The translations under genes and the position numbers were made by a program. This document shows positions 1 to 64,000 of a stretch of DNA of 64,000 nucleotides, piece after piece. Position 1 is the first letter of the stretch, and every line of letters begins with the position of its first letter. The notes under the pieces are model-generated. The model had not been told where the DNA came from. It saw only the letters and a list, made by a program, of their open reading frames with translations, and did no database searches. The stretch is from Colwellia sp. 39_35_sub15_T18 (GTDB taxonomy: Bacteria; Pseudomonadota; Gammaproteobacteria; Enterobacterales; Alteromonadaceae), in NCBI GenBank assembly GCA_002162675.1, contig MAAE01000040.1, forward strand, positions 1 through 64,000, read 5' to 3'.

Positions 1-210
1 AAAAACTATCAATTTTTTGTCAAAATATGCTCAAAGAGCGAACCCGACCAGAGATAAAGAAAAAGGACGATTAAAATGCGGCCTGAATCCAATGATCTCT
101 TAATGTCCAACCTATGAGCGAGCATTAATCAGTTTATTGATTATCAAGAAGTTGAAAATAAAAAGGCAACTAAACTAGTCAGGGAAACCGCAGAGAGTTT
201 CGCTGGAATT
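1..210 (+). pseudogene. Disrupted upstream part of a methyl-accepting chemotaxis protein gene
   Basis: The frame of the downstream receptor stays open to position 118 and reads a plausible periplasmic helix ([12 protein letters not shown]...KKATKLVRE) leading into the membrane segment. An in-frame TGA lies at 115-117 and a TAA at 55-57. A different frame is open from position 2 to 100 and also reads helix-like sequence (INFLSKYAQRANPTRDKEK). The switch would fall near the A-rich run at 54-65. I infer a frameshift plus a nonsense codon in the sensor domain, but the gene begins outside the window. A sequencing error or a shorter real gene starting at 211 remain possible. Confidence 0.45.
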
Positions 211-1275
211 ATGCTAGCGCTAACGGGGGCAGCCTTTCTGATTAGCGGCTTTATCGTGTATCGTATCACGAGAAGGTTAAAAGTTTCACTCGATGGTGAG
301 CCAAGGGATGTTGCCGCATTACTCTCCAAGGTCGCTGAAGGAGACTTGACCCAAATAATAGAAGCTAAGCATGAAAATAGTGTTTTGTATTCTTTGAAAA
401 AAACGCAAAATCAATTACGAACAACGGTGAGTAACATTGCTGATGCGTCTAAAAACATCAATGTGCAAATCGATATTGTCTCAGTTGGTTCTTCTGAAGT
501 AGTATCGTTGGTACAACAACAAAGACAATACACCACAGCGGCAACAAATAACTTAGACGAAATGCGAGAGAAAACCTATGCCGTTTCTGAATTGTTAATA
601 CAAACAGAGCAAAATTCTGCTGAAACATTAGATTCATGTACTTCAGGCAGTCAATCGGTCAATGCAACTGCAATAGAAATTAAAATGGTATTAGAAACCG
701 TGAGTTCTGCACTTGATAAATTGCAAAAGCTTGAACAACGAACCAAGGATATCAGTGGTATTATTTCTGTTATTAGTGGTATTTCTGATCAAACCAATTT
801 ATTGGCACTAAATGCAGCAATTGAAGCAGCAAGAGCTGGCGAATCAGGAAGAGGTTTTGCTGTGGTTGCCGATGAAGTAAGAACCTTAGCACAGAGCACT
901 GGCTCAGCAACGGCTGAGATTGAAACCATGTTAACCGAAATTACCAGAGAAACGGCTGACTCGGTTGTTGCGATGAAATCTACTTTACCTAAAATAGAGA
1001 AAGGGCTTGCTTTAGGTGTCGGCTCTGTCGAGCTTTTGAAAGAAATAGAAAATAAAGCTAATGACTCATTACTCAATGTAAAAAAAGTTGTTGGGGCATC
1101 AAACGAGCAAATTGTTGCCATAGACGATTTATATGAAGGGATGAAAAGTGTCGCTGAAATGGCTGATGCATCAAGCAGCTCATTAGAAAAAAACAATGAC
1201 GTTGCCCATTCTTTATATGCTTTAGCGAGTAATTTAAAAGATCAAATAGCATATTTTAAAGTAAGTGATAGTTAA
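211..1275 (+). CDS. Methyl-accepting chemotaxis protein, C-terminal part (membrane segment, HAMP, signalling domain)
   Basis: Cytoplasmic signalling part of a chemoreceptor, which relays a ligand signal through CheW to the CheA kinase. From the first ATG, residues 1-20 form a membrane helix, about 20-75 a HAMP domain, and the rest a long coiled coil. The conserved hairpin tip is plain: [20 protein letters not shown] followed by [16 protein letters not shown] complete receptor would have a first membrane helix and a periplasmic sensor. Here the upstream frame is broken by a TGA at 115, so the 354-residue product lacks a sensor. It may be a pseudogene remnant or an unusual short form. There is no good ribosome site before 211. 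Family call is firm; functionality is doubtful. Confidence 0.8.
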
Positions 1276-1385
1276 TTTAACTTTATTTTCAACAGACTAT
1301 TCTATCACTGAGCTGATTTATCCATCAAAAAAGTTTGTTATATTGGCTCTTAATTCATCGGCAAAAATCGGCTTACCTCTCGTCT

Positions 1386-1425
1386 TTAGGTAAAGGTTGC
1401 TTAGTCGCGAACAACCTTTACCTAA
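1386..1425. terminator. 14-bp perfect inverted repeat between receptor and nitrilase genes
   Basis: The arms at 1386-1399 (TTAGGTAAAGGTTG) and 1412-1425 are perfect complements around a 12-nt loop. It lies in the 245-bp gap after the chemoreceptor. There is no T-run after the stem, so it is either a weak terminator or a regulatory hairpin in the leader of the next gene. Confidence 0.45.
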
Positions 1426-1520
1426 TGTAGTCAAATACCTTAAAATAGCCTTATCAATAAAACGTAATGCTTCACATTGCAAAATTCAAACAATCATTAG
1501 TTATCTGGAAAATCTAAATC

Positions 1521-3380
1521 ATGCGAGTAGCCGTTTCTCAATTTGCCACCTCTTTAAATGCTCAAGAAAACCTAGCAACCTGTGTTTGTATGATAAATGA
1601 GGCGGCAGTGTGCGAGCCATGTTTAATCGTTTTGCCTGAATTTTGTAATACACTTTTTTGTAATGAAGTGCTTGATAATACTCAACCTTGGTACGTCGAT
1701 CATAATCAGGCATGGCATGAAGCCTTAACTCTTAATGGTGCTTTTTTACAATCGATAGCAGCGCAAGCGAAAAAGCATAATTGTTATATTGTCATCAGTG
1801 TCACTTTACGACGAGACCCTTTGCGTGATCACCAAAACGGCTCGATTAAATCAAACATTAGTGTCACTTCATGTTTATTTTCACCGCTTGGAAAGCTCAT
1901 TCAGCAAGCGGATAAACCAGTGTTAACGGGGTATGAAAATGACTTTTTCACTAGCGCGAGTAAAGTTTCTGAAGTGGTCACTACGCCCTTTGGAAAGCTC
2001 GGTTTTTTGAGTGGTTGTGATGATATAACCTTTGAGGCGTCACGTGGCTTAGCTTTAGATGGCGCACAATTGTTGTGTCATTCTATGAGCTCATTTGCGC
2101 TAGATCAAAGCAGTTTACACGGCCCGGCTCGAGCGTGTGAAAATAACGTGTTTTTAGCGGCAGCAAATAAAGTTGGCTCACTGATACCGCAACAGCCAGT
2201 ACAAAATTTAATTCCTCAAGAGATGCTTGTTGGTGTTGGTCAAAGCCAAATAGTTTCTCCCGATGGCAAAGTGCTAGCAAAGCTGAATAATAATGAAGAA
2301 GGTTTTATTTTTGCTGATATTGACCTGGCTGGGGCAGGGTTCAATAACAAATGTCGACCTGATGGCACCGAATTGACTAAGCAGCGACGTCCTGAACTTT
2401 ATCAACACCTAACATTGCCGATGAAACACCAAAGCCAGCATGAACACGTACATGAACATGAACTTGCACAAGCACATAAGGTACCCGCAACAGCTAATGT
2501 TGCGATATTTGCAACCTACAAGTCTAACGAACCAGCCATTGAAGATGTGTGTCATTACATTGAAAACAACCTGAGCGATATTATTCAACTACCCGAATTA
2601 TTCTTTCTCGCAGACAAAACAGTCACTCATGATACCGAACAACTCGCTCAAGTAGGCAGCTTGAGTGAGTTGTTAATTAATCAAGTCAGCGCAGTGCTAA
2701 GGCCTTTTCAATACGTGTGCACTAGCCTCGTTATTGAGGGCATGCATCAGGCGGTATTAATAAGCGAACATGGTTTATTTGCCACACAAGAGCAACTGCA
2801 TTTTTGCCAAAGGTATCAGTGGACGGCATTAGGTGATGAGGTAAAAACGATAGAGTTACCCTTAGAACAGGGGAATATTAATGTGGCGATGCTAACAGCC
2901 GATGACGCTAACATAGCTGAAATAGTTAAGGTTGCGGCTTTAAATGGCATCCAGTTGTTACTGGTTCCTTTTGATATTCAAGAGCCGTGTGAGGTTGAAT
3001 ATAGTTTGTTATCTTGCGCCGCCGAAAATAGAATTTGCATCGTTGCCGCGAGCCGTGAAAAAAGCTTTAGCAATAGTTTTCCTAGCGGTAATACTAATAA
3101 TAGTGCTAATAACGGCACTAATAACGGCACTAACAACAGAGCTAATGACAATATTGATAACCAAAATAAAAATAAGAAAAAACTCAAACCACAGAAATCC
3201 ACCGGATTAATTGCCAGTTTGACCCCTGACTTAACCTTATTAGCCTTGTGTAAATCAGGTAAGTTTAATGGTTATATCAACCAGCCTCTCGTCAAACATC
3301 AGCATGGTAAAATCACCAAAGCCTTGATTCATCCTGCTGTGGCGGGTAATAAACTTATGGCGACTAAAGATATCTGGTAA
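1521..3380 (+). CDS. Carbon-nitrogen hydrolase (nitrilase superfamily) with two nitrilase-like domains
   Basis: Probable amidase/nitrilase of unknown substrate. The first half has the superfamily triad in order: Glu40 (VLPEFCN), Lys132 (ADKPVLTGYE) and Cys166 (FLSGCDD). From about residue 325 a second copy of the fold starts (ANVAIFATY, IIQLPELFF), but the position expected for the nucleophile reads VAMLTADD without Cys, so the second domain looks inactive. A His-rich linker (HEHVHEHE, about residues 308-315) separates the halves, and an Asn-rich stretch lies near residues 525-555. At 619 residues it is about twice the usual 260-300. It starts at ATG 1521, and no operon partner is evident. 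Family confident, substrate unknown. Confidence 0.8.
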   Translation: MRVAVSQFATSLNAQENLATCVCMINEAAVCEPCLIVLPEFCNTLFCNEVLDNTQPWYVDHNQAWHEALTLNGAFLQSIAAQAKKHNCYIVISVTLRRDPLRDHQNGSIKSNISVTSCLFSPLGKLIQQADKPVLTGYENDFFTSASKVSEVVTTPFGKLGFLSGCDDITFEASRGLALDGAQLLCHSMSSFALDQSSLHGPARACENNVFLAAANKVGSLIPQQPVQNLIPQEMLVGVGQSQIVSPDGKVLAKLNNNEEGFIFADIDLAGAGFNNKCRPDGTELTKQRRPELYQHLTLPMKHQSQHEHVHEHELAQAHKVPATANVAIFATYKSNEPAIEDVCHYIENNLSDIIQLPELFFLADKTVTHDTEQLAQVGSLSELLINQVSAVLRPFQYVCTSLVIEGMHQAVLISEHGLFATQEQLHFCQRYQWTALGDEVKTIELPLEQGNINVAMLTADDANIAEIVKVAALNGIQLLLVPFDIQEPCEVEYSLLSCAAENRICIVAASREKSFSNSFPSGNTNNSANNGTNNGTNNRANDNIDNQNKNKKKLKPQKSTGLIASLTPDLTLLALCKSGKFNGYINQPLVKHQHGKITKALIHPAVAGNKLMATKDIW

Positions 3381-3407
3381 TAGTGTGATTGGATGTTTTA
3401 AATTAAG

Positions 3408-3437
3408 TTTGTTGTATTTTGTTGTATTTTGTTGTAT
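3408..3437 (+). repeat. 10-bp tandem repeat GTTGTATTTT
   Basis: Just under three consecutive copies of GTTGTATTTT (3411, 3421, 3431) fill the short gap between the convergent nitrilase and LysR genes. They are probably a slippage product; no other role is visible. Confidence 0.6.
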
Positions 3438-3478
3438 GTGGAGCATGCTAATATTCGAAGTCGTAGCATGGTTACAAG

Positions 3479-4372
3479 TTATTTAAGGCTCAGTCTATCA
3501 ACCATGAAATCAACAAACACCCGTACTTTAGGGGCTAAGTGCCTATTATGAGCATACACCGCGTGAATTGGTGTACTTCTGGGCAGCATAGGGAATGACT
3601 CGAGTATAGGCACTAGTTGGCCCAGCTTTAGTTGTTCTGAAATCATCCAACTCGGGAGCATAACAATTCCGGTATTTGCCATGGCTAAATTTCGTAAGAA
3701 TGTCAGGCTATTAACGTTTGTTCTGCACTTAATGGGTATGCATTTAATGTCACCTGAATCGTCAAAGTTCCAGGTGATTTCTCCTGATTGCGTTTTGAAT
3801 GAAATACAATTATGTTGTGCCAGTTCATCAGGTCTTTGAGGAATACCAAATTGTTTTAGATACTGTGGGCTTGCGCAAATAACGGAATGACTGGTCATTA
3901 GTTTTCGGGCAATCATACTTGAATCTTCTAAATGTCCCATACGTATAGCTAAGTCAATTCCGCTCTCAAATATATCTGCCAAGCCAGCACTCATTGTGAT
4001 GCGTATATTGATGTCAGGATATAGTCGTAAAAAATCGGGTAATAACGGCTCGATGAAAGCCAAGGCAAAATCAACTTCTGCGGTAATATGAAGGTTGCCA
4101 GCAGGCGAATTAGACAACTGACTAACAGCTAACTTAGCTGTTAGTATATCTTCAATAATTCTTTTGGCATGCTGGTAGTAAATTTCACCTGCTTCAGTGA
4201 GTTTTTGCTTGCGCGTAGTCCTCTGGAATAGTCGAACACAAAGGTGTGTTTCTAATTGAGACACTTGTTTAGATATGGATGAGGGGGTTACGCCAAAATA
4301 ACGTGCCGTGGATGAAAAACTGCCTTCTTCGACAACTTTTACAAACAGTTCCATTTCAGATATTTCTTTCAT
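3479..4372 (-). CDS. LysR family transcriptional regulator
   Basis: DNA-binding regulator with an N-terminal winged helix-turn-helix (residues 1-60; ELFVKVVEEGSFSSTARYFGVTPSSISKQVSQLE) and a C-terminal effector domain (about 90-297). The length of 297 residues is normal. It lies just downstream of, and on the same strand as, the AhpD-like/SDR/tautomerase/azoreductase set, separated by a hairpin at 4442-4472. By family habit it probably controls those genes in response to a small electrophile or quinone, but this is inferred from position only. It starts at ATG 4372. The family is certain and the target inferred. Confidence 0.9.
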   Translation of the reverse strand: MKEISEMELFVKVVEEGSFSSTARYFGVTPSSISKQVSQLETHLCVRLFQRTTRKQKLTEAGEIYYQHAKRIIEDILTAKLAVSQLSNSPAGNLHITAEVDFALAFIEPLLPDFLRLYPDINIRITMSAGLADIFESGIDLAIRMGHLEDSSMIARKLMTSHSVICASPQYLKQFGIPQRPDELAQHNCISFKTQSGEITWNFDDSGDIKCIPIKCRTNVNSLTFLRNLAMANTGIVMLPSWMISEQLKLGQLVPILESFPMLPRSTPIHAVYAHNRHLAPKVRVFVDFMVDRLSLK

Positions 4373-4441
4373 TGGTTACGCTCTGCAACTTTCATATTTA
4401 TCTAAAATGACCTGTGTAATAGTGACCTAAATTCAAATAAT

Positions 4442-4472
4442 AAGGCATACTAACTTTACATTAGTATGCCTT
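4442..4472 (-). terminator. Rho-independent-type hairpin after the redox gene set
   Basis: A perfect 12-bp stem (4442-4453 with 4461-4472) around a 7-nt loop. Read on the minus strand it is followed by an AT-rich ATTATTTG stretch. It fits a terminator for the minus-strand genes ending at 4545 and separates them from lysR. Confidence 0.65.
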
Positions 4473-4544
4473 GCAAATACCAAATATTTGCAAAAGTGCC
4501 TAGACAAGCATATCAAATATTCTATAACACGCACCATACACCGG

Positions 4545-5123
4545 TTATTCAATAGCTATCTTTCGCTCCTCAATCAGGGGCTTATGCCAACGTTCACTCT
4601 CAGCTTCAGAGTCTAACGGCGTTCCAGCCACTGAATTGGTATAGTTACTGATTAGCTTTATTGCCAGACCCAAGATGACTTCCAATACCTGTGCATCTGT
4701 GTACCCTGCATCGAGAAATATCTGTAGTTGTGTCTCAGATACTTTTCCACGATTTGCCAACAAACCACGAGTAAAGTTAGATAGCTCATTTAACTTGGCG
4801 TTTGCTATTTTACCTCCGTTTCTAAGCGCTAAAAGGTCATCTTTAGACATACCTAATTGTTTGGCTAAAATACTGTGCCACGGCACACAATAGCTGCATT
4901 CGTTCTCGTAGTTTGCTGTAAGATAAACAACCTGACGCTCAATAGCCGTAAGGGATGTTGTGTCAAATTGCTCCCACATAAATGTGTATCCAGCTAGCAA
5001 CTGTGGTGATAGTGCCATTACCTTTTCAACATTTGGGATCATGCCAAAATTTTCTTTAGCCTGAGCTAACCACTGTAACGAAGCTTGAGGCGCATTCGAC
5101 TCATCAAGTAAAGGAAAATTCAT
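4545..5123 (-). CDS. Carboxymuconolactone decarboxylase / AhpD-like family protein
   Basis: Small helical protein of the AhpD/CMD family, members of which act as thiol peroxidase partners or decarboxylases. The redox signature is visible as Cys76-x-x-Cys79-x-x-x-His83 (ENECSYCVPWH), the AhpD-type active site. Length 192 is typical. Its start codon overlaps the stop of the upstream SDR gene by one base (TAATG), which implies translational coupling and shared function. A role in peroxide or electrophile defence is inferred from the motif and from the azoreductase in the same set. There is no signal peptide, so it is cytoplasmic. Confidence 0.85.
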   Translation of the reverse strand: MNFPLLDESNAPQASLQWLAQAKENFGMIPNVEKVMALSPQLLAGYTFMWEQFDTTSLTAIERQVVYLTANYENECSYCVPWHSILAKQLGMSKDDLLALRNGGKIANAKLNELSNFTRGLLANRGKVSETQLQIFLDAGYTDAQVLEVILGLAIKLISNYTNSVAGTPLDSEAESERWHKPLIEERKIAIE

Positions 5124-5998
5124 TATTTGCCCCCAGTGTTATTAGCAACTTGTGATTTGTTTGATGAACCCCCGAGAGTAAGTTCTCTTTCTTTATTTTT
5201 TGAAAAAGACTTTACTGCATTGCCAATAAGCGCGCCAAAAAGCTTAACGGGCCAAGAACGTGGCAAAAACCTATTTTCCCATGCATAGAGCTTATTCAAC
5301 AACCCAGGCACAACCGTCGCGCTTCTGCCAAGGTTTTTAAGCCCTGTCATTGCCACAGACTTTGGTTTCTGGACAAACATAGGTAATAAAGACAAATTCA
5401 TTTCAAGGCCATGGGCAAATGGCGTATCAGTCAATCCCGGTGATAAGACTAAAACATCGATGCCCTTTTTTCTCAGCTCAACATTTAACGCCTCTCCAAG
5501 CATGAGAATATAAGCTTTTGTTGCTGCATAGGTAGAAAAGAGGGGAATACCTTGGTAACCAAAAAGGCTGGACACAAGAATTACGCCTGATTTTTTTCTC
5601 AATGATAATTTACTACCAAAAACATGTACTAACTCAGTAGGGACGCTAACATTTAGCTTGATCATACGATCTAAATCAACGTAATCCTTCATAAGAAAAC
5701 CTCCCATTTCATCAACACCAGCACTTGGAATAATAAGGCCAATATCTAAGTCAACCACACCATCGTATAACGCTTTGACGGCGTTGGGTTCAGTAAGGTC
5801 TATCGCAACCACTCGCACATCGATGCCGTAAAGATTTTTAAATTCCAAAGCCTGTGTGTTGAGCAGTTCACTTCGTCTGGCAACCAGCACTAAATTAAAG
5901 CCTTGTTTTGCTAAGTTTTTGGCAAATTCAAAACCAATTCCTGAGGATGCCCCCGTAATCAGCGCCCAATGACCATACCGTTTTATAAGTGACTTCAT
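5123..5998 (-). CDS. Short-chain dehydrogenase/reductase (SDR) family oxidoreductase
   Basis: NAD(P)-dependent oxidoreductase with a Rossmann fold. Visible motifs are the cofactor loop TGASSGIG (residues 15-22), a degenerate NNAG site PSAG (91-94), the catalytic Ser at about 143-144 (LVSSLFG) and Tyr157-x-x-x-Lys161 (YAATK). An Arg pair at 41-42 (ARR) after the second strand favours NADPH. At 291 residues it has a C-terminal extension beyond the classical 250, as in the YqjQ/DltE-like group. The substrate cannot be told. The gene is coupled by a one-base overlap to the AhpD-like gene downstream and follows the tautomerase gene. Confidence 0.88.
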   Translation of the reverse strand: MKSLIKRYGHWALITGASSGIGFEFAKNLAKQGFNLVLVARRSELLNTQALEFKNLYGIDVRVVAIDLTEPNAVKALYDGVVDLDIGLIIPSAGVDEMGGFLMKDYVDLDRMIKLNVSVPTELVHVFGSKLSLRKKSGVILVSSLFGYQGIPLFSTYAATKAYILMLGEALNVELRKKGIDVLVLSPGLTDTPFAHGLEMNLSLLPMFVQKPKSVAMTGLKNLGRSATVVPGLLNKLYAWENRFLPRSWPVKLFGALIGNAVKSFSKNKERELTLGGSSNKSQVANNTGGK

Positions 5999-6038
5999 GA
6001 GTCCTCCTTAATATTCTTTGTTGTTTTGTTTATTATAT

Positions 6039-6254
6039 TTATTCATTCATCATTTTTTTAACATCATTCAAGACGAGCGCTTGACCACCTACGCCCCAGT
6101 GACCGTCGTTGACTTCTTGAATAACAACCCAAGTAACCGCTCTTAATTTCTCGCTGGTAACTTCAGTAACTGCATCGGTAACTTTTTGGATTAGTGTTGC
6201 TGATTGGTTTTTATCTAGCTCATTTTTGAACATTTTTATTTCAATTAAAGGCAT
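6039..6254 (-). CDS. 4-oxalocrotonate tautomerase family protein
   Basis: A 71-residue protein of the tautomerase superfamily. It starts MPLIEIKMF, so after Met removal Pro1 would be the catalytic N-terminal base, and the small beta-alpha-beta unit follows (LIQKVTDAVTEVTS). Family members isomerise keto/enol forms of unsaturated acids and work as hexamers or dimers. It lies between the azoreductase and SDR genes on the same strand with short gaps (33 and 40 bp), so it is probably co-transcribed. The actual substrate is unknown. Confidence 0.85.
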   Translation of the reverse strand: MPLIEIKMFKNELDKNQSATLIQKVTDAVTEVTSEKLRAVTWVVIQEVNDGHWGVGGQALVLNDVKKMMNE

Positions 6255-6287
6255 ATCATTGCTTCCTATAAAATATTATTACTGGTA

Positions 6288-6902
6288 TTAAACAGTGCTT
6301 GCTCTAACTAAGGCATTATTAAAATCTTCTTCAGGCGTTCCGGTAAGCAACGATGGTTGAAAACGTACCGCTTTAACCTCGTTTATTCCTATCATGTCAA
6401 ACCACCAAGCGAGGTAAGTCGAGTGAAAGTTGGTGCCATATTTTTCATTGGCGCCAGGAGAAAAAACGCCTGAGGTATAAAATACAGTGGCTTTTTTGTT
6501 TTCTAGCAAACCTGAATATCCTGCTTCTGGATCAAAGCCAAATAACAAACCTGGTTGAGTAATGATGTCAATATAGTGCTTTAGCTTGTATGGAATACTG
6601 CCATTCCACATTGGCACAGAAATCACTATTTCATCTGCTGAAGTAAAGCGACTGACAATTTCTACAATTTCATCCCAAACAGTTTTAAGGGAGTTGTTCA
6701 TTTCGCCGACACCAAAAAATGTCATCTTAGCTGATGCTTGATCGCCGCTGAATTCGGGTAGGTTTTCATGCCACAAATCCAATGTATCAATAGTAATAGA
6801 GGGATCTTTTTCTAATTTGGCATTGATGTAAGTTGTTGCTAGAGTTCTAGAGTTGGACTCATGTCCTCTTGGGGAAGCGATAATGTGTAATATGCTAGTC
6901 AT
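6288..6902 (-). CDS. azoR: FMN-dependent NADH-azoreductase
   Basis: Flavodoxin-fold quinone/azo reductase that uses NADH for two-electron reduction of quinones and azo compounds. Family marks are the FMN phosphate loop near the N-terminus (IIASPRGHESNSRTLA), the VPMWNGSIPYKLKHYIDI segment (about residues 99-116) and the GLLFGF segment after it. Length 204 matches AzoR. It is the first gene of the minus-strand set and the likely promoter-proximal member. With the tautomerase, SDR and AhpD-like proteins it suggests a quinone or electrophile detoxification unit. Confidence 0.9.
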   Translation of the reverse strand: MTSILHIIASPRGHESNSRTLATTYINAKLEKDPSITIDTLDLWHENLPEFSGDQASAKMTFFGVGEMNNSLKTVWDEIVEIVSRFTSADEIVISVPMWNGSIPYKLKHYIDIITQPGLLFGFDPEAGYSGLLENKKATVFYTSGVFSPGANEKYGTNFHSTYLAWWFDMIGINEVKAVRFQPSLLTGTPEEDFNNALVRASTV

Positions 6903-7253
6903 AACTATTTTTCCTAAAGTAGATGGTTAAATTAAGTAACTCCACGACATAGCATTTTTATAAAAGATTGCTTAATGGCGCAGAGGGGGTTATTTAGTTT
7001 GTCTATCATCATCTATTCTCATGCGGACAAAAACATGATTTTAGGAATATGATTTATGAAAAATTGGAATAAATAAAATGAAGTATGCATTGTTAAAATG
7101 TACAAGAAATTTTCACCCGATGAATTTTTGCTTGTTCCATGAAACGGGTTTTGAAATTTAGTTATCTGTTCTCATTGATGCCATGGTTGTTTAATTGGAT
7201 AACTTTTATATTCACTAAGGTATAATTATCCCTCATCAAATATAAGAGTTAAC
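6903..7253. other. Intergenic region between divergent azoR and EEP-family genes
   Basis: A non-coding stretch of about 350 bp. It must hold the azoR promoter (leftward) and that of the next gene. A consensus -10 TATAAT is at 7221-7226, facing right, with a poor -35 upstream. No repeat or RNA gene was recognised. Confidence 0.4.
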
Positions 7254-8396
7254 ATCATCAACCATAGCGATCAAAAAGAGATAAACCAGTTACTCCCTTC
7301 TGTAGCCGTTTCAGTAGCCAATACACAACTCAAAATTGCTAGCTTCAATTTGTTTAATTACCTTGAACCCCCCAATGCTTTTTATGAATTTGAGCGCATT
7401 TATAGCGCAGAGCAATGGCAAAAAAAGCAACATTGGATTAGTGAGTATTTGCGTGAATATCAGCCTGATATTATTGGCTTTCAAGAGGTTTTTAGTACTG
7501 AGTCGTTAAAAAAATTAGTAGTAGGGCAGGGTTATGACTATTTTGAAGTGGTTGATCAACCCCATGTTATTGATGATTTTATTTATCAACGCCCTGTGGT
7601 CGCCATTGCGTCTCGTTATCCTATTGTTGCCATTAAAGCGGTAAAACCAAATACTGAGCTTGCCCAAGTATTAGGTTTAACCAATGACTTTTCTTTTAGT
7701 CGCAAGGTATTAAGGGCTACGGTTGAAGTACCTCATCTAGGCCACTGTGATTGTTATGTGGTGCACTTTAAATCTAAACGTTCAATGATTGAGCTTGATG
7801 AGCGTAATAAAAACTGCTCGGCAGAAAAAACCATTATTGAAAGCCTGAAAGCACAAGTGGCAGGTGGTTGGGGCTCAACCATACAACGTGGCAGTGAAGC
7901 GACGTTATTAATGATTGATATGATTGAACGACGTGAGACTACTGGTCACCCGATGATATTAATGGGTGATTTTAATAATAGCTTAACGGACGGTGTTTTA
8001 AGTCATTTACTAACTAATACCTTACGTTTTGTATCGTCCATTGACCGTGATGCCTATCTTGCTAAGTATTGCTTAAATGACGCTTGGGATTTATTGCAAA
8101 TGGCGCTTGCTAATGAAACGAATGAAACGAATGAAACGAATGAAGCTAATAACGTTGATAAAGCCACTCTAAAAGTAAAACAGACACGTACCCCAACACA
8201 TTATTTTGGCGCTAGTAGCTCGGTACTAGATTACATTTTATTGTCGTGTGAATTTGATGCCAGTTATCACGACAGCCTTTATCAGGTCAGCGCTTATGAC
8301 ACTTACGATCGACATTTAATTAATCCTATTTTCGAACGTGATGGCGAAAGTACAGATCATGGCATTGTGCTAGTAACCCTAACGTTGAGATCATAA
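7254..8396 (+). CDS. Endonuclease/exonuclease/phosphatase (EEP) family protein, start codon unclear
   Basis: Metal-dependent phosphohydrolase of the EEP fold. Seen are the first strand KIASFNLFNYLE (codons from 7332), the metal-binding Glu in IIGFQEVFS, LMGDFNNS (the GDFN motif) and STDHGIV near the C-terminus. The first standard start codon is the TTG at 7350, but it comes after the conserved KIASFN strand, so translation must begin earlier. The frame is open back to 7203 with no ATG, GTG or TTG. An ATC at 7254 sits 6 nt after AAGAG and about 28 nt after a TATAAT box, so I place the start there tentatively. A NETNETNET repeat (8113-8142) lies in a linker. Substrate unknown. Confidence 0.7.
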   Translation: MINHSDQKEINQLLPSVAVSVANTQLKIASFNLFNYLEPPNAFYEFERIYSAEQWQKKQHWISEYLREYQPDIIGFQEVFSTESLKKLVVGQGYDYFEVVDQPHVIDDFIYQRPVVAIASRYPIVAIKAVKPNTELAQVLGLTNDFSFSRKVLRATVEVPHLGHCDCYVVHFKSKRSMIELDERNKNCSAEKTIIESLKAQVAGGWGSTIQRGSEATLLMIDMIERRETTGHPMILMGDFNNSLTDGVLSHLLTNTLRFVSSIDRDAYLAKYCLNDAWDLLQMALANETNETNETNEANNVDKATLKVKQTRTPTHYFGASSSVLDYILLSCEFDASYHDSLYQVSAYDTYDRHLINPIFERDGESTDHGIVLVTLTLRS

Positions 8397-8836
8397 CGGT
8401 TAATGCACAACCCGCCTTGGCGTTTATAACAGCATTAATCTAGGTTTATTTTTTAACGTATCTTTGTATTTCGTTCAGAAAGGAATTAAAAAACCTGTAG
8501 GAGGGAATTTATTCCCGATCTCTTTTAAACGCCACGGTTCAGATTTTTAGTTCCAGAAAAAAAACCTAAGTACCTACATCCGTATAAGTACAAACCGCTC
8601 CTACAAACAATAATACCGCATTAAATAATGGCTGCTGAATTATCTACATAGCCATGTTTTTGAATAATAATTATTGTTGTGAATACATTCATTATTTACT
8701 CGTTTGGCTCACTAATTTTTCTTCACTAATTTTGCTTCACTAAACCTAGGTTAATTACCCTCGAACTATTATCGGTTAAGCTGCACTTATCAATTTATAA
8801 CAGTATTAATACCAATTGAAGTAAAGGAATAACAAC
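8397..8836. other. Intergenic region holding a TGTAGGAG inverted-repeat element
   Basis: 440 bp without a gene. Its main content is a roughly 110-bp element with inverted ends TGTAGGAG (8496-8503) and CTCCTACA (8598-8605). The remaining sequence is AT-rich and probably holds the promoter of the acetyltransferase gene. Confidence 0.45.
8496..8605. repeat. TGTAGGAG inverted-repeat element, copy 1
   Basis: The ends TGTAGGAG (8496-8503) and CTCCTACA (8598-8605) are complementary. The left end continues GGAATTTATTCCCGA, itself a small hairpin (GGGAAT/ATTCCC). A related left end occurs at 56529-56551 between msrP and msrQ, so this is a dispersed non-coding repeat. It could be a MITE-like or REP-like element. 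Confidence 0.55.
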
Positions 8837-9652
8837 ATGACTAACTCCGAAATAGCGCAATCTTATTTAGCTGACTTACATATTAAAGAAAGCTCGTTGG
8901 ATATAGGTTTCTTAAACGAGCTACAAAGCAAGCACATTGCGCAATATAGTTTTAATAACCTTGCCGTGTTATTAGGGCAAGAGCTACCGCTAGATGTTGA
9001 ATCACTATTTAATAAAATTGTTGAAAGACGCCGTGGTGGTTACTGCTTTGAGCATAACAAACTTGTATTTACCGTGTTATCTGAGCTTAATTTTGATGTG
9101 CGTTTATTGTTGTGTAAGGTTATTTACAACCAAAACATCGAAGTGGCAAGAACTCATAGAGTGACACTGCTTAATTTAGCGGGTGAAGACTATATTGTTG
9201 ATGCTGGTTTTGGTCATTTAGGTGCTCGTTTTCCGGTGAAAATAGCACTCGGCTTGATACAAGAGCAAGGAGATGCCCAGTATCGTATTATCAAAAATGA
9301 AAAAGATGACTATTGTTATCAGATCTTTAAAGATGGTGATTTCTTTACGTTATATACCTTTGATTTACATCACTATACCGAATCAGATTGCTTGTTAGGT
9401 CACTTCTACTCACATAAACACCCTAACGCGGCCTTTGTTAATAATTTAGTGGTTTGCCGTAAGTTTTTTAATGATATTGAATCGCTACGAAATAATGAAT
9501 TTCATCATGTAAAAGATGGAATTACTCAAACAACTAAAATAATCAGTATTAAGCAATTGCATCAATTACTCACTGAGGTTTACCAACTAGATCTTGATAT
9601 CGCTATTTCAACGTTTTTATTTCATAAATTTGTCTCTGCGAAAGTGGCATAA
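8837..9652 (+). CDS. nat: Arylamine N-acetyltransferase
   Basis: Transfers an acetyl group from acetyl-CoA to aromatic amines or hydrazines. The catalytic triad of the NAT family is complete: Cys70 in RRGGYCFEHN, His107 in ARTHRVTLL and Asp122 in IVDAGFG. Length 271 fits. It starts at ATG 8837 with an AAGGAA site 7 bases upstream. The EamA transporter gene follows after 18 bp, so the two are probably co-transcribed, and a role in xenobiotic handling is possible. No signal peptide is seen; cytoplasmic. Confidence 0.93.
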   Translation: MTNSEIAQSYLADLHIKESSLDIGFLNELQSKHIAQYSFNNLAVLLGQELPLDVESLFNKIVERRRGGYCFEHNKLVFTVLSELNFDVRLLLCKVIYNQNIEVARTHRVTLLNLAGEDYIVDAGFGHLGARFPVKIALGLIQEQGDAQYRIIKNEKDDYCYQIFKDGDFFTLYTFDLHHYTESDCLLGHFYSHKHPNAAFVNNLVVCRKFFNDIESLRNNEFHHVKDGITQTTKIISIKQLHQLLTEVYQLDLDIAISTFLFHKFVSAKVA

Positions 9653-9670
9653 AATACGGAATAACAACCG

Positions 9671-10546
9671 ATGAAATCGATATTATTGGATAATTTTACC
9701 TTACTGCTTTGGGTCTGCTTAATGGCCTCTTCGTTCGTTGTCTCAGAGCAATTATTACCTTATGTTAACTCGATTGCGAGTACCGCCTTAAGATTTTTAT
9801 TGGCAACAATATTGATGATGCCTTTTATAGGCAAAACCTTCATTGAACAATGGAACTATAAAATATTACTTCGCTATAGCATCATCAGTTTATTGTTAGT
9901 CTTATTTTTTATTGGGTTATTTGAGGCACTTAAAACCACCAATGCTATGCGTACTTCGGTTATTTATACCCTGCTGCCTTTAATCAGTGTCGTAATAACT
10001 TATATTGGCCTAAAACTCGTGACACCTAATAAACAAATCGTCGGATTTTTGATTGGTACATTAGGCGCAATATGGGTATTAGTGGCATTTACACAAGAAA
10101 AATTAGTATTGTCAGAATGGCGACTCGGCGATAGCATATTTTTAGTGGCTTGCTGTTGCCTAGCTTTGCATGTGATTTTAATCAAAAAGTGGGCAACTGA
10201 TGTGCCGCCTATGTTGGGTGCATTTTATATTATGTTACTAGGCAGCTTAATATTATTGCCCTTTTTAATGCTTTTTGGTGACTTAAATAATATCGCTTGG
10301 CAACAAAATGAATTCTGGAAAGCATTATTATATTTAACGGTATTTACCACTATCGCAACTTTTTTCTTACAGCAACACTTATTGAAAAAAGTAGGTCCTA
10401 ATCGCCTTTTAGGTTATACCTATCTCATTCCAAGTATTGTAGTTATACCACAGGGAATAGCCAAGGTATCTCAATTGTACAGCGCTTTACCGGGAATAAT
10501 GTTAACCTTCTTAGCGCTTTATCTGATCTCCCAGAAACATCAATGA
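9671..10546 (+). CDS. EamA/DMT superfamily transporter
   Basis: Integral membrane protein of the drug/metabolite transporter superfamily with about ten hydrophobic helices in two EamA halves (roughly residues 5-140 and 150-288). The conserved pattern STALRFLLATILM is seen in the first half. It is likely to move a small metabolite out of or into the cell, but the substrate cannot be read from the sequence. It begins 18 bp after nat and is followed 37 bp later by a Crp/Fnr-type regulator gene on the same strand, so the three may form one unit. Confidence 0.88.
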   Translation: MKSILLDNFTLLLWVCLMASSFVVSEQLLPYVNSIASTALRFLLATILMMPFIGKTFIEQWNYKILLRYSIISLLLVLFFIGLFEALKTTNAMRTSVIYTLLPLISVVITYIGLKLVTPNKQIVGFLIGTLGAIWVLVAFTQEKLVLSEWRLGDSIFLVACCCLALHVILIKKWATDVPPMLGAFYIMLLGSLILLPFLMLFGDLNNIAWQQNEFWKALLYLTVFTTIATFFLQQHLLKKVGPNRLLGYTYLIPSIVVIPQGIAKVSQLYSALPGIMLTFLALYLISQKHQ

Positions 10547-10583
10547 TTTTCTCTAGACCTATATAAATGGATAGTACCAATAA

Positions 10584-11174
10584 ATGAGCCTACAAATTGA
10601 TATGGAAAATTTCATCCAATATTTTTCAGGTAACAAGCTTAGTATTGATAGTACTAATTTTGAAAAATTTGGCCTTAAAGCCAAACTCAAACATTATCAA
10701 AAAGGTCAGCAGTTAATTACTCAGGGGCAGCCAGCACCTAAGTTATTTTTTCTAGTCAAAGGGATTGTTCGTTATATGAGCGTTTCTCCTGAAGGCAAAG
10801 AGTTTACTCAGTCTTTTGCGAGTGCGCCAAGTCTTAGTGGTTCAACTAGGGCGATGACTAGAAATGTAGATGCCCTGTTTAGTATTGAAGCATTAGATGA
10901 TGTGATTTGCTTGGAGTTTGAATGGCAGGTGTTTTTTGAGCAAATGAAATCACAGCCTGGTTTTCTGTCAGCATATAATCGTTTACTTGAAAATATGTTT
11001 ATTAAAAAAGAAGAGCGTGAATATGCTTTTGTACAGCAAAGCGCTGAACAGCGTTATTTAACTTTTTTAGATCGTAATCCACAATTACGTGACAAAATAT
11101 CGCTTAAAATGATTGCCTCACATATTGGCATTACCCCAATAGCGCTAAGTCGTATTCGAAATAAGCTAAAATAG
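10584..11174 (+). CDS. Crp/Fnr family transcriptional regulator
   Basis: One-component regulator with an N-terminal cyclic-nucleotide-like beta-barrel (about residues 25-130; GQQLITQGQPAPKLFFLVKGIVRY) and a C-terminal helix-turn-helix (ISLKMIASHIGITPIALSRIR). At 196 residues it is slightly short for the family. No Cys cluster for an FeS centre is visible, so it is not an Fnr proper. It belongs to the CRP-like group often found beside transport or detoxification genes. It follows the EamA transporter on the same strand and may regulate it. Effector unknown. Confidence 0.87.
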   Translation: MSLQIDMENFIQYFSGNKLSIDSTNFEKFGLKAKLKHYQKGQQLITQGQPAPKLFFLVKGIVRYMSVSPEGKEFTQSFASAPSLSGSTRAMTRNVDALFSIEALDDVICLEFEWQVFFEQMKSQPGFLSAYNRLLENMFIKKEEREYAFVQQSAEQRYLTFLDRNPQLRDKISLKMIASHIGITPIALSRIRNKLK

Positions 11175-11325
11175 CATTGCTTAGATGTTTTTTGGTTGCA
11201 TAGTGTCTTTTGTCTTTAACTAATCTAATTTGGTCAGTAACTTTTTAAGTAGGGTTATTGGCAATTGATTAATAGACAGTTGAGCCCATAAAGCAGAATA
11301 ACTGAGAGTAATATAAAGGCGAACA

Positions 11326-11967
11326 ATGAATAAAAAACAACAGGCGCTATTACTTACGGGTGAATACACACTTTATTTATTGCGCCACGGTGAAATAGCA
11401 ACACCGGGTATTTTAGCGGGAAAAACGGATGTTGCGCTGTCTGAGTTTGGCCATACACAATTATCACAAAGCACTAAACCACTTAAGAATATTAGCCGCT
11501 GTATTAGTTCGCCTTTAGTGCGTTGTCATGAATGGGCAAGTCAGTATTGTCAGCAACAAAACTTACCCCTAGAAGTTGAAAGCAATGTGCGAGAGATGGA
11601 CTTTGGCGACTGGGATGGTCAACGTTATCAGGCACTATGGAGAATGGACAATCAGTCAGCCACTAGCGCCATAGGCGACTTTTGGCAAAATCCTTGGCAG
11701 CATCAACCGCCAAATGGCGAAACGATGGAGAGTTTTGTTAACCGTGTTGATCACTGGTGGCAAGACTATCTGGCCACAAATACCTTACAAAACACGCTTG
11801 TGGTAACACACGCGGGCGTGATCAAACATTTACTCGCCAGAGTGCTAAATTTACCCATTCCCGGCACAGTGCACCTGGCCTCAATTGATGTACCGTATGC
11901 GAGTTTGATCAAAATATCTTTATATCGAGATGACAGTGGCAAAGTTTGGTCAAAGCTTGTGCTATAA
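11326..11967 (+). CDS. cobC: Histidine phosphatase, probable alpha-ribazole-5'-phosphate phosphatase
   Basis: Histidine-phosphatase fold: the catalytic R-H-G (residues 20-22, LLRHGE), a following Arg in SSPLVRC, the acid Glu in VREMDFGDWDG and a second His in VVTHAGVIKHLL. The family includes phosphoglycerate mutases, but ILAGKTDVALSEFG and the neighbouring B12 genes point to CobC, which removes the phosphate from alpha-ribazole-P or adenosylcobalamin-5'-P in the last step of the nucleotide loop pathway. It ends before the first cobalamin riboswitch, so it has its own promoter. Ribosome site AAAGGCG precedes ATG 11326. A second candidate phosphatase lies at 23681-24265. Confidence 0.82.
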   Translation: MNKKQQALLLTGEYTLYLLRHGEIATPGILAGKTDVALSEFGHTQLSQSTKPLKNISRCISSPLVRCHEWASQYCQQQNLPLEVESNVREMDFGDWDGQRYQALWRMDNQSATSAIGDFWQNPWQHQPPNGETMESFVNRVDHWWQDYLATNTLQNTLVVTHAGVIKHLLARVLNLPIPGTVHLASIDVPYASLIKISLYRDDSGKVWSKLVL

Positions 11968-12068
11968 GTCATAAGTTTTTTGTCACTCAAATAAAGAAAT
12001 AACACTTGCTATTTACGCTCAGCTGTTGATAATCGCGTGCTGTAAAGAAAACTCATTAATTTTTAATG

Positions 12069-12196
12069 TTATGACGCTAAAAATGTCATATTTGGGAATG
12101 TGGTGAAAAACCACAACTGTGCCCGCAACTGTAAGTCAGTGTCTAATACATGCTTAATTTTGAGCTGTTTTTGATATTAACAAGTCAGGATACCCA
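12069..12196 (+). ncRNA. Cobalamin riboswitch 1 (upstream of the btuD-btuC-cob operon)
   Basis: The leader shows the adenosylcobalamin aptamer core: GGGAATGTGGTGAAAAACCA, then GCCCGCAACTGTAA (12121-12134) and the B12-box-like AAGTCAGGATACC (12182-12194). A stem TTCGAG/CTCGAA (12222-12227 with 12235-12240) lies just after the aptamer and may be part of the expression platform. High B12 should repress the downstream btuD-btuC-cobTSUQ-btuF genes. The boundaries are approximate. Confidence 0.92.
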
Positions 12197-12334
12197 TTAA
12201 TAAATTAATCAACTATATTAATTCGAGCGGGTTACTCGAACACTGTATATTCATTCGCTTGTTGTTTAACTGATGTTAACAGCAAAGAATCGACTGTGCG
12301 TTGTTTGACCGCGGCAAGAATAAGCGAGTGAACA

Positions 12335-13180
12335 TTGAGCCAAGCTCCTAAAACATCTAAATCAGCGTTATTAGCCGCAGAGCACTTGAGTTGGTGTACT
12401 GATGGCAACCTGATCCTTGATGATATTAGTTTCGCCGTTGAGCAAGGCAGCTTTACCGGTATTTTAGGACCAAATGGCGCAGGAAAATCAAGCTTACTAC
12501 GCTGTTTATACCGCTTTGTTAAACCTGAACAAGGTATGGTGAGTTTTGAAGGCCATGATATTTGGCAGTTAAATGCCAACGATTACGCCAAAAACGTTGC
12601 TGTTGTGCTGCAAGAAACCCCCTCGCATTTTAATTTAACGGTACACGATGTGGTTGCGTTAGGATTAATTCCCCACAAAGGCATCTTTGCACGCGCTAAT
12701 AAAACCGATGATGAAAAAATTATTCAAGCCATTGCACAAGTTGGGCTCGCGCATAAAGATCAGCAAAACTTTGAGCATTTATCGGGCGGCGAAAAACAGC
12801 GCGCCTTAATTGCACGTGCCATAGTGCAATCGCCCCGTTTATTGATTATGGATGAGCCCACTAGTCATTTGGATGTGCGTTATCAAATTCAAATCATGGA
12901 GCTAGCAAAATCCCTCGACATAACGGTTATTGCCTCTTTTCATGACCTAAACCTTGCCAGTGCTATGTGCGACAATTTGTTGGTGCTTAACCAAGGTCAA
13001 CTCGTATGCCAAGGCACGCCAGCGCAAGTGCTGACTAAAGAAACCCTTTCTGAAGTTTTTGGCGTTTGTGCGCATATTAGCGAACATCATCAACACAAAG
13101 TTCCACACATATCTTACTACTATGGTTATATTCCAGATGAACATGAACATGAGCATGGAAAAGGTGAAGACCATGTTTAA
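12335..13180 (+). CDS. btuD: ABC transporter ATP-binding protein, cobalamin import (BtuD-like)
   Basis: ATPase of an inner-membrane importer of the iron-siderophore/cobalamin type. Seen are Walker A GPNGAGKSS (residues 45-53), signature LSGGE (149-153), Walker B LLIMDEP (169-175) and H-loop His203 (SFHD). The start is TTG 12335; an in-frame TGA at 12329 rules out anything earlier. The last 35 residues form a His-rich tail (HISEHHQHK...EHEHEHG) unusual for the family. It lies right after a cobalamin riboswitch and overlaps btuC by 8 bases, so the B12 assignment is well backed by context. By sequence alone it could also be an iron-chelate ATPase. Confidence 0.88.
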   Translation: MSQAPKTSKSALLAAEHLSWCTDGNLILDDISFAVEQGSFTGILGPNGAGKSSLLRCLYRFVKPEQGMVSFEGHDIWQLNANDYAKNVAVVLQETPSHFNLTVHDVVALGLIPHKGIFARANKTDDEKIIQAIAQVGLAHKDQQNFEHLSGGEKQRALIARAIVQSPRLLIMDEPTSHLDVRYQIQIMELAKSLDITVIASFHDLNLASAMCDNLLVLNQGQLVCQGTPAQVLTKETLSEVFGVCAHISEHHQHKVPHISYYYGYIPDEHEHEHGKGEDHV

Positions 13181-14303
13181 AGCCAGTACTCAAAAAGGCT
13201 TAGCTCAACAAGGTTTGGCTCAAAAAGGCCTGGCTCAAAAAAGCTCAGCCCAAAAAACACTTGTTGATAAAAAGAATGGTGCATGGTTAGAGAAAAAAAA
13301 TATCAGCCAGACTTTGGTAACTGTTATTGCTGTCATCATTTGTTTTATCAGTCTTTTTTGTGCATTGTCTTTTGGGGCCGCAGATATTTCTTTTGCGGAT
13401 GTTTGGCACAGTGTTTGGCCAAATGACACCGATAAAGATGTTGGTTTTATTCAACGTATTATCTGGGAATTACGCATGCCCAGAGCCATCTTAGCGTTAC
13501 TTGCCGGCTCAGGTTTAGCAATTTCGGGCTTGATCTTACAAACCGTTACACGTAATCCATTAGCCGATCCTTACTTATTTGGTATTTCATCAGGCGCTTC
13601 GTTAGGTGTGGTGATCCTTATCGCCTTTACTGGTGGTATCTTTACGGTGATGACACCTGTTGCGGCTTTTGCTGGCAGTTTGGTGGCTATGTTGATGCTA
13701 ATGTTAATTGCTGGGCGCAGGCAAAGCCAGCAGGTTGAATCTATGTTGCTGGCGGGCGTTGCCTTATCTTTTTTATTTAGCTCCTTTACCAGCTTGCTAC
13801 TTTATCATACTGACCCGCAAGCGGTTACCGCGGTGCTATTTTGGACCATGGGCAGCTTTTCACGCGCGCAGTGGCACAATCTATTATTTCCAACCGTTGT
13901 TATTAGTGCCTGTATCATTTTTATGTTGGCTTATCGACGCCAATTAAATGCGATGTTATTAGGGGATGAAAGTGCCACGACATTGGGCATTAAAGTGAAT
14001 CGTTTTCGCATTATTATGTTGCTACTTAGTTCGTTGATCACCGCGACCCTTGTTTCTATGTGTGGCGGAATTGGCTTTGTTGGCTTGATGATCCCGCATA
14101 TTGTGCGATTTTTTATCTCCCAAGGCACTGTCTTTGGTATTTTGTTAACGGCACTCGTTGGCGGCATATTTATGATTTGGGTCGATATATTATCTCGTAC
14201 TATTTTGGTAAACCAAGAGTTACCTGTCGGTGTTATTACCGCAGCAACAGGCAGCTTATTCTTCCTGACCTTGCTTTATTTTCGAAAGAATCGACCCAGT
14301 TAA
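13173..14303 (+). CDS. btuC: FecCD-family ABC transporter permease, cobalamin import (BtuC-like)
   Basis: Inner-membrane permease with about ten helices. The family motif is clear in LRMPRAILALLAGSGLAISGLILQTVTRNPLADPYLFGISSG. I choose ATG 13173, which has AAGGTGAA seven bases upstream and overlaps the ATPase stop by 8 bases. The frame is open back to 13059, but that would overlap btuD by 122 bases. The N-terminus before the first helix is unusual: a repeat of GLAQ(Q/K) units (about residues 8-28) encoded by a tandem DNA repeat at 13190-13258. It works with the neighbouring ATPase and BtuF. Confidence 0.88.
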   Translation: MFKASTQKGLAQQGLAQKGLAQKSSAQKTLVDKKNGAWLEKKNISQTLVTVIAVIICFISLFCALSFGAADISFADVWHSVWPNDTDKDVGFIQRIIWELRMPRAILALLAGSGLAISGLILQTVTRNPLADPYLFGISSGASLGVVILIAFTGGIFTVMTPVAAFAGSLVAMLMLMLIAGRRQSQQVESMLLAGVALSFLFSSFTSLLLYHTDPQAVTAVLFWTMGSFSRAQWHNLLFPTVVISACIIFMLAYRRQLNAMLLGDESATTLGIKVNRFRIIMLLLSSLITATLVSMCGGIGFVGLMIPHIVRFFISQGTVFGILLTALVGGIFMIWVDILSRTILVNQELPVGVITAATGSLFFLTLLYFRKNRPS

Positions 14304-14362
14304 TAACGGTGATTAACTAACATAACGCGGTAAATAACCACGATATCCCTATTGAGAGAAAT

Positions 14363-15415
14363 ATGACTTTTACAATTCAAACCGTTAGCAGCCAATTTGA
14401 TCAGCAAATACAAGCTAAGGTTGACGGTAAAACGAAGCCATTAGGTGCGCTCGGACAGTTAGAAGCTACGGCTAAAAGCCTAGCACGGGTACAGGCTATG
14501 GTGACGAAGCAAGTCGACTCTTTAGTGATCAGCCAACCCAACCTTATTATTTTTGCTGGCGATCATGGTGTTGCATCTGAAGGTGTTTCAATTGCGCCAA
14601 GCGAAGTGACTGGGCAAATGGTGGCTAACTTCGCCACTGGCGGGGCAGCCATTAATGTTTTTTGTCGCCAATTAGGCTGGCAATTAAACGTTGTTGATGC
14701 GGGCATTTTACATGAACCAGCAGCATCATTAAACGTCATTAAGCAAAGGTTAGGTTGTATTACTCAACCCCTACATCAAGCTCCTGCAATGACATTAGCA
14801 AGCGTTGAACAAGGTTTTGCTATGGCGAGGAATTTGATCAAACAAACTAAAGAAAAGGGCAGTAACTTAGTTGCTTTTGGTGAAATGGGCATTGGTAATA
14901 CCACCTCAGCATCGGCCATTATGGCGGCTATTATGCAAATTTCAGCACAAGAAACGGTGGGCAAAGGCACGGGCGTCTCTGATGATGTTGTGCTTAAAAA
15001 ACAAAAAGTAGTTGCCCAAGCACTTGAGCTTCATGGTGATAAATTAACTGACCCCATGCAAATACTCGCTTGTTTAGGCGGCTTTGAAATAGTGCAGATC
15101 ACCGGCGCCATGTTAGCCGCAGCTGAAGAAAATATGCATATTCTGGTGGACGGTTTTATATGTACCGCGGCAGCCATGATTGCTATACAGATAAACCCGG
15201 CAGTAAAAAATTATATGATTTTTGCCCATTGTTCGGGCGAACAAGGACATCAAAAAATGCTGCAATGGCTTGCCGTTGAGCCGTTATTAGATCTTGGCTT
15301 ACGTTTGGGCGAAGGCACAGGTGCGGCATTAGCCTTACCACTGATTCAAGCCGCCGCTGCTTTTTATAACGATATGGCGAGTTTTGAACAAGCTGAAGTG
15401 ACTAACGTTCTTTAG
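14363..15415 (+). CDS. cobT: Nicotinate-nucleotide--dimethylbenzimidazole phosphoribosyltransferase
   Basis: Makes alpha-ribazole-5'-phosphate from nicotinate mononucleotide and a lower-ligand base, the activation step for the B12 nucleotide loop. Family marks: the N-terminal KTKPLGALGQLE segment, IIFAGDHGVASEGVS, GEMGIGNTTSA and the C-terminal LRLGEGTGAALALPL, which holds the catalytic Glu. Length 350 is standard. It follows btuC by 59 bp in the same operon and precedes cobS. Cytoplasmic. Confidence 0.97.
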   Translation: MTFTIQTVSSQFDQQIQAKVDGKTKPLGALGQLEATAKSLARVQAMVTKQVDSLVISQPNLIIFAGDHGVASEGVSIAPSEVTGQMVANFATGGAAINVFCRQLGWQLNVVDAGILHEPAASLNVIKQRLGCITQPLHQAPAMTLASVEQGFAMARNLIKQTKEKGSNLVAFGEMGIGNTTSASAIMAAIMQISAQETVGKGTGVSDDVVLKKQKVVAQALELHGDKLTDPMQILACLGGFEIVQITGAMLAAAEENMHILVDGFICTAAAMIAIQINPAVKNYMIFAHCSGEQGHQKMLQWLAVEPLLDLGLRLGEGTGAALALPLIQAAAAFYNDMASFEQAEVTNVL

Positions 15416-15489
15416 TCACGGCTTGCAACCACTGATTGCCACTGCTTGCAAAGATAGTCACGATAGACACTTTGCCACGATAGAAAATA

Positions 15490-16308
15490 ATGATGAATTC
15501 GAGCCAACGAGTAAACTTATCAGAAGAAAAAACACTGCTGTTATTGGCCGTGAGTTTTTTCACCCGTATACCTGTGCGTTTACCGACAGAAATTACCCCA
15601 GCGCAATTAAATAAAACCAGTCGATATTTCGCCGTGGTTGGCTTGCTGGTCGGGTTGATTTGCTCATTAGTTTATCTGGTCTCGGTTGAATATTTACCTA
15701 AATCACTGGCTGTTTTGATTGCTATGGCGGTAAGTCTATTGGTGACTGGTGCCTTTCATGAAGATGGCTGGGCTGATGTTTGGGATGGCTTTGGTGGTGG
15801 CTGGAGCATAGAGCAAAAACTAAATATTATGAAAGACAGTCGCCTAGGTACTTATGGTGCAGCGGCTTTGTTTATTATTTTATTGCTTAAATTTCAAAGT
15901 TTAATGGCACTTGTCTCGCCAGTGATGGCACTTATTTTAGCCAATACCTTGAGCCGCGTAGTGGCGACGAGTTTAATTTACGACATGCCTTATGTGGCAC
16001 TTGATGCCAGCTCGAAAGTAAAGCCACTTGCTCAACATTTATCGAGCAATAGCTTAATTATCTTGCTGATCACTGGGCTTGTAGTGAGTTTATGGTTTTT
16101 ACCTTTGGTGGAATGTTTTTTATTGCTGGTTATTTTATTTGTTTTTAGAGCATTGTTGGCTTTTTGGTTTACTCGCCAGCTGGGCGGTTATACCGGCGAT
16201 TGTCTGGGTGCAGCACAGCAAAGCAGTGAAATTGTTATTTATTTGAGCCTATTCATCTTTGGTTATAGTAGCGAAGCCCTAAATACCAGCACAGGAATAA
16301 TAAACTGA
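15490..16308 (+). CDS. cobS: Adenosylcobinamide-GDP ribazoletransferase (cobalamin synthase)
   Basis: Integral membrane enzyme that joins adenosylcobinamide-GDP to alpha-ribazole(-P). The family pattern is present: FFTRIPV near the N-terminus, then GAFHEDGWADVWDGFGGG with its metal-binding Asp/Glu/His residues, MKDSRLGTYGAAAL, and several hydrophobic helices. Two adjacent ATGs (15490 and 15493) could start it. Its stop TGA shares one base with the ATG of cobU (TGATG), which implies translational coupling. Confidence 0.96.
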   Translation: MMNSSQRVNLSEEKTLLLLAVSFFTRIPVRLPTEITPAQLNKTSRYFAVVGLLVGLICSLVYLVSVEYLPKSLAVLIAMAVSLLVTGAFHEDGWADVWDGFGGGWSIEQKLNIMKDSRLGTYGAAALFIILLLKFQSLMALVSPVMALILANTLSRVVATSLIYDMPYVALDASSKVKPLAQHLSSNSLIILLITGLVVSLWFLPLVECFLLLVILFVFRALLAFWFTRQLGGYTGDCLGAAQQSSEIVIYLSLFIFGYSSEALNTSTGIIN

Positions 16309-16895
16309 TGACCATACATTTAATTTTGGGCGGCGCACGTTCAGGAAAAAGCTCCTATGCTGAAAAACAAGCGCAGTACCATGAGCAACATGCACAATCA
16401 CTGGTTTATTATTTAGCAACCGCTCAAGCACTCGATGATGAAATGTCAGCGCGTATCACACAGCATCAGCAGCAAAGACCCGATCACTGGCCGTTAATTG
16501 AATCGCCAGTTGAGCTGTCGAAAGCTATTGAACAACTGGTGTTAAAACACCAAAGCGAGCATAAAACACCGGTAACGGTTTTAGTTGACTGCCTTACCTT
16601 ATGGCTAACTAATTGTTTATGCTCACCGATAAAAAACTGTTGGCAACAAGAAAAACAGTCTTTGCTGAAACTGTTAACGGGTTATGCACAATCGGGTCAG
16701 GTAAACTTACTGCTAGTGAGCAACGAAGTGGGCCATGGCATTGTGCCGATGGGGGAATTATCTCGAAATTTTGTTGATCAAGCGGGCTGGTTACATCAAG
16801 ACATTGCCGCCATAGCCACTCAAGTCGATTTTATTATCGCTGGTATTGCCTTATCGCTAAAATCGACACCGCTTAAGCCAAAGGAGCAAAAATGA
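16308..16895 (+). CDS. cobU: Bifunctional adenosylcobinamide kinase / guanylyltransferase
   Basis: Phosphorylates adenosylcobinamide and then attaches GMP, giving adenosylcobinamide-GDP for CobS. The P-loop GGARSGKS is at residues 8-15. [18 protein letters not shown] carries the family's His-x-x-x-Arg...Trp motif, in which the His takes the guanylyl group. [12 protein letters not shown] and NEVGHGIVP are also typical. Length 195 is close to the usual 180. It overlaps cobS by one base and cobQ by four (ATGA), so it lies inside a tight operon. Confidence 0.96.
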
Positions 16896-18430
16896 AAACC
16901 TTGATGATACAAGGCACCACCTCTGATGCCGGTAAAAGTACCGTGGTTGCTGGGCTTTGTCGCGTTTTTGTCAACCGAGGTTTTAAAGTTGCGCCTTTTA
17001 AACCACAAAATATGGCCTTAAATAGTGCGGTAACAGCAGACGGCGGTGAAATAGGTCGAGCGCAGGCGTTACAAGCCATTGCCGCTAACATTGCACCACG
17101 TGTTGATTTTAATCCTATTTTATTAAAACCAAATAGTGATACCGGCGCGCAAGTGATTGTGCACGGTAAAGCGCTGTCAAATATGGAAGCGAGCAGCTAC
17201 CACGACTATAAAAAGGTAGCGATGAATGCTGTGCTTGAGTCTCATCATCGGCTAGCGAAAGAATTTGATGTGCTGATGGTGGAAGGGGCGGGCAGTCCCG
17301 CTGAAATTAACTTACGCGAGCATGATCTTGCCAATATGGGCTATGCCGAAAAAGTTGATTGCCCGGTTATTCTGGTGGCGGATATTGACCGCGGTGGGGT
17401 ATTTGCGCATTTAGTCGGCACGCTTGAGCTATTGTCTGAGTCAGAACAAGCGCGCGTCAAAGGTTTTATTATTAATCGCTTTCGCGGTGATATTAAATTA
17501 CTAACATCAGGCTTAACTTGGCTTGAAGAGCGTACCGGCAAACCTGTGTTGGGGGTTTTACCTTATTTGCATGATTTAGCCCTTGATGCTGAAGACGCCA
17601 TTGCTATTGATAACAAAGTCAGTTCGCGCAAAATTTCAATCGCCGTGCCTTTGCTGCCCCATATTAGTAACCATACCGATTTCGACCCCCTAAGACTTAA
17701 TCCTGAAATAGACTTACGTTATGTAAAAATGGGTGCGAGAATAGATAATTGCGACTTGATTATTCTCCCCGGCAGTAAAAATGTGATTGCTGATTTGGCG
17801 TTTTTAAAAGCGCAAGGTTGGCAAGAAGATATCAATCGTCATTTGAGATATGGCGGAAAAGTACTGGGTATTTGCGGTGGCTTTCAAATGTTAGGTGATA
17901 AAATATTTGATCCTCATGGCGTTGAATCAACGGCTGAAGAAAATGGCGAAAGGGCTATTTCTGGGCTGGCTTTAGCTGATTTTACCACGACATTGACCAC
18001 CTCAAAAACCCTTACTCAGGTTTCGGGTAAATTGTCCTTAGCGGGGCAGCAGTGTGACGTTTTCGGTTACGAGATTCACTGTGGTCATTCACAAGGGGCT
18101 GCACTCAACAAACCATTAATAACTGAGTTATCTATTGGCACTACCGGCATTGATGGCTTCATCTCAGCGGACAATCAAATTGTGGCAACTTACTTACATG
18201 GTTTGTTCGATCACGGCGCCGTCACCAGTGCGATATTACAATGGCTTAAAAAAGATCATGGTGTTCAAGCGGTGATCGACATTGAGCAACATCGAGAAGT
18301 TCAACTAGATCGTTTGGCTGATATTTGTGAGCAGCATTTACAGATGGATGATATTGAACAGATTTTACAAGCGGGTGTGAGTACTAGTACTAGTTCTAGC
18401 ACCACTCGCCATCAGGAGATGAGCGCATGA
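16892..18430 (+). CDS. cobQ: Cobyric acid synthase
   Basis: Glutamine-dependent amidation of adenosylcobyrinic acid a,c-diamide to adenosylcobyric acid. The N-terminal ATPase domain starts [20 protein letters not shown]; the C-terminal class I-like glutaminase has its nucleophile Cys in [10 protein letters not shown] (near residue 330) and His in THYLHG-type sequence ([10 protein letters not shown]). Length 512 is normal. It is notable here because no corrin-ring genes accompany it. The substrate would have to come from genes elsewhere or from salvage. A short Ser/Thr-rich stretch (STSTSSSTT) ends the protein. The stop overlaps btuF by four bases. Confidence 0.96.
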
Positions 18431-19335
18431 AGGTAATTACCATTCAAACTTTTACACAGGGTTTAGCTCTGGTTTTCAGTCAAGCTTTCACACAGGCTTT
18501 CACTCGGGTTTTTACTCAGTTTCTTGTACTGATCAGCTTACTACTCGCTTTCTTTCCCGGAGTAGGAAACGCTGCCGAGCAACGAATAGTAGCACTTGCC
18601 CCGCATATTGTTGAAATGTTATTTGATATTGGTGCTGGTGATAACATAGTTGGCACTGTGGTTTATGCAGATTACCCAGCAGCGGCGTTGAACATTCCAC
18701 GTATTGGCGGTTATCACGGTATTCAAATTGAAAAAGTGCTGGCGTTAAAGCCTGATTTAGTGATGGTGTGGCAATCAGGTAATAAAGCTTCAGATATTGA
18801 GCAAATGGAAAAAATGGGCTTGAACATTATTTACAGTCAACCCCATAACATTGAAGATGTGGCCAGTGAGCTACGAAGATTAGGACAATTAACCGGCCAT
18901 GAAATACAAGCCGAAGCCGTTGCTAATCGTTACTTACAAAGGCTTGAAAAATTACGTCAGCAACACGCTAATATTGAGCCAATGAAAGTTTTTTACCAGC
19001 TTTGGCCTGAGCCGATGCGCACCATAAATAAAGAAACCTTGATTAATCAATTGATTGAGGTTTGTCAGGGGCAGAATGTTTTTGCCGACAACCCAACGCC
19101 TTACCCACAAATTGGCATTGAAAATGTTATAGTTGCGCAACCTGAAATTATCATTTTGCCGGATGAAAAATCAAATAAAGAACAACCTATTATTGATTGG
19201 CACAAATGGCCAGAAATTCCCGCAGCAAAGCATAATCGCTTTATTCGCGTTAATGCAGATTTAATGCATAGATTCAGTACCCGAATGCTAGACGGTATTG
19301 AGGATATGTGTAAAAAAATTGATGCGTTTCGTTAA
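18427..19335 (+). CDS. btuF: Cobalamin-binding periplasmic protein
   Basis: Type III substrate-binding protein that carries B12 across the periplasm to BtuCD. The mature part starts [22 protein letters not shown] and continues [10 protein letters not shown] and KPDLVMVW, a typical BtuF/FecB pattern. The signal peptide is odd: about 30 residues with repeated QAFTQ-like units ([16 protein letters not shown]) before the hydrophobic core, cleaved near GNA-AEQ. A later start inside that repeat is possible, but ATG 18427 overlaps the cobQ stop (ATGA), which favours coupling. It closes the riboswitch 1 operon. Confidence 0.92.
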
Positions 19336-19351
19336 ACGTATCTAGTAAACC

Positions 19352-19482
19352 CAAGCAGTGGAAATTATTCCACTTTATTATGGTAGGCAACGAGGGAAAC
19401 CTATGCAAATTAGGTACTGCCCCCGCAACGGTAATAACTCATCGATGTGCTAATGAGTTTAAGTCCGACATCTTGTGCTTAC
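19352..19482 (+). ncRNA. Cobalamin riboswitch 2 (btuB leader)
   Basis: The aptamer core ACTGCCCCCGCAACGGTAA (19416-19434) is a close match to the cobalamin riboswitch consensus. GGGAAACCTATGCAAATTAGGTACT forms the usual preceding stem, and AAGTCCGACATC (19461-19472) takes the B12-box position. It lies directly before btuB, so B12 should switch off its own outer-membrane receptor. Boundaries approximate. Confidence 0.92.
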
Positions 19483-19488
19483 TTAATT

Positions 19489-19543
19489 ATCACTGAGCTA
19501 AATATAAACAGCTCAGTGATCAACATGATGCGGAGGGCATCAT
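19489..19543 (+). promoter_or_regulatory. Two leader hairpins between riboswitch 2 and btuB
   Basis: First, a perfect 11-bp stem at 19489-19499 with 19510-19520. Second, a 7-bp stem at 19525-19531 with 19537-19543 whose loop is exactly GGAGG. The btuB ribosome site GCGAGG lies a few bases further on, before ATG 19557. The hairpins are candidates for the riboswitch expression platform; that role is inferred. Confidence 0.55.
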
Positions 19544-19556
19544 AGAGCGAGGTAAC

Positions 19557-21404
19557 ATGAAAACTAAACTATTTAATAAAACATTAACTCAACTTGCTGT
19601 AGCTTCAGCATTACTTTCTTCTGCATCAAGTGCAGTGGCTAATTCAAACGATGGCGCAGAAGACGCTAGTTTGGAACGAATGGTTGTCACGGCTAACCGC
19701 TCGCAACAAGAGCAGTTTTTATCACTGTCAGCAACACAAGTTATTGGTCAAGCTGAAATTGAAGCGATTCAACCACAAAATATTACCGAATTACTCAATA
19801 CGGTTGCCGGCCTAACGGTTGTTAACTTAGGTGGCGCGGGTCAATCAGCTTCTGTATTTATGCGTGGTACTAACAGTAACCATACGCTGGTATTGGTTGA
19901 TGGTGTCCGTGTTGGCTCTGCCACATTAGGCACAACTGATTTTTCTTCAATGTCTGTTGCTTTAATTGACCGCATTGAAGTGGTAAAAGGCCCACGTGGT
20001 GCGCTTTGGGGCTCTGATGCCATTGGTGGTGTCATTCAAATATTCACTAAAAAACTTCAGTCAGGTGAAGGTATTGTTACGGCAAGTGTCGGTAGCAATG
20101 GCTATTGGAAAACAGAAGCCGCGATTGGTTTAGGCAATGATTTGAATTCGTTGACTCTTGTTGCTACTTTAGAAGAAAGTGACGGCATTAACGCATCAAC
20201 TTTTACGGGTCAAGAAGATGAAGATGGTTATGACCGTCAATCTTTTAGTATTAATGGCCAAAGCCAGCTAACCGACGAATACTCGCTTGATTTAGTTTCT
20301 CGCTATGAACAGGGTGGTTCACAGTATGATAGTCAATGGGGCGGCTCTGATGAAAATGAGCATGAAAACTACTCGGTAAAAGTGGGCGGCGCTTATAACT
20401 CAGCAAACGTTTTAGTTGAAACTTCTTTTGCTAAGTCACAAGACCAAGGCGGTACTTTTGCCGGTAATGTGGACCCGAAAGAGGTCAATAAAATCACCAC
20501 CAAACGCGATCAATTTGGTTTGTTAGGCCAATATGAGTTAAGTGAAAAAACCAGCTTTGTTGCTGGTTTTGATTGGTACAAAGAGCGTGTGTCGAACACG
20601 GGTTCAGCGTATGTAAAAGATGAACGTAAAGCGAATGCCGTGTTTATTCAAGCGCTTCATCAAGTCAATTCATTTTTGTTTGAAGGTGCAGTGCGCCAAG
20701 ATGACATTCAAGGCTTAGACAAAGAAGTTACTTATAATCTTTCCGTGGGTTATCAGTTAAATGACGACTGGTTATTGAGCTTAAGCCAAGGGACAGGATT
20801 TAAAGCACCAACCTTTAACGACCTATATTGGCCAGATTTAGGCAATAACAGTCTTCAGCCTGAAAAAGTTGAAAGCACTGAAATACTTGTCCGCAATCAA
20901 TTTGACCATGGTAGTGTTGAAATTAGCCTTTATGACTCTGAAATTGAAAACTTAATTGACTGGGCGCCAGATGCTGAAGGTATTTGGCATCCAGAAAATA
21001 TCAATAATGCCACCGCGCAAGGTGTTGATTTAACCGTTTCATTACAAACGGGTGATTTCTCGCACTTAGTTGCGGCGGGTTATGTTGAAACCGAAGATGA
21101 ATCAACGGGTAAGCAATTGCTACGTCGACCGAAAATCACAGCAACTTATACTTTGGCTTATCAATTCGATGCCTTAACAGCGAATCTTGTTTTAGATTAC
21201 CGCGGTGATAGTGAAGATAACAAATTTAGCCCAGTAACGTTAAGTTCAGTATTGTTAACTAATCTTTCGTTAAGCTATCAATTTTCAGATGAAATCTCTG
21301 TTACCGGCAAGGCAAATAACCTTTTTGACGAAGATTATACGGTTGCTGAAAATTACTTAACTGATGGTGCTAACTATCAGTTAGCAGTGACTTATACTTT
21401 TTAG
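19557..21404 (+). CDS. btuB: TonB-dependent vitamin B12 outer-membrane receptor
   Basis: 22-strand outer-membrane barrel with an N-terminal plug, powered by TonB, that imports cobalamin. There is a signal peptide (residues 1-28, ending AVA-NS), a TonB box-like ERMVVTA near residue 40, and the plug (about 50-165; GQAEIEAIQPQNITELLNTVAGLTV, VDGVRVGS, RIEVVKGPRGALWGSDAIGGVI). The protein ends with aromatic Phe (LAVTYTF), as barrels do. Length 615 matches BtuB. The riboswitch in the leader supports B12 as substrate over a siderophore. Confidence 0.95.
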   Translation: MKTKLFNKTLTQLAVASALLSSASSAVANSNDGAEDASLERMVVTANRSQQEQFLSLSATQVIGQAEIEAIQPQNITELLNTVAGLTVVNLGGAGQSASVFMRGTNSNHTLVLVDGVRVGSATLGTTDFSSMSVALIDRIEVVKGPRGALWGSDAIGGVIQIFTKKLQSGEGIVTASVGSNGYWKTEAAIGLGNDLNSLTLVATLEESDGINASTFTGQEDEDGYDRQSFSINGQSQLTDEYSLDLVSRYEQGGSQYDSQWGGSDENEHENYSVKVGGAYNSANVLVETSFAKSQDQGGTFAGNVDPKEVNKITTKRDQFGLLGQYELSEKTSFVAGFDWYKERVSNTGSAYVKDERKANAVFIQALHQVNSFLFEGAVRQDDIQGLDKEVTYNLSVGYQLNDDWLLSLSQGTGFKAPTFNDLYWPDLGNNSLQPEKVESTEILVRNQFDHGSVEISLYDSEIENLIDWAPDAEGIWHPENINNATAQGVDLTVSLQTGDFSHLVAAGYVETEDESTGKQLLRRPKITATYTLAYQFDALTANLVLDYRGDSEDNKFSPVTLSSVLLTNLSLSYQFSDEISVTGKANNLFDEDYTVAENYLTDGANYQLAVTYTF

Positions 21405-21410
21405 TGTCAT

Positions 21411-21461
21411 TAGACATTAGACATTAGTCATTAGCTAAGCAGCTAAGCAGCTAAGTAAGTA
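21411..21461 (+). repeat. Short tandem repeats after btuB
   Basis: Two runs follow each other: TAGACATTAGACATTAG and then GCTAAGCAGCTAAGCAGCTAAG (8-bp unit). They are non-coding and look like replication slippage products. Confidence 0.6.
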
Positions 21462-21484
21462 AAAAGAGAAAATATCAAACAGAT

Positions 21485-21512
21485 AAAAGGTAACTCAATT
21501 GAGTTACCTTTT
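21485..21512. terminator. Bidirectional terminator between btuB and cobD
   Basis: A perfect 28-bp palindrome (AAAAGGTAACTCAA and its complement) ending in a T-run at 21508-21515, with an A-run at its left side. It can terminate btuB on the plus strand and cobD on the minus strand. Confidence 0.85.
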
Positions 21513-21579
21513 TTTATTTAAACTAATGATTTATTTAAATAATGCGTTTAAATAAAAGTTTATAATCAATTGTTTATAA

Positions 21580-22608
21580 TCAATTGTTTATATGGGTCAA
21601 GGCCTTCGCCAAGCGTTCAAGCTGCTCTTCCTTTGCTAAACCGAACCTTAATGCATGTTTATCGTCGGTTAGCCGCACATAAACACCTTGCTGACACAGG
21701 GCAATATAGTAATGCTCAACATCAACGCCTGTTTTAAAATAAACCGTTTGAAATAAATCAGTGCCTAATATTTTCGTGATCAATTCATAAGGCAAATTTT
21801 CAGCGAGTGTCGCTCGTAATCTGACAGTTAATGCCTTTAGTTTACGTTGTTGTTTTTCTTGCCAGTTTTTATCTAGCAAGGCTTTTTGGGCAATAAACTG
21901 CGCGGGGCCGTTTACTTGCCAAGGGCCAAGGTGCTCGCTAAATTTGGCCAGCCAAGTCTCTTCGGCTATTAAAAAGCCGATACGAATGCCTGCTAAACCA
22001 AAAAACTTGCCAAATGATCGTAATATCAAGGTGTTTTTATCATTACTGATGACACTCGTCATTGATTGACAGGGTTTTATCACATCGATAAAGGCTTCAT
22101 CAATCACTAATAAACCGCCACATTTTGCTAACTTTGCTTGATAGTTTATAAGCATTGTTTGCTGGTATAACTGCCCCGTTGGGTTGTTCGGGTTAATGAT
22201 CACTAACACAGAATTATCGGCAATTTCTGTCAGCTCAGGTAATTCATCTTGATACCAACAGGGGGTAAAACCTGCCGTTTGCCATGCTAAAGCATGTTCT
22301 TTATAGCCTTGCTCAGGTAAATAAACGGTAGTCGAATACTGATTTTGCTCACGCCAAAGCGTGGGTAATAGCTTTATTATTGCTTGGCTACCGTTAGTGA
22401 CTAGCAGGCTATTAGCAGCATAATAGCGTTTTGCTGCTGTTACTAAGTCGTGACTTGATTGTGGTAATGCTTGGTATAATTGCTCGGGAATTGCTGGAAT
22501 AGGGTAGCTAAATGGCGCTATGCCGGTCGACAAATCTAACCAGTTTTCGGGGGCAATATTAAACTGTTTAGCCACTTTTTGTAGTTGCCCACCATGAATA
22601 AGAGCCAA
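21580..22608 (-). CDS. cobD: Threonine-phosphate decarboxylase
   Basis: PLP enzyme of the class I/II aminotransferase fold that makes aminopropanol phosphate, the linker of the B12 nucleotide loop. The N-terminal HGGQLQKVAKQFNIAPENWLDLSTGIAP is typical of CobD. NPNNPTGQ (around residues 139-146), VIDEAFID (about 168-175) and the PLP Lys201 in RSFGKFFGLAG are visible. Length 342 is standard. It is on the minus strand with cbiB upstream (59-bp gap) and a phosphatase gene before that, convergent with btuB. Confidence 0.93.
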   Translation of the reverse strand: MALIHGGQLQKVAKQFNIAPENWLDLSTGIAPFSYPIPAIPEQLYQALPQSSHDLVTAAKRYYAANSLLVTNGSQAIIKLLPTLWREQNQYSTTVYLPEQGYKEHALAWQTAGFTPCWYQDELPELTEIADNSVLVIINPNNPTGQLYQQTMLINYQAKLAKCGGLLVIDEAFIDVIKPCQSMTSVISNDKNTLILRSFGKFFGLAGIRIGFLIAEETWLAKFSEHLGPWQVNGPAQFIAQKALLDKNWQEKQQRKLKALTVRLRATLAENLPYELITKILGTDLFQTVYFKTGVDVEHYYIALCQQGVYVRLTDDKHALRFGLAKEEQLERLAKALTHINN

Positions 22609-22667
22609 AATCGGTTCCCTAAAGTTGAAAGTAAATGTTGAAAGTAGAATATTGAAAACAAGGTTAA

Positions 22668-23672
22668 TTATACAAGAAGATAGCAGGCCAGTTGAAAGAT
22701 AAAAACGAATAAAACTAATGTAATAGCAGCTCGTCTAACGAGGGTTATACTGCGAGGGATATCCTCGGCCGTTATTGCACTAGCTACATTGACGTTTTCC
22801 CCTAATGTTGGTGAAGTGACAGTTTTGCCGTGATACAAAGCGCTGCCGCCCAGCGTTCGTTTCATTACGGTTGCTCCTGCTGCCATGACCCAACCACCAT
22901 TATGGCTTTTATATTGATTGCCTTGTTGATAGGCATTTTTTAACGCCTGACAAAATGGCTGTTGTAGGGCATAAAGTAAGGTACAAATTTTAGCGCTGAT
23001 AAAACCTAAAACATCATCGGCTCGGGCAGCAAAAAAGCCAAAGGCATTAAAGCGGCTATTTTTATAACCCCACATGGCATCAAGTGTATTGGCCAAACGG
23101 TGTAATATCACCAAGGGTATGCCACCGATAAGGTAATAAACCAGTGAGGCGATAACAGCGTCGTGTCCGTTTTCGAGCATAGATTCAACCGTCGCCCGTG
23201 ACATGTCATTAGCTGTTAAATCATCGGTTTCGCGGCTAACAAGATAACCGGTATAGTGTCGTGCGGTGGCTAAATCAGCTTGTATTAATGGTTTGAACAC
23301 TTGCATTGCATGTAGGTGCAAACTATTTAGCCCTAGGGCTAAATACAAAAATATAGCTTCTACAATGAGTTGCATACTGGTCGGCAATATCGCGAGTAAC
23401 ACATAAGACAAATAACAACAGGGCAGCACGAGTAAACACCAAGCTAATGTGCCGAGTAGGGCATTTGTTTTCGAGAAAGGGACATTTTGGTTAATGGGCT
23501 TATTTAACCGCTTTTCAATTTTAATCGCTAAATTGCCAAAACCAATCAACTGATGATACTTTTTCGGCTCTCCTAAAATATGATCAAACAATAACGCAAG
23601 CACTAAAATAAGCGTGAGTTTAAATGGCGCAATCAACAGTAAAAAAGTTGTTACAAAGCTACTGTCGCTCAT
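22668..23672 (-). CDS. cbiB: Adenosylcobinamide-phosphate synthase
   Basis: Membrane enzyme that joins adenosylcobyric acid to aminopropanol (phosphate). Family marks are the early LLFDHILGEPKKYHQLIGFGNLA segment, YLVSRETDDL, ATVESMLENGHDAVIASLVYY, and NTLDAMWGYKNSRFNAFGFFAARADD. Several hydrophobic helices span the chain. Length 334 fits. It lies between cobD and a histidine phosphatase gene in one minus-strand run, completing the set CobQ-CbiB/CobD-CobU-CobS-CobT-CobC. Confidence 0.95.
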   Translation of the reverse strand: MSDSSFVTTFLLLIAPFKLTLILVLALLFDHILGEPKKYHQLIGFGNLAIKIEKRLNKPINQNVPFSKTNALLGTLAWCLLVLPCCYLSYVLLAILPTSMQLIVEAIFLYLALGLNSLHLHAMQVFKPLIQADLATARHYTGYLVSRETDDLTANDMSRATVESMLENGHDAVIASLVYYLIGGIPLVILHRLANTLDAMWGYKNSRFNAFGFFAARADDVLGFISAKICTLLYALQQPFCQALKNAYQQGNQYKSHNGGWVMAAGATVMKRTLGGSALYHGKTVTSPTLGENVNVASAITAEDIPRSITLVRRAAITLVLFVFIFQLACYLLV

Positions 23673-23680
23673 ATTGAAAG

Positions 23681-24265
23681 TTATTCCGAGGTAATGGTGA
23701 AGTATGGCATTTTTGGTTGAAAATCTAAGGTAACGACACAGCCATTCTTATATAAATCAAAAGCATTTTTAGTTTCTTTTTTTCCCAGTAAAAATAGTAA
23801 ACAACGCAGTGCTTCACCATGAAATATGATTAACAAATTTTGTCCAAGGTGTTCATTGGCCAGTTGTTTTAGGGTATTAAAAATGCGTTCTCCACAGGCC
23901 AAGGCTGATTCCGCCTTGTTAATTTGCAGCGCGGTAACTTGATTTAGTACTTCATCATATTCTGGCAATAGTTGCAGACTTTTTACTTCTTCTCCTTGCC
24001 AAAGTCCCAAATTTCTTTCCATTAAGTTTACTGATATTTGATGAGTAACGTTGAGCTTTTGTTGACAAATAAAAGCACTTGCTAGGGCACGACCAAGCGG
24101 GGAAGAAATAATAAGATCGATATTTTTAGTCGCTAACTTTTCTGCAATTTCCAACGATTGCTTTTTACCAAAGGGCGTTAACTCACTGTCGAGTTGTCCT
24201 TGTAGACGTTGAGTTTTATTCCACAGCGTTTCTCCGTGGCGAGCAAGATAAATTCTGGTTTGCAT
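23681..24265 (-). CDS. Histidine phosphatase family protein, possible second alpha-ribazole phosphatase
   Basis: Phosphoglycerate mutase-like fold: IYLARHGETLWNKTQRLQGQLDSELTPFG carries the catalytic Arg-His-Gly at residues 9-11, with SSPLGRA and the second His in LIIFHGEALR. I start it at the ATG directly before QTRIYLARHGE (24263-24265). The frame is open to an ATG at 24355, but the extra 30 residues have no family resemblance and that start has only a weak ribosome site. It lies 8 bp before cbiB, so a B12 role (CobC-like or CobZ-like) is plausible, although another CobC candidate is at 11326. It could also be a general phosphatase. Confidence 0.8.
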   Translation of the reverse strand: MQTRIYLARHGETLWNKTQRLQGQLDSELTPFGKKQSLEIAEKLATKNIDLIISSPLGRALASAFICQQKLNVTHQISVNLMERNLGLWQGEEVKSLQLLPEYDEVLNQVTALQINKAESALACGERIFNTLKQLANEHLGQNLLIIFHGEALRCLLFLLGKKETKNAFDLYKNGCVVTLDFQPKMPYFTITSE

Positions 24266-24367
24266 GTGTAGGTACGTTGAATTGAATGGCGGGCAGCATA
24301 CCGAAATCTTGTTGCCAGTGCAATTGTGAAACGTATTGACTAGGCGAACTAACATTTCTTGTAAAAA

Positions 24368-25156
24368 TTAGCCCATCGACTTTAAGTGGAGGGTATTGAT
24401 AAATAAGCTTGGGTCGGCAATTTTATCTAACATTGAAATATCTGGCAAACAATCGTCATCGACATAATCAGCAAAATTGGCCGCTGAATCAAAAACTAAG
24501 ATATCTAACGCTAACCGATCCAAGCCGTATAGACCTCGGTGGATCATATCTGCCGAAAAAACTAACAAGTCGCCCGCGGCTAATTTAATTTTTTTACCCG
24601 TAGAGAGGCTGTCACTACTCACTTTGCCCTTTTTTTCTTGTCGGACAGCAAATTCTTCATCATTATCCCAGCGTTTATGCGTTCCAGGCACTAGCTCCAT
24701 GCCCAGTTCATCAAATAAAGGTACGCGCAGGTGTACTACTTGCGTGTCATGAATGACTTTTTTTTGCACATCTACATCGTGATCATATTGACAATCTCGA
24801 TGCCAAAAATCTTTTTGTTGAGGATTAACAGGGTTGAAAAACAGTTGAGTATTCATAAACGCTGGCTTAGCCGATATAACCGACTCGACCACATCGACTA
24901 TTTTTTTTGAACTGATAAAATTAAAAAGCTTGACCCGATCGTCGAACGCTAAGTACTGACTGCCGGTGATTAAAGAAGAATTGAACGCTTCCTCTTGATA
25001 AAATTTTGCGTTGTCTTTTTTCCATAACTGATGAAATTTCAATACTACTTTTCTAAGTGATGATATTTCAGCGTCATTGAAATAATTTCTAATGACAAAA
25101 TAACCTTGCTCGTCATAATTACGCTGTAATTGACTTCTATTGTTTACCATTAACAC
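24368..25156 (-). CDS. Phytanoyl-CoA dioxygenase (PhyH) family protein
   Basis: Predicted Fe(II)/2-oxoglutarate oxygenase. The metal triad is visible as His119-x-Asp121 (FWHRDCQ) and His206 (DMIHRG), with Arg214 as the likely 2-oxoglutarate binder (LDRLAL). Length 262 fits the PhyH family, whose bacterial members hydroxylate varied small molecules. It sits directly upstream of the phosphatase-cbiB-cobD genes on the same strand, but nothing in the known B12 pathway needs such an enzyme. Its link to that cluster is unproven. Substrate unknown. Confidence 0.85.
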   Translation of the reverse strand: MLMVNNRSQLQRNYDEQGYFVIRNYFNDAEISSLRKVVLKFHQLWKKDNAKFYQEEAFNSSLITGSQYLAFDDRVKLFNFISSKKIVDVVESVISAKPAFMNTQLFFNPVNPQQKDFWHRDCQYDHDVDVQKKVIHDTQVVHLRVPLFDELGMELVPGTHKRWDNDEEFAVRQEKKGKVSSDSLSTGKKIKLAAGDLLVFSADMIHRGLYGLDRLALDILVFDSAANFADYVDDDCLPDISMLDKIADPSLFINTLHLKSMG

Positions 25157-25326
25157 CCATTACCTCTGCTTTCACTTTACCGCTTGCTTCGCCATCAGCA
25201 ATATTTAGTGCTCGTTATCTTGTCGCAATAAGGTCTGACAGGCGCATTCTAGCAGTATATTTGGAGAATGAATATTAAAGTGTCTAGCGAATATTAGGAA
25301 GTCGAAAGCTCCTTGGGTGAGTTAAT

Positions 25327-25363
25327 AAAAAAACGGCAGTCTTTGCTATCAAGACGATATGCC
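25327..25363 (-). terminator. Rho-independent terminator of the glycerophosphodiesterase gene
   Basis: Read on the minus strand, a stem with arms GGCA/TGCC and GTCTT/AAGAC (25335-25363) is followed by seven Ts (25327-25333). It lies 22 bp past the stop of the GDPD gene. Confidence 0.75.
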
Positions 25364-25384
25364 CTGGTATTGTCTAAGTCATTA

Positions 25385-26671
25385 TTATTTGTTGCTATTA
25401 TCAATACCCATACAGTTAGCGTAATAAGTAACGGTTGCGGGCCAATCAGAAAATACGCCTACTACGCCTATCTCTTTTGCTAAAACGTCTAACAAAGTCA
25501 GTACATCCGCGTCGTTATTTATCGCGTCATTTATGCTTTGATAATACCAGCCGCCGCCATTCGCGAGTAAACCTGAGCGCTCAAGTGACCAAGCAATAAT
25601 ATTAAGTTCAGCTGCTTTGGCGGCATTAGCGTATTCAGAAGGTATAATTTTACCGGCTGAATTTAACGTGACTAGCATCCATAGCGGTGGCGCTATGTAC
25701 TCAACACCTTGGCTTTTTAGCTGCGCCATACTGGGTTGCCAAGTCTGTGAGTCTTGGGGATTGAAACCCGCATCACTATCTCTGCCATCAAGAAATACCG
25801 CTTGTTTACCAAACGCGGAATCATTCGCTATCCAATAGTTAACATCTTCAAGGTTAAACGATTGTGGATACACTTGATTAGCTGGTACGCCAGCAGATAG
25901 GTATTCGTCTAGCATTTTTTGTGCGTAATCTTTTTGGCTAAAGCCGTTAAATGGCATTTGTACACTGGCCGACTTTAATTCCGGTGTCATTTTAACACCG
26001 GCATTTTTAAACATGGCAATACTTTCGGCATGGGTCATTAATGTGCCTGTGCCTGAGTACAAATCAGTACGCCAATCAGGCGTACCCGCCAGATATTCTT
26101 CTACTGTGGTCGCTTGTAAATTCGCACCATCCATCTTGCCTTTAAGTGTTTTAAATTGGGCGAGGGTAATATCGCTTGTGCAGCACTTAGCTGTTGCAGT
26201 AATGCCATTGATTGGGTCTGCGGGAGAGAAGGGTAGTGAACATTGCTCAGCAAGTTCTGGCATGGCCAAGATATTGGTTGTTGTGGCTAAATCGCATTGC
26301 GAGTGACGACAAACTAAGGCTTTGTCTGAGGTAAAGGTGACGTCGCACTCTACAATACCAGCGCCCGAATCTATCGCGGCTTGATAAGACTCTTTGGTAT
26401 GCTCTGGGAATAACATTGCCGCGCCACGATGACCTATTGAGAAATCAGCACGATAGAAAACATTATCTTTACACTGCTCTAGTTTGGTTTTTAATTGGCT
26501 TTCTTGCATTTGGTTAATTAAAAATAACGGTCTTATTCCTACTTGAGCGACAGCTTTATGCTTCAATTTATCGGCAGTGTCATCAACGCCAGTATAGCTA
26601 TAAGCGACTTGCAGAAAAAAAGCGATTAAAGGGAGTAAAAGCCAATGCTTTTTTGGGAAATTAATTTGCAT
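25385..26671 (-). CDS. Glycerophosphodiester phosphodiesterase family protein, secreted
   Basis: Hydrolyses glycerophosphodiesters to glycerol-3-phosphate and an alcohol. The GDPD active-site pattern is clear: His81-Arg82 (IGHRGA), Glu108 and Asp110 (IVECDVT) and His123 (VCRHSQ). The N-terminus ([18 protein letters not shown]) is a signal peptide or membrane anchor, so it acts in the periplasm or outside. At 428 residues it is longer than the 250-330 of cytoplasmic UgpQ and close to GlpQ. It stands alone between a terminator and a 318-bp gap. Confidence 0.9.
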
Positions 26672-26989
26672 ATCTGTTTCTTGTCTTTAACTTTAGGAAA
26701 GTGAGTTAAGCCGTTCAAAAATAGCGCTTAGAAGCGCATCATGGTAGATGATTATTGTGGCAGTTTAGTGATGTTTTTGTGACGAACTGATTAGCATGCC
26801 GTTTACTGGCTCTTTAGCGTAGTGTGGGCATCGCGATGGCACGCGGTGGCGACAGCAGCCAAAGGGAGAAAAAGAGTGCGGCAGCCGCACTCTTTTTCTG
26901 GCTATCGTCGTCATGCGACAAATACAATAGCTTCAATCAATGTCGCAATCTAATAACCGTGGTGATCTAGTTAATCGCTGTGCTTGGTA
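26672..26989. other. Intergenic region with a dispersed GGTGGCGAC repeat and strong hairpin
   Basis: 318 bp without a gene between two minus-strand genes. It contains copy A of the CGCGGTGGCGAC repeat (from about 26842) and the hairpin at 26867-26899. The rest should hold the GDPD promoter; no other element was recognised. Confidence 0.45.
26842..26899. repeat. GGTGGCGAC dispersed repeat, copy A, with 15-bp hairpin
   Basis: CGCGGTGGCGACAGCAGCC is followed by AAAGGGAG and then a perfect 15-bp stem (26867-26881 with 26885-26899) around a 3-nt loop. Related heads occur at 30992, 31086 and, inverted, near 31566-31595. The stem ends in TTTTTCT, so it might also terminate transcription on either strand. 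Confidence 0.6.
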
Positions 26990-27985
26990 TTAATTTTCAA
27001 GAGCCGCCATCATTTGCTCTGGATATCGACTGCCATGGATTTCTTGGCTTAATAACATGTCTGACACACGTGCAAGATCTTCAGTCGTTAAGATAATATT
27101 GGCTGCCAAAGCATTCTCTTTTAATCTCTGTGTGCTTCGAGTGCCAGGAATAGAGACATAACTTTCATCTTGGTGAGTAATCCAGGCTAATGCCAGTTGC
27201 GCTGGAGTACAGTTTTTGGTAATAGCGAGCTCTTTGATGTGGTTCACTAACGTTAAGTTTTGCTCAAAGTTTTCTTTTGAAAAGCGCGGATTGTTCAAAC
27301 GCCAATCATCTTTATCGAGATCGGCACGACTTTTAATCGCGCCCGTTAAAAAACCTCGACCCAGAGGACTATAAGCAACCAGCCCTATACCGAGTGATTT
27401 ACAGGTTGGTAGAATTTTTGCTTCTAATTGACGACTCCACAATGAATACTCACTTTGTAATACAGAAATGGGAAATTCTTTGTTGGCTCTTATTAAAGTA
27501 TCCGAACCTGCTTCAGAGAGTCCCAAATAGGCCACTTTTCCTGCTTTGACAAGTTCCCCCATGGCACCAACCGTTTCTTCTATGGGAACATTGGGATCCA
27601 TACGGTGCTGATAGTAAAGATCAATTTGCTCTACACCTAACCTTTTTAAACTAGCATCACAAGCTTTCCTGATATATTCAGGGCTACCATTTATGCCCAT
27701 AAAGTCACCTTGGGCATCGCGCATAATGCCAAATTTTGTGGCTAAAACAACCTTATCTCTTTGTGTTGGGTTTTGCTTAAAAAATTTACCCAATAATTCT
27801 TCATTGGTTTTTGGGCCATAAATATCAGAGGTGTCCCAAAGGCTTACGCCTTGTTCAATGGCTACAGCAAGCGCCGATAATGAATCAGCTTCATTGCTAT
27901 GACCATAAAACTCCGACATTCCCATGCAACCTAAACCGATAGTGGATACTTCTAAGCCTTGTGTACCTAATTTGCGTGTTTTCAT
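26990..27985 (-). CDS. Aldo/keto reductase
   Basis: NADPH-dependent carbonyl reductase with a TIM-barrel fold. The catalytic tetrad is present: Asp51 and Tyr56 (LWDTSDIYG), Lys84 (LATKFG) and His127 (YYQHRMD). The C-terminal YVSIPGTRSTQRLKEN segment is the NADP-binding site of the family. Length 331 is typical of the AKR13-like group. It is transcribed away from an AraC-type regulator gene with 224 bp between starts, an arrangement common for oxidoreductase/regulator pairs. Substrate unknown. Confidence 0.93.
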   Translation of the reverse strand: MKTRKLGTQGLEVSTIGLGCMGMSEFYGHSNEADSLSALAVAIEQGVSLWDTSDIYGPKTNEELLGKFFKQNPTQRDKVVLATKFGIMRDAQGDFMGINGSPEYIRKACDASLKRLGVEQIDLYYQHRMDPNVPIEETVGAMGELVKAGKVAYLGLSEAGSDTLIRANKEFPISVLQSEYSLWSRQLEAKILPTCKSLGIGLVAYSPLGRGFLTGAIKSRADLDKDDWRLNNPRFSKENFEQNLTLVNHIKELAITKNCTPAQLALAWITHQDESYVSIPGTRSTQRLKENALAANIILTTEDLARVSDMLLSQEIHGSRYPEQMMAALEN

Positions 27986-28209
27986 CTATTATCCTTAGTA
28001 AATATTACTGTTAACGTCATCAATAACTGAGGCTAAGTTTATCGACAGCACAGGTGTTTCTATTAGAGTGATACTCTTTAGTTCTTGCCTATTCCTCCAA
28101 ATTTGCTTTAAAAATCAAAATCTTTTGCTGGTTCATGCAATAATAAATGCAAGTAATTAATACGGAACTAATGCGAAATGAATGCGGAACTAATATGGAG
28201 TTAACCTAT

Positions 28210-29103
28210 ATGACAGACAGTAACGACCTGGCAAATAAAATGTGCCAATTAATGCCTCAAGCCGGCGTTATGTCTACCGATGTGCCCAATTTGACCTTAG
28301 TAAGAAGCGATGAGGTCATGCCATCTAGCAAGCCGATCATCTATGAACCTTGTATTTATATTGTCATCCAAGGGAAAAAAGTGGCGGCATTAGGTAGTGA
28401 CGATTACATCTATGATGGCCTAAATTACTTGGTACTTTCGGTGCCATTACCGCTCGAATGCCAAGTTTTAGAGGCCAGTGTCGAAAAGCCCTATTTAGCG
28501 GTCAAGGTTGATATTAATACTGAAATGCTCAACGAGCTTATTGAAGAATCGACCGCTAACTTAAAAAAAGCAGACGACTCGCCAGTCAAAAAAGGTATAT
28601 TTGTTTCTCGTTTGGGTGATAATATCCGCGCAACATTGGAGCGAATATTATCGTATGTTGATCAACCAGCAAGTGCTAAGGTGCTTGGGGCAATGGCGAT
28701 AAAAGAATTATTATTTCATGTTTTAGCGGGAGCACAAGGGCATTATCTCAGAGCCTTTGCTTACCGAGATAAGCAAAGCTTCCAAATAGCTGCAGTGATT
28801 AATTTTATTCAAAGTCATTATACCGAAAGTATAGAAGTTGCCGACTTAGCCTCAAGGGCGAATATGAGTCAATCATCTTTTCATCATTACTTTAAAGCGG
28901 TAACTAGCTCTTCTCCTATTCAATATATCAAAACTATTAGATTGCATGCGGCAAGGCGCAATATGTTATACGACAATAAATCAGCTGGGGACGCTGCATA
29001 TCATGTTGGTTATTCAAGTCCCTCGCAATTTAGCCGTGAGTATCGGCGTCTATTTGGTGTTTCACCCTCTATTGATATGCAGTTATCAACTATTGATGTT
29101 TGA
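28210..29103 (+). CDS. AraC family transcriptional regulator
   Basis: N-terminal AraC_N effector domain (about residues 15-165; IYEPCIYIVIQGKKVAALG) and C-terminal double helix-turn-helix (NFIQSHYTESIEVADLASRANMSQSSFHHYFK, then AAYHVGYSSPSQFSREYRRLFG). I choose ATG 28210 because GGAG lies 8-9 bases upstream. The frame is open to an ATG at 28147, giving 21 extra unconvincing residues. It is divergent from the aldo/keto reductase and probably regulates it. It is convergent with hipA. Confidence 0.9.
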   Translation: MTDSNDLANKMCQLMPQAGVMSTDVPNLTLVRSDEVMPSSKPIIYEPCIYIVIQGKKVAALGSDDYIYDGLNYLVLSVPLPLECQVLEASVEKPYLAVKVDINTEMLNELIEESTANLKKADDSPVKKGIFVSRLGDNIRATLERILSYVDQPASAKVLGAMAIKELLFHVLAGAQGHYLRAFAYRDKQSFQIAAVINFIQSHYTESIEVADLASRANMSQSSFHHYFKAVTSSSPIQYIKTIRLHAARRNMLYDNKSAGDAAYHVGYSSPSQFSREYRRLFGVSPSIDMQLSTIDV

Positions 29104-29137
29104 TCATGATAGGCTTGGTATTGTGTTGTGAATCTAT

Positions 29138-29184
29138 AAAAATACAACAGATTTGTTGTTTGGGTTTTTCCTTAAGTAGAGTTT
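29138..29184. repeat. Left copy of the 47-bp direct repeat flanking hipBA
   Basis: Starts AAAAATACAAC and ends TTAAGTAGAGTTT; it matches 30838-30884 with about 5 mismatches in 47 bases, exactly 1700 bp apart. It includes an operator-like TACAAC-N6-GTTGTT (29143-29160) placed just after the hipA stop. Confidence 0.8.
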
Positions 29185-29188
29185 CCCA

Positions 29189-30463
29189 TTAGGCATAATC
29201 AATACGAAAGTTTTGATGTAGGTTTTGCCAATGTGTTTTCAACGTTTGTTGATGTAATTCATCCATAGGCAATTCAGTTAACATCTGCAACCAATGTGTT
29301 CTAGCAAGTTCAAGTGTTTCTTCAAGATGAACTTTTATTGCTTGCCAAGGGACTCCAATCCGTTTTGCCCATGCTTCAAATGATGCCATTTCAGCTTGAT
29401 ACCAGTTTTTGTTTTTCGCCATGTTGAGAGCAAACTCTTGCTCCCCTTCCACATAGGAAATAGTCGAGACAATATCGTAGGCTGGTGACAAAATAGGCTT
29501 TGTTCCGTCTTGATATATTAGTGACCAATTCTTTAAATGTGCATCTCCATTTGCCAATAGAATATTTACTAATAATCGCCTTGCCATTTGTTGAACATTT
29601 TTCAAACCTTGTGAACCAAATTGGTACATAGCATTAGCAATCTGTTCATAATTATGCTTTTTATATTTATCATGAGAATACACTTGGAATACTTGAGCTA
29701 AGTCTTCTGTATGAACTCGTTGGCCTTTTTGTCGATCAAACCGTTTAATTGCGTAAGCATGAATTTCGTTAGGAAGTTGAATATCTGGCAGGTTATCCAA
29801 GTCAGTCATTTTAACCAACTTGATCTCAGGGATATCAACCCCAACAACTTCAGCTAACCTCATGGCGGTGTATTCATTGTAAGGAACAAACTTATGTACG
29901 GTTGATGGTGTTTTGATAATCCAACTATCACTATTATCATCTTGACCAATATTAAATCGACCATCTTTACTCTTCACAGAAGAAAACTTCATTTGTACGC
30001 CTGCCAGAGAGAATTTATTCTGGCTATGCTCTACATCTACCTGAACAGCTTCGACTTGTTCTCGGTGATCAAGTGCCCATTTAGGTACATTGCCAGCAGG
30101 TATAAGTTCCGCTTGTAAAGCACCCGGTAAATTCTTCCCCATGTGAGCCATTAAAGGAAATTCATTATCAACATGCACTTTAAGCGAGCGAGCCATCCAG
30201 TCACGCAGAGCACCTTCTGGTAGTAAGTTTGACAACACAGGAGTTAACCTCTGAGAGCTTATCAATGGTTTTGACAAATATTGCTTATTAGCTAGTTGTG
30301 TCATTGTAAAGGTTTGCCGCTCAGTTTGTGCTAATGCAGCATAATCAGGCGAAAATACGAAAATATTTTTCCCACCAGAGTAATGAGTTAGCACTCCTAT
30401 TTCTTGTCCGTTGAGTGAGAATCTAAGCGCTTCAACACTTTCCGTTCTTTTAGTAGCAATCAT
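29189..30463 (-). CDS. hipA: HipA-like serine/threonine kinase toxin
   Basis: Toxin of a type II toxin-antitoxin pair; HipA phosphorylates a translation factor (glutamyl-tRNA synthetase in E. coli) and induces dormancy. Seen are the HipA N-terminal subdomain (LNGQEIGVLTHY, LLPEGALRDWMA), FSLAGVQMKFS, and the kinase core LLVNILLANGDAHLKNWSLIY with the catalytic Asp (near residue 310) and SPAYDIVST metal-site segment. ATG 30463 has GAGGA seven bases upstream; a GTG at 30466 overlaps the hipB stop. Length of about 424 is normal. It forms an operon with hipB and is bounded by direct repeats. Confidence 0.93.
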   Translation of the reverse strand: MIATKRTESVEALRFSLNGQEIGVLTHYSGGKNIFVFSPDYAALAQTERQTFTMTQLANKQYLSKPLISSQRLTPVLSNLLPEGALRDWMARSLKVHVDNEFPLMAHMGKNLPGALQAELIPAGNVPKWALDHREQVEAVQVDVEHSQNKFSLAGVQMKFSSVKSKDGRFNIGQDDNSDSWIIKTPSTVHKFVPYNEYTAMRLAEVVGVDIPEIKLVKMTDLDNLPDIQLPNEIHAYAIKRFDRQKGQRVHTEDLAQVFQVYSHDKYKKHNYEQIANAMYQFGSQGLKNVQQMARRLLVNILLANGDAHLKNWSLIYQDGTKPILSPAYDIVSTISYVEGEQEFALNMAKNKNWYQAEMASFEAWAKRIGVPWQAIKVHLEETLELARTHWLQMLTELPMDELHQQTLKTHWQNLHQNFRIDYA

Positions 30464-30465
30464 CA

Positions 30466-30750
30466 CTAATCCTCAAGGTGCTTATTTTTACTCGACCAGA
30501 AATCATCAGCTATTGAAGGTAATTCTACATGCTGACTTTGTCTGATTTGATCAGGATCAGTTATTGATAATTCAAGTCCTAGCCCATCTAAGATACGCAG
30601 CAACGTAGAGACTTTTAAGTCATTACCTGACTCGATGCGTTGATATTGTTGTTGTGACATACCAATAAGCATACGCATATCTTTTTGCGAGAGTTTTCTC
30701 TTCTTTCGCTCTTTGATGAGCAAGTCAGTAAGTGCTTCAACTACTTTCAT
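30466..30750 (-). CDS. hipB: HipB-like antitoxin, XRE helix-turn-helix
   Basis: 94-residue DNA-binding protein. The helix-turn-helix is plain: LSQKDMRMLIGMSQQQYQRIESG (about residues 18-40), as in HipB/XRE antitoxins. It neutralises HipA by complex formation and represses its own operon by binding the upstream operators. The stop TAG touches the hipA start region, so translation is coupled. The C-terminal tail (about 65-94) is the part expected to contact HipA. Confidence 0.92.
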   Translation of the reverse strand: MKVVEALTDLLIKERKKRKLSQKDMRMLIGMSQQQYQRIESGNDLKVSTLLRILDGLGLELSITDPDQIRQSQHVELPSIADDFWSSKNKHLED

Positions 30751-30753
30751 AAA

Positions 30754-30860
30754 AACAACTCAAGTGGTGTATTAACTATAAAATACAACTTTTATGTTGT
30801 AAAATCAACGAATACAACTTTTATGCTGTTAATTTGTAAAAATACAACATATTTGTTGTT
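30754..30860. promoter_or_regulatory. Four operator-like sites upstream of hipBA
   Basis: Inverted half-sites TACAAC-N6-GTTGTA recur at 30754-30771 (degenerate: AACAAC/GGTGTA), 30784-30801 (perfect), 30813-30830 and 30843-30860. Their centres are 30, 29 and 30 bp apart, about three helical turns, so bound dimers would lie on one face of the DNA. I infer binding by the HipB dimer, as at the multi-operator E. coli hipBA promoter, although the motif here is different. Confidence 0.75.
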
Positions 30861-30884
30861 TATGGTTTTCATTAAGTAGAGTTT
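30838..30884. repeat. Right copy of the 47-bp direct repeat flanking hipBA
   Basis: Partner of 29138-29184. It contains the operator site furthest upstream of hipB (30843-30860), followed by the shared tail TTAAGTAGAGTTT. Confidence 0.8.
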
Positions 30885-30964
30885 ATTGTCCTATCGGTGT
30901 CTCGGTATAAATCTTCCTTAATATCTATATAAGAACATTTTCCGTTTTTGGGGATTAGCTGAAC

Positions 30965-31020
30965 AGCTTGGAGTTTGTTTTTCTGCTTGGCGTCGCGGTG
31001 GCGACTACATCCAGAGGGGG
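30965..31020 (+). repeat. GGTGGCGAC repeat, copy B
   Basis: AGCTTGGAGTTTG... through GGCGTCGCGGTGGCGAC to AGAGGGGG. It is a direct repeat of 31059-31112 (copy C), 94 bp away. Confidence 0.7.
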
Positions 31021-31058
31021 AAATCCAACATGCTACTCTGTTTTGTGCATTCATCTTT

Positions 31059-31137
31059 AGCTTGAGTTTGTTGTTCTGTTTGGCGTCGCGGTGGCGACAA
31101 CACCCAAAGGGGCGTTACACGCCAAAAGCCCCTTTGG
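31059..31137 (+). repeat. GGTGGCGAC repeat, copy C, with inverted repeat
   Basis: The head AGCTTGAGTTTG...GGCGTCGCGGTGGCGAC (31059-31100) is like copy B. It is followed by a perfect 10-bp inverted repeat CCAAAGGGGC (31104-31113) with GCCCCTTTGG (31128-31137). Confidence 0.7.
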
Positions 31138-31155
31138 AATCCCCGTGGCGCCCTA

Positions 31156-31291
31156 CTCAGTGAAAACATAAATCATCAATTTTGTGTTTACAGTCAATAC
31201 CTGCCGATATTCGTCCATGAAAAGCGGCAGTCTTCGCCATCCATGGCTCAGCTTGACTGACACTTTACAAAATTGATATTTATTCACTGAG
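31156..31291. repeat. Large inverted repeat with two inner hairpins, element 1
   Basis: Arms of about 40 bp (31156-31197 with 31253-31291) start CTCAGTGAA and end in CAGTCAA, complementary with a few gaps. Inside are a stem CTGCCG/CGGCAG (31201-31206 with 31225-31230) and a palindrome GCCATCCATGGC (31236-31247). The pieces could fold as a three-way junction. Confidence 0.65.
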
Positions 31292-31409
31292 ATGGGATCG
31301 GGAGATCTTGGATGCTCTGTTTTATTAAACGAACACTAGATCTTTTGACTCGTTAAAAAAGACACTATATCAACAAGCGCCAAGTCTGCTTCTTCAAACG
31401 CCGGAGTGA

Positions 31410-31504
31410 AGCACAATATTCACGTATTGCCATCATGGATGATGGCAAAAGCAATGTTGCACATGGATGTGCCTTCATTGCTGGTACGTCGAAGATATTG
31501 TGCT
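31410..31504. repeat. Structured repeat with three-way-junction potential, element 2
   Basis: Outer stem AGCACAATAT/ATATTGTGCT (31410-31419 with 31495-31504) plus ACGTA/TACGT (31422-31426 with 31485-31489). Inside are hairpin TTGCCATC/GATGGCAA (31427-31434 with 31441-31448) and a second arm AGCAATG/CATTGCT (31450-31456 with 31476-31482) capped by GCACA/TGTGC. Confidence 0.7.
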
Positions 31505-31549
31505 GAATGTAGGATTACGTTTGATGCAGCAGCGCCGAGGGAGTCCAGA

Positions 31550-31604
31550 GGGAGGTCGGCGTTAGCCTCCCTTTGGGTGTCGTCGCCACCGCGACAAATC
31601 ATTT
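31550..31604 (-). repeat. GGTGGCGAC repeat, copy D (inverted)
   Basis: On the minus strand it reads GTCGCGGTGGCGACGACACC, then AAAGGGAGG, followed by a hairpin with arms GGGAGG/CCTCCC (31550-31555 with 31566-31571). This is the same layout of head plus variable hairpin as copies A and C. Confidence 0.65.
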
Positions 31605-31741
31605 AAATTTACTCTGACGCCATTTCTTACAACATCCCCATTGGGGGTCGCCCAAGGTTAGGACATCCTTGGGCGACGGTTAGCTACATCATCGAGGTCA
31701 GTCAAAAATGTAGCCGAGGGAGGTTGACTTAGTTTAAGTTG

Positions 31742-31993
31742 CTAATCATCACAAATACATTCATCGAACATGTGAAACCCGCAAGCATCACAAGTGAAGC
31801 TTCCACCATTTTTCATAAAAGCGAGTGACTGAATATCATGATAGGTTTCTTTGCTTTGCTTAATTTTTTTTTCTATATCAGCAATTTTTTTTGCTTTTTC
31901 TTTGACTATGTTGAACATTAAATTACCATCTTCAAGAGAAAAACCACCAGTTTTTTCAAGAAACATTCGTTTAGATAAACTCACAAAAAGCAC
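31742..31993 (-). CDS. Small cysteine-rich protein of unknown function
   Basis: 83 residues, not recognised. The middle (about 28-50; KEKAKKIADIEKKIKQSKETYHD) is strongly helical and likely a coiled coil. The C-terminus carries CDACGFHMFDECICDD: Cys-x-x-Cys, a His and two more Cys, suited to bind one zinc ion. It starts at GTG 31993 or an internal ATG at 31966; no strong ribosome site is seen. It lies between a repeat-rich region and a non-coding stretch, so it could be an accessory gene. It is probably real because of the compact metal-site pattern, but this is not certain. Confidence 0.5.
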   Translation of the reverse strand: MLFVSLSKRMFLEKTGGFSLEDGNLMFNIVKEKAKKIADIEKKIKQSKETYHDIQSLAFMKNGGSFTCDACGFHMFDECICDD

Positions 31994-32251
31994 CCCATAA
32001 TTTTGACAAGAAGAAAAATAAATCTGAAACTAGTTTGATAGATAAATATACTATTTACAAGGTGTTTTTACGTGTATTTTTGGTTTTCTTTGTCTTTTTA
32101 TGTATATTAAATTCTATATTTATCAGATGGCTACATAAAAGTTATATAATGTGACGGTTTGCTTGTATTCATCTGTTATGCCATGATTTTTCGGGTATAA
32201 CAGTTTACTGTTGGAAGTATTGTTTCTGTTTGTTTTCATCAGTTTTAGCAC

Positions 32252-32386
32252 TGTTTTGAGGGTTTAAACGTTAACTGCTGAAACTGCACTTTTTGTTTGT
32301 GTAAAACCGTTTTACCAATGTTTTGAGCGTTTAGGCACTAACTGCTGAAACTGACCTTTTTGTTTGTGTAAAAACCGTTGTGCCCA
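32252..32386. repeat. 67-bp tandem duplication
   Basis: Two head-to-tail copies, each beginning TGTTTTGAG and containing ACTGCTGAAACTG and TTTTTGTTTGTGTAAAA. The first is 32252-32318 and the second 32319-32386, with about ten differences. A fragment of a third may precede them (TTTGTTTTCATCAG). No open frame is kept. Confidence 0.7.
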
Positions 32387-32478
32387 GAATCGATTTTTAT
32401 ATAAACGCTATAAAAAATATAAGGTAAAAAATTAATACGGATGATCAAGAAACCTTAACAAAGTGATCATTACAAACA

Positions 32479-32510
32479 AAAAAGGCGAACCATTTCTGGT
32501 TCGCCTTTTT
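32479..32510. terminator. Terminator after gcvP
   Basis: Perfect 14-bp stem (32479-32492 with 32497-32510, core GGCGAACCA) and a TTTC loop, flanked by A- and T-runs, so it can act on both strands. It lies 28 bp past the gcvP stop on the minus strand. Confidence 0.88.
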
Positions 32511-32537
32511 ATTTAAAGCTCTAAATTTTCGAAAAAA

Positions 32538-35465
32538 TTAGTCTTTATAACTCTCAATCGGAGGGCAACTACAAACCAAATTTCTGTCCCCATACACATC
32601 ATCAATACGATTTACCGTTGGCCAGAATTTATTAGCCGCTGCTGCGGGTACTGGGAATACGGCTTCTTTAACCGTGTAACCACGATCCCAAACATCGGTA
32701 ATATCCGCTAAAGTATGTGGCGCATTTTGTAGTGGGTTGTTGCCTAGTGCCCACTCGCCGGTCTCAACTTTACGTACTTCATCACGAATACAAACCATGG
32801 CTTCGATGAAACGGTCAAGCTCAACTTTAGACTCAGATTCTGTTGGTTCAATCATGAACGTGCCCGCTACTGGGAACGACATTGTTGGTGCGTGGAAACC
32901 GTAATCAATTAATCGCTTTGCTATATCCACTTCAGTAATACCAGAGGTGGCTTTAAGTGGGCGCAAATCGATAATACATTCGTGCGCAACACGGCCATTT
33001 TTTCCTGTATATAAAAGTGGGTAATGTTGGCTTAATTTAGTCGCTACGTAGTTAGCGTTAGTAATGGCGTATTTAGTGGCGTCTGTAACCCCTTTTTTAC
33101 CTAACAAGGCCACGTAAAGGTATGAGATACATAAGATACCGGCGCTACCATAAGGTGCTGCCGATACGGCGCCGTTACCTGCTGTTTCTTCATTTACGTT
33201 AATTAACGCATGATCAGGTAAGAAGGGTGATAAATGCGCTTTAACGCCGATAGGGCCCATACCCGGACCACCGCCACCATGTGGAATAGCAAAGGTTTTG
33301 TGTAAGTTAAGGTGAGAAACGTCAGCACCGATGAAACCGGGTGATGTTAAACCTACTTGTGCGTTCATGTTTGCGCCATCAAGGTAAACTTGACCGCCGT
33401 TGTCATGAATGATGTTACAAATTTCTGCAATGGTGGTTTCATAAACACCGTGCGTAGACGGATATGTGATCATGATACACGCAAGATTGTCGCTTAACTC
33501 TTCTGCTTTCGCTGTTAAGTCGGCCATATCAACGTTACCTTGTTTATCACAAGCGACTACCACCACTTTCATACCCACCATTTGCGCTGTTGCTGGGTTA
33601 GTTCCGTGTGCTGACGAGGGGATTAAACAAATATTACGATGCGAGTCACCACGGCTTGCGTGATATTTAACAATTGAGATTAAACCTGCATATTCACCTT
33701 GAGCGCCAGAGTTAGGTTGCATTGACATTTTGTCGTAGCCGGTTAACTCAACTAACCAGTCGGCTAGTTCATCAATCATTTTCTTGTAGCCTTGTGCTTG
33801 GTCGATTGGCGAAAATGGATGCATGTTGGCAAATTCAGGCCATGATACTGGGATCATCTGTGCGGTGGCATTTAATTTCATGGTACAAGAGCCTAAAGAA
33901 ATCATTGAGTGGTTCAATGCTAAATCTTTATTTTCAAGTTTTTTGATATAACGCAGCATTTCAGTTTCGCTATGGTGCGAGTTAAATACTGGGTGCGTTA
34001 AAATGTCAGACTCACGTACGAGTGATGCGGGAATAGACGTTGAGCCTTGCGTTATTATTTGGGCATCAAGTCCTGCTACATCTAAACCGTGTTCAGCGCC
34101 TAATAAAATAGTAAATAGTTGGGCGATATCAGCACGCGTTGTGGTTTCATCAAGCGATATACTGATTTGACCGTCAACGTCTGTGCGTAAATTAACGCTC
34201 GAAATAAGCGCGCGTTCAATAATTTCAGCTTTATTGTCTAGCTTAAAAGTTAAGGTATCAAAGTAGGTATCATGAACCGCCGATAACCCTTTTACTCGAG
34301 TGCCGGTTGCTAAAATATCAGCAAAACGATGAATACGATTAGCAATAGTTTTTAAGCCTTTAGGGCCATGATAAACCGCGTAAAAAGCGGCCATGTTGGC
34401 TAATAGTACTTGTGCTGTACATATATTTGAATTGGCTTTTTCACGACGAATATGTTGTTCACGTGTTTGCATAGCCATACGTAAGGCATTGTTACCGCGG
34501 GTATCTTTAGAAACCCCGATAATTCTGCCCGGCAGAGAACGTTTGTATTTATCAGAAGTAGTGAAGAATGCTGCATGAGGGCCACCGTAGCCCATAGGTA
34601 CGCCAAAACGTTGGCTAGAGCCAATAACGGCATCAGCGCCTAACTCGCCCGGCGCTTTTAATAACACTAAGCTCATAATATCCGCAGCAACAGCAACAAT
34701 ACCTTTGTTGGCGTGAATTTTTTCAATTAACTCGCTGATGTCTGATACTTCGCCCGTTGCACTTGGGTATTGAATTAAGGCGCCAAAAATATCGTGCTCT
34801 GGTGCTTCATTGGCGGGCGCAATAACAACATCAAAACCAAACATGTCGGCACGTTGTTTTACTAGGTCAATGGTTTGTGGAAAAACATCGTTAGCGATAA
34901 AGAAAAGGTTTGATTTTTTGTTTTTAGAAACACGTTTAGCGAGTGCCATTGCTTCAGCGGCGGCTGTGCCTTCATCTAATAATGAGGCGCTGGCTAATGG
35001 CAAGCCAGTAAGGTCAATACACATTTGCTGATAATTAAGCAAAGACTCTAAACGGCCTTGGGCAATCTCTGGTTGATATGGTGTGTAAGCCGTGTACCAG
35101 CCTGGATTTTCTAGTACATTACGGGTAATCACATTGGGTGTTAATGTGCCGTAGTAGCCTAAACCAATGTAAGTCGTGTTTACTTTATTTAAGCTAGCAA
35201 CCGCTTTTAAATCAGCTAATGCTTGCACTTCTGTTTTACTGTCACCAATGTCAGGTAACTCTGCTAAACGAATATCATTGGGGACAATTTCATCAATTAA
35301 GGCATCAATAGACTCTGCACCAATATCATTAAGCATGGCTTGAGTTTGCGTTGCACTTGGGCCGATATGGCGACGAATAAAGTCTTGAGTTTGTTCTAAT
35401 TGTGCCAACGACAAAGGGGAGAGTGAGTTAACAGCCTTTGAGCTATCAGATAATTGAGAAGTCAT
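32538..35465 (-). CDS. gcvP: Glycine dehydrogenase (decarboxylating), P-protein
   Basis: PLP enzyme that decarboxylates glycine and passes the aminomethyl group to the lipoyl arm of GcvH. At 975 residues it is the single-chain alpha-2 type, with both halves visible: FIRRHIGPS and [19 protein letters not shown] in the N-terminal half, and GSCTMKLN and the PLP-lysine segment [18 protein letters not shown] in the C-terminal half. It is the last of gcvT-gcvH-gcvP on the minus strand and is followed by a terminator. The 219-bp gap from gcvH holds a small hairpin (near 35511-35541). Confidence 0.98.
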
Positions 35466-35684
35466 AACAGTTTCACTTAAATAAATTGTACAAATATAGA
35501 ATGAAAGAAAGCCTCAAATTCTTAGACAGAATAAAAGAGGCTTACTCATTGACGTTTAGGTTTTCGTAAACAGTCGATTTTTAGGCAAGGCTGCTGAAGT
35601 TATGAGTCTACTGAGCTTAGTGGGCTAAGTGATTTAGACGAATAACAAAAGCAACGCAGTATAAAAGAAGAATGTGACCGAAAA

Positions 35685-36074
35685 TTAGTCTTCGTCGATA
35701 GAGTTCTTGTAACCTTGGGCATCTAGCAAGTTTTCTAACTCACTGGCATCATCGAGTTTAAGTTTGAATAACCAACCGTCACCAAAAGCATCTGAATTTA
35801 CTAATTCAGGAGAGTCTTCTAAGTCTTCATTTACTTCAATAACTTCACCAGAAACGGGTGCGTATATATCTGAAGCGGCTTTTACTGATTCAGCAACACA
35901 AACATCATCGCCGGTGCTAACTTCATCACCAACATCAGGTAATTCAACAAAAACCATATCGCCTAAAAGGTCTTGGGCGTGATCCGTGATACCGACAGTA
36001 ACAGTACCGTCACCTTCATTGCGTACCCATTCGTGCGATGTTGCATATTTCAATTCTGAAGGAATATTGCTCAT
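35685..36074 (-). CDS. gcvH: Glycine cleavage system H protein
   Basis: Lipoyl carrier that shuttles the aminomethyl group between P, T and L proteins. The lipoylated Lys65 is in [44 protein letters not shown] at the start is canonical. Length 129 is standard. It lies between gcvT and gcvP. The L-protein (lpd) is not in this window, as is usual since it is shared with other dehydrogenases. Confidence 0.98.
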
Positions 36075-36226
36075 TTTTATTTTTCCTATTGGTTAAATAT
36101 TTTTAATGTAAATCTAAGTTTGGTTAAATTTTTATAGCACAAAAACTCATAAATAATACTAGTACAAATCCTAAATAATTGGGATTGTAGTGAAGACAAT
36201 AAAGTTATAGTTTCAAGTATGACGGA

Positions 36227-37333
36227 TTAAAATACTTTTTTGCCGTTGCGGACAAAACTTGGCTTAGTCACTTGTACTTTAACTAACTTCTTGCGCATTT
36301 CTACTTCGACTATATCGCCAACTTTGACGCTACGAGGTACGCGTGCTAAAGCAACGCTGTGCCCTAATGTTGGAGAAAAAGTACCGGAAGTGATAATTCC
36401 TTCAAAAAGAGCACCGTCGCCTAAGTCGGTAAGCACTTTTTGGCCAGTACGAAGCACGCCTTTTTCGGTTAATACTAAACCTACCAGTTTCGGTTGCTCG
36501 CCGGCAGCTTTTTGTGCGGTTAGTACATCACGACCAATGAAAGCACGATCAGTCGGCTCCCAGCTGATTGTCCATGCCATATTAGCGGCTAAGGGCGAAA
36601 CAGTTTCGTCCATATCTAAACCGTAAAGGTTCATACCCGCTTCTAAACGTAAGGTGTCGCGTGCGCCTAAACCACATGGGGCAACACCGGCGTCAATTAG
36701 TTTTTGCCAAAAATCTTCTGCGGCGCTATCAGGGACAATGATTTCGTAACCGTCTTCACCCGTGTAGCCAGTCGTGGCGATAAATAAATCACCCACTTGC
36801 ACACCAAAAAATGGTTTCATACCTTCAACGGCAACAATTTGTGCTGGAGTTAATAGCTTAGCGACTTTGGCTTTTGCTTGTGGACCTTGTACGGCGATCA
36901 TGCCAAATTCAGGGCGTTCAGTAATGGTGAGATCAAAACCTGCCGCTTGCTTGGTCATCCAGGCTAAGTCTTTTTCACGTGTCGCTGAATTGACCACTAA
37001 ACGATAATTAGTGTCTGAGAAGAAGTAGATAATCAAATCATCAATTACGCCACCTTCTTCATTTAACATACCTGTATACAATGCTTTGCCAGCAACGGTT
37101 AGCTTGGCAACATCATTGATAACCAAGCGGCGCAAAAATGCTTTTGCATCTGTGCCTTGGACATCAACAATGGTCATGTGAGAAACATCAAACATGCCAG
37201 CATTTTGGCGAACAGCGTGGTGCTCTTCTATTTGTGAGCCATAGTTAATGGGCATTTCCCAGCCGTGAAAATCAACCATTTTAGCGCCAGAAGCTAAATG
37301 TTTTGCATGTAATACGGTTTTATTGGTCATCAT
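36227..37333 (-). CDS. gcvT: Aminomethyltransferase (glycine cleavage T protein)
   Basis: Transfers the methylene group from GcvH to tetrahydrofolate and releases ammonia. Seen are [31 protein letters not shown] with the catalytic-site Asp, [21 protein letters not shown], and the C-terminal beta-barrel ending VRNGKKVF. Length 368 is normal. Two ATGs in tandem (37333, 37330) can start it. It is the first gene of the gcv set. No glycine riboswitch was recognised in the 414 bp upstream, which hold a dispersed repeat. Confidence 0.98.
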
Positions 37334-37747
37334 TCATACCTAAGAAGCCATACTTAAAAGTAAAGAGGCTGATAAAATTTGCAGCAATTATAGCCGCTGT
37401 ACTCTGCTGATTCAACAAACCTGTAATGACAAATTCAAATAAAAAACCAACTTATCTTAAAAGTCAGAATTTAATTTTTTATATCGAAGTGTTTTGAAAT
37501 TTAAACCTAAACTTCGGCGTTGATAAAGGGGATAGCTGTAATAAATTTTATAATTTTTTATCACTGTCACGGTAAATTATTGACAAATAGGGGGGGAATT
37601 GTAGGCCTTGCTTCGCACTACACCGAGCATGGCAGAGCCTTTGTGTAGGCTCGAAGAGCCCTTTGTGGAGCATAGCGACTCGGTGGTGAATAGTTGGTGT
37701 TTTTTTATTACTGCTGCGGCAGGCTGAGCAAGGAGCAGGGCAGCAGC
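37334..37747. other. Intergenic region between ubiI and gcvT
   Basis: 414 bp without a gene. The gcvT promoter must lie here. A copy of the CACCGAG dispersed repeat occupies 37600-37693, and a run of seven Gs is at 37590-37596. No glycine riboswitch pattern was found on the minus strand. Confidence 0.5.
37600..37693. repeat. CACCGAG dispersed repeat, copy 1
   Basis: Complementary ends CACCGAG (37621-37627) and CTCGGTG (37679-37685) enclose a small hairpin GGCTC-GAA-GAGCC and the shared text CCCTTTGTGGAGCATAGC. Related copies are at 40380, 48511 and 62473. Confidence 0.8.
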
Positions 37748-39007
37748 TTAGCTTGGCTTATGGCGTGCTAATTCCGGCAAGTCGGCTTTCAGGCCAAGCG
37801 CTTGTTCAATCATTAATTTTTTGGCGGGCTTAATATTGTTAAGCAAGCTCATACCAATACCACGCAGTAATTTTAAGCCATTTTGTTGTACCGCAAACGT
37901 TTGCTTAATCGCTTCCATGGCGGTGATCATTTCAATCGCTTCGGCTTTTCGATAACGTGCAAAGGCTTTTAGTACTTTTTGATCCGCCAGATCTTGCTCT
38001 GGTGTTAAGCTGGCTAAGCTTTGGGCTAATGAGGCCGCATCAAGTAAGCCTAAGTTAACGCCTTGCCCAGCTAACGGGTGAATTGTATGAGCCGCATCGC
38101 CAATAAGTACCGTGCGATCTTTGACAAAATCTTGCGCTAAACGCATCGTTAAAGGGTGAGTAAAGCGCTCGCTAATTAATTCAATGGCGCCTAACTTACC
38201 GTCACTAGCGGCCGTTAATTCTTTAGCAAAATCTGTTGGCGAAAGCTCAATTAATCGTTTCGCTTCCTCGGGAGATGTTGAGTAAACAATCGAGCAAGTG
38301 TTGCCATGTTGCGGGAAAAGAGGCAAAAACGCTAACGGACCGGTCGGCAGAAATACTTGCCATGCGGTATTTTTATGGCCTTGCAAACAGTTAACCGTGG
38401 CAACGATAGCGTGGTGATCATAATCACGAGTGATCATGGGGGTGGCTAGTTGTTTTCTAAGCCAAGAATTCGCACCGTCTGCACCAACAACGAGTTTGGC
38501 GATTAATGGCATTTGTGGGGGGGTATTGTTTGTGTGTGTATCGGGTAGCTCAAAACTGGCAAACACTTCACTTTCGCCCATCGCAATATTGGCTAATTTA
38601 CTGTGCGTGAAAAAACTAATGCCTTGGTCTTGTTGAGCTTTTTCCCATAAGACATTACGAATGACTGTGTTTTCAATAATCCAGCCCAACTGTTCATTTT
38701 TTGGAAAACTATTTAAATCGGCTACTGAAAAATCAAGTTTTCCTAAACCGGCTTTATCCCATATATGCATGTGTTGATAAGCTTGCAGGCGTTGCTTTTC
38801 AATATCAGCCCAGACATCTAGCTGTTCAAAAATGGTTTTGCTTGCGACATTAATGGCACTAACCCGTACTTCGGGCTCGCTGCTTAAATCAGCGATAGGT
38901 AAAGTATCGGCTATGGCAATGGTTAGGTTGGTGTTTTTTCTTAACGCCAGCGCTAAGGTCAAACCAACCATGCCGGCGCCAACAATTAATAAATCAAATT
39001 TTTGCAT
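37748..39007 (-). CDS. ubiI: FAD-dependent ubiquinone biosynthesis hydroxylase (UbiI/VisC-like)
   Basis: Flavoprotein monooxygenase that hydroxylates the ubiquinone ring precursor, C5 for UbiI. It has the FAD-binding GAGMVG (residues 10-15) and the second motif VLIGDAAHTIHPLAGQGVNLGLLDA, typical of UbiH/UbiF/UbiI. The position after pepP-ubiH matches visC/ubiI in E. coli, which is the main reason for choosing UbiI over UbiF. Length 419. It is the last gene of ygfB-pepP-ubiH-ubiI on the minus strand, 75 bp after ubiH. Confidence 0.9.
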   Translation of the reverse strand: MQKFDLLIVGAGMVGLTLALALRKNTNLTIAIADTLPIADLSSEPEVRVSAINVASKTIFEQLDVWADIEKQRLQAYQHMHIWDKAGLGKLDFSVADLNSFPKNEQLGWIIENTVIRNVLWEKAQQDQGISFFTHSKLANIAMGESEVFASFELPDTHTNNTPPQMPLIAKLVVGADGANSWLRKQLATPMITRDYDHHAIVATVNCLQGHKNTAWQVFLPTGPLAFLPLFPQHGNTCSIVYSTSPEEAKRLIELSPTDFAKELTAASDGKLGAIELISERFTHPLTMRLAQDFVKDRTVLIGDAAHTIHPLAGQGVNLGLLDAASLAQSLASLTPEQDLADQKVLKAFARYRKAEAIEMITAMEAIKQTFAVQQNGLKLLRGIGMSLLNNIKPAKKLMIEQALGLKADLPELARHKPS

Positions 39008-39082
39008 TTTTCTCTAACCTTTTAGGGTTTTTTAGCCAAGTTAACTTTCTAAAATTTGCTTGCTAACATTAGCTTTCTACAA

Positions 39083-40336
39083 TTAGTAACCCATCAGCTT
39101 ATTGACTAAGGTATTTTTTAACGGGGAAATATAATTCATCATTTTCAAAGCTATATTTCTGCCAGTCACCAGTGGTGGTAAATCATTGGCAAATAAGGTG
39201 ACTAATGAGTCTGTTAGCGCAATAACTTGTTTTTGATCTAACAAGCGCTGCTTAGCATAGTCATTAAGTAAGGCAAAACTGCCAATGTCTCGGTTCGCTT
39301 GTAACTGTTTGGCAAGTAAACTAGCCATTAGCTCTACATCGCGTAATCCTAAGTTAAAGCCTTGCCCTGCAATAGGATGAATAGTGTGGGAGGCATTACC
39401 AATTAAGGCCATTCGGTGATACGTTTGCTGCTGTGCCTGCAATAATACTAATGGGTAAACATCACGTTTTCCGATATGCGTTATGGCGCCAAGCCAATGG
39501 CCAAAAGCAAGTTCGAGTTGTGCTTTCAAATCGTTATCATTCAAGGCTAAGACATGTTCACTTTGCTCTGACGACATAGTCCATACCAGTGAACAACGGT
39601 TTTTTGTGCTTGGTTCGGTTTTTAGTTCGCCTCTTGATTCGGAAAGGGGCAACATGGCGATTGGGCCAAATTCAGTGAATCGCTCAAACGCTTTGTTTTG
39701 GTGAGGGTTTTCGGTGGCGACATTGGCTATTAATGCAACTTGGTGATAATCACTGTCACTAACATTAATACCTGCAAATTGCCGACATGGAGAATTTGCG
39801 CCGTCACAAGCAAGTAATAAACTTGTCTCAACAGATTGTCCTGAGCTAAGTGCGATACTTATGTTGTTGGTATCATTATTTGGCTGCCAATTAATATCGA
39901 TAATACTGTCGGGGCATAACCAATGGATATTGGTTTTATCGGCTAATTCTGTTAATAAGCCTTTGCCAATCAATGCCATTTCAATAACATAACCTAGCGC
40001 AGTAACATTATGCTCTTGTGCTTCAAGCCGAGCTTTACCGTAGTGACCTCGATCAGAAATATCAATTTTTTCAATGGCGCAAGCATCATTTGCTAAATGC
40101 TGCCAAACCCCCATATCTTTTAAATAAGCCGCGCTACCATGAGAGAGAGCCAAAACGCGATCATCAAAAAGTGCGGGCGTATTGTTTTGCTGCGTTAGCT
40201 CGTTCACTTCAACAATGGCAATAGATAATAAGCTACCATCAGCTTTGGTTAATTTTGCCAAACTTAATGCCATTAAACAGCCAGATAAGCCACCACCAGA
40301 GATAATAATATCGAATGCTATTTTACTTTTATCCAT
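39083..40336 (-). CDS. ubiH: 2-octaprenyl-6-methoxyphenyl hydroxylase
   Basis: FAD monooxygenase of ubiquinone synthesis (C1 hydroxylation in E. coli). FAD motifs: ISGGGLSGCLMALSL near residues 12-26 and MALIGNASHTIHPIAGQGFNLGLRDVELMA in the C-terminal half; VLALSHGSAAYLKDMGVW is UbiH-like. Length 417. Gene order pepP-ubiH-ubiI is the same as in enterobacteria. A dispersed repeat (40380-40493) fills much of the 186-bp gap from pepP. Confidence 0.93.
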   Translation of the reverse strand: MDKSKIAFDIIISGGGLSGCLMALSLAKLTKADGSLLSIAIVEVNELTQQNNTPALFDDRVLALSHGSAAYLKDMGVWQHLANDACAIEKIDISDRGHYGKARLEAQEHNVTALGYVIEMALIGKGLLTELADKTNIHWLCPDSIIDINWQPNNDTNNISIALSSGQSVETSLLLACDGANSPCRQFAGINVSDSDYHQVALIANVATENPHQNKAFERFTEFGPIAMLPLSESRGELKTEPSTKNRCSLVWTMSSEQSEHVLALNDNDLKAQLELAFGHWLGAITHIGKRDVYPLVLLQAQQQTYHRMALIGNASHTIHPIAGQGFNLGLRDVELMASLLAKQLQANRDIGSFALLNDYAKQRLLDQKQVIALTDSLVTLFANDLPPLVTGRNIALKMMNYISPLKNTLVNKLMGY

Positions 40337-40379
40337 AATTATATTTTCTTTTTCGTATTTATTCAGCTTAATAAATGTT

Positions 40380-40493
40380 TACCACAGAGAACACCGAGGT
40401 CACAACACTATAACGAGAATAATAAAACCTCTGTGTAGGCTCGAAGAGCCCTTTGTAAAGCATAGCGACTCGGTGGTGAATAGTTACTTTTTT
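40380..40493. repeat. CACCGAG dispersed repeat, copy 2
   Basis: ACCACAGAGAACACCGAG at the left and GACTCGGTGGTGAATAG at the right, with GGCTC-GAA-GAGCC inside. It lies inside the pepP-ubiH gap and would be transcribed as a hairpin in that mRNA. Confidence 0.8.
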
Positions 40494-40522
40494 CCATGTT
40501 ACTTAATACTTAAAGTTGTGCT

Positions 40523-41869
40523 TTAGCGCTTCATTAAGGTTTCAATGTCAGTAATTGTTTCGGGACAATTAGCGGTTAAATTTTCACAGCCTTGCTTGGT
40601 GACGACAATATTATCTTCAATACGAATACCAATACCGCGCCATTGCTCCGCTATATCCATATCATCAAGCGGCATATACAAACCGGGTTCAATGGTGAGT
40701 ACCATGCCCGGTGTAAATTCACGACACTGCTCTTTATTGTCATTAATATGGTAATCGCCAACATCATGAACGTCTAAACCGAGCCAGTGCCCTAAACCGT
40801 GAATAAAGTATTTTTTACTGGCTTTTTCTTTGACTAATTCGGTTAAATCACCCGATAAAATGCCTAAATCAAGCAAACCTCTGGTTAAATATTCGTTGGC
40901 GATATTATTGAGCTTGGCAAAAGTAGTGCCCGGTTTAATGGCTGAAATTACCGCTACTTTGGCATTCAGTACCAGTTGATATAAGGCTTTTTGTGGTTCA
41001 GTAAATTTGCCATTAACGGGGAAGGTGCGGGTGATATCTGCGGCATAGCCGGATAATTCACCACCCGCATCAATCAGCAGCAAGTCGTTATTAACTAAAC
41101 GAGCACTGTTATCAGTGTAATGTAAAATATTAGCATTATCGCCACCGGCAACAATGGTGGCATAAGCCGCATAACGGGCGCCATGGTGAGTAAATTCGTG
41201 CAGTATTTCATTTTCTATTTGATATTCAAACAATCCTGCGCTTGTTATTTGCATCGCTCTTTGATGGGCTAAGCCTGAAATAGTATTCACTTGGCGCATT
41301 AATTCGATTTCATTAGTACTTTTAATTAATCGTAGTTCGTCAATCATTGGGCTGACATCAATTAACTGGGTCGGGACTTTTTCGCCTTGACGAGTACTTG
41401 CCCGTACTTGTGCTAAATAACCAAAAACGTGCTGAGATAAGTTTTCATCATCAAAGGCAAAATAAACCTGTTTGATGCCGTTCAAATATTGCGGCACTAA
41501 TTCGCTTTGTTCATCTAGAGTAAAGCATTGGTCAAGCTGATAATGCTGACAGGCTTTTTCTTGGCCAATTCGACGACCATGCCAAATTTCGTGTTTTTTG
41601 TCTTTAGGCAGTGAAAACAAAATGCTTTGCTCACTGCTTGCTTGTTTTATTAACATTAACATTGCATCGGGCTCATTAAAGCCAGTTAAGTAATAAAAAC
41701 TCTTGTTTTGACAAAAAGCGAATTCGGTATCATTGCTGCGTGTTACTTCGCTCGCCGCGCTAAAAAAAGCAACACTGTTCTCTGTCATTTGTGCAAAGAG
41801 CTTACTTCTATGAGTCACAAACTCACTGATTGGCAGTATTGCAATGCCGGGTAAATTTTGATTTGTCAT
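40523..41869 (-). CDS. pepP: Xaa-Pro aminopeptidase (aminopeptidase P)
   Basis: Dimetal peptidase that removes the residue before a proline. The pita-bread fold ligands are visible: Asp in LLLIDAGGE and Asp in GYAADITRTFPV, His in FIHGLGHWLGLDVHDVG, Glu in TIEPGLY and Glu in GIRIEDNIVV. An N-terminal domain (about 1-175) precedes the catalytic domain. Length 448 is close to E. coli PepP (441). It starts 9 bp after ygfB and is in the same minus-strand unit. Confidence 0.96.
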   Translation of the reverse strand: MTNQNLPGIAILPISEFVTHRSKLFAQMTENSVAFFSAASEVTRSNDTEFAFCQNKSFYYLTGFNEPDAMLMLIKQASSEQSILFSLPKDKKHEIWHGRRIGQEKACQHYQLDQCFTLDEQSELVPQYLNGIKQVYFAFDDENLSQHVFGYLAQVRASTRQGEKVPTQLIDVSPMIDELRLIKSTNEIELMRQVNTISGLAHQRAMQITSAGLFEYQIENEILHEFTHHGARYAAYATIVAGGDNANILHYTDNSARLVNNDLLLIDAGGELSGYAADITRTFPVNGKFTEPQKALYQLVLNAKVAVISAIKPGTTFAKLNNIANEYLTRGLLDLGILSGDLTELVKEKASKKYFIHGLGHWLGLDVHDVGDYHINDNKEQCREFTPGMVLTIEPGLYMPLDDMDIAEQWRGIGIRIEDNIVVTKQGCENLTANCPETITDIETLMKR

Positions 41870-41878
41870 GGCTGATCT

Positions 41879-42487
41879 CTAGTGAATAGTGTCGTTAGTA
41901 CTCGCGCCATTATTAGCTGAATTAGCGGGCAGGGTGCCTAGCTCACTAAAACATAGCAATGCCGAAATACGAACATATTCACAGATTTCGAAAAATGCTT
42001 GTTCGCTGTCTTCATCTTCTTCCATTTCTGCAGAAATATTGGCAATTTCAGCAAAATCAATAAGCACTTCTTTCACTTCACTTGATGTTACTGGGCTATC
42101 TTTTTGTTGCAAGCCAAAGCCTAAGTTAAAGCCCTGAACCCAAGCACCAAGTGCATGTCCTCGCTCAACAAGTGAGTCATCATCGTCGGGTAACATTAAT
42201 TGAAAAGTGTAGGTGTCATCAAGAATATCGGTCCAAAGTTCGCGGTACATTTGCTTAACTAATTTTTTAACGGCTTTGGGAAAACCGTCGCTACCTTGCG
42301 GTGAAAAATCTAATAAATCGTCTAGCATTCCTAAATAGCTTTGTTCTTCAAAAGCGAAACCCGCGCACACTAACCCCGCTAGCACACCATGAACTTCACT
42401 GGCGTGGGCTTTAATGTTTTCGGTGGTGATCACGGCTTGTGCGCTAGCAAAATCGACTTTGTTATTGCCGAGGGTGTTATTTGTCAT
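41879..42487 (-). CDS. ygfB: UPF0149 family protein YgfB
   Basis: Helical protein of the YgfB/YecA group. Family features: HASEVHGVLAGLVCAGF near the N-terminus, HALGAWVQGFNLGFGLQ and an acidic C-terminal part (MEEDEDSEQAFFEICEYVRISALLCF). Length 202 is near the E. coli homologue (about 190). The biochemical role is not settled; in Pseudomonas the homologue affects a regulator. It is the first gene of the ygfB-pepP-ubiH-ubiI set, divergent from zapA as in E. coli. Confidence 0.9.
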   Translation of the reverse strand: MTNNTLGNNKVDFASAQAVITTENIKAHASEVHGVLAGLVCAGFAFEEQSYLGMLDDLLDFSPQGSDGFPKAVKKLVKQMYRELWTDILDDTYTFQLMLPDDDDSLVERGHALGAWVQGFNLGFGLQQKDSPVTSSEVKEVLIDFAEIANISAEMEEDEDSEQAFFEICEYVRISALLCFSELGTLPANSANNGASTNDTIH

Positions 42488-42681
42488 GATGAGGCTCTAT
42501 ACCTTAGAAAAATCTTTGCTGCTATCCTAACACTGACCTACTGAAAAGGCATGGAAAATCCGATAAAACAGCTCATTTATCTGCCATTTGCTTGCAACAG
42601 GATAGCGGCACAGTTATAGTGCAGGTTATTATTGTAGGTCGCTACGGTATCTAATTAATTACGCTTGGAATTTCTCTGCAA

Positions 42682-42990
42682 ATGACTCAACGCACCGTTG
42701 AAATTAATGTGACTGATCGCAAACTAAAAGTTGCCTGTCCTATTGGGCAAGAAAGCGCATTACTTAGTGCGGCGGCAGAATTAAGTGTGCGCTTAACTAA
42801 GGCTAACAATAACAAATCTATTGCCACACCTGAGCAAGCATTGTTAATGACGGCACTTAATTTAACCAATGAGCTATTAAACGCAAAACAGCAACTGCAA
42901 GCTGAAAAAAAAGAAAATAAGCAAAAAATTGCTTTACTACAATCAACTATCGAACAAGCTTTAATTCCTTTGCATAATAAACAGGCTTAA
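42682..42990 (+). CDS. zapA: Cell division protein ZapA
   Basis: Binds FtsZ and promotes Z-ring bundling. The N-terminal MTQRTVEINVTDRKLKVACPIGQE is the usual ZapA globular part, and the C-terminal half (LLNAKQQLQAEKKENKQKIALLQSTIEQ) is the coiled coil that makes the tetramer. Length 102 is typical. It stands divergent from ygfB and upstream of 6S RNA, the same order as in enterobacteria, which supports both calls. Confidence 0.95.
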   Translation: MTQRTVEINVTDRKLKVACPIGQESALLSAAAELSVRLTKANNNKSIATPEQALLMTALNLTNELLNAKQQLQAEKKENKQKIALLQSTIEQALIPLHNKQA

Positions 42991-43132
42991 GTGCTTGTTT
43001 CTCTCTCGAGATTAAATAAATATTTACTGCTAATTGCTTAAGTTAACAGCATAAAATGTTTAAATACAGAACACTTAGCACTTGCTGGTGAAAAAACACT
43101 TAATTCAGCTGAATTTTTCGTTATAATGATTT

Positions 43133-43313
43133 CTGTCTTCTGGGATGTTTGTATGCGAACTATGTCCCTGAGCCGATAAGTTTTACCTTAGGGAGTTGAC
43201 TAATAGCTATTGCGCAAGCCCGGCTCGTATCGGGAAGCCTACGGTTAATATGATACTTCCGCCCTGAACACACGGTGTTCAGGACTATGTAAGCTGCGGC
43301 ATTCTGGAAGTCA
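43133..43313 (+). ncRNA. ssrS: 6S RNA
   Basis: Small RNA that mimics an open promoter and sequesters sigma-70 RNA polymerase. CCCTGAGCCGATA (43166-43178) is identical to the E. coli 6S motif, and GGGAAGCCTACGG matches its other conserved side. The ends pair through 43137-43147 with 43300-43310 (11 pairs counting G-U), closing the long helix. A TATAAT box at 43122-43127 sits the right distance before the proposed 5' end. It lies downstream of zapA, as in E. coli. The usual fau/ygfA gene does not follow; a repeat array does. Confidence 0.93.
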
Positions 43314-43785
43314 CTTATTACTTAGTCATATTATTTCAAGATAAACTACGGTGAGCTGCGGCGCTGAATAGCACTAGGGAAGTCACTTATTACTTCACTA
43401 CTTATAATATACTTTCAGGATTAAACTATTGTGAGCTGCGGCGCTGAATAGCATTCGGGAAGTCACTTATTACTTAGTCATATTATTTCAAGATAAACTA
43501 CGGTGAGCTGCGGCGCTGAATAGCACTCGGGAAGTCACTTATTACTTCACTACTGATAATATACTTCCAGGATTAAACTATTGTGAGCTGCGGCGCTGAA
43601 TAGCATTCGGGAAGTCACTTATTACTTAGTCATATTATTTCAAGATAAACTACGGTGAGCTGCGGCGCTGAATAGCACTAGGGAAGTCACTTATTACTTC
43701 ACTACTGATAATATACTTCCAGAATTAAACTATTGTGAGCTGCGGCGCTGAATAGCACTCGGGAAGTCATTCACTTTTTCTGTTT
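43292..43785 (+). repeat. Higher-order tandem array derived from the 6S RNA 3' end
   Basis: AGCTGCGGC recurs at 43292 (inside ssrS), 43354, 43434, 43506, 43586, 43658 and 43738. The steps are 62, 80, 72, 80, 72 and 80 bases. From 43354 on, an 80-bp type and a 72-bp type alternate, giving a 152-bp period. Each unit has GGGAAGTCA like the 6S terminus, and the array units carry a roughly 10-nt insertion after AGCTGCGGC. The 72-bp spacer is nearly identical to the sequence just after ssrS. Confidence 0.92.
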
Positions 43786-43909
43786 TTACTCCTTACTCCT
43801 TACTCCTTATTCACCACTTATTACTTGCTAATATTCCCTCAAGATCAACCTATTATGAGCTGCTTGTAAAGCAACACTCTGAAAGTCATTTCTGTGTTAT
43901 TATCTCATC
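43786..43909 (+). repeat. Degenerate end of the 6S-derived array
   Basis: After a run of CCTTACTCCTTACTCCTTA, the array text returns (CACTTATTACTTGCTAATATT) and a last AGCTGC at 43858 is followed by ACTCTGAAAGTCATTT, which resembles the 6S 3' end again. It reaches the murI start, so the murI promoter must lie in or before it. Confidence 0.6.
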
Positions 43910-44722
43910 ATGAATACAACTCAAACATTTGATAACCGCTCAATAGGTATTTTTGACTCAGGTATTGGCGGCTTATCTATAGCTAAGCGCATTAGTGAGC
44001 AATTACCCCACGAAAATTTGATCTATGTGGCGGACAGTCAACATGCTCCTTATGGGGAAAAATCTACGGGGTTTATTACCGAACGCGTCAATCTCATCGC
44101 TCAACAATTGATCAAACAAGAGTGTAAAGCTTTAGTTATCGCCTGCAACACCGCAACCGTTAATGCCATTAGCCAATTAAGATCGCAAGTTGATATTCCC
44201 ATTATAGGCGTAGAGCCGGCAATAAAACCGGCAGCAAAACAGAGTATAAATAAGAAAGTGGCGGTTTTAGTTACCCAAGCAACCAGTCAAAACCCAAATT
44301 TTCAACGCTTAATTGACAGACATCATAATGGTGCTCTTGTTACTATTCAGCCCTGCCCAGGTTTAGTCGAGCTAATTGAGCAAGGAAAACAACACAGTGA
44401 CCAATGCTATCAGTTGCTTAAAAAGTATCTTGAACCCTTGATGTCTGCAGGAGTTGATACTTTAGTGCTTGGTTGTACTCATTATCCTTTTGTTTTAGAA
44501 GCGATTACTTCAATTACCGGCGGCCTGATCCACGTTTTAGAAACCGCCACGCCAGTGACTAGTTATTTATCTAGGCAATTGAAAGATAAAGGCTTATCAG
44601 CAAACGTCAAACAAACTGGACAGCATCAGTTTTTTAGCTCAAAAGTGAGTGAACACCAACAACAACTTTTTAGCCAACTTTGGCAGGCGCCATTAACAGT
44701 AAACGCTTTAACAATTCTATAA
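43910..44722 (+). CDS. murI: Glutamate racemase
   Basis: Supplies D-glutamate for peptidoglycan. The two catalytic cysteines are in VIACNTATVNA (Cys79) and VLGCTHYPF (near 190), with Asp16 in GIFDSGIGGLS and the APYGEKS loop. Length 270 is standard. The gene begins directly after the 6S-derived repeat array. No operon partner is evident. Confidence 0.97.
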   Translation: MNTTQTFDNRSIGIFDSGIGGLSIAKRISEQLPHENLIYVADSQHAPYGEKSTGFITERVNLIAQQLIKQECKALVIACNTATVNAISQLRSQVDIPIIGVEPAIKPAAKQSINKKVAVLVTQATSQNPNFQRLIDRHHNGALVTIQPCPGLVELIEQGKQHSDQCYQLLKKYLEPLMSAGVDTLVLGCTHYPFVLEAITSITGGLIHVLETATPVTSYLSRQLKDKGLSANVKQTGQHQFFSSKVSEHQQQLFSQLWQAPLTVNALTIL

Positions 44723-44855
44723 ACTACTATATTAGCTATATCAACATGAAAAGCTTTATACACTTTCCTTTACAACTAACAAGCAAACAAGCAAACAAAC
44801 CAAACAATAAACAAAACAACGACAAAAATAACGAATCAAATAATTTAAGCCATTT

Positions 44856-44871
44856 AGACGTCTAGGCGTAA
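44856..44871. promoter_or_regulatory. MetJ-type operator upstream of metK
   Basis: AGACGTCT (44856-44863) is the exact MetJ consensus box. It is followed without a gap by AGGCGTAA, a weaker second 8-mer, which is the tandem arrangement MetJ needs. It lies about 90 bp before the metK start. Regulation by MetJ with S-adenosylmethionine is inferred, and metJ itself is not in the window. Confidence 0.75.
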
Positions 44872-44952
44872 AAAAGCTAGAAAAAGCCCCTTAAAGCATG
44901 TAATATCGCTCCATTATTTTATTCTCCACTTATATGTTAACGCTGAGGGTTT

Positions 44953-46140
44953 ATGTCTAGACATTTTTTTACTTCCGAGTCTGTTTCTGAAGGCCACCCT
45001 GATAAAATTGCCGATCAAATTTCGGATGCGGTTTTAGACGCTATTATCGCCAAAGATAAATATGCCCGTGTTGCTTGTGAAACTATGGTAAAAACTGGCG
45101 TAGCGATAATTTCAGGTGAAGTTAGCACTAATGCTTGGGTTGATTTAGAAACCATCACTCGTAATGTTATCAGTAATATTGGTTACACTTCTTCAGAAGT
45201 TGGTTTTGATGGTGAAACTTGTGGCATCATGAATTTAATTGGTCAACAATCGCCTGAAATTGCTCAAGGTGTTGATCGCAGTAAGCCTGAAGATCAAGGT
45301 GCTGGCGATCAAGGGCTTATGTTTGGTTACGCCACCAACGAAACTGAAACATTGATGCCTGCGCCACTGTATTACTCGCACCGTTTAGTTGAGCGCCAGG
45401 CAGAAGCCCGTCGTTCAGGTGTTTTACCTTGGTTACGCCCCGATGCTAAATCACAAGTGACTTTTATTTATGAAGGTAATAAGCCAGTCGCGATTGATAC
45501 TGTGGTGCTGTCAACTCAGCATAACCCTGAAATTAAACAAGAAGACTTAATTGATGCGGTAATGGAAAACATTATCAAGCATGTATTACCGGCAAAATTT
45601 TTAACTAGCGAGACAAAATATCATATCAATCCAACGGGTCGTTTTGTTATTGGTGGCCCTGTAGGCGATTGTGGTTTAACGGGTCGTAAGATTATTGTTG
45701 ACACTTATGGTGGCATGGCGCGTCATGGTGGTGGTGCTTTCTCAGGTAAAGATCCATCAAAAGTTGATAGAAGCGCGGCTTATGCGGGTCGTTATGTTGC
45801 TAAAAATATTGTCGCGGCAGGTCTTGCTGACCGATGTGAAATTCAAATATCTTATGCCATTGGTGTTGCCGAGCCAACATCAATTTCTATTGATACTTTT
45901 GGTAGCGGCAAAATTAGCGAAGAACGCTTAGTCGCCTTGGTACGCGAACATTTTGATTTACGTCCGTATGGTATTACTAAAATGCTAGATTTATTGCATC
46001 CTATGTATCAACAAACGGCTGCTTATGGTCACTTTGGTCGTGAACCTTATGAAATGACAGTAGGCGATGATACTTTTACCGCTTTTAGTTGGGAAAAAAC
46101 CGACAAAGCGAATGATTTGCGTAAGTCAGCTGGTTTATAG
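44953..46140 (+). CDS. metK: S-adenosylmethionine synthase
   Basis: Makes S-adenosylmethionine from methionine and ATP. Signature segments are visible: [25 protein letters not shown] at the N-terminus, [10 protein letters not shown], and [23 protein letters not shown]. Length 395 compares with 384 in E. coli. There are no partner genes. A MetJ-type box lies upstream and a repeat-rich 0.5-kb gap follows. Confidence 0.98.
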
Positions 46141-46164
46141 CTTCTATTTGGAAAAAACAGCACC

Positions 46165-46379
46165 TTCATCCTGAACATACACGCTCTTTGCCATCAGGAT
46201 AATTGCTCCTGCATTATCTAATAAGTTATATCTCTATAACGTCATGGCACCGCGATATACGACCGCCAAGGATGGCGGAAGTGCAATTTTTGCAGGAGCA
46301 AAAAATTGCACCGTTCATCCTGAACATACACGCTCTTTGCCATCCATGGCACCGCGATATACCGTTCATCCTGAACATA
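46165..46379 (+). repeat. Direct repeats and hairpins downstream of metK
   Basis: TTCATCCTGAACATACACGC...TTTGCCATC occurs at 46165-46195 and again at 46314-46344. CATGGCACCGCGATATAC occurs at 46243-46260 and 46345-46362, and TTCATCCTGAACATA a third time at 46365-46379. Between them are a stem CCGCC/GGCGG (46263-46278) and a perfect 11-bp stem GTGCAATTTTT (46281-46291) with 46301-46311. Confidence 0.75.
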
Positions 46380-46381
46380 AC

Positions 46382-46415
46382 AACCAGCATACTTTTACCA
46401 GGTGCTGGTTTTTTT
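46382..46415 (+). terminator. Rho-independent terminator
   Basis: AACCAGCA (46382-46389) pairs with TGCTGGTT (46403-46410), followed by a T-run. It is about 240 bp past metK, so any metK transcript reaching it would include the repeats. Confidence 0.75.
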
Positions 46416-46671
46416 ATCATAGTATCTCTCAATTATTCATTTTGCTTAATCAAGCGTCTTGTTTTTGAAAATTTATTCTCATTGAATTCTGTCCCCTTAA
46501 TTCATCCAAATAGTATTACTCGGTTAACTTGCTAAGAAAAAACGACAAGTTAACGGAGTAGTCGTCAATAAATATGCGGCTAGATGACAATTTTATACAG
46601 ATACCGATTGTAATTTGCCTGCTTCGCCCTTACTTTAACCATTAAGAAAAAATAATAAATAAAAGCTAATC

Positions 46672-47418
46672 ATGCGAAACCCAAGAGTTTACCAAAATAG
46701 CGAATTTACGCTAAATGACACGATGAAATTATCTGACGATGCCTTTGGTCATATTGTTAGAGTTTTGCGTTTGGTTGAAGGTGATATCATCACACTTTTT
46801 AATGGTAATGAAGCCTTTCAATATTCTGCTAAATTAGTAGAGGTGAAAAAAAAACAGGCGAGTGTCGAAATAATTAACCGAACCGTGGTAAAAAATGAAT
46901 CACTGCTGAACATTCATTTAGGCCAAGGTATTTCTCGTGGTGACCGTATGGACTTTACTTTACAAAAGTCGGTAGAGCTTGGCGTTAATACCATAACACC
47001 ACTTTTTACTGAACGCTGCGGGGTAAAATTATCTGCGGAACGATTATCAAAAAAGCGCGAACAATGGCAAAAAATAGTCATTAGTGCTTGCGAGCAAAGT
47101 GGTCGCTGTTTTGTGCCTGAAGTGACTCAGCCTGTGCTTTTACAAGATTGGCTTAATGAAAAAACTAAGGCATTAAAACTAAACTTGCACCCAAAGGCTG
47201 AGCATTCAATTATGACTATACCGGTTAAGTTTGAAGGGGATCGTCAAGAAGTCAGATTACTTATTGGCCCAGAAGGGGGCTTGAGTGATGAAGAAATAAG
47301 CCAAGCGAATCAAGCTGATTTTCAAGATATATTACTCGGCCCAAGAGTACTAAGAACAGAAACCGCGGCACTTACCGCAATTACAGCACTACAATGTCGT
47401 TTTGGCGATTTAGCATAA
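46672..47418 (+). CDS. rsmE: 16S rRNA (uracil1498-N3)-methyltransferase
   Basis: SPOUT-class methyltransferase that modifies U1498 of 16S rRNA. MRNPRVYQN at the start and the knot motif VRLLIGPEGGLSDEEI plus LGPRVLRTETAALTAI near the end are typical. The N-terminal PUA-like part covers about residues 1-75. Length 248. It precedes gshB as in E. coli (rsmE-gshB-yqgE-yqgF order). Confidence 0.96.
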   Translation: MRNPRVYQNSEFTLNDTMKLSDDAFGHIVRVLRLVEGDIITLFNGNEAFQYSAKLVEVKKKQASVEIINRTVVKNESLLNIHLGQGISRGDRMDFTLQKSVELGVNTITPLFTERCGVKLSAERLSKKREQWQKIVISACEQSGRCFVPEVTQPVLLQDWLNEKTKALKLNLHPKAEHSIMTIPVKFEGDRQEVRLLIGPEGGLSDEEISQANQADFQDILLGPRVLRTETAALTAITALQCRFGDLA

Positions 47419-47515
47419 ATTTAGGGCTACTTTACTCAACGCCGTGTTTTTTCCTGGTATTCGCAGCACACTAGTTGCAAATATCAGGCTAAATAATATA
47501 AAAATAGGATAAAAA

Positions 47516-48484
47516 ATGACAATGATTGAACCTAAACAGATAAAACTTGGCATTGTGATGGATCCCATCTCACAAGTGAAAGTCGCGAAAGACTCTTCCA
47601 TGGCAATGATGCTTGAAGCCCAAAAACGCGGTTATGAAATTTATTACATGGAAATGAATGATTTATACCTTGACCGTGGCCAAGCTCGAGCGAGCACTGA
47701 AAAAGTTAAAGTGTTTGACGATGCTGAGCATTGGTATGAATTATCAGACAAACAAGATATTGCCTTAAGTGATCTTGATGCGATTTTAATGCGTAAAGAT
47801 CCGCCTTTTGATACCGAATATATTTACGCCACTTATATGCTTGAGCGCGCTGAAGAAGCAGGCACACTCATCGTTAACAAGCCACAGAGTTTACGTGACT
47901 GTAACGAAAAGCTATTTACCGCTTGGTTTGCTGATTTAACACCTAGAACCTTAGTCACTAGAAGTGATGCTCAAATTCGTGCTTTTCATCAAGAATTAAA
48001 AGATATTATTATCAAACCGCTTGATGGCATGGGTGGTTCATCAATTTTCCGCATTAAAGAAAAAGATGCCAATGTTGGGGTGATCATTGAAACTTTAACA
48101 AACCATGGTCAGCAATACGCTATGGTACAAGAATATATGCCAGAAATTGTTGATGGCGATAAACGCATTCTGATTGTTAACGGCGAACCTATGCCATACT
48201 GCTTAGCACGTATTCCTGCCATGGGCGAAACTCGCGGTAATTTGGCCGCCGGTGGTCGAGGCGTGGCGAGGCCTTTGAGCCCGACAGATAAACTTATTGC
48301 TGAAACTATCGCCCCTGAGTTGAAAAAGCGTGGTTTGTATTTTGTTGGTTTGGATGTTATTGGCGATAAAGTCACTGAAATTAACGTCACTAGCCCAACT
48401 TGTATTCGTGAAATAGAAGCGGCTTACCCTATTAATATTAGCGGTAAGTTGATGGATGCTATTGAAGAGAATATAAAAAGATAG
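47516..48484 (+). CDS. gshB: Glutathione synthetase
   Basis: ATP-grasp ligase that adds glycine to gamma-glutamylcysteine. KLGIVMDPISQVKVAKDSSMAMMLEAQKRG begins it; DAILMRKDPPFDTEYIYATYML, IIKPLDGMGGSSIFR and LDVIGDKVTEINVTSPT show the ATP/Mg sites. Length 322 is slightly more than E. coli (316). Two ATGs (47516, 47522) can start it. A dispersed repeat follows before yqgE. Confidence 0.97.
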   Translation: MTMIEPKQIKLGIVMDPISQVKVAKDSSMAMMLEAQKRGYEIYYMEMNDLYLDRGQARASTEKVKVFDDAEHWYELSDKQDIALSDLDAILMRKDPPFDTEYIYATYMLERAEEAGTLIVNKPQSLRDCNEKLFTAWFADLTPRTLVTRSDAQIRAFHQELKDIIIKPLDGMGGSSIFRIKEKDANVGVIIETLTNHGQQYAMVQEYMPEIVDGDKRILIVNGEPMPYCLARIPAMGETRGNLAAGGRGVARPLSPTDKLIAETIAPELKKRGLYFVGLDVIGDKVTEINVTSPTCIREIEAAYPINISGKLMDAIEENIKR

Positions 48485-48510
48485 TTATTAAGTTAGCTTA
48501 AAAATTTTTA

Positions 48511-48607
48511 CCACAGAGAACACCGAGCTGCTAGCACAACACAGAGAAGACATATTATCTGTGTTGGCTCGAAAGCCCTTTATGAAACGTTGCAGCTCTC
48601 GGTGGTG
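48511..48607. repeat. CACCGAG dispersed repeat, copy 3
   Basis: CCACAGAGAACACCGAG (48511-48527) to CTCTCGGTGGTG (48596-48607), with GGCTC-GAA-AGCC inside. It is more diverged than copies 1, 2 and 4, but the terminal complement is kept. Confidence 0.75.
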
Positions 48608-48624
48608 CAAATGGCCTTATCAAT

Positions 48625-48661
48625 TACCATTGTTAGTGAGCATTTACGCTCACTAATGGTA
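48625..48661. repeat. Hairpin upstream of yqgE
   Basis: TACCATT...TAGTGAGC pairs with GCTCACTAATGGTA across an ATTTAC loop, with a small bulge in the left arm. No T-run follows, so it may be a leader structure rather than a terminator. Confidence 0.45.
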
Positions 48662-48698
48662 GGGCTAAAATATTACCCACAGATCAAAGGTATAATGA

Positions 48699-49367
48699 AT
48701 GCAAAGCTTAGAGAACCAATTTTTAATTGCCATGCCATCATTAGGTGATGACTATTTTAATAAAACCGTCACTTATATTTGCGAACACAATGACGAAGGT
48801 GCCATGGGCTTAATTATCAATATGCCAGTGAATATCACTTTACATGATTTGTTAAAACAGATTGAAGAAGATGATAAGGAGCAGGTTAGTGGTCAAGGTG
48901 CTGCACATCAGGAAAATAGCCTTGAGCAAGCATTAGCCCCAGAGCAAGAACCTCTGACAGCAACGCTTGAAAACACTCTTTTAGACCATAGCTTAGACCA
49001 TAGCTTAGAGCAGTTAGTGCTTTCTGGTGGTCCTATTTCTCAAAATAGAGGCTTTGTGTTACATCGTACCCAATCGGGCTGGAAAAGCTCCCTTGCGCTT
49101 AGCGATGACATTATGATCACCACTTCAAAAGATATATTGATGGCACTAGGCACGAAAAAAGCCCCAGAACAATATATGGTTACCTTAGGTTACGCAGGTT
49201 GGGGACCAGGTCAATTAGAGTCTGAATTACAAGCAAACTCTTGGTTAACCATTGATGCTGACAGTGATATTTTATTTAACACTCCCATTGAGCAGCGCTG
49301 GCAAAAAGCCACTGAAAAACTTGGCATTGATATCGCCCACTTATCATCTGACGTTGGCCATGCATAA
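48699..49367 (+). CDS. yqgE: UPF0301 family protein YqgE (AlgH)
   Basis: Conserved protein of uncertain function. Family pattern: LENQFLIAMPSLGDDYFNKTVTYICEHNDEGAMGLIINMP, LVLSGGPISQNRGFVLHR and MVTLGYAGWGPGQLESEL. At 222 residues it is longer than the usual 185 because of an insertion at about 63-107. That insertion is rich in Glu, Gln and Leu and has repeated LDHSLDHSLEQ units from a DNA repeat at 48981-49010. The core is intact. It lies between gshB and ruvX as in E. coli. Confidence 0.93.
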   Translation: MQSLENQFLIAMPSLGDDYFNKTVTYICEHNDEGAMGLIINMPVNITLHDLLKQIEEDDKEQVSGQGAAHQENSLEQALAPEQEPLTATLENTLLDHSLDHSLEQLVLSGGPISQNRGFVLHRTQSGWKSSLALSDDIMITTSKDILMALGTKKAPEQYMVTLGYAGWGPGQLESELQANSWLTIDADSDILFNTPIEQRWQKATEKLGIDIAHLSSDVGHA

Positions 49368-49479
49368 AAGCAGCCCGTAGGCTGAATTTACGTTATGTGG
49401 AGCTTACGTTATATTGAACTCGCTTATTAGACAAGGCAGCACGTATATTGTCCTATTCGCGCTTATTAACCTATAAGAA

Positions 49480-49525
49480 CTAATCAATAACTAATCAATA
49501 GCTAATCAAGAACTAAGCAAGAATT
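49480..49525 (+). repeat. Imperfect tandem repeat CTAATCAA before ruvX
   Basis: Four to five units of about 10 bases (ACTAATCAATA, GCTAATCAAGA, ACTAAGCAAGA) directly precede the ruvX start. They seem to replace the usual ribosome-site region, the nearest purine run being AGCAAGAA. Confidence 0.5.
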
Positions 49526-49530
49526 TTTAT

Positions 49531-49974
49531 ATGAGTAAAACTAATAAAAAAATCGGCCAGCGCACTATTATTGGTTTTGATTTTGGTAAAAAATATATCG
49601 GCGTTGCGGTCGGTCAAGAAATCACCGGTAGTGCTGCTCCTCTTGGCTCTATTAAAGCGCATGATGGCATTCCCCATTGGGATTCTCTCGCCAGTTATTT
49701 AAAAGAATGGCAACCTGATTTAATCGTGGTTGGTCTGCCGCTTAATATGGACGGTAGTGAGCAACAACTTACTAAAGATGCTAAAAAATTTGGTAACCGT
49801 GTTGCCGGGCGTTTTGGGGTAAAAGTTGAGTTTCAAGATGAAAGATTAACCACTGCCGATGCCAAAGAGCAATTATTTGCTCGCGGTGGTTATAAAAATT
49901 TGAAAAAAGATAATATTGATGCCGAATCGGCACGGCTTATTATTGAAAGTTTTTTTGAACAAAGTTACCAATAA
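49531..49974 (+). CDS. ruvX: Holliday junction resolvase-like / pre-16S rRNA nuclease
   Basis: RNase H-fold nuclease (YqgF) involved in processing the 5' end of 16S r[30 protein letters not shown] holds the first catalytic Asp; [14 protein letters not shown] and [15 protein letters not shown] hold the other conserved residues. Length 147. It follows yqgE as in E. coli. The next gene starts 32 bp later on the same strand. Confidence 0.95.
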
Positions 49975-50006
49975 ATACTGTGCCCAAGGCAATTTAATTT
50001 CTGCTA

Positions 50007-50972
50007 ATGAATATACTCGCTATTATATCGCCTTTAATTGTTGTCGCTTTACTCGGTTTTATTTGCACAAAAACACAATGGCTAAGCAAAGAGCAATTGA
50101 ATGCACTGAGCAAATTCACCTTTTCAATTAGCATTCCCGCTTTTCTCTTTTATCAAATGGCCAAGGCTGATTTTAGTGAGCAAGTTAGCCCGCAATTATT
50201 TGCTGCTTTTTATCTCCCGGTATTAACGTGTTATTTTATTGCTTGGCTTATTAGTTACTTTTTTTACCGAAATAAACCACTGTTCAACAGTGATGCAGCA
50301 GCGTTTAACAGTAGTGCGGCATCAGCGGTATATGCCTTAAGTGCTAGTTATTCTAATACCATTATTGTCGGTTTACCTGTGTTGTTAGCTGCCATGGGAG
50401 AGCAAGTGGTAGGCATTATTTTCTTAATCGTTACTTTTCATAGCGCCATGCTTTTTGCCTTAACCAGTGCTATTGCAGCAATAGCCAACTCGAAAAATAG
50501 TGCTCAGAAATTTAACGGGCTTAAGTTCGTCAAGCAAACGTTAAATAACCCGCTTATTATCAGTATATTGTCGGGTTTACTGATTAATTTATTAGGTATT
50601 ACTTTGCCTGATTTTTTACAAGATAGTTTAGCGCTCATTTCAAAACCAGCCATTGCGTTAGCGCTATTTATTTTAGGCGCCTCATTAGCCTTTTATCAGG
50701 TACGCCAAGAACTCACTTTTATCGGCATTGCCAGCTTTATTAAATTGATGTTATTACCGGCATTAGTTTTTGTAACGGCTCAGTATATTTTCAATCTCGA
50801 AGCTTTTATTGTCACGGTATTAGTGATGTTAAGCGCCTGCCCAACAGGTGTAAATGCGTCTTTAATTGCCGCCACTCACCAGCAACATCAACAAACTGTT
50901 GCCGGTACAGTCGTATTAAGTACGCTTATCAGTATTGTCACCATTCCTTTATGGTTGAGCTTTATTTTATAA
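50007..50972 (+). CDS. AEC family transporter
   Basis: Integral membrane protein of the auxin efflux carrier family, about ten helices. Seen are the first helix NILAIISPLIVVALLGFI, the conserved ASYSNTIIVGLPVLLA near the middle and a polar helix break SACPTGVNASLIA in the second half. Bacterial members move organic acids such as malate, but the substrate here cannot be told. Length 321. Its 3' end overlaps the convergent LysR gene by six bases. Confidence 0.88.
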   Translation: MNILAIISPLIVVALLGFICTKTQWLSKEQLNALSKFTFSISIPAFLFYQMAKADFSEQVSPQLFAAFYLPVLTCYFIAWLISYFFYRNKPLFNSDAAAFNSSAASAVYALSASYSNTIIVGLPVLLAAMGEQVVGIIFLIVTFHSAMLFALTSAIAAIANSKNSAQKFNGLKFVKQTLNNPLIISILSGLLINLLGITLPDFLQDSLALISKPAIALALFILGASLAFYQVRQELTFIGIASFIKLMLLPALVFVTAQYIFNLEAFIVTVLVMLSACPTGVNASLIAATHQQHQQTVAGTVVLSTLISIVTIPLWLSFIL

Positions 50973-51881
50973 GTCAGGCATTTTTGCCACCAGTAAGTCA
51001 ATAAAACACCGTACCTTGGGTGATAAGTGTTTTCGACTAGGATAAATAGCATAAACGTTTGCTGCAACTTCGGGGTAATCACCAAATAATATTTCCAGTT
51101 TATTATCCGCCATGGCTTTCTTCATCGTAAACTCAGGCAAACGACATATACCTTGATCCGCTAACACCATGGCAAGCTCCATTTGTGAGCTGTTACACAA
51201 CATTTTACTGACCACATCGACATAAATACTTTTACCACTATGATCTTTATAAAGCCATCGTTTGGGTGTTTTCAAATTGCTATAGCAAATACATTGATGT
51301 TCAGATAATTGTTGTGGCTTACTTGGCCTACCAAAGCGTTGTAAATACTTTTTTGAGGCCACTGTGTATGCTTTGCTACTATATATTTTACGGCAAATAA
51401 GGCTAGACTCGTCAAGCTGGGTTGTGGCCCTGATCACCAAATCAAAGCCATCTTGCACAAGATCAACATGGCGATCATTCAACTCTAATTCCAGTTGAAT
51501 ATCAGGATATAACTGCATATATTCAGCTAAAATACTTTGTAAATAGCCTTGAGTAAAATCAACGGGACAGCTTATTTTAAATACGCCTTTAGGCTGCAAG
51601 TTTCCTTGGTTTAATAGCGCTAGAGCATCTTGAGCATCAAAGACCATTTGCTGGCATTGTTCATAATAAATTTTACCCTCTGGCGTTAAACTTAAGGATC
51701 GTGTGGTACGGTTTAGCAGTCGTACCGACAAGCGCGCCTCTAATTTATTAATCTCTTTACTGATATAGGAGTTTGAATGGCCTGTTAATGCTGCCGCGGC
51801 AGAAAAACTGCCACTGTTAACAACTTGGGTGAAAATGACGACACCGTCAAAAAGTTTAGTTTGTTTATCATTGATAGTCAT
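50967..51881 (-). CDS. LysR family transcriptional regulator
   Basis: Helix-turn-helix at about residues 10-65 (GSFSAAAALTGHSNSYISKEINKLEARLSVRLLNRTTR) and an effector domain to 304. FKISCPVDFTQGYLQSILAEY is typical of the DsdC/AaeR-like group. It is divergent from the flavin reductase gene with a 91-bp gap, so it probably controls that gene. It converges on the AEC transporter with a six-base overlap. Confidence 0.92.
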   Translation of the reverse strand: MTINDKQTKLFDGVVIFTQVVNSGSFSAAAALTGHSNSYISKEINKLEARLSVRLLNRTTRSLSLTPEGKIYYEQCQQMVFDAQDALALLNQGNLQPKGVFKISCPVDFTQGYLQSILAEYMQLYPDIQLELELNDRHVDLVQDGFDLVIRATTQLDESSLICRKIYSSKAYTVASKKYLQRFGRPSKPQQLSEHQCICYSNLKTPKRWLYKDHSGKSIYVDVVSKMLCNSSQMELAMVLADQGICRLPEFTMKKAMADNKLEILFGDYPEVAANVYAIYPSRKHLSPKVRCFIDLLVAKMPDL

Positions 51882-51972
51882 ACGGAAATAGTTTTATTAC
51901 TTTTGGGGTATTAATTACTTTTAACAATAAATGTATAGTACTAACCATCAACTTGTCAAAGGAAGTTAACCC

Positions 51973-52509
51973 ATGAAACTATTAGCCTTTGCTGCTAGCA
52001 GCAGCGCAAAATCAATTAACAAACAATTAGCCACTTATGCCGCACAACAAGTCAAACATGACGAGGGTGTCGAAGTAGAAATTTTAGATATTAATGACTA
52101 CGAAATGCCGTTATTTAGTGAAGATAAAGAAGCACAATTAGGACAACCACAGCAGGCAAAAGACTTCTATGCCAAATTAGGTCAAGCAGACGCTATTATC
52201 ATTTCGTATGCGGAGCATAATGGTTCATACACAGCAGCGTATAAAAACTTGTTTGACTGGACATCACGTATTGATCAAAAGCTTTTTCAAAATAAAGCTA
52301 TGGTATTACTAGCGACATCACCTGGGCCTGGTGGCGCAGCGACTGTGCTGGCCGCGGCAACAGGTTCAGCACCTTACTTTGCTGGAGATGTGAAAGCCCA
52401 TTTATCTATTCCAAGTTTTTACGATAATTTTGATATGGACAGTCAACAACTCAGTAACCCTGAGCTAGAAGACAAATTACAAAGTGCCCTCGCATTACTA
52501 GTTAAATAG
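51973..52509 (+). CDS. NAD(P)H-dependent FMN reductase / quinone reductase
   Basis: Flavodoxin-like fold of the FMN_red family. LLAFAASSSAKSINKQLATYAA at the start is the FMN-phosphate loop; ADAIIISYAEHNGSYTAAYKNLFDW matches the family's second motif, in which the usual PEYN reads AEHN. Length 178. An AAAGGAAG ribosome site precedes ATG 51973. It is divergent from a LysR gene. A role in quinone or chromate-like reduction is possible but not shown. Confidence 0.88.
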   Translation: MKLLAFAASSSAKSINKQLATYAAQQVKHDEGVEVEILDINDYEMPLFSEDKEAQLGQPQQAKDFYAKLGQADAIIISYAEHNGSYTAAYKNLFDWTSRIDQKLFQNKAMVLLATSPGPGGAATVLAAATGSAPYFAGDVKAHLSIPSFYDNFDMDSQQLSNPELEDKLQSALALLVK

Positions 52510-52921
52510 AAGGGTTAAATAGAGGGGTTAAATAAATTGGTTAAATAACTTTTTTGTTAGCGTTCATTTTCCCCGGTTAATCACTTGATTTTTAACTGGG
52601 TTTTTATATTCATATTTATGTAGTCAATGAACAGTGAGCAGCCAATTCTTATAACATCTGAAAAAAATGAGTGTGTCATTACATAGACGTTGCCAACTGA
52701 CATTTGCGCATTATTCATGCTTTCCATCTTGGTATTACCTTTAAACGGGCTAAATCAGGTTAAATCAGGTTAAGTTATACCGTGTTTTCCATAAAAAATG
52801 GCCAATTATCGCTGCTAGCATTCACTTTGGGTTATATTAGTCGGTATTATTTGTGTCACTGAGCTTGTTTGGATTTTTTATGGTAAAGGCCGCGACAATT
52901 TTTTGTAAAACACAGCTGTTA
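52510..52921. other. Intergenic region with short tandem repeats
   Basis: About 410 bp. Three units like GGGTTAAATAGA (52512-52545) directly follow the reductase gene, and TTAAATCAGG is repeated at about 52750-52772. No gene or RNA was recognised; the GH3 promoter should lie at the right end. Confidence 0.45.
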
Positions 52922-54901
52922 ATGATTAAAAAAGTACTAGCTGTTTGTATTCTATTTGGATTTTTTCTACTTACTTTGTCGTCTTGTAGTAATATATCTA
53001 CAGAAGATGACAACCAAGCAACAAGATTAATGTTTACAGATTTTGAACGTAAAATAGCCCAAAAAATGGCGTTGGATATTCGCTACTTTTGCAGTGAAGC
53101 ACCGATAAAAGGTGAGCATTGCCAACAAGGTGTGACTAAGTTGCCAACGGCTTTGGCTGACTTAATACAAGCAACCGATATTGGCGCTGTGGTTTTATTT
53201 GCCGAAAACTTAGTATCTAACCAGCAAATTATTCAACTCACTCATGATTTACAAAAAGCCGCTTTAATGAGCAAAAGTGCTAAACCATTGATTATTTCTA
53301 TTGATCAAGAAGGGGGCCGAGTTGTTCGTTTGCCTCATGCTACCTCGTTTGCAGGCAATATGGCGATTGGCGCAACTTATGTAAATAACAAAACTAAGTA
53401 TGCCTCTAGCAGCAGTCGCGTTATTGGCGCTGAGCTGAATGTTTTAGGCATCAATAATAATTACGCACCCGTTATTGATGTGAATACCAATGCTGACAAC
53501 CCGGTGATTAACACGCGCTCATTTGGTGAAAATCCTCAGCAAGTTGCTGAACTTGGCGTTGCTGCGGTTAATGGTTTGCAAGCACAAGGAGTGATGGCAA
53601 CCTTAAAACATTTTCCGGGTCATGGTGATACCAGCATTGATAGTCACTTAGGCTTACCTCGTGTTGATCATGATTTGGCGTTAATCGAAAAAACAGACCT
53701 TGCTCCGTTTAAATGGGTCATTGAGCATAGTGATCCTGCGATGATCATGACCGCACATATTCAATACCCCGCTTTAGATAGCGCTACTATCACCAGTAAT
53801 AACGGTGACAAAATTATTCGCCCTGCAACCATGTCTCGAAAAATTCTTACCGATTTGTTGCGTGATAAAATGGCTTTCAAAGGCATTATTGCCACCGATG
53901 CCTTAGATATGGCGGGTATTGCCCATTATTTTGATAAAGTCACCGCCACGGTTGAAACATTAAGTGCTGGGGCTGATTTAGCGGTAATGCCTTTTAAAAT
54001 TAGAGCGCCTGAAGATATTGCTAAGTTTAAGGTTTTTGTGCAAGCAGTCAGTAAAAAGTTAGCAGATAAAATTGCTCAGGGGCAGTTATCTGCTAGTGAC
54101 ATTGATGAGTCTTTAGCAAGGCTAAATCACTACAAAGAGCAGTATATTCATTTACCGACTACCACCATTGCAGAGCAAGTGGCGCAGGCGGATAAACTCA
54201 TTGCTAGTGAAGGCCACCTAGCGGAGCAACAGCTACTAGCCAACAGTGCCACGACGTTATTGAAAAATAATGTTGATACGCTGCCTATTGTGCCTGCCGA
54301 TATAAAACATATTCATTTATTAGTGGCGAATGAGCAAGAGCAACAGGCATTGCAAAGCGCTATTGTTAAACAGTGGCAAAAAGCCGGGCAAAGGCAACTC
54401 AAAATTACCAGTATTATTGCTGACCAAGATAAGGCTTTGGCGAAAATTCAAAATATAAAGCAGTTAATTCAGGCGGATTTAGTCATAGCCACCATGAGTG
54501 TTAAAGCGGGTAGCGTTGTTGATTTAGGCGGTATTGATGACTTGCTCAGACAAGCGGTTAATAGTCTTAAATCAGGACAGGTATTGCCTGAGCAAGCATT
54601 GTCCACGAAAACATTACCCACGCAAGCATTGTCCACGCAAGTAAAGGCTAATTACGGGCAATTAGTGCAATTGCAAATGGCACTGGCTAAAGAAAAAAAA
54701 ATCAAGTCTTTATTAATTGCTCAGGGCTCTCCTTTTCTGATTAAACCTTACCTTAGCTCAGCTGATGCCGCACTATTAATGTTTGATGATAAAGTCATGG
54801 CTGACAAAGAAGGCAATTACTTCAGCGCTGGCATGAACGCAAGTATAGCTATAGTGATAGGGCAGCAGGCTAATGGTGTCTTACCGGTAACGTTAAAATA
54901 A
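52922..54901 (+). CDS. Glycoside hydrolase family 3 lipoprotein, NagZ-like
   Basis: Predicted beta-N-acetylhexosaminidase or beta-glucosidase anchored in an envelope membrane. With the ATG at 52922 there is a lipoprotein signal, MIKKVLAVCILFGFFLLTLSSC, with the lipid Cys22. Earlier in-frame starts (GTG 52853, ATG 52880) would spoil it. The GH3 domain has LIISIDQEGGRVVRLP, KHFPGHGDTSIDSHLGLP with the His/Asp dyad typical of NagZ, and the probable nucleophile Asp in IIATDALDMAGI. A C-terminal GH3-type domain follows (about 400-659), including a TQALSTQ repeat. It is larger than cytoplasmic NagZ (about 340). Confidence 0.9.
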   Translation: MIKKVLAVCILFGFFLLTLSSCSNISTEDDNQATRLMFTDFERKIAQKMALDIRYFCSEAPIKGEHCQQGVTKLPTALADLIQATDIGAVVLFAENLVSNQQIIQLTHDLQKAALMSKSAKPLIISIDQEGGRVVRLPHATSFAGNMAIGATYVNNKTKYASSSSRVIGAELNVLGINNNYAPVIDVNTNADNPVINTRSFGENPQQVAELGVAAVNGLQAQGVMATLKHFPGHGDTSIDSHLGLPRVDHDLALIEKTDLAPFKWVIEHSDPAMIMTAHIQYPALDSATITSNNGDKIIRPATMSRKILTDLLRDKMAFKGIIATDALDMAGIAHYFDKVTATVETLSAGADLAVMPFKIRAPEDIAKFKVFVQAVSKKLADKIAQGQLSASDIDESLARLNHYKEQYIHLPTTTIAEQVAQADKLIASEGHLAEQQLLANSATTLLKNNVDTLPIVPADIKHIHLLVANEQEQQALQSAIVKQWQKAGQRQLKITSIIADQDKALAKIQNIKQLIQADLVIATMSVKAGSVVDLGGIDDLLRQAVNSLKSGQVLPEQALSTKTLPTQALSTQVKANYGQLVQLQMALAKEKKIKSLLIAQGSPFLIKPYLSSADAALLMFDDKVMADKEGNYFSAGMNASIAIVIGQQANGVLPVTLK

Positions 54902-55013
54902 CCGTATTTACACCTTAAAAATGTAGCAGTCACTTGGCTTAGTTTTATGTTATTATCTGTCGCCCAATTTTCTTGTTTGCAGCAACAAACCTAAATAACA
55001 TAGAAGTAACCTT

Positions 55014-55388
55014 ATGATAATGTCTCTTATACGCTGGCCAATAGGTCGTCTTATTTTATTGCTTAACTTTGTTTTTTCACCGAGTTCACCTAAAAGAGCT
55101 CAGGGCGAGCAAGAAAAAGTTGACGCTCAAACACAGAATTTAAGTTTGTATCAATTACCGAGCTGCCCTTTTTGTGTGAAAGTACGTCGCACAATGAAAC
55201 GCGAAGGTTTAAATATTGAGCTTCGTAATATCAATCAAAAAAATAACTTTCGTGAAGAGTTAATTAATGAAGGCGGTAAAAGAACCGTACCTTGTTTACG
55301 TATTGATAAAGCCGATGGCGAAGTACAATGGTTGTATGAATCAAGTGATGTTGTTGCCCACTTACAACAGTTGGTTAAAGTCGCTTAA
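55014..55388 (+). CDS. Glutaredoxin-like protein with N-terminal membrane segment
   Basis: Thioredoxin-fold protein. SLYQLPSCPFCVKVRRTM carries the redox Cys51-Pro-Phe-Cys54, and KRTVPCLRI gives the cis-proline loop (TVP). The first 22 residues (LIRWPIGRLILLLNFVF) form one hydrophobic helix, so the domain is probably tethered to the inner membrane. It is related to the GST N-terminal/glutaredoxin group. It lies 77-94 bp before msrP, so a role in thiol redox balance near the envelope is suggested, but whether it faces the cytoplasm is unclear. Confidence 0.87.
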   Translation: MIMSLIRWPIGRLILLLNFVFSPSSPKRAQGEQEKVDAQTQNLSLYQLPSCPFCVKVRRTMKREGLNIELRNINQKNNFREELINEGGKRTVPCLRIDKADGEVQWLYESSDVVAHLQQLVKVA

Positions 55389-55482
55389 GTTAGTACTTTA
55401 GTTAAAATCAATTAACTGAAATTATTCCTTACCTTTGAGTGTCTAATAGCTTAAGAATACTTTATTGCTGTTAGGCACCTAT

Positions 55483-56490
55483 ATGTTAATTAAAACACCG
55501 AAAAACTCTTCTCTTAAAGACTCAGCCGTTACGGATGAGTCTGTTTATCATGACCGTCGCAATATTCTCAAGCAAATGGGCTTTTTAGGGGCTGGTGCTT
55601 TACTCGGCTCAGCGGTTACCAGCAAGGCTTCAGCCGGTTTTTTTAGTGATGACAAGCCTAGCTTTAGCACTAAAGCACTCACTTATAGTAAAGACACAAA
55701 AAATGTCGGTTTGTTAAAAACGCCGGAGCAAAAGGTGATTTCTCATAATAACTTTTATGAGTTTGGTGCTAAAAAAGATCAACCTATCGAACTCTCACAA
55801 GGTTTTAAAGTTGACCCTTGGCAGCTGACTATTTCGGGCGAATGTGATAAGCCAATCACCTTAGATTATGATGACCTCACCACTATGTTGCCATTAGAGG
55901 AGCGCATTTACCGTATGCGCTGCGTTGAAGCATGGTCTATGGTCATACCTTGGGTTGGTTTTTCATTGGCTGATTTATTGAAAAAGGTAGCCCCTAATTC
56001 GCGTGCTAAATATGTTGCTTTTGAAACTTTGTATGATCCTGAACAAATGCCAGGGCAGGCTAGCCGACGCTTAGGTGGCGGCATTAAGTATCCTTATGTA
56101 GAAGGTTTGCGTATTGATGAAGCGATGAACCCACTAACACTGATGAGTGTCGGTTTGTATGGTAAAACCTTACCGCCGCAAAATGGTGCGCCTATTCGTT
56201 TGGTCGTGCCGTGGAAATATGGTTTTAAGAGTATTAAATCAATTGTGGCTATCAAGTTACTTGAGCATCAGCCGCCAACAACTTGGAACAAATTAGCGGC
56301 AAGAGAATATGGCTTTTATGCCAATGTAAATCCTAATCATGATCATCCTAGATGGAGCCAAGCAAGCGAGCGACGCATCACTAGCGGCGGTTTGTTTGCT
56401 AGAAACCGTATTGCCACTTTACCTTTTAACGGCTACGGTGACGAAGTTGCTGATTTATATCGCGGTATGAATTTATCTAAGTATTACTAG
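55483..56490 (+). CDS. msrP: Protein-methionine-sulfoxide reductase catalytic subunit
   Basis: Periplasmic molybdenum enzyme that repairs oxidised methionines in envelope proteins. It has a twin-arginine signal ([19 protein letters not shown], Arg25-Arg26), so it is exported folded by Tat. The Mo-ligand Cys147 is in [15 protein letters not shown], and [16 protein letters not shown] is typical of YedY. I use ATG 55483; a TTG at 55465 is possible. Length 335 matches. Electrons come from MsrQ, whose gene follows. Confidence 0.96.
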
Positions 56491-56528
56491 CTTTTGTCAG
56501 AGGGAATTCATTCTCAGTCTTTAATTTT

Positions 56529-56551
56529 TGTAGGAAGGGACTTATCCCCGG
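56529..56551 (+). repeat. TGTAGGA repeat, copy 2, between msrP and msrQ
   Basis: TGTAGGAAGGGACTTATCCC matches the left end of the element at 8496 (TGTAGGAGGGAATTTATTCC). A related AGAGGGAATTCATTCTC lies just upstream at 56501-56517. It sits in the 69-bp gap before the msrQ ATG. Confidence 0.6.
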
Positions 56552-56559
56552 GTTTTAAC

Positions 56560-57165
56560 ATGAACAGCAGTAGTAAAGTTTTAATTCTAAAGATTATTAT
56601 TCACCTTGGTGCCTTATTACCCGTTATTAATTTATACTTTTTAGCGTTTGCAGACCAATTAGGTGCAGATCCTGTTGAGGCGGTTATTCACTTTACCGGC
56701 ATCGGCAGTTTAAACATATTACTGCTAACTCTGTGTGTTTCGCCACTGGCTAAATTTTTGAAGCAGGGCTATTTACTGCAAACAAGGCGCTTGTTAGGAC
56801 TTTATGCCTTTACTTATGCGTTATTACATCTGCTTAATTTCTTGGCTTTTGAAGTGCAATTTGATGGCATGCTATTTATTAGTGAGGTGATAGATCGCCC
56901 GTATATCACTGTCGGCATGTTGGCTTTCATTCTATTGAGTGCTTTGGCCATTACCTCACTGAATCGACTCAAAAGGAAGATGGGTAAGTCATGGCAACAT
57001 TTACATAATTCTATCTATTTACTTGTGCTGTTAGTTACAGTGCACTTTTATTGGTCAGTGAAGTCAGAGTTGATAGCACCACTCTTTTATTTTTTATTGG
57101 CTATTATTTTACTGGCGGTAAGGCATAAAAAACTAAAACGTTTGATCCAGTCGATGTTTGCTTGA
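56560..57165 (+). CDS. msrQ: Protein-methionine-sulfoxide reductase heme-binding subunit
   Basis: Membrane b-type cytochrome that feeds electrons to MsrP. About six helices; the family text LLGLYAFTYALLHLLNF and WQHLHNSIYLLVLLVTVHFYW supplies the heme-ligating His residues. I choose ATG 56560. A TTG at 56494 would add 22 residues encoded by a dispersed repeat, which is unlikely. Length 201 matches YedZ. It forms an operon with msrP. Confidence 0.94.
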   Translation: MNSSSKVLILKIIIHLGALLPVINLYFLAFADQLGADPVEAVIHFTGIGSLNILLLTLCVSPLAKFLKQGYLLQTRRLLGLYAFTYALLHLLNFLAFEVQFDGMLFISEVIDRPYITVGMLAFILLSALAITSLNRLKRKMGKSWQHLHNSIYLLVLLVTVHFYWSVKSELIAPLFYFLLAIILLAVRHKKLKRLIQSMFA

Positions 57166-57200
57166 TATTTGTTCGACATTTGTTCGACATTTGTTTGTTT
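57165..57200 (+). repeat. Tandem repeat TTTGTTCGACA after msrQ
   Basis: ATTTGTTCGAC is repeated twice and is followed by a partial third unit (ATTTGTTTG). Another slippage-type repeat at a gene end. Confidence 0.55.
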
Positions 57201-57255
57201 TGTAATATTTTCTTTCTATAATATGCCGCAAAATTTTAACTAGATAAATTATTAA

Positions 57256-59481
57256 ATGACCGCATTGATTTGGGACGAAGGAATGAGCGTTGGCATTGAA
57301 GCTATAGATGAGGATCATAAACAGATTATTGCTATTCTTGCCAAGCTAACATCAGCGCAATATGGCAAAATATTAACACAAGAAATAGACGATATATTTA
57401 CTGAGCTTAGTGACTATGTCAGTAAGCATTTTGCCAGAGAAGAAGCCTTACTTGAGAAAGTCTCCTATCCTGAACTGATTGCGCATAAACAAAGTCATCA
57501 AGCCTTTATTGATAAATTGCCAGAATTAAAACAACAATGGCTAACACAAGACAACTTAACGACGAGTGAAAGCATTATTATGTTTTTACATCAGTGGATC
57601 ATTAATCATATTTTGGTTGAAGACTTAGAGTATGTGCCTGCGCTATTGGCACATGCCAATGAGCACATAAGTGCTAGACACTCAAAACCGTTAATAAATG
57701 TTAAAAGTAGCGCAGATAGTTGCTCTAATCGTCGTGATGCTCCTATAGTGGCAAAACTCTCTAATGTTTTTTCAAAAAAAGTGACCTTGAGTCAAAGAGT
57801 TTTCATTACCACCTTCATACCCGTGCTTACCGTATTTATTCTTTGTATCGTTATTTTTATTGAAAATCACCAACGCTTTAAAAATATTGAATTAGTATTA
57901 GGGCTAAACAATGTTATTGAGCAAGTTAATGATATTAGCCACTCTTTGCAAACTGAACGAGGTTTATCTAGTGGCTTTACTAGCTCGAATTATCAACAGT
58001 TTGCTCAGCAATTATCAAAGCGCCGTTTATTGACTGATCAAGCCATTAACGCTTTTATCAACGGTGATTTTTCTCCCGAAGTGCAAAGCAATATTGCACA
58101 GTATTTAGAAAACTTTCGTGAGTACTTTGTGCAATTATCAAAACACCGCCAGCAAGTTGACAATAAAAAGGCTAACTTTACACAAACCTATCAAACTTAC
58201 ACACAGTTTATTGAACAATTACTGTCTATATCCGAGCATTTAATTCATATAGATATGAACTCACAGCTAGCTAATGATATTTCAGCTATTAGCTCAGTGT
58301 TACTATTTAAAGAGTACATGGGGCAAATTAGAGCGATAGGCATGGGGCTGATAACCGAGCATAATGAAGATATTTATAACCATAGCGCGGTTAGTTTGCT
58401 GATGGGTAAGCAGCTGAATGCGTTAAGAGTTTTCCATTATTCTGCTAATAATGAACAAATAGCTGTTTGTGCTGACTCTTGTGATGCCGCCACACACCAA
58501 CAGTTGTTGGCACAAATCTTTACTCATCTAGTGCAAGCACACTCTGTCGAGCAAAGAAGTGAGCTTTGGTTTGATTTTTTGTCGGTAGAAATCGATAACC
58601 TTAAAGGTGTTACGGATGAATTAAGGCAAGTATTTAACGCTAAAGTACAGCAAGAAAGTCAGCGTTTAGCACAAAATTATTACGTCATGCTGGTGGTGTT
58701 ATCTTTATTTTTATTGTTGGTTACTTTATTTTCAATGGTGCTCAATCACAGCATAATCAGCCCGGTAAGGGGGATTACTGCTGCTCTCAATACTATGGCG
58801 AAAGGGCAGCGCAATATTCACTTTCAAGAGGTTGTTGTCAACGATGAAATTGGTGCTATGCAAGCGGCTTATGAAAAATTGCGCCGCAAGCTATTACAAG
58901 TAGATATTTTTCAAGCCATTGTTAATCGTCAAAAAAGTGAAATAGAATATCGAAAGTCTCAACAGGCGCACTTTGAAAATTTAGCCTTTACTGACGCCTT
59001 AACTGGTGCGGTAAATCGGCATCAATTTAACTCAGTATTAGCTGACGAAATAGCTAAAGCTGATAATTATCAACAGCCATTATCTATTTTGTTATTAGAC
59101 ATTGATCACTTTAAACAAGTTAATGATACTTTTGGTCATGGCGTTGGTGATGAAGTGTTAGTAATGTTTTACCAATCTTGCAAAGCTGCGGTTAGAAGCG
59201 CTGATGTGGTTGCACGCATTGGTGGTGAAGAATTTGTCATCATCTTACCCAATACGAATGCCGCAAGTGCTTTTCAGTTTGCAGAGCGCTTGCGTGAAGA
59301 AATTCAGCAACTTGAGGTTATCATTGATGATAACTTAATTGAGCTCACCGTTAGTATTGGTGTTAGCCAATGGCAAAAAGCAGTGTTTTTTTCTGCGCAA
59401 GAATTTATTGCTGATGCGGATAAATTACTCTACCAGGCTAAAAAGCAAGGACGAAACAAAGTTGTGGCGGCTAAAATCTAG
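57256..59481 (+). CDS. Hemerythrin-NIT-HAMP-GGDEF diguanylate cyclase
   Basis: Predicted membrane enzyme that makes cyclic di-GMP. Residues 1-130 are a bacteriohemerythrin with all seven di-iron ligands: His21, His58, Glu62, His77, His81, His118 and Asp123. A membrane helix is near 182-202. The outer part from about 215 to 470 resembles the nitrate/nitrite-sensing NIT domain (SLQTERGLSSGF). A second helix is near 475-498, then HAMP to about 550 and GGDEF to 741. The active site is GGEEF (656-660), and the inhibitory I-site Arg647-x-x-Asp650 lies five residues before it. It should combine O2 or NO sensing inside with anion sensing outside. No neighbour shares its theme. Confidence 0.92.
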   Translation: MTALIWDEGMSVGIEAIDEDHKQIIAILAKLTSAQYGKILTQEIDDIFTELSDYVSKHFAREEALLEKVSYPELIAHKQSHQAFIDKLPELKQQWLTQDNLTTSESIIMFLHQWIINHILVEDLEYVPALLAHANEHISARHSKPLINVKSSADSCSNRRDAPIVAKLSNVFSKKVTLSQRVFITTFIPVLTVFILCIVIFIENHQRFKNIELVLGLNNVIEQVNDISHSLQTERGLSSGFTSSNYQQFAQQLSKRRLLTDQAINAFINGDFSPEVQSNIAQYLENFREYFVQLSKHRQQVDNKKANFTQTYQTYTQFIEQLLSISEHLIHIDMNSQLANDISAISSVLLFKEYMGQIRAIGMGLITEHNEDIYNHSAVSLLMGKQLNALRVFHYSANNEQIAVCADSCDAATHQQLLAQIFTHLVQAHSVEQRSELWFDFLSVEIDNLKGVTDELRQVFNAKVQQESQRLAQNYYVMLVVLSLFLLLVTLFSMVLNHSIISPVRGITAALNTMAKGQRNIHFQEVVVNDEIGAMQAAYEKLRRKLLQVDIFQAIVNRQKSEIEYRKSQQAHFENLAFTDALTGAVNRHQFNSVLADEIAKADNYQQPLSILLLDIDHFKQVNDTFGHGVGDEVLVMFYQSCKAAVRSADVVARIGGEEFVIILPNTNAASAFQFAERLREEIQQLEVIIDDNLIELTVSIGVSQWQKAVFFSAQEFIADADKLLYQAKKQGRNKVVAAKI

Positions 59482-59550
59482 CTGCCACTTATCGCGTTTT
59501 TTAGCGCTTTAGTCGCAATTTCTCTATGAAGCCCCTATTTATATTGGTTA

Positions 59551-59588
59551 ACCGCTTGTTGTTAGCGGTAAAGCATAATATGCTTTTT
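59551..59588 (+). terminator. Double hairpin after the cyclase gene
   Basis: ACCGCT/AGCGGT (59551-59568), then AAAGCAT/ATGCTTT (59570-59586) followed by a short T-run. A plausible weak terminator. Confidence 0.5.
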
Positions 59589-59650
59589 ATGTATAACATA
59601 GTCACTTTATATATAATCTACTATTTAACCTTTCTTTTATAGGAACTTCC

Positions 59651-61039
59651 ATGCAAACAATACCCGTTAAGTTAGGCTTAATTGTGGCAGCGATGTCGCT
59701 GTCTTTAACTGCCTGCTTACCTTTTGAAAAACAAGATGCGAAAGTAAGCATCAATAAAAATCCTTTCCCTAGTACCTATAAAACATTACCACAGCAAAAT
59801 ACCTTGTTTACCAATGCAACCGTCTTAACGGGTACGGGTCAGCGCCTTGATAATGCTGATGTGTTAATGGTTGATGGCAAAATTACGCAAGTAGATGTCG
59901 GTATTGTTGCGGAAGACGTTCTAACCATAAATGCCCAAGGTAAATGGCTAACACCGGGCATTATTGATGTACATTCTCATTTAGGGGTTTACCCGAGCCC
60001 TAGTGTTGAATCTCATGCCGATGGCAATGAAATGACGGCACCCAATACGGCAGAAGTATGGGCTGAACATAGTGTTTGGCCGCAAGACCCAGGTTTTCAA
60101 GCGGCTAGAGCTGGTGGTATTACTAGTTTACAAATTCTCCCCGGCTCTGCTAATTTATTTGGTGGTCGAGGGGTGACATTACGCAATGTGCCGAGTGAAA
60201 CCATGCAAGGCATGAAATTTACTGATGCGCCTTATGGCTTGAAAATGGCTTGTGGAGAGAACCCTAAGCGCATATACGGTAGCAGAAAACAACAACCTTC
60301 AACGCGTATGGGTAATGTCGCAGGTTACCGCGCGGCATGGGCAGCAGCAACCGAATATAAACGTGCTTGGGATAAATATAATAGCGATTATGCTGCGGGT
60401 AAAAATAGCCAGCCACCGACAAGGGATTTAGAGTTAGATACCTTAATGGGCGTGCTTGATAGTGAAATACTGGTTCATAACCATTGTTATAAGGCGGAAG
60501 AAATGGCGGTGATGATTGATTTAGGTAAAGAGTTTAATTATAACTCGGGTACTTTTCATCATGGCATTGAGGCCTATAAAATTGCCGATAAGTTGGCAAA
60601 AAACGCGAATTGTGTGGCTATGTGGCCAGATTGGTGGGGTTTTAAAATGGAAGCTTATGACATGGTTGAAGAAAATGTGGCCATTGTTGATGCCGTAAAG
60701 AATTCTTGCGCGATTGTACACTCAGACTCAGATATCACCATTCAGCGCCTTAACCAAGAAGCAGCTAAAGTGATGTATCGAGCCAATGAAAACGGTTTTG
60801 CCTTAAAGCCTGAAGATGCTATTAAATGGATAACTTTCAATGCCGCTAAATCTTTAGGTATTAATGATAAAACCGGCAGCTTAGCAGCGGGCAAAAATGC
60901 TGATGTAGTATTGTGGAATGGCAACCCCTTTAGTGTTTATGCACAAGCGGAGCAGGTATTTATTGATGGCGCTAAAGTTTATGATCGCCATGATGAAAGA
61001 TATCAAGCGAAAAGCGATTTTCTGTTAGGTCAAGAATAG
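59651..61039 (+). CDS. Amidohydrolase family lipoprotein
   Basis: Metal-dependent hydrolase of the imidazolonepropionase-like group. The first metal motif is clear, IIDVHSHLG (His108, His110), and later His residues in VHNHCYKAEE and GTFHHGIEA can complete the centre. Asn/Asp-rich GKNADVVLWNGNPF closes the barrel. The N-terminus carries a lipoprotein signal with lipobox LTAC (Cys22), so it acts in the envelope. Length 462. It is followed after 18 bp by a paralogue. Substrate unknown; dipeptides or cyclic amides are the usual guess. Confidence 0.87.
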   Translation: MQTIPVKLGLIVAAMSLSLTACLPFEKQDAKVSINKNPFPSTYKTLPQQNTLFTNATVLTGTGQRLDNADVLMVDGKITQVDVGIVAEDVLTINAQGKWLTPGIIDVHSHLGVYPSPSVESHADGNEMTAPNTAEVWAEHSVWPQDPGFQAARAGGITSLQILPGSANLFGGRGVTLRNVPSETMQGMKFTDAPYGLKMACGENPKRIYGSRKQQPSTRMGNVAGYRAAWAAATEYKRAWDKYNSDYAAGKNSQPPTRDLELDTLMGVLDSEILVHNHCYKAEEMAVMIDLGKEFNYNSGTFHHGIEAYKIADKLAKNANCVAMWPDWWGFKMEAYDMVEENVAIVDAVKNSCAIVHSDSDITIQRLNQEAAKVMYRANENGFALKPEDAIKWITFNAAKSLGINDKTGSLAAGKNADVVLWNGNPFSVYAQAEQVFIDGAKVYDRHDERYQAKSDFLLGQE

Positions 61040-61057
61040 GGTAAGGCTAGGAACATA

Positions 61058-62377
61058 ATGAAATTTAAACAACTCACACAACTCACAAAATTAGCACAAC
61101 TCACTAAAGTAGCGCCGTTTAACAAGGTTACACTGACTATCATATTGTCATTAACCTGCTTAACTCATGCGGTACAAGCAAAAACGATTGCCATTACTAA
61201 TGCGACAGTTTACACAGTAGCGAGCCAAGGAATTTTATCGCAAGCGACAGTTATTATTGAAAATGACATTATTACCGCGATTAATCCTGAGCAAGTAAAT
61301 GCTGATGAAACTATTGATGCTAACGGACGCATATTAACGCCTGGCTTGATTGGCAGCATGAATGCATTAGGTTTAGTGGAGGTTGCTGCGGTGGCGAAAA
61401 CGCTCGATGGTGGTGATAAAAAAGCTGACATTACCTTTGATGCTAGTTTAGCGTTTAACCCTAAATCAACCTTAATTGCTTATAGCCGAAAAGGTGGCAT
61501 AACCAGTAATATTATTGCCCCTAGCGGCGGTGAAGACTTATTTGCAGGGCAAACTTTTGCAGCAAATTTATCAGGTGATTTTAGCAGTATTATCGCTAAG
61601 CAAAATGCTGTATTGGTTTATTTAGGGGCGAAAAGTAAAGGCTCTAGAGCGCAAAGGTTACAAGCGCTAGATCATAGCTTTGCTGATCTTCAAAAAAAGC
61701 TCGACAAAAAAGCAAGCAAAGAAGCAAAACAAGCAGCCGATAAAGATGATCAGCCCGCTAAAGAACTAAAACGCGACGAGAAAGTCATAAAAGCCTTACT
61801 ATCAGGTGAAAAACCGTTATTAGCTTATGCTGACCGCGCCACGGATTTGCTGGCTTTATTAGCGCTAAAACAAAAGTATTCACTCGATTTAGTGCTAGTA
61901 AGCGCAAGTGATGCGGTATTGATTGCTGATGAAATTGCCGCTGCTGATGTCCCCGTCATTATGAGTGCTATTGACAACCTGCCTAGCAGTTTTGATTCGT
62001 TACACGGTGATTTATCTAATATGTCGGTGTTAGTGAACGCTGGCGTTAAAGTTATCTTAGCCCCGAAAGGTGACAGCCATAACCTCAATCAATTACGTTT
62101 TGATGCGGGTATTGCGGTGGCTAATGGTTTAGCTAAAACGGAGGCCTTAGCAGCGTTAACGGCTAATGTTGCTGATGTATTTAAGTTTAACTCAGGGCGT
62201 ATAGCGGTTGGCAAAAACGCTGATTTAGTACTGTGGAGCGCCGATCCGTTTGAGTTAAGTACTAAAGTGGATGTAATGTGGATAAGTGGTAAACAAGTTT
62301 CTACACAATCAAGACAAGATGCACTACGTAACCGTTATATGACTCAAAGCGATATGCCTAAGGCTTATAGCAAATAA
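61058..62377 (+). CDS. Amidohydrolase-like protein lacking the HxH metal motif
   Basis: Same fold as the preceding gene product, with a signal peptide (cleavage near VQA-KT). Where the first metal motif belongs, the sequence reads LTPGLIGSMNALGLVEV (residues 93-109), with no histidine. The C-terminal GRIAVGKNADLVLWSADPF is intact. A Lys/Asp-rich insertion is at about 210-240. The protein may be non-catalytic or a structural partner of its neighbour. The N-terminus begins with LTQLTKLAQLTK repeats. It is probably co-transcribed with 59651-61039. Length 439. Confidence 0.85.
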   Translation: MKFKQLTQLTKLAQLTKVAPFNKVTLTIILSLTCLTHAVQAKTIAITNATVYTVASQGILSQATVIIENDIITAINPEQVNADETIDANGRILTPGLIGSMNALGLVEVAAVAKTLDGGDKKADITFDASLAFNPKSTLIAYSRKGGITSNIIAPSGGEDLFAGQTFAANLSGDFSSIIAKQNAVLVYLGAKSKGSRAQRLQALDHSFADLQKKLDKKASKEAKQAADKDDQPAKELKRDEKVIKALLSGEKPLLAYADRATDLLALLALKQKYSLDLVLVSASDAVLIADEIAAADVPVIMSAIDNLPSSFDSLHGDLSNMSVLVNAGVKVILAPKGDSHNLNQLRFDAGIAVANGLAKTEALAALTANVADVFKFNSGRIAVGKNADLVLWSADPFELSTKVDVMWISGKQVSTQSRQDALRNRYMTQSDMPKAYSK

Positions 62378-62472
62378 CACTCCTTCTTTGTCTGTATTAA
62401 GCCTAAAGACTTTACCATTGAGAGTTGAAGCAAGTTATATGCTCTATGCATAACCTAAGTGACCTACATCCA

Positions 62473-62565
62473 TGTAGGCCTTGCTGCGCACTATACCGAG
62501 AACAGTAAAACCTCTGTGCAGGCTCGAAGAGCCCTCTGTGGAGTATCACGACTCGGTGGTGAATA
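62473..62565. repeat. CACCGAG dispersed repeat, copy 4
   Basis: TGTAGGCCTTGCTGCGCACT at the left matches copy 1 (TGTAGGCCTTGCTTCGCACT). GGCTC-GAA-GAGCC is inside and GACTCGGTGGTGAATAG at the right (to 62565). It lies between the amidohydrolase and patatin genes. Confidence 0.8.
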
Positions 62566-62659
62566 GATCTTTTTGTCTCAGTATAAAAAATGATGGTATT
62601 GATAGTAAAACCTTGTAATCTGGTCATATCAATATCATAGTTTTTAACCACTTTAGCTT

Positions 62660-64000
62660 ATGCGATATTTCTCTATTATTTTGCTATTTTTAGCCTCTTT
62701 TTACACCGCTAACCTTGATGCCCAACAACATCCGCGCCCTAAAATAGGTGTGGTACTCAGTGGTGGCGGTGCTAAAGGCGCAGCGCATATTGGTGTGCTT
62801 AAAGTATTAGAGAAAAACCATGTACCTGTTGATTATATCGTCGGTACGAGTATTGGCGCCTATGTCGCGGGTTTGTATGCGTTGGGCTATTCTGCGGCTC
62901 AAATTGAAGAGATCATGCTAAAACTGCCATGGGATGATGGTTATTCTGATTTTATCCCTCGTCAATCGCTCGCTTTTGAAGATAAAAAACTAAGGGATCA
63001 ATACAACCTTTCATTTCGTCTTGGCTACAGTGATGGTGAATTAAAAACTCCAACTGGCTTGCTGTTAGGGCAATCGGCGGGGCAGTTACTGCAAATATCT
63101 ACTGATGTGGTGCCTAAGTTTACCAGTTTTGATGATTTAGCCATTCCTTATCGTGCCATTGCGAGTGATATTGTCACTGCTAAGGCGGTGGTGATCACTA
63201 AAGGTAGCATAACCAAAGCGATGCGAGCATCGGCGGCGGTACCTGGTGTGGTTGATCCAGTTAACATTGACGGGCAATTATTGGTTGATGGCGGTATTGC
63301 CAACAACATGCCCGTCGATGTAGTTAAAGCGATGGGCGCAGATATCGTTATTGCCGTAGATATTGGTTCGCCTTTATTAGGTAAAGAGGATATCAATAGT
63401 GCGATTGATGTGATCAGCCAGTTATCAAATATTTTAACCAATACCACCACCTTACTGCAAAAAGAGCAGCTTAGTGAGCAAGATATATTATTGCGACCAG
63501 CTATTGATGATTTAAGTACCACAGACTTTGCGATTATGCCGCAGGCGTTAATTTTGGGTGAACAAGCAGCGCTGTCAGCGCAAGATAGAATCGCTAAATT
63601 GGCTATTAGCCCTCAAGATTATGATAATTATCAGCAAGAGAAAAGTAATAAAAGCCAAGTTTGGTTTGCTAATTTTGCTAACCCCATAGTGGCAATTACT
63701 TACCAAAATAACTCCACGGTTAGTCAAACTATCATTCAAGAAAAGCTGGCGATAGCAATTGGTGACGTTGTTTCTATAGAGACGTTAAATGCTGCAGTAA
63801 CTCGCATATATGCACTGAATCAATTTGAGCATGTTGATGCTGAATTTATTGATTTACCGCAAGGGCGTCACTTAACCGTTACTACGCAACAAAAATCTTG
63901 GGGACCTAACTTTCTACATTTTGGCTTTAGTTTACAAAGTGATTTTTCGAGCAAATCTATCGTTGCCGTTGATATGGCCTATATTCAGCATGATCTCACC
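62660..64000 (+). CDS. Patatin-like phospholipase with POTRA and barrel start (PlpD-like), partial
   Basis: The gene runs off the window; all 447 codons seen are open. A signal peptide (residues 1-21) is followed by a patatin domain: oxyanion loop GGGAKG (35-40), nucleophile Ser64 in GTSIG and catalytic Asp210 in DGG. From about residue 350 a POTRA-like unit begins (SQTIIQEKLAIAIGDVVSIETLNAAVTRIYAL), and LHFGFSLQSDF looks like the first barrel strands. This is the layout of type Vd autotransporters such as PlpD: a lipase carried to the surface by a fused Omp85-like barrel. ATG 62660 is the only start fitting the signal peptide. Confidence 0.9.
   Translation, partial: MRYFSIILLFLASFYTANLDAQQHPRPKIGVVLSGGGAKGAAHIGVLKVLEKNHVPVDYIVGTSIGAYVAGLYALGYSAAQIEEIMLKLPWDDGYSDFIPRQSLAFEDKKLRDQYNLSFRLGYSDGELKTPTGLLLGQSAGQLLQISTDVVPKFTSFDDLAIPYRAIASDIVTAKAVVITKGSITKAMRASAAVPGVVDPVNIDGQLLVDGGIANNMPVDVVKAMGADIVIAVDIGSPLLGKEDINSAIDVISQLSNILTNTTTLLQKEQLSEQDILLRPAIDDLSTTDFAIMPQALILGEQAALSAQDRIAKLAISPQDYDNYQQEKSNKSQVWFANFANPIVAITYQNNSTVSQTIIQEKLAIAIGDVVSIETLNAAVTRIYALNQFEHVDAEFIDLPQGRHLTVTTQQKSWGPNFLHFGFSLQSDFSSKSIVAVDMAYIQHDLT

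What the first reader, a model, noticed from the sequence alone, without database searches (positions are those of the whole stretch)
43292..43909. Tandem array that amplifies the 3' end of 6S RNA
The 3' strand of the 6S closing helix plus its downstream spacer is repeated six times in alternating 80- and 72-bp units (152-bp period), with a last degraded unit touching murI. Array units carry a 10-nt insertion absent from the true 6S end, and the 80-bp type has a TATAAT-like ATAATATA. If transcribed, the copies could extend, compete with or decoy the 6S terminus, or supply repeated processing or termination sites. The fau gene that normally follows ssrS is absent here.
Basis: partly seen in the sequence, partly recalled or inferred. 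Interest (0 to 1): 0.8.

Follow-up and report, generated by a model that had tools for sequence, protein, structure and literature searches.

The report
Repeats of 6S RNA's tail end

Summary
In detail: six copies of the 6S (ssrS) 3' strand at 43354-43769 in alternating 72- and 80-bp steps, plus a degraded seventh before murI. It is not a local oddity. Of 39 genomes of the window's genus (Colwellia group), 31 have such arrays; 6 have ssrS without a unit. Three other genera of the family have them, and so do two other families: f9 (6 of 7 in one genus) and f11 (5 of 23). None was found in 94 genomes of 48 other genera of the family, or in 41 genomes of 22 other families. Units follow their own species' 6S end (concerted evolution). 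In the Colwellia group they share a block absent from 6S that replaces one arm of the 3' central-bubble hairpin; the window's units are a truncated derivative lacking it. I found no self-structure, ORF or intrinsic terminator, and no integrase in the sampled neighbours. Spacers are G-poor, and the tail before murI is strongly C-rich and G-poor. Best reading: a recombining, partly conserved repeat in the ssrS trailer, probably a Rho-type termination and 3'-end-formation zone. A near-neutral satellite is almost as likely. Transcription is untested.

The parts
42682..42990 (+). zapA, upstream neighbour of ssrS
   Evidence: PF05164 ZapA, 56.4 bits
43134..43314 (+). 6S RNA gene (ssrS)
   Evidence: RF00013, 89.4 bits, E 2.1e-16
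43292..43313 (+). true 6S 3' strand, the sequence repeated in the array
   Evidence: sequence and alignment
43354..43385 (+). array unit 1, 6S-like core with 10-nt insertion
43434..43465 (+). array unit 2, 6S-like core (80-bp type)
43506..43537 (+). array unit 3, 6S-like core (72-bp type)
43586..43617 (+). array unit 4, 6S-like core (80-bp type)
43658..43689 (+). array unit 5, 6S-like core (72-bp type)
43738..43769 (+). array unit 6, 6S-like core (80-bp type)
43770..43835 (+). C-rich, G-poor tract (27% C, 3% G), possible Rho loading site
   Evidence: the largest C-minus-G excess between 6S and murI is the 60-mer starting at 43791; about 0.04% of the window's 60-mers (every fifth start, either strand) reach it
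43857..43889 (+). degraded seventh unit
   Evidence: alignment; BLAST of the array also finds 43815-43863
43910..44722 (+). downstream gene, read as murI (glutamate racemase)
   Evidence: PF01177 Asp/Glu/hydantoin racemase, 83.2 bits

Best explanation
The array is this species' version of a repeat that looks old in the Colwellia group and recurs at ssrS in other lineages. A unit is a copy of the 3' strand of 6S (end of the apical stem, 3' side of the central bubble, closing-stem strand) plus a G-poor spacer. Shown: in the genomes searched, units lie downstream of ssrS or at contig ends, follow the 6S end of their own species, share a non-6S block in the Colwellia group, and differ in number between near relatives. 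Inferred: units expand, shrink and are homogenised by recombination or slippage between the 6S end and its copies. Inferred: the array is transcribed as the 3' trailer of 6S, and the unstructured C-rich, G-poor stretches act as a reiterated Rho-type termination and 3'-end-formation zone before exonucleases trim back to the 6S closing stem. The window's units are read as a shortened derivative, and its strongest Rho-like tract lies behind the array at 43770-43835.
For: Clade-wide occurrence: units beyond the 6S end in 30 of 39 genomes of the genus by model R1, plus the window's truncated type; also in g8, g26 and g35. Two further families: f9 and f11. None in 94 genomes of 48 other genera or 41 genomes of 22 other families. 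Single-contig assemblies carry arrays (G010, G014, G021, G045, G330; contig counts; units), so they are not assembly artefacts as such. Apparently distant units lie at contig ends. Concerted evolution: in 38 of 39 units tested no other species' 6S end is closer than the own one; mean identity 0.93 against 0.82, permutation maximum 0.867. Non-6S block: mean identity 0.69 in 111 species pairs with 4-fold zapA identity below 0.45, against 0.56 for spacers of those pairs and 0.53 for shuffled blocks over all 253 pairs. Spacers 5.6% G and 25% C (50 spacers, 25 loci). No intrinsic terminator, no unit self-structure, no ORF of 25 aa. E. coli ssrS ends by Rho-dependent termination according to the title of Chae 2011, seen only in a reference list.
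Against: No transcript data. Six genomes of the genus with ssrS lack a unit, and the window's species has lost the conserved block, so the unit is dispensable. C-over-G excess downstream of ssrS is no higher in array loci than elsewhere (median 0.20 in 30 array loci, 0.22 in 7 array-less loci of g1 and g8, 0.20 in 133 others), so arrays are not needed for Rho-type tracts. In the window the array itself is not G-poor (20.7% G); only its tail is. Block conservation rests on non-independent pairs, and spacers had no shuffle control of their own. The downstream gene varies.
Confidence: 0.42

Rival explanations
1. Near-neutral recombinational satellite. The end of ssrS is prone to tandem duplication; copies expand, contract and are homogenised with the 6S end, with no function of their own.
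For: Copy number 0-6; near relatives G003 and G012 have 2 and 0 (G012 is a draft, and by eye its flank keeps the start of a unit). The first 10 nt after each unit are homogenised within species (0.82 identity to own 6S flank against 0.42). No unit in six genomes of the genus. Lineage-specific inserts. No structure.
Against: Retention across four genera; a block not present in 6S keeps 0.69 identity in distant pairs while 4-fold zapA sites average 0.43 over all pairs; recurrence at ssrS in two further families, while tmRNA, the one other stable RNA tested in this genome, has no 3' repeats.
Confidence: 0.35
2. Decoy or alternative 3' strand. Transcribed units pair with the 6S 5' strand, in cis or trans, giving 6S forms without the 3' central-bubble hairpin that drives release from RNA polymerase.
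For: Units span about the 3' side of the bubble plus the closing strand. The outer 5' arm of that hairpin is replaced in the Colwellia group and f9, and by eye altered in three of the five f11 genomes with units (G345, G348, G358). The hairpin matters for release in E. coli (model cited in PMC8876501, passages seen).
Against: The in silico preference for pairing away from the own strand also appears with shuffled trailers, so it is not evidence. The window's units lack the whole bubble part, and two f11 genomes (G330, G354) keep much of the hairpin. Co-transcriptional folding should favour the own strand.
Confidence: 0.1
3. Attachment-site remnants. Units are scars of mobile elements that integrate at the ssrS 3' end.
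For: 3' ends of stable-RNA genes are common integration sites (recalled). Downstream genes differ between species. One genome has an inverted 6S end about 710-770 nt downstream.
Against: Of 10 downstream proteins chosen from the clusters, none matched an integrase in Pfam; 7 had matches, all of other kinds, 3 had none. No distant partner copy in 39 genomes, only contig ends. No match of the window's 6S and array in 50,697 phage records; unit pattern in 0 viral contigs.
Confidence: 0.07

Closest known systems
E. coli tyrT 3' repeats (rtT RNA region), recalled
   Same: Tandem repeats directly behind a stable-RNA gene, each holding a copy of that gene's 3' end; Rho-dependent termination there (recalled).
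   Different: 6S instead of a tRNA; other unit lengths (72 and 80 bp here, mostly 87-152 in relatives, 178 recalled for tyrT); no peptide ORF in the window; present across a genus and in two further families. No paper on the tyrT repeats was found to compare with.
6S RNA / ssrS trailer of E. coli (Rho-dependent termination, Chae 2011, title only)
   Same: Same gene; no intrinsic terminator found here; C-rich, G-poor tract downstream.
   Different: E. coli has fau/ygfA downstream (title of Chae 2011). No repeats were seen in four loci of family f18 (L171, L174, L175, L182), whose 6S end reads like that of E. coli as I recall it.
Attachment-site duplications at stable-RNA genes (recalled)
   Same: Duplicated 3' end of a stable-RNA gene.
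   Different: No integrase among the neighbours sampled, no distant partner site, short regular periods.

Membership tests
6S RNA (RF00013) | covariance-model score above the gathering cut-off | tested here: met
   43134-43314, 89.4 bits against 46.4
6S RNA (RF00013), for the array units | own match to the model | tested here: not met
   one 6S match in the window at the gathering score and one in the genome
rtT/tyrT-type repeat | tandem copies of the 3' end of the preceding stable-RNA gene | tested here: met
   (6S instead of a tRNA)
rtT/tyrT-type repeat | Rho-dependent termination inside the repeats (recalled feature) | not testable with these tools
   composition only:
rtT/tyrT-type repeat | short peptide ORF in the repeat (recalled feature) | tested here: not met
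   no ORF of 25 aa or more in 43290-43909 on either strand
mobile-element attachment-site duplication | integrase or element between copies, or a distant partner copy | tested here: not met
   10 chosen downstream proteins and all units found in 39 genomes
mobile-element attachment-site duplication | match in phage or viral sequence | tested here: not met
   no phage match; unit pattern 0 contigs; the 6S-end pattern hit 6 viral contigs, where my rough estimate expects a few by chance; these were not read
intrinsic terminator array | G+C-rich hairpin followed by a T run | tested here: not met
   0 found in 42990-43960

The most novel reading that the evidence does not exclude
The units are functional RNA: alternative 3' strands of 6S, mostly without the release hairpin, kept in step with the 6S 5' strand of their own species by concerted evolution, and selected repeatedly in (perhaps cold-adapted) marine Gammaproteobacteria to tune the amount or behaviour of 6S RNA.
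Probability: 0.1. Interest if true: 0.85.

Novelty: new variant of a known kind. Interest (0 to 1): 0.6.

Why it matters
6S RNA is one of the most widespread bacterial regulators, yet how its 3' end forms outside E. coli is, to my knowledge, little studied. A recurrent repeat of its own 3' strand, kept across four genera and seen in two further families, suggests that the ssrS trailer is either under selection or unusually prone to duplication; both can be tested with 3'-end mapping. Concerted evolution with the array may also shape how the 6S closing stem itself evolves.

Tried and rejected
Folding competition: in partition functions of 6S plus array, own-strand pairing of the 6S 5' strand was 0.12 or less at 37 C in all 17 loci with counted units, and in most of them the strand went to a downstream unit (18 loci were given, but the window locus L009 yielded no counted unit). 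Dinucleotide-shuffled trailers abolished own-strand pairing just as well (means over 17 loci 0.05 with array, cut at 450 nt; 0.07 over 68 shuffles; 0.84 for 6S alone; detail). The test cannot tell array from any trailer and I do not use it.

Unit self-structure: RNAalifold on 35 units gave no pair; two window units folded alone do no better than shuffles (z 1.29 and 1.05), nor does the tail (z -0.13). A small AU inverted repeat before CCGC scores 6 or more in 22 of 41 distinct units, against 8% of shuffles, and in 13 of 25 species, mostly close relatives; I treat it as unproven.

tRNA arrays like rtT in the same genome: suspected from weak tmRNA-model hits, but the places read are ordinary tRNA genes. 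tmRNA has no 3' repeats (best downstream score 15). rnpB and other stable RNAs were not tested.

Rho score: C-over-G excess does not separate array from non-array loci, so composition supports a Rho-type trailer in general, not the array in particular.

Coding repeat: some periods are multiples of three, others not; no ORF of 25 aa in the window array.

Literature: '6S RNA' with 'ssrS' and 'tandem repeat' gave 4 papers, none on this by title and abstract start; '6S RNA' with 'Colwellia' gave 0; '6S RNA', 'ssrS', 'genomic island' and 'integrase' gave 2, none on this by title and abstract start. For '6S RNA' with Psychromonas, Moritella or Shewanella, none of the 10 listed of 408 holds '6S RNA'; the rest were not seen. 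tyrT searches listed 15 of 489 and 8 of 16 papers, none on the repeats by title and abstract start, so all statements about rtT are recalled.

Full report
OBSERVATION. The array is real and at the stated place. 6S RNA is a full-length RF00013 match at 43134-43314. Tandem Repeats Finder reports 43299-43769 as 3.1 copies of a 152-bp unit at 97% match. Landmarks of the 6S end recur at alternating 72- and 80-bp steps, six copies plus a degraded seventh. Units carry a 10-nt insertion between GCGGC and GGAAG. zapA lies upstream and a racemase gene read as murI starts at 43910; Pfam agrees with both. There is no ORF of 25 aa or more in 43290-43909 on either strand, no intrinsic terminator and no + strand promoter-like site. 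In the own genome the array query matches elsewhere only at the degraded copy and at chance-level places with E above 1.

THE FEATURE BELONGS TO THE GENUS. A DNA search of 39 genomes of the window's genus found extra copies of the 6S end beside ssrS in many of them. I call the genus Colwellia because contigs of named Colwellia records (and one Litorilituus MAG) have the same lengths as contigs of nine of its genomes. Reading the loci showed that species have their own spacers and periods, mostly about 87 to 152 bp, around a common unit. A sequence model of 35 units found units beyond the 6S end itself in 30 of 39 genomes. Seven show only the 6S end: the window's genome G000 (whose units are truncated and escape the model), G004, G007, G012, G025, G036 and G037. 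G026 has no match, and G031 has a fragment at a contig start. Counting the window, 31 of 39 have arrays and six have ssrS without a unit; by eye G012 keeps the start of one. In the family-wide model search the genera with more than the 6S match are g1, g8, g26 and g35.

CONTROLS. With the last 65 nt of each genome's own 6S as query against its own downstream sequence, the best score in 266 shuffles was 25; in 261 upstream or reverse-complement controls it was 29, apart from one score of 97 that turned out to be an inverted copy in G058. At a threshold of 30, one locus per genome and at least 250 nt downstream, hits occur in 27 of 34 g1 genomes, 5 of 6 g8, 2 of 2 g35 and 2 of 5 g26, against 0 of 94 genomes from 48 other genera of the same family and 0 of 41 genomes from 22 other families; five genomes with shorter flanks were set apart, and the window's own truncated array counts as 0 by this test. 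Single-contig genomes carry arrays (G010, G014, G021, G045, G330; contig counts; units), so arrays are not assembly artefacts as such, though copy numbers in draft genomes may be wrong. Units that seemed to lie elsewhere sit at contig ends, where assemblies break at the repeat.

TWO FURTHER FAMILIES. The order-level survey found similar arrays in family f9: 6 of 7 genomes of its genus g60, up to five 82-bp copies, and 0 of 5 genomes of its other genera. Family f11 has them in 5 of 23 genomes with a 6S hit, 24 searched. These counts use a threshold of 28; the weakest f11 locus has copies scoring 29 to 40. From genome length alone I take G330 (4,559,598 bp) for Psychromonas ingrahamii 37 and G010 (5,373,180 bp) for Colwellia psychrerythraea 34H; both lengths are recalled, and a table in PMC7542103 gives 34H as 5.37 Mb in one scaffold (passage seen). 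The loci of genus g60 have 42-45% G+C; I do not name it. Whether the arrays go with cold adaptation is a guess.

ANATOMY OF A UNIT. In the Colwellia group a full unit runs from about ATATTTCCGC, through the 3' side of the central bubble, to the closing-stem strand ending GGAAG. Compared with 6S, the outer 5' arm of the 3' central-bubble hairpin (CCTGAA) is replaced by a block like GC-nn-CTCTAGAAAAG. In f9 the corresponding arm is also replaced, by another sequence. In f11, read by eye, it is altered in three of five genomes (G345, G348, G358) and largely kept in two (G330, G354). In E. coli this hairpin promotes release of 6S from RNA polymerase: PMC8876501 describes the model of Panchapakesan and Unrau, in which disrupting the hairpin moves sigma ejection from a 9-nt to a 14-nt product RNA (passages seen). 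Several species have further inserts in the same two places. By eye, the window's units align with ATATT...TTCA(a/g)GA...GTGAGCTGCGG and lack the middle of the unit, so I read them as a shortened derivative; its nearest relative in a small YgfB+ZapA tree of 32 loci, G030, has one full unit (branch supports were not examined).

HOW IT EVOLVES. Units resemble their own species' 6S end: in 38 of 39 units tested (of 53), no other species' 6S end is closer; mean identity is 0.93 to the own and 0.82 to others, and the permuted maximum is 0.867. The ten bases after GGAAG match the own 6S flank at 0.82 and other species at 0.42. This is concerted evolution by recombination or slippage across the 6S end and its copies (inferred). 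Copy number changes fast: G003 has two units and its near relative G012 none. Yet the non-6S block keeps 0.69 identity in 111 distant pairs, where spacers give 0.56; over all 253 pairs shuffled blocks give 0.53, and 4-fold sites of zapA average 0.43. 6S does not contain the block, so copying from 6S cannot explain it; this is the main argument for some selection. It is weakened by the non-independence of pairs, by the lack of a shuffle control for spacers and by the loss of the block in the window.

HOW IT MIGHT WORK. The window array is non-coding and the units have no consensus fold; window units fold no better than shuffles. Spacers contain 5.6% G and 25% C (50 spacers in 25 loci), against 14.7% G and 23.9% C just downstream of ssrS in other genera. 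In the window the tract behind the array, 43770-43835, has 3% G and 27% C, and only about 0.04% of 60-mers in the window reach the C-G excess found there. With no intrinsic terminator found, Rho-type termination before murI is the likeliest way for ssrS transcription to end, as reported for E. coli ssrS in Chae 2011 (title seen in the reference list of PMC10670590; the paper itself is not held). On this view the array is part of the trailer of 6S. Against a special role for the repeats, the same C-over-G excess is found downstream of ssrS without arrays. fau (PF01812) is present in 39 of 39 genomes of the genus; of the 37 with a 6S hit it lies on another contig in 34 and more than 230 kb away in the three single-contig genomes. 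The gene that follows the array differs between species, so the array goes with ssrS and not with its neighbour.

WHAT I REJECTED. A folding test for competition between units and the true 3' strand failed its control. Attachment-site scars are unlikely: no integrase among 10 chosen downstream proteins (three of which had no Pfam match), no distant partners, and no phage or viral unit match.

VERDICT. A genuine, clade-wide and recurrent repeat of the 3' strand of 6S RNA behind ssrS. I put 0.42 on a retained trailer element (Rho-type termination and 3'-end formation, with recombination keeping it in step with 6S), 0.35 on a near-neutral satellite, 0.10 on an RNA decoy or alternative strand and 0.07 on integration scars. 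It works like the tyrT/rtT repeats of E. coli as I recall them, and is not a member of that family. Searches showed no report of it in the open-access library, as far as their listings go; subscription journals were not searched.

Noticed in passing
L064 (G058, genus g21), about 710-770 nt downstream of ssrS: An inverted copy of the 6S 3' end (56 of 60 nt) lies near the contig end; a possible inverted duplication or integration scar.
   Followed up: partly
G000:C56 about 4730-4800 (L270): A degenerate tRNA-Gly-like sequence, seen by eye, lies between tRNA-Tyr and an intact tRNA-Gly.
   Followed up: no
L040, L043, L044, L050, L052: In these five of 14 named Colwellia/Litorilituus loci no 6S gene was found on zapA's strand within 3 kb (the other strand was not searched). 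In C. maritima (L052, taken as G007) ssrS lies about 70 kb away on the same contig, so the zapA-ssrS pair is not fixed in the group.
   Followed up: no
window 12047-12215 and 19353-19489 (+): Two cobalamin riboswitches (RF00174; 60.1 and 39.6 bits).
   Followed up: no
window 32242-32379: A 67-bp tandem duplication, two copies at 85% match.
   Followed up: no
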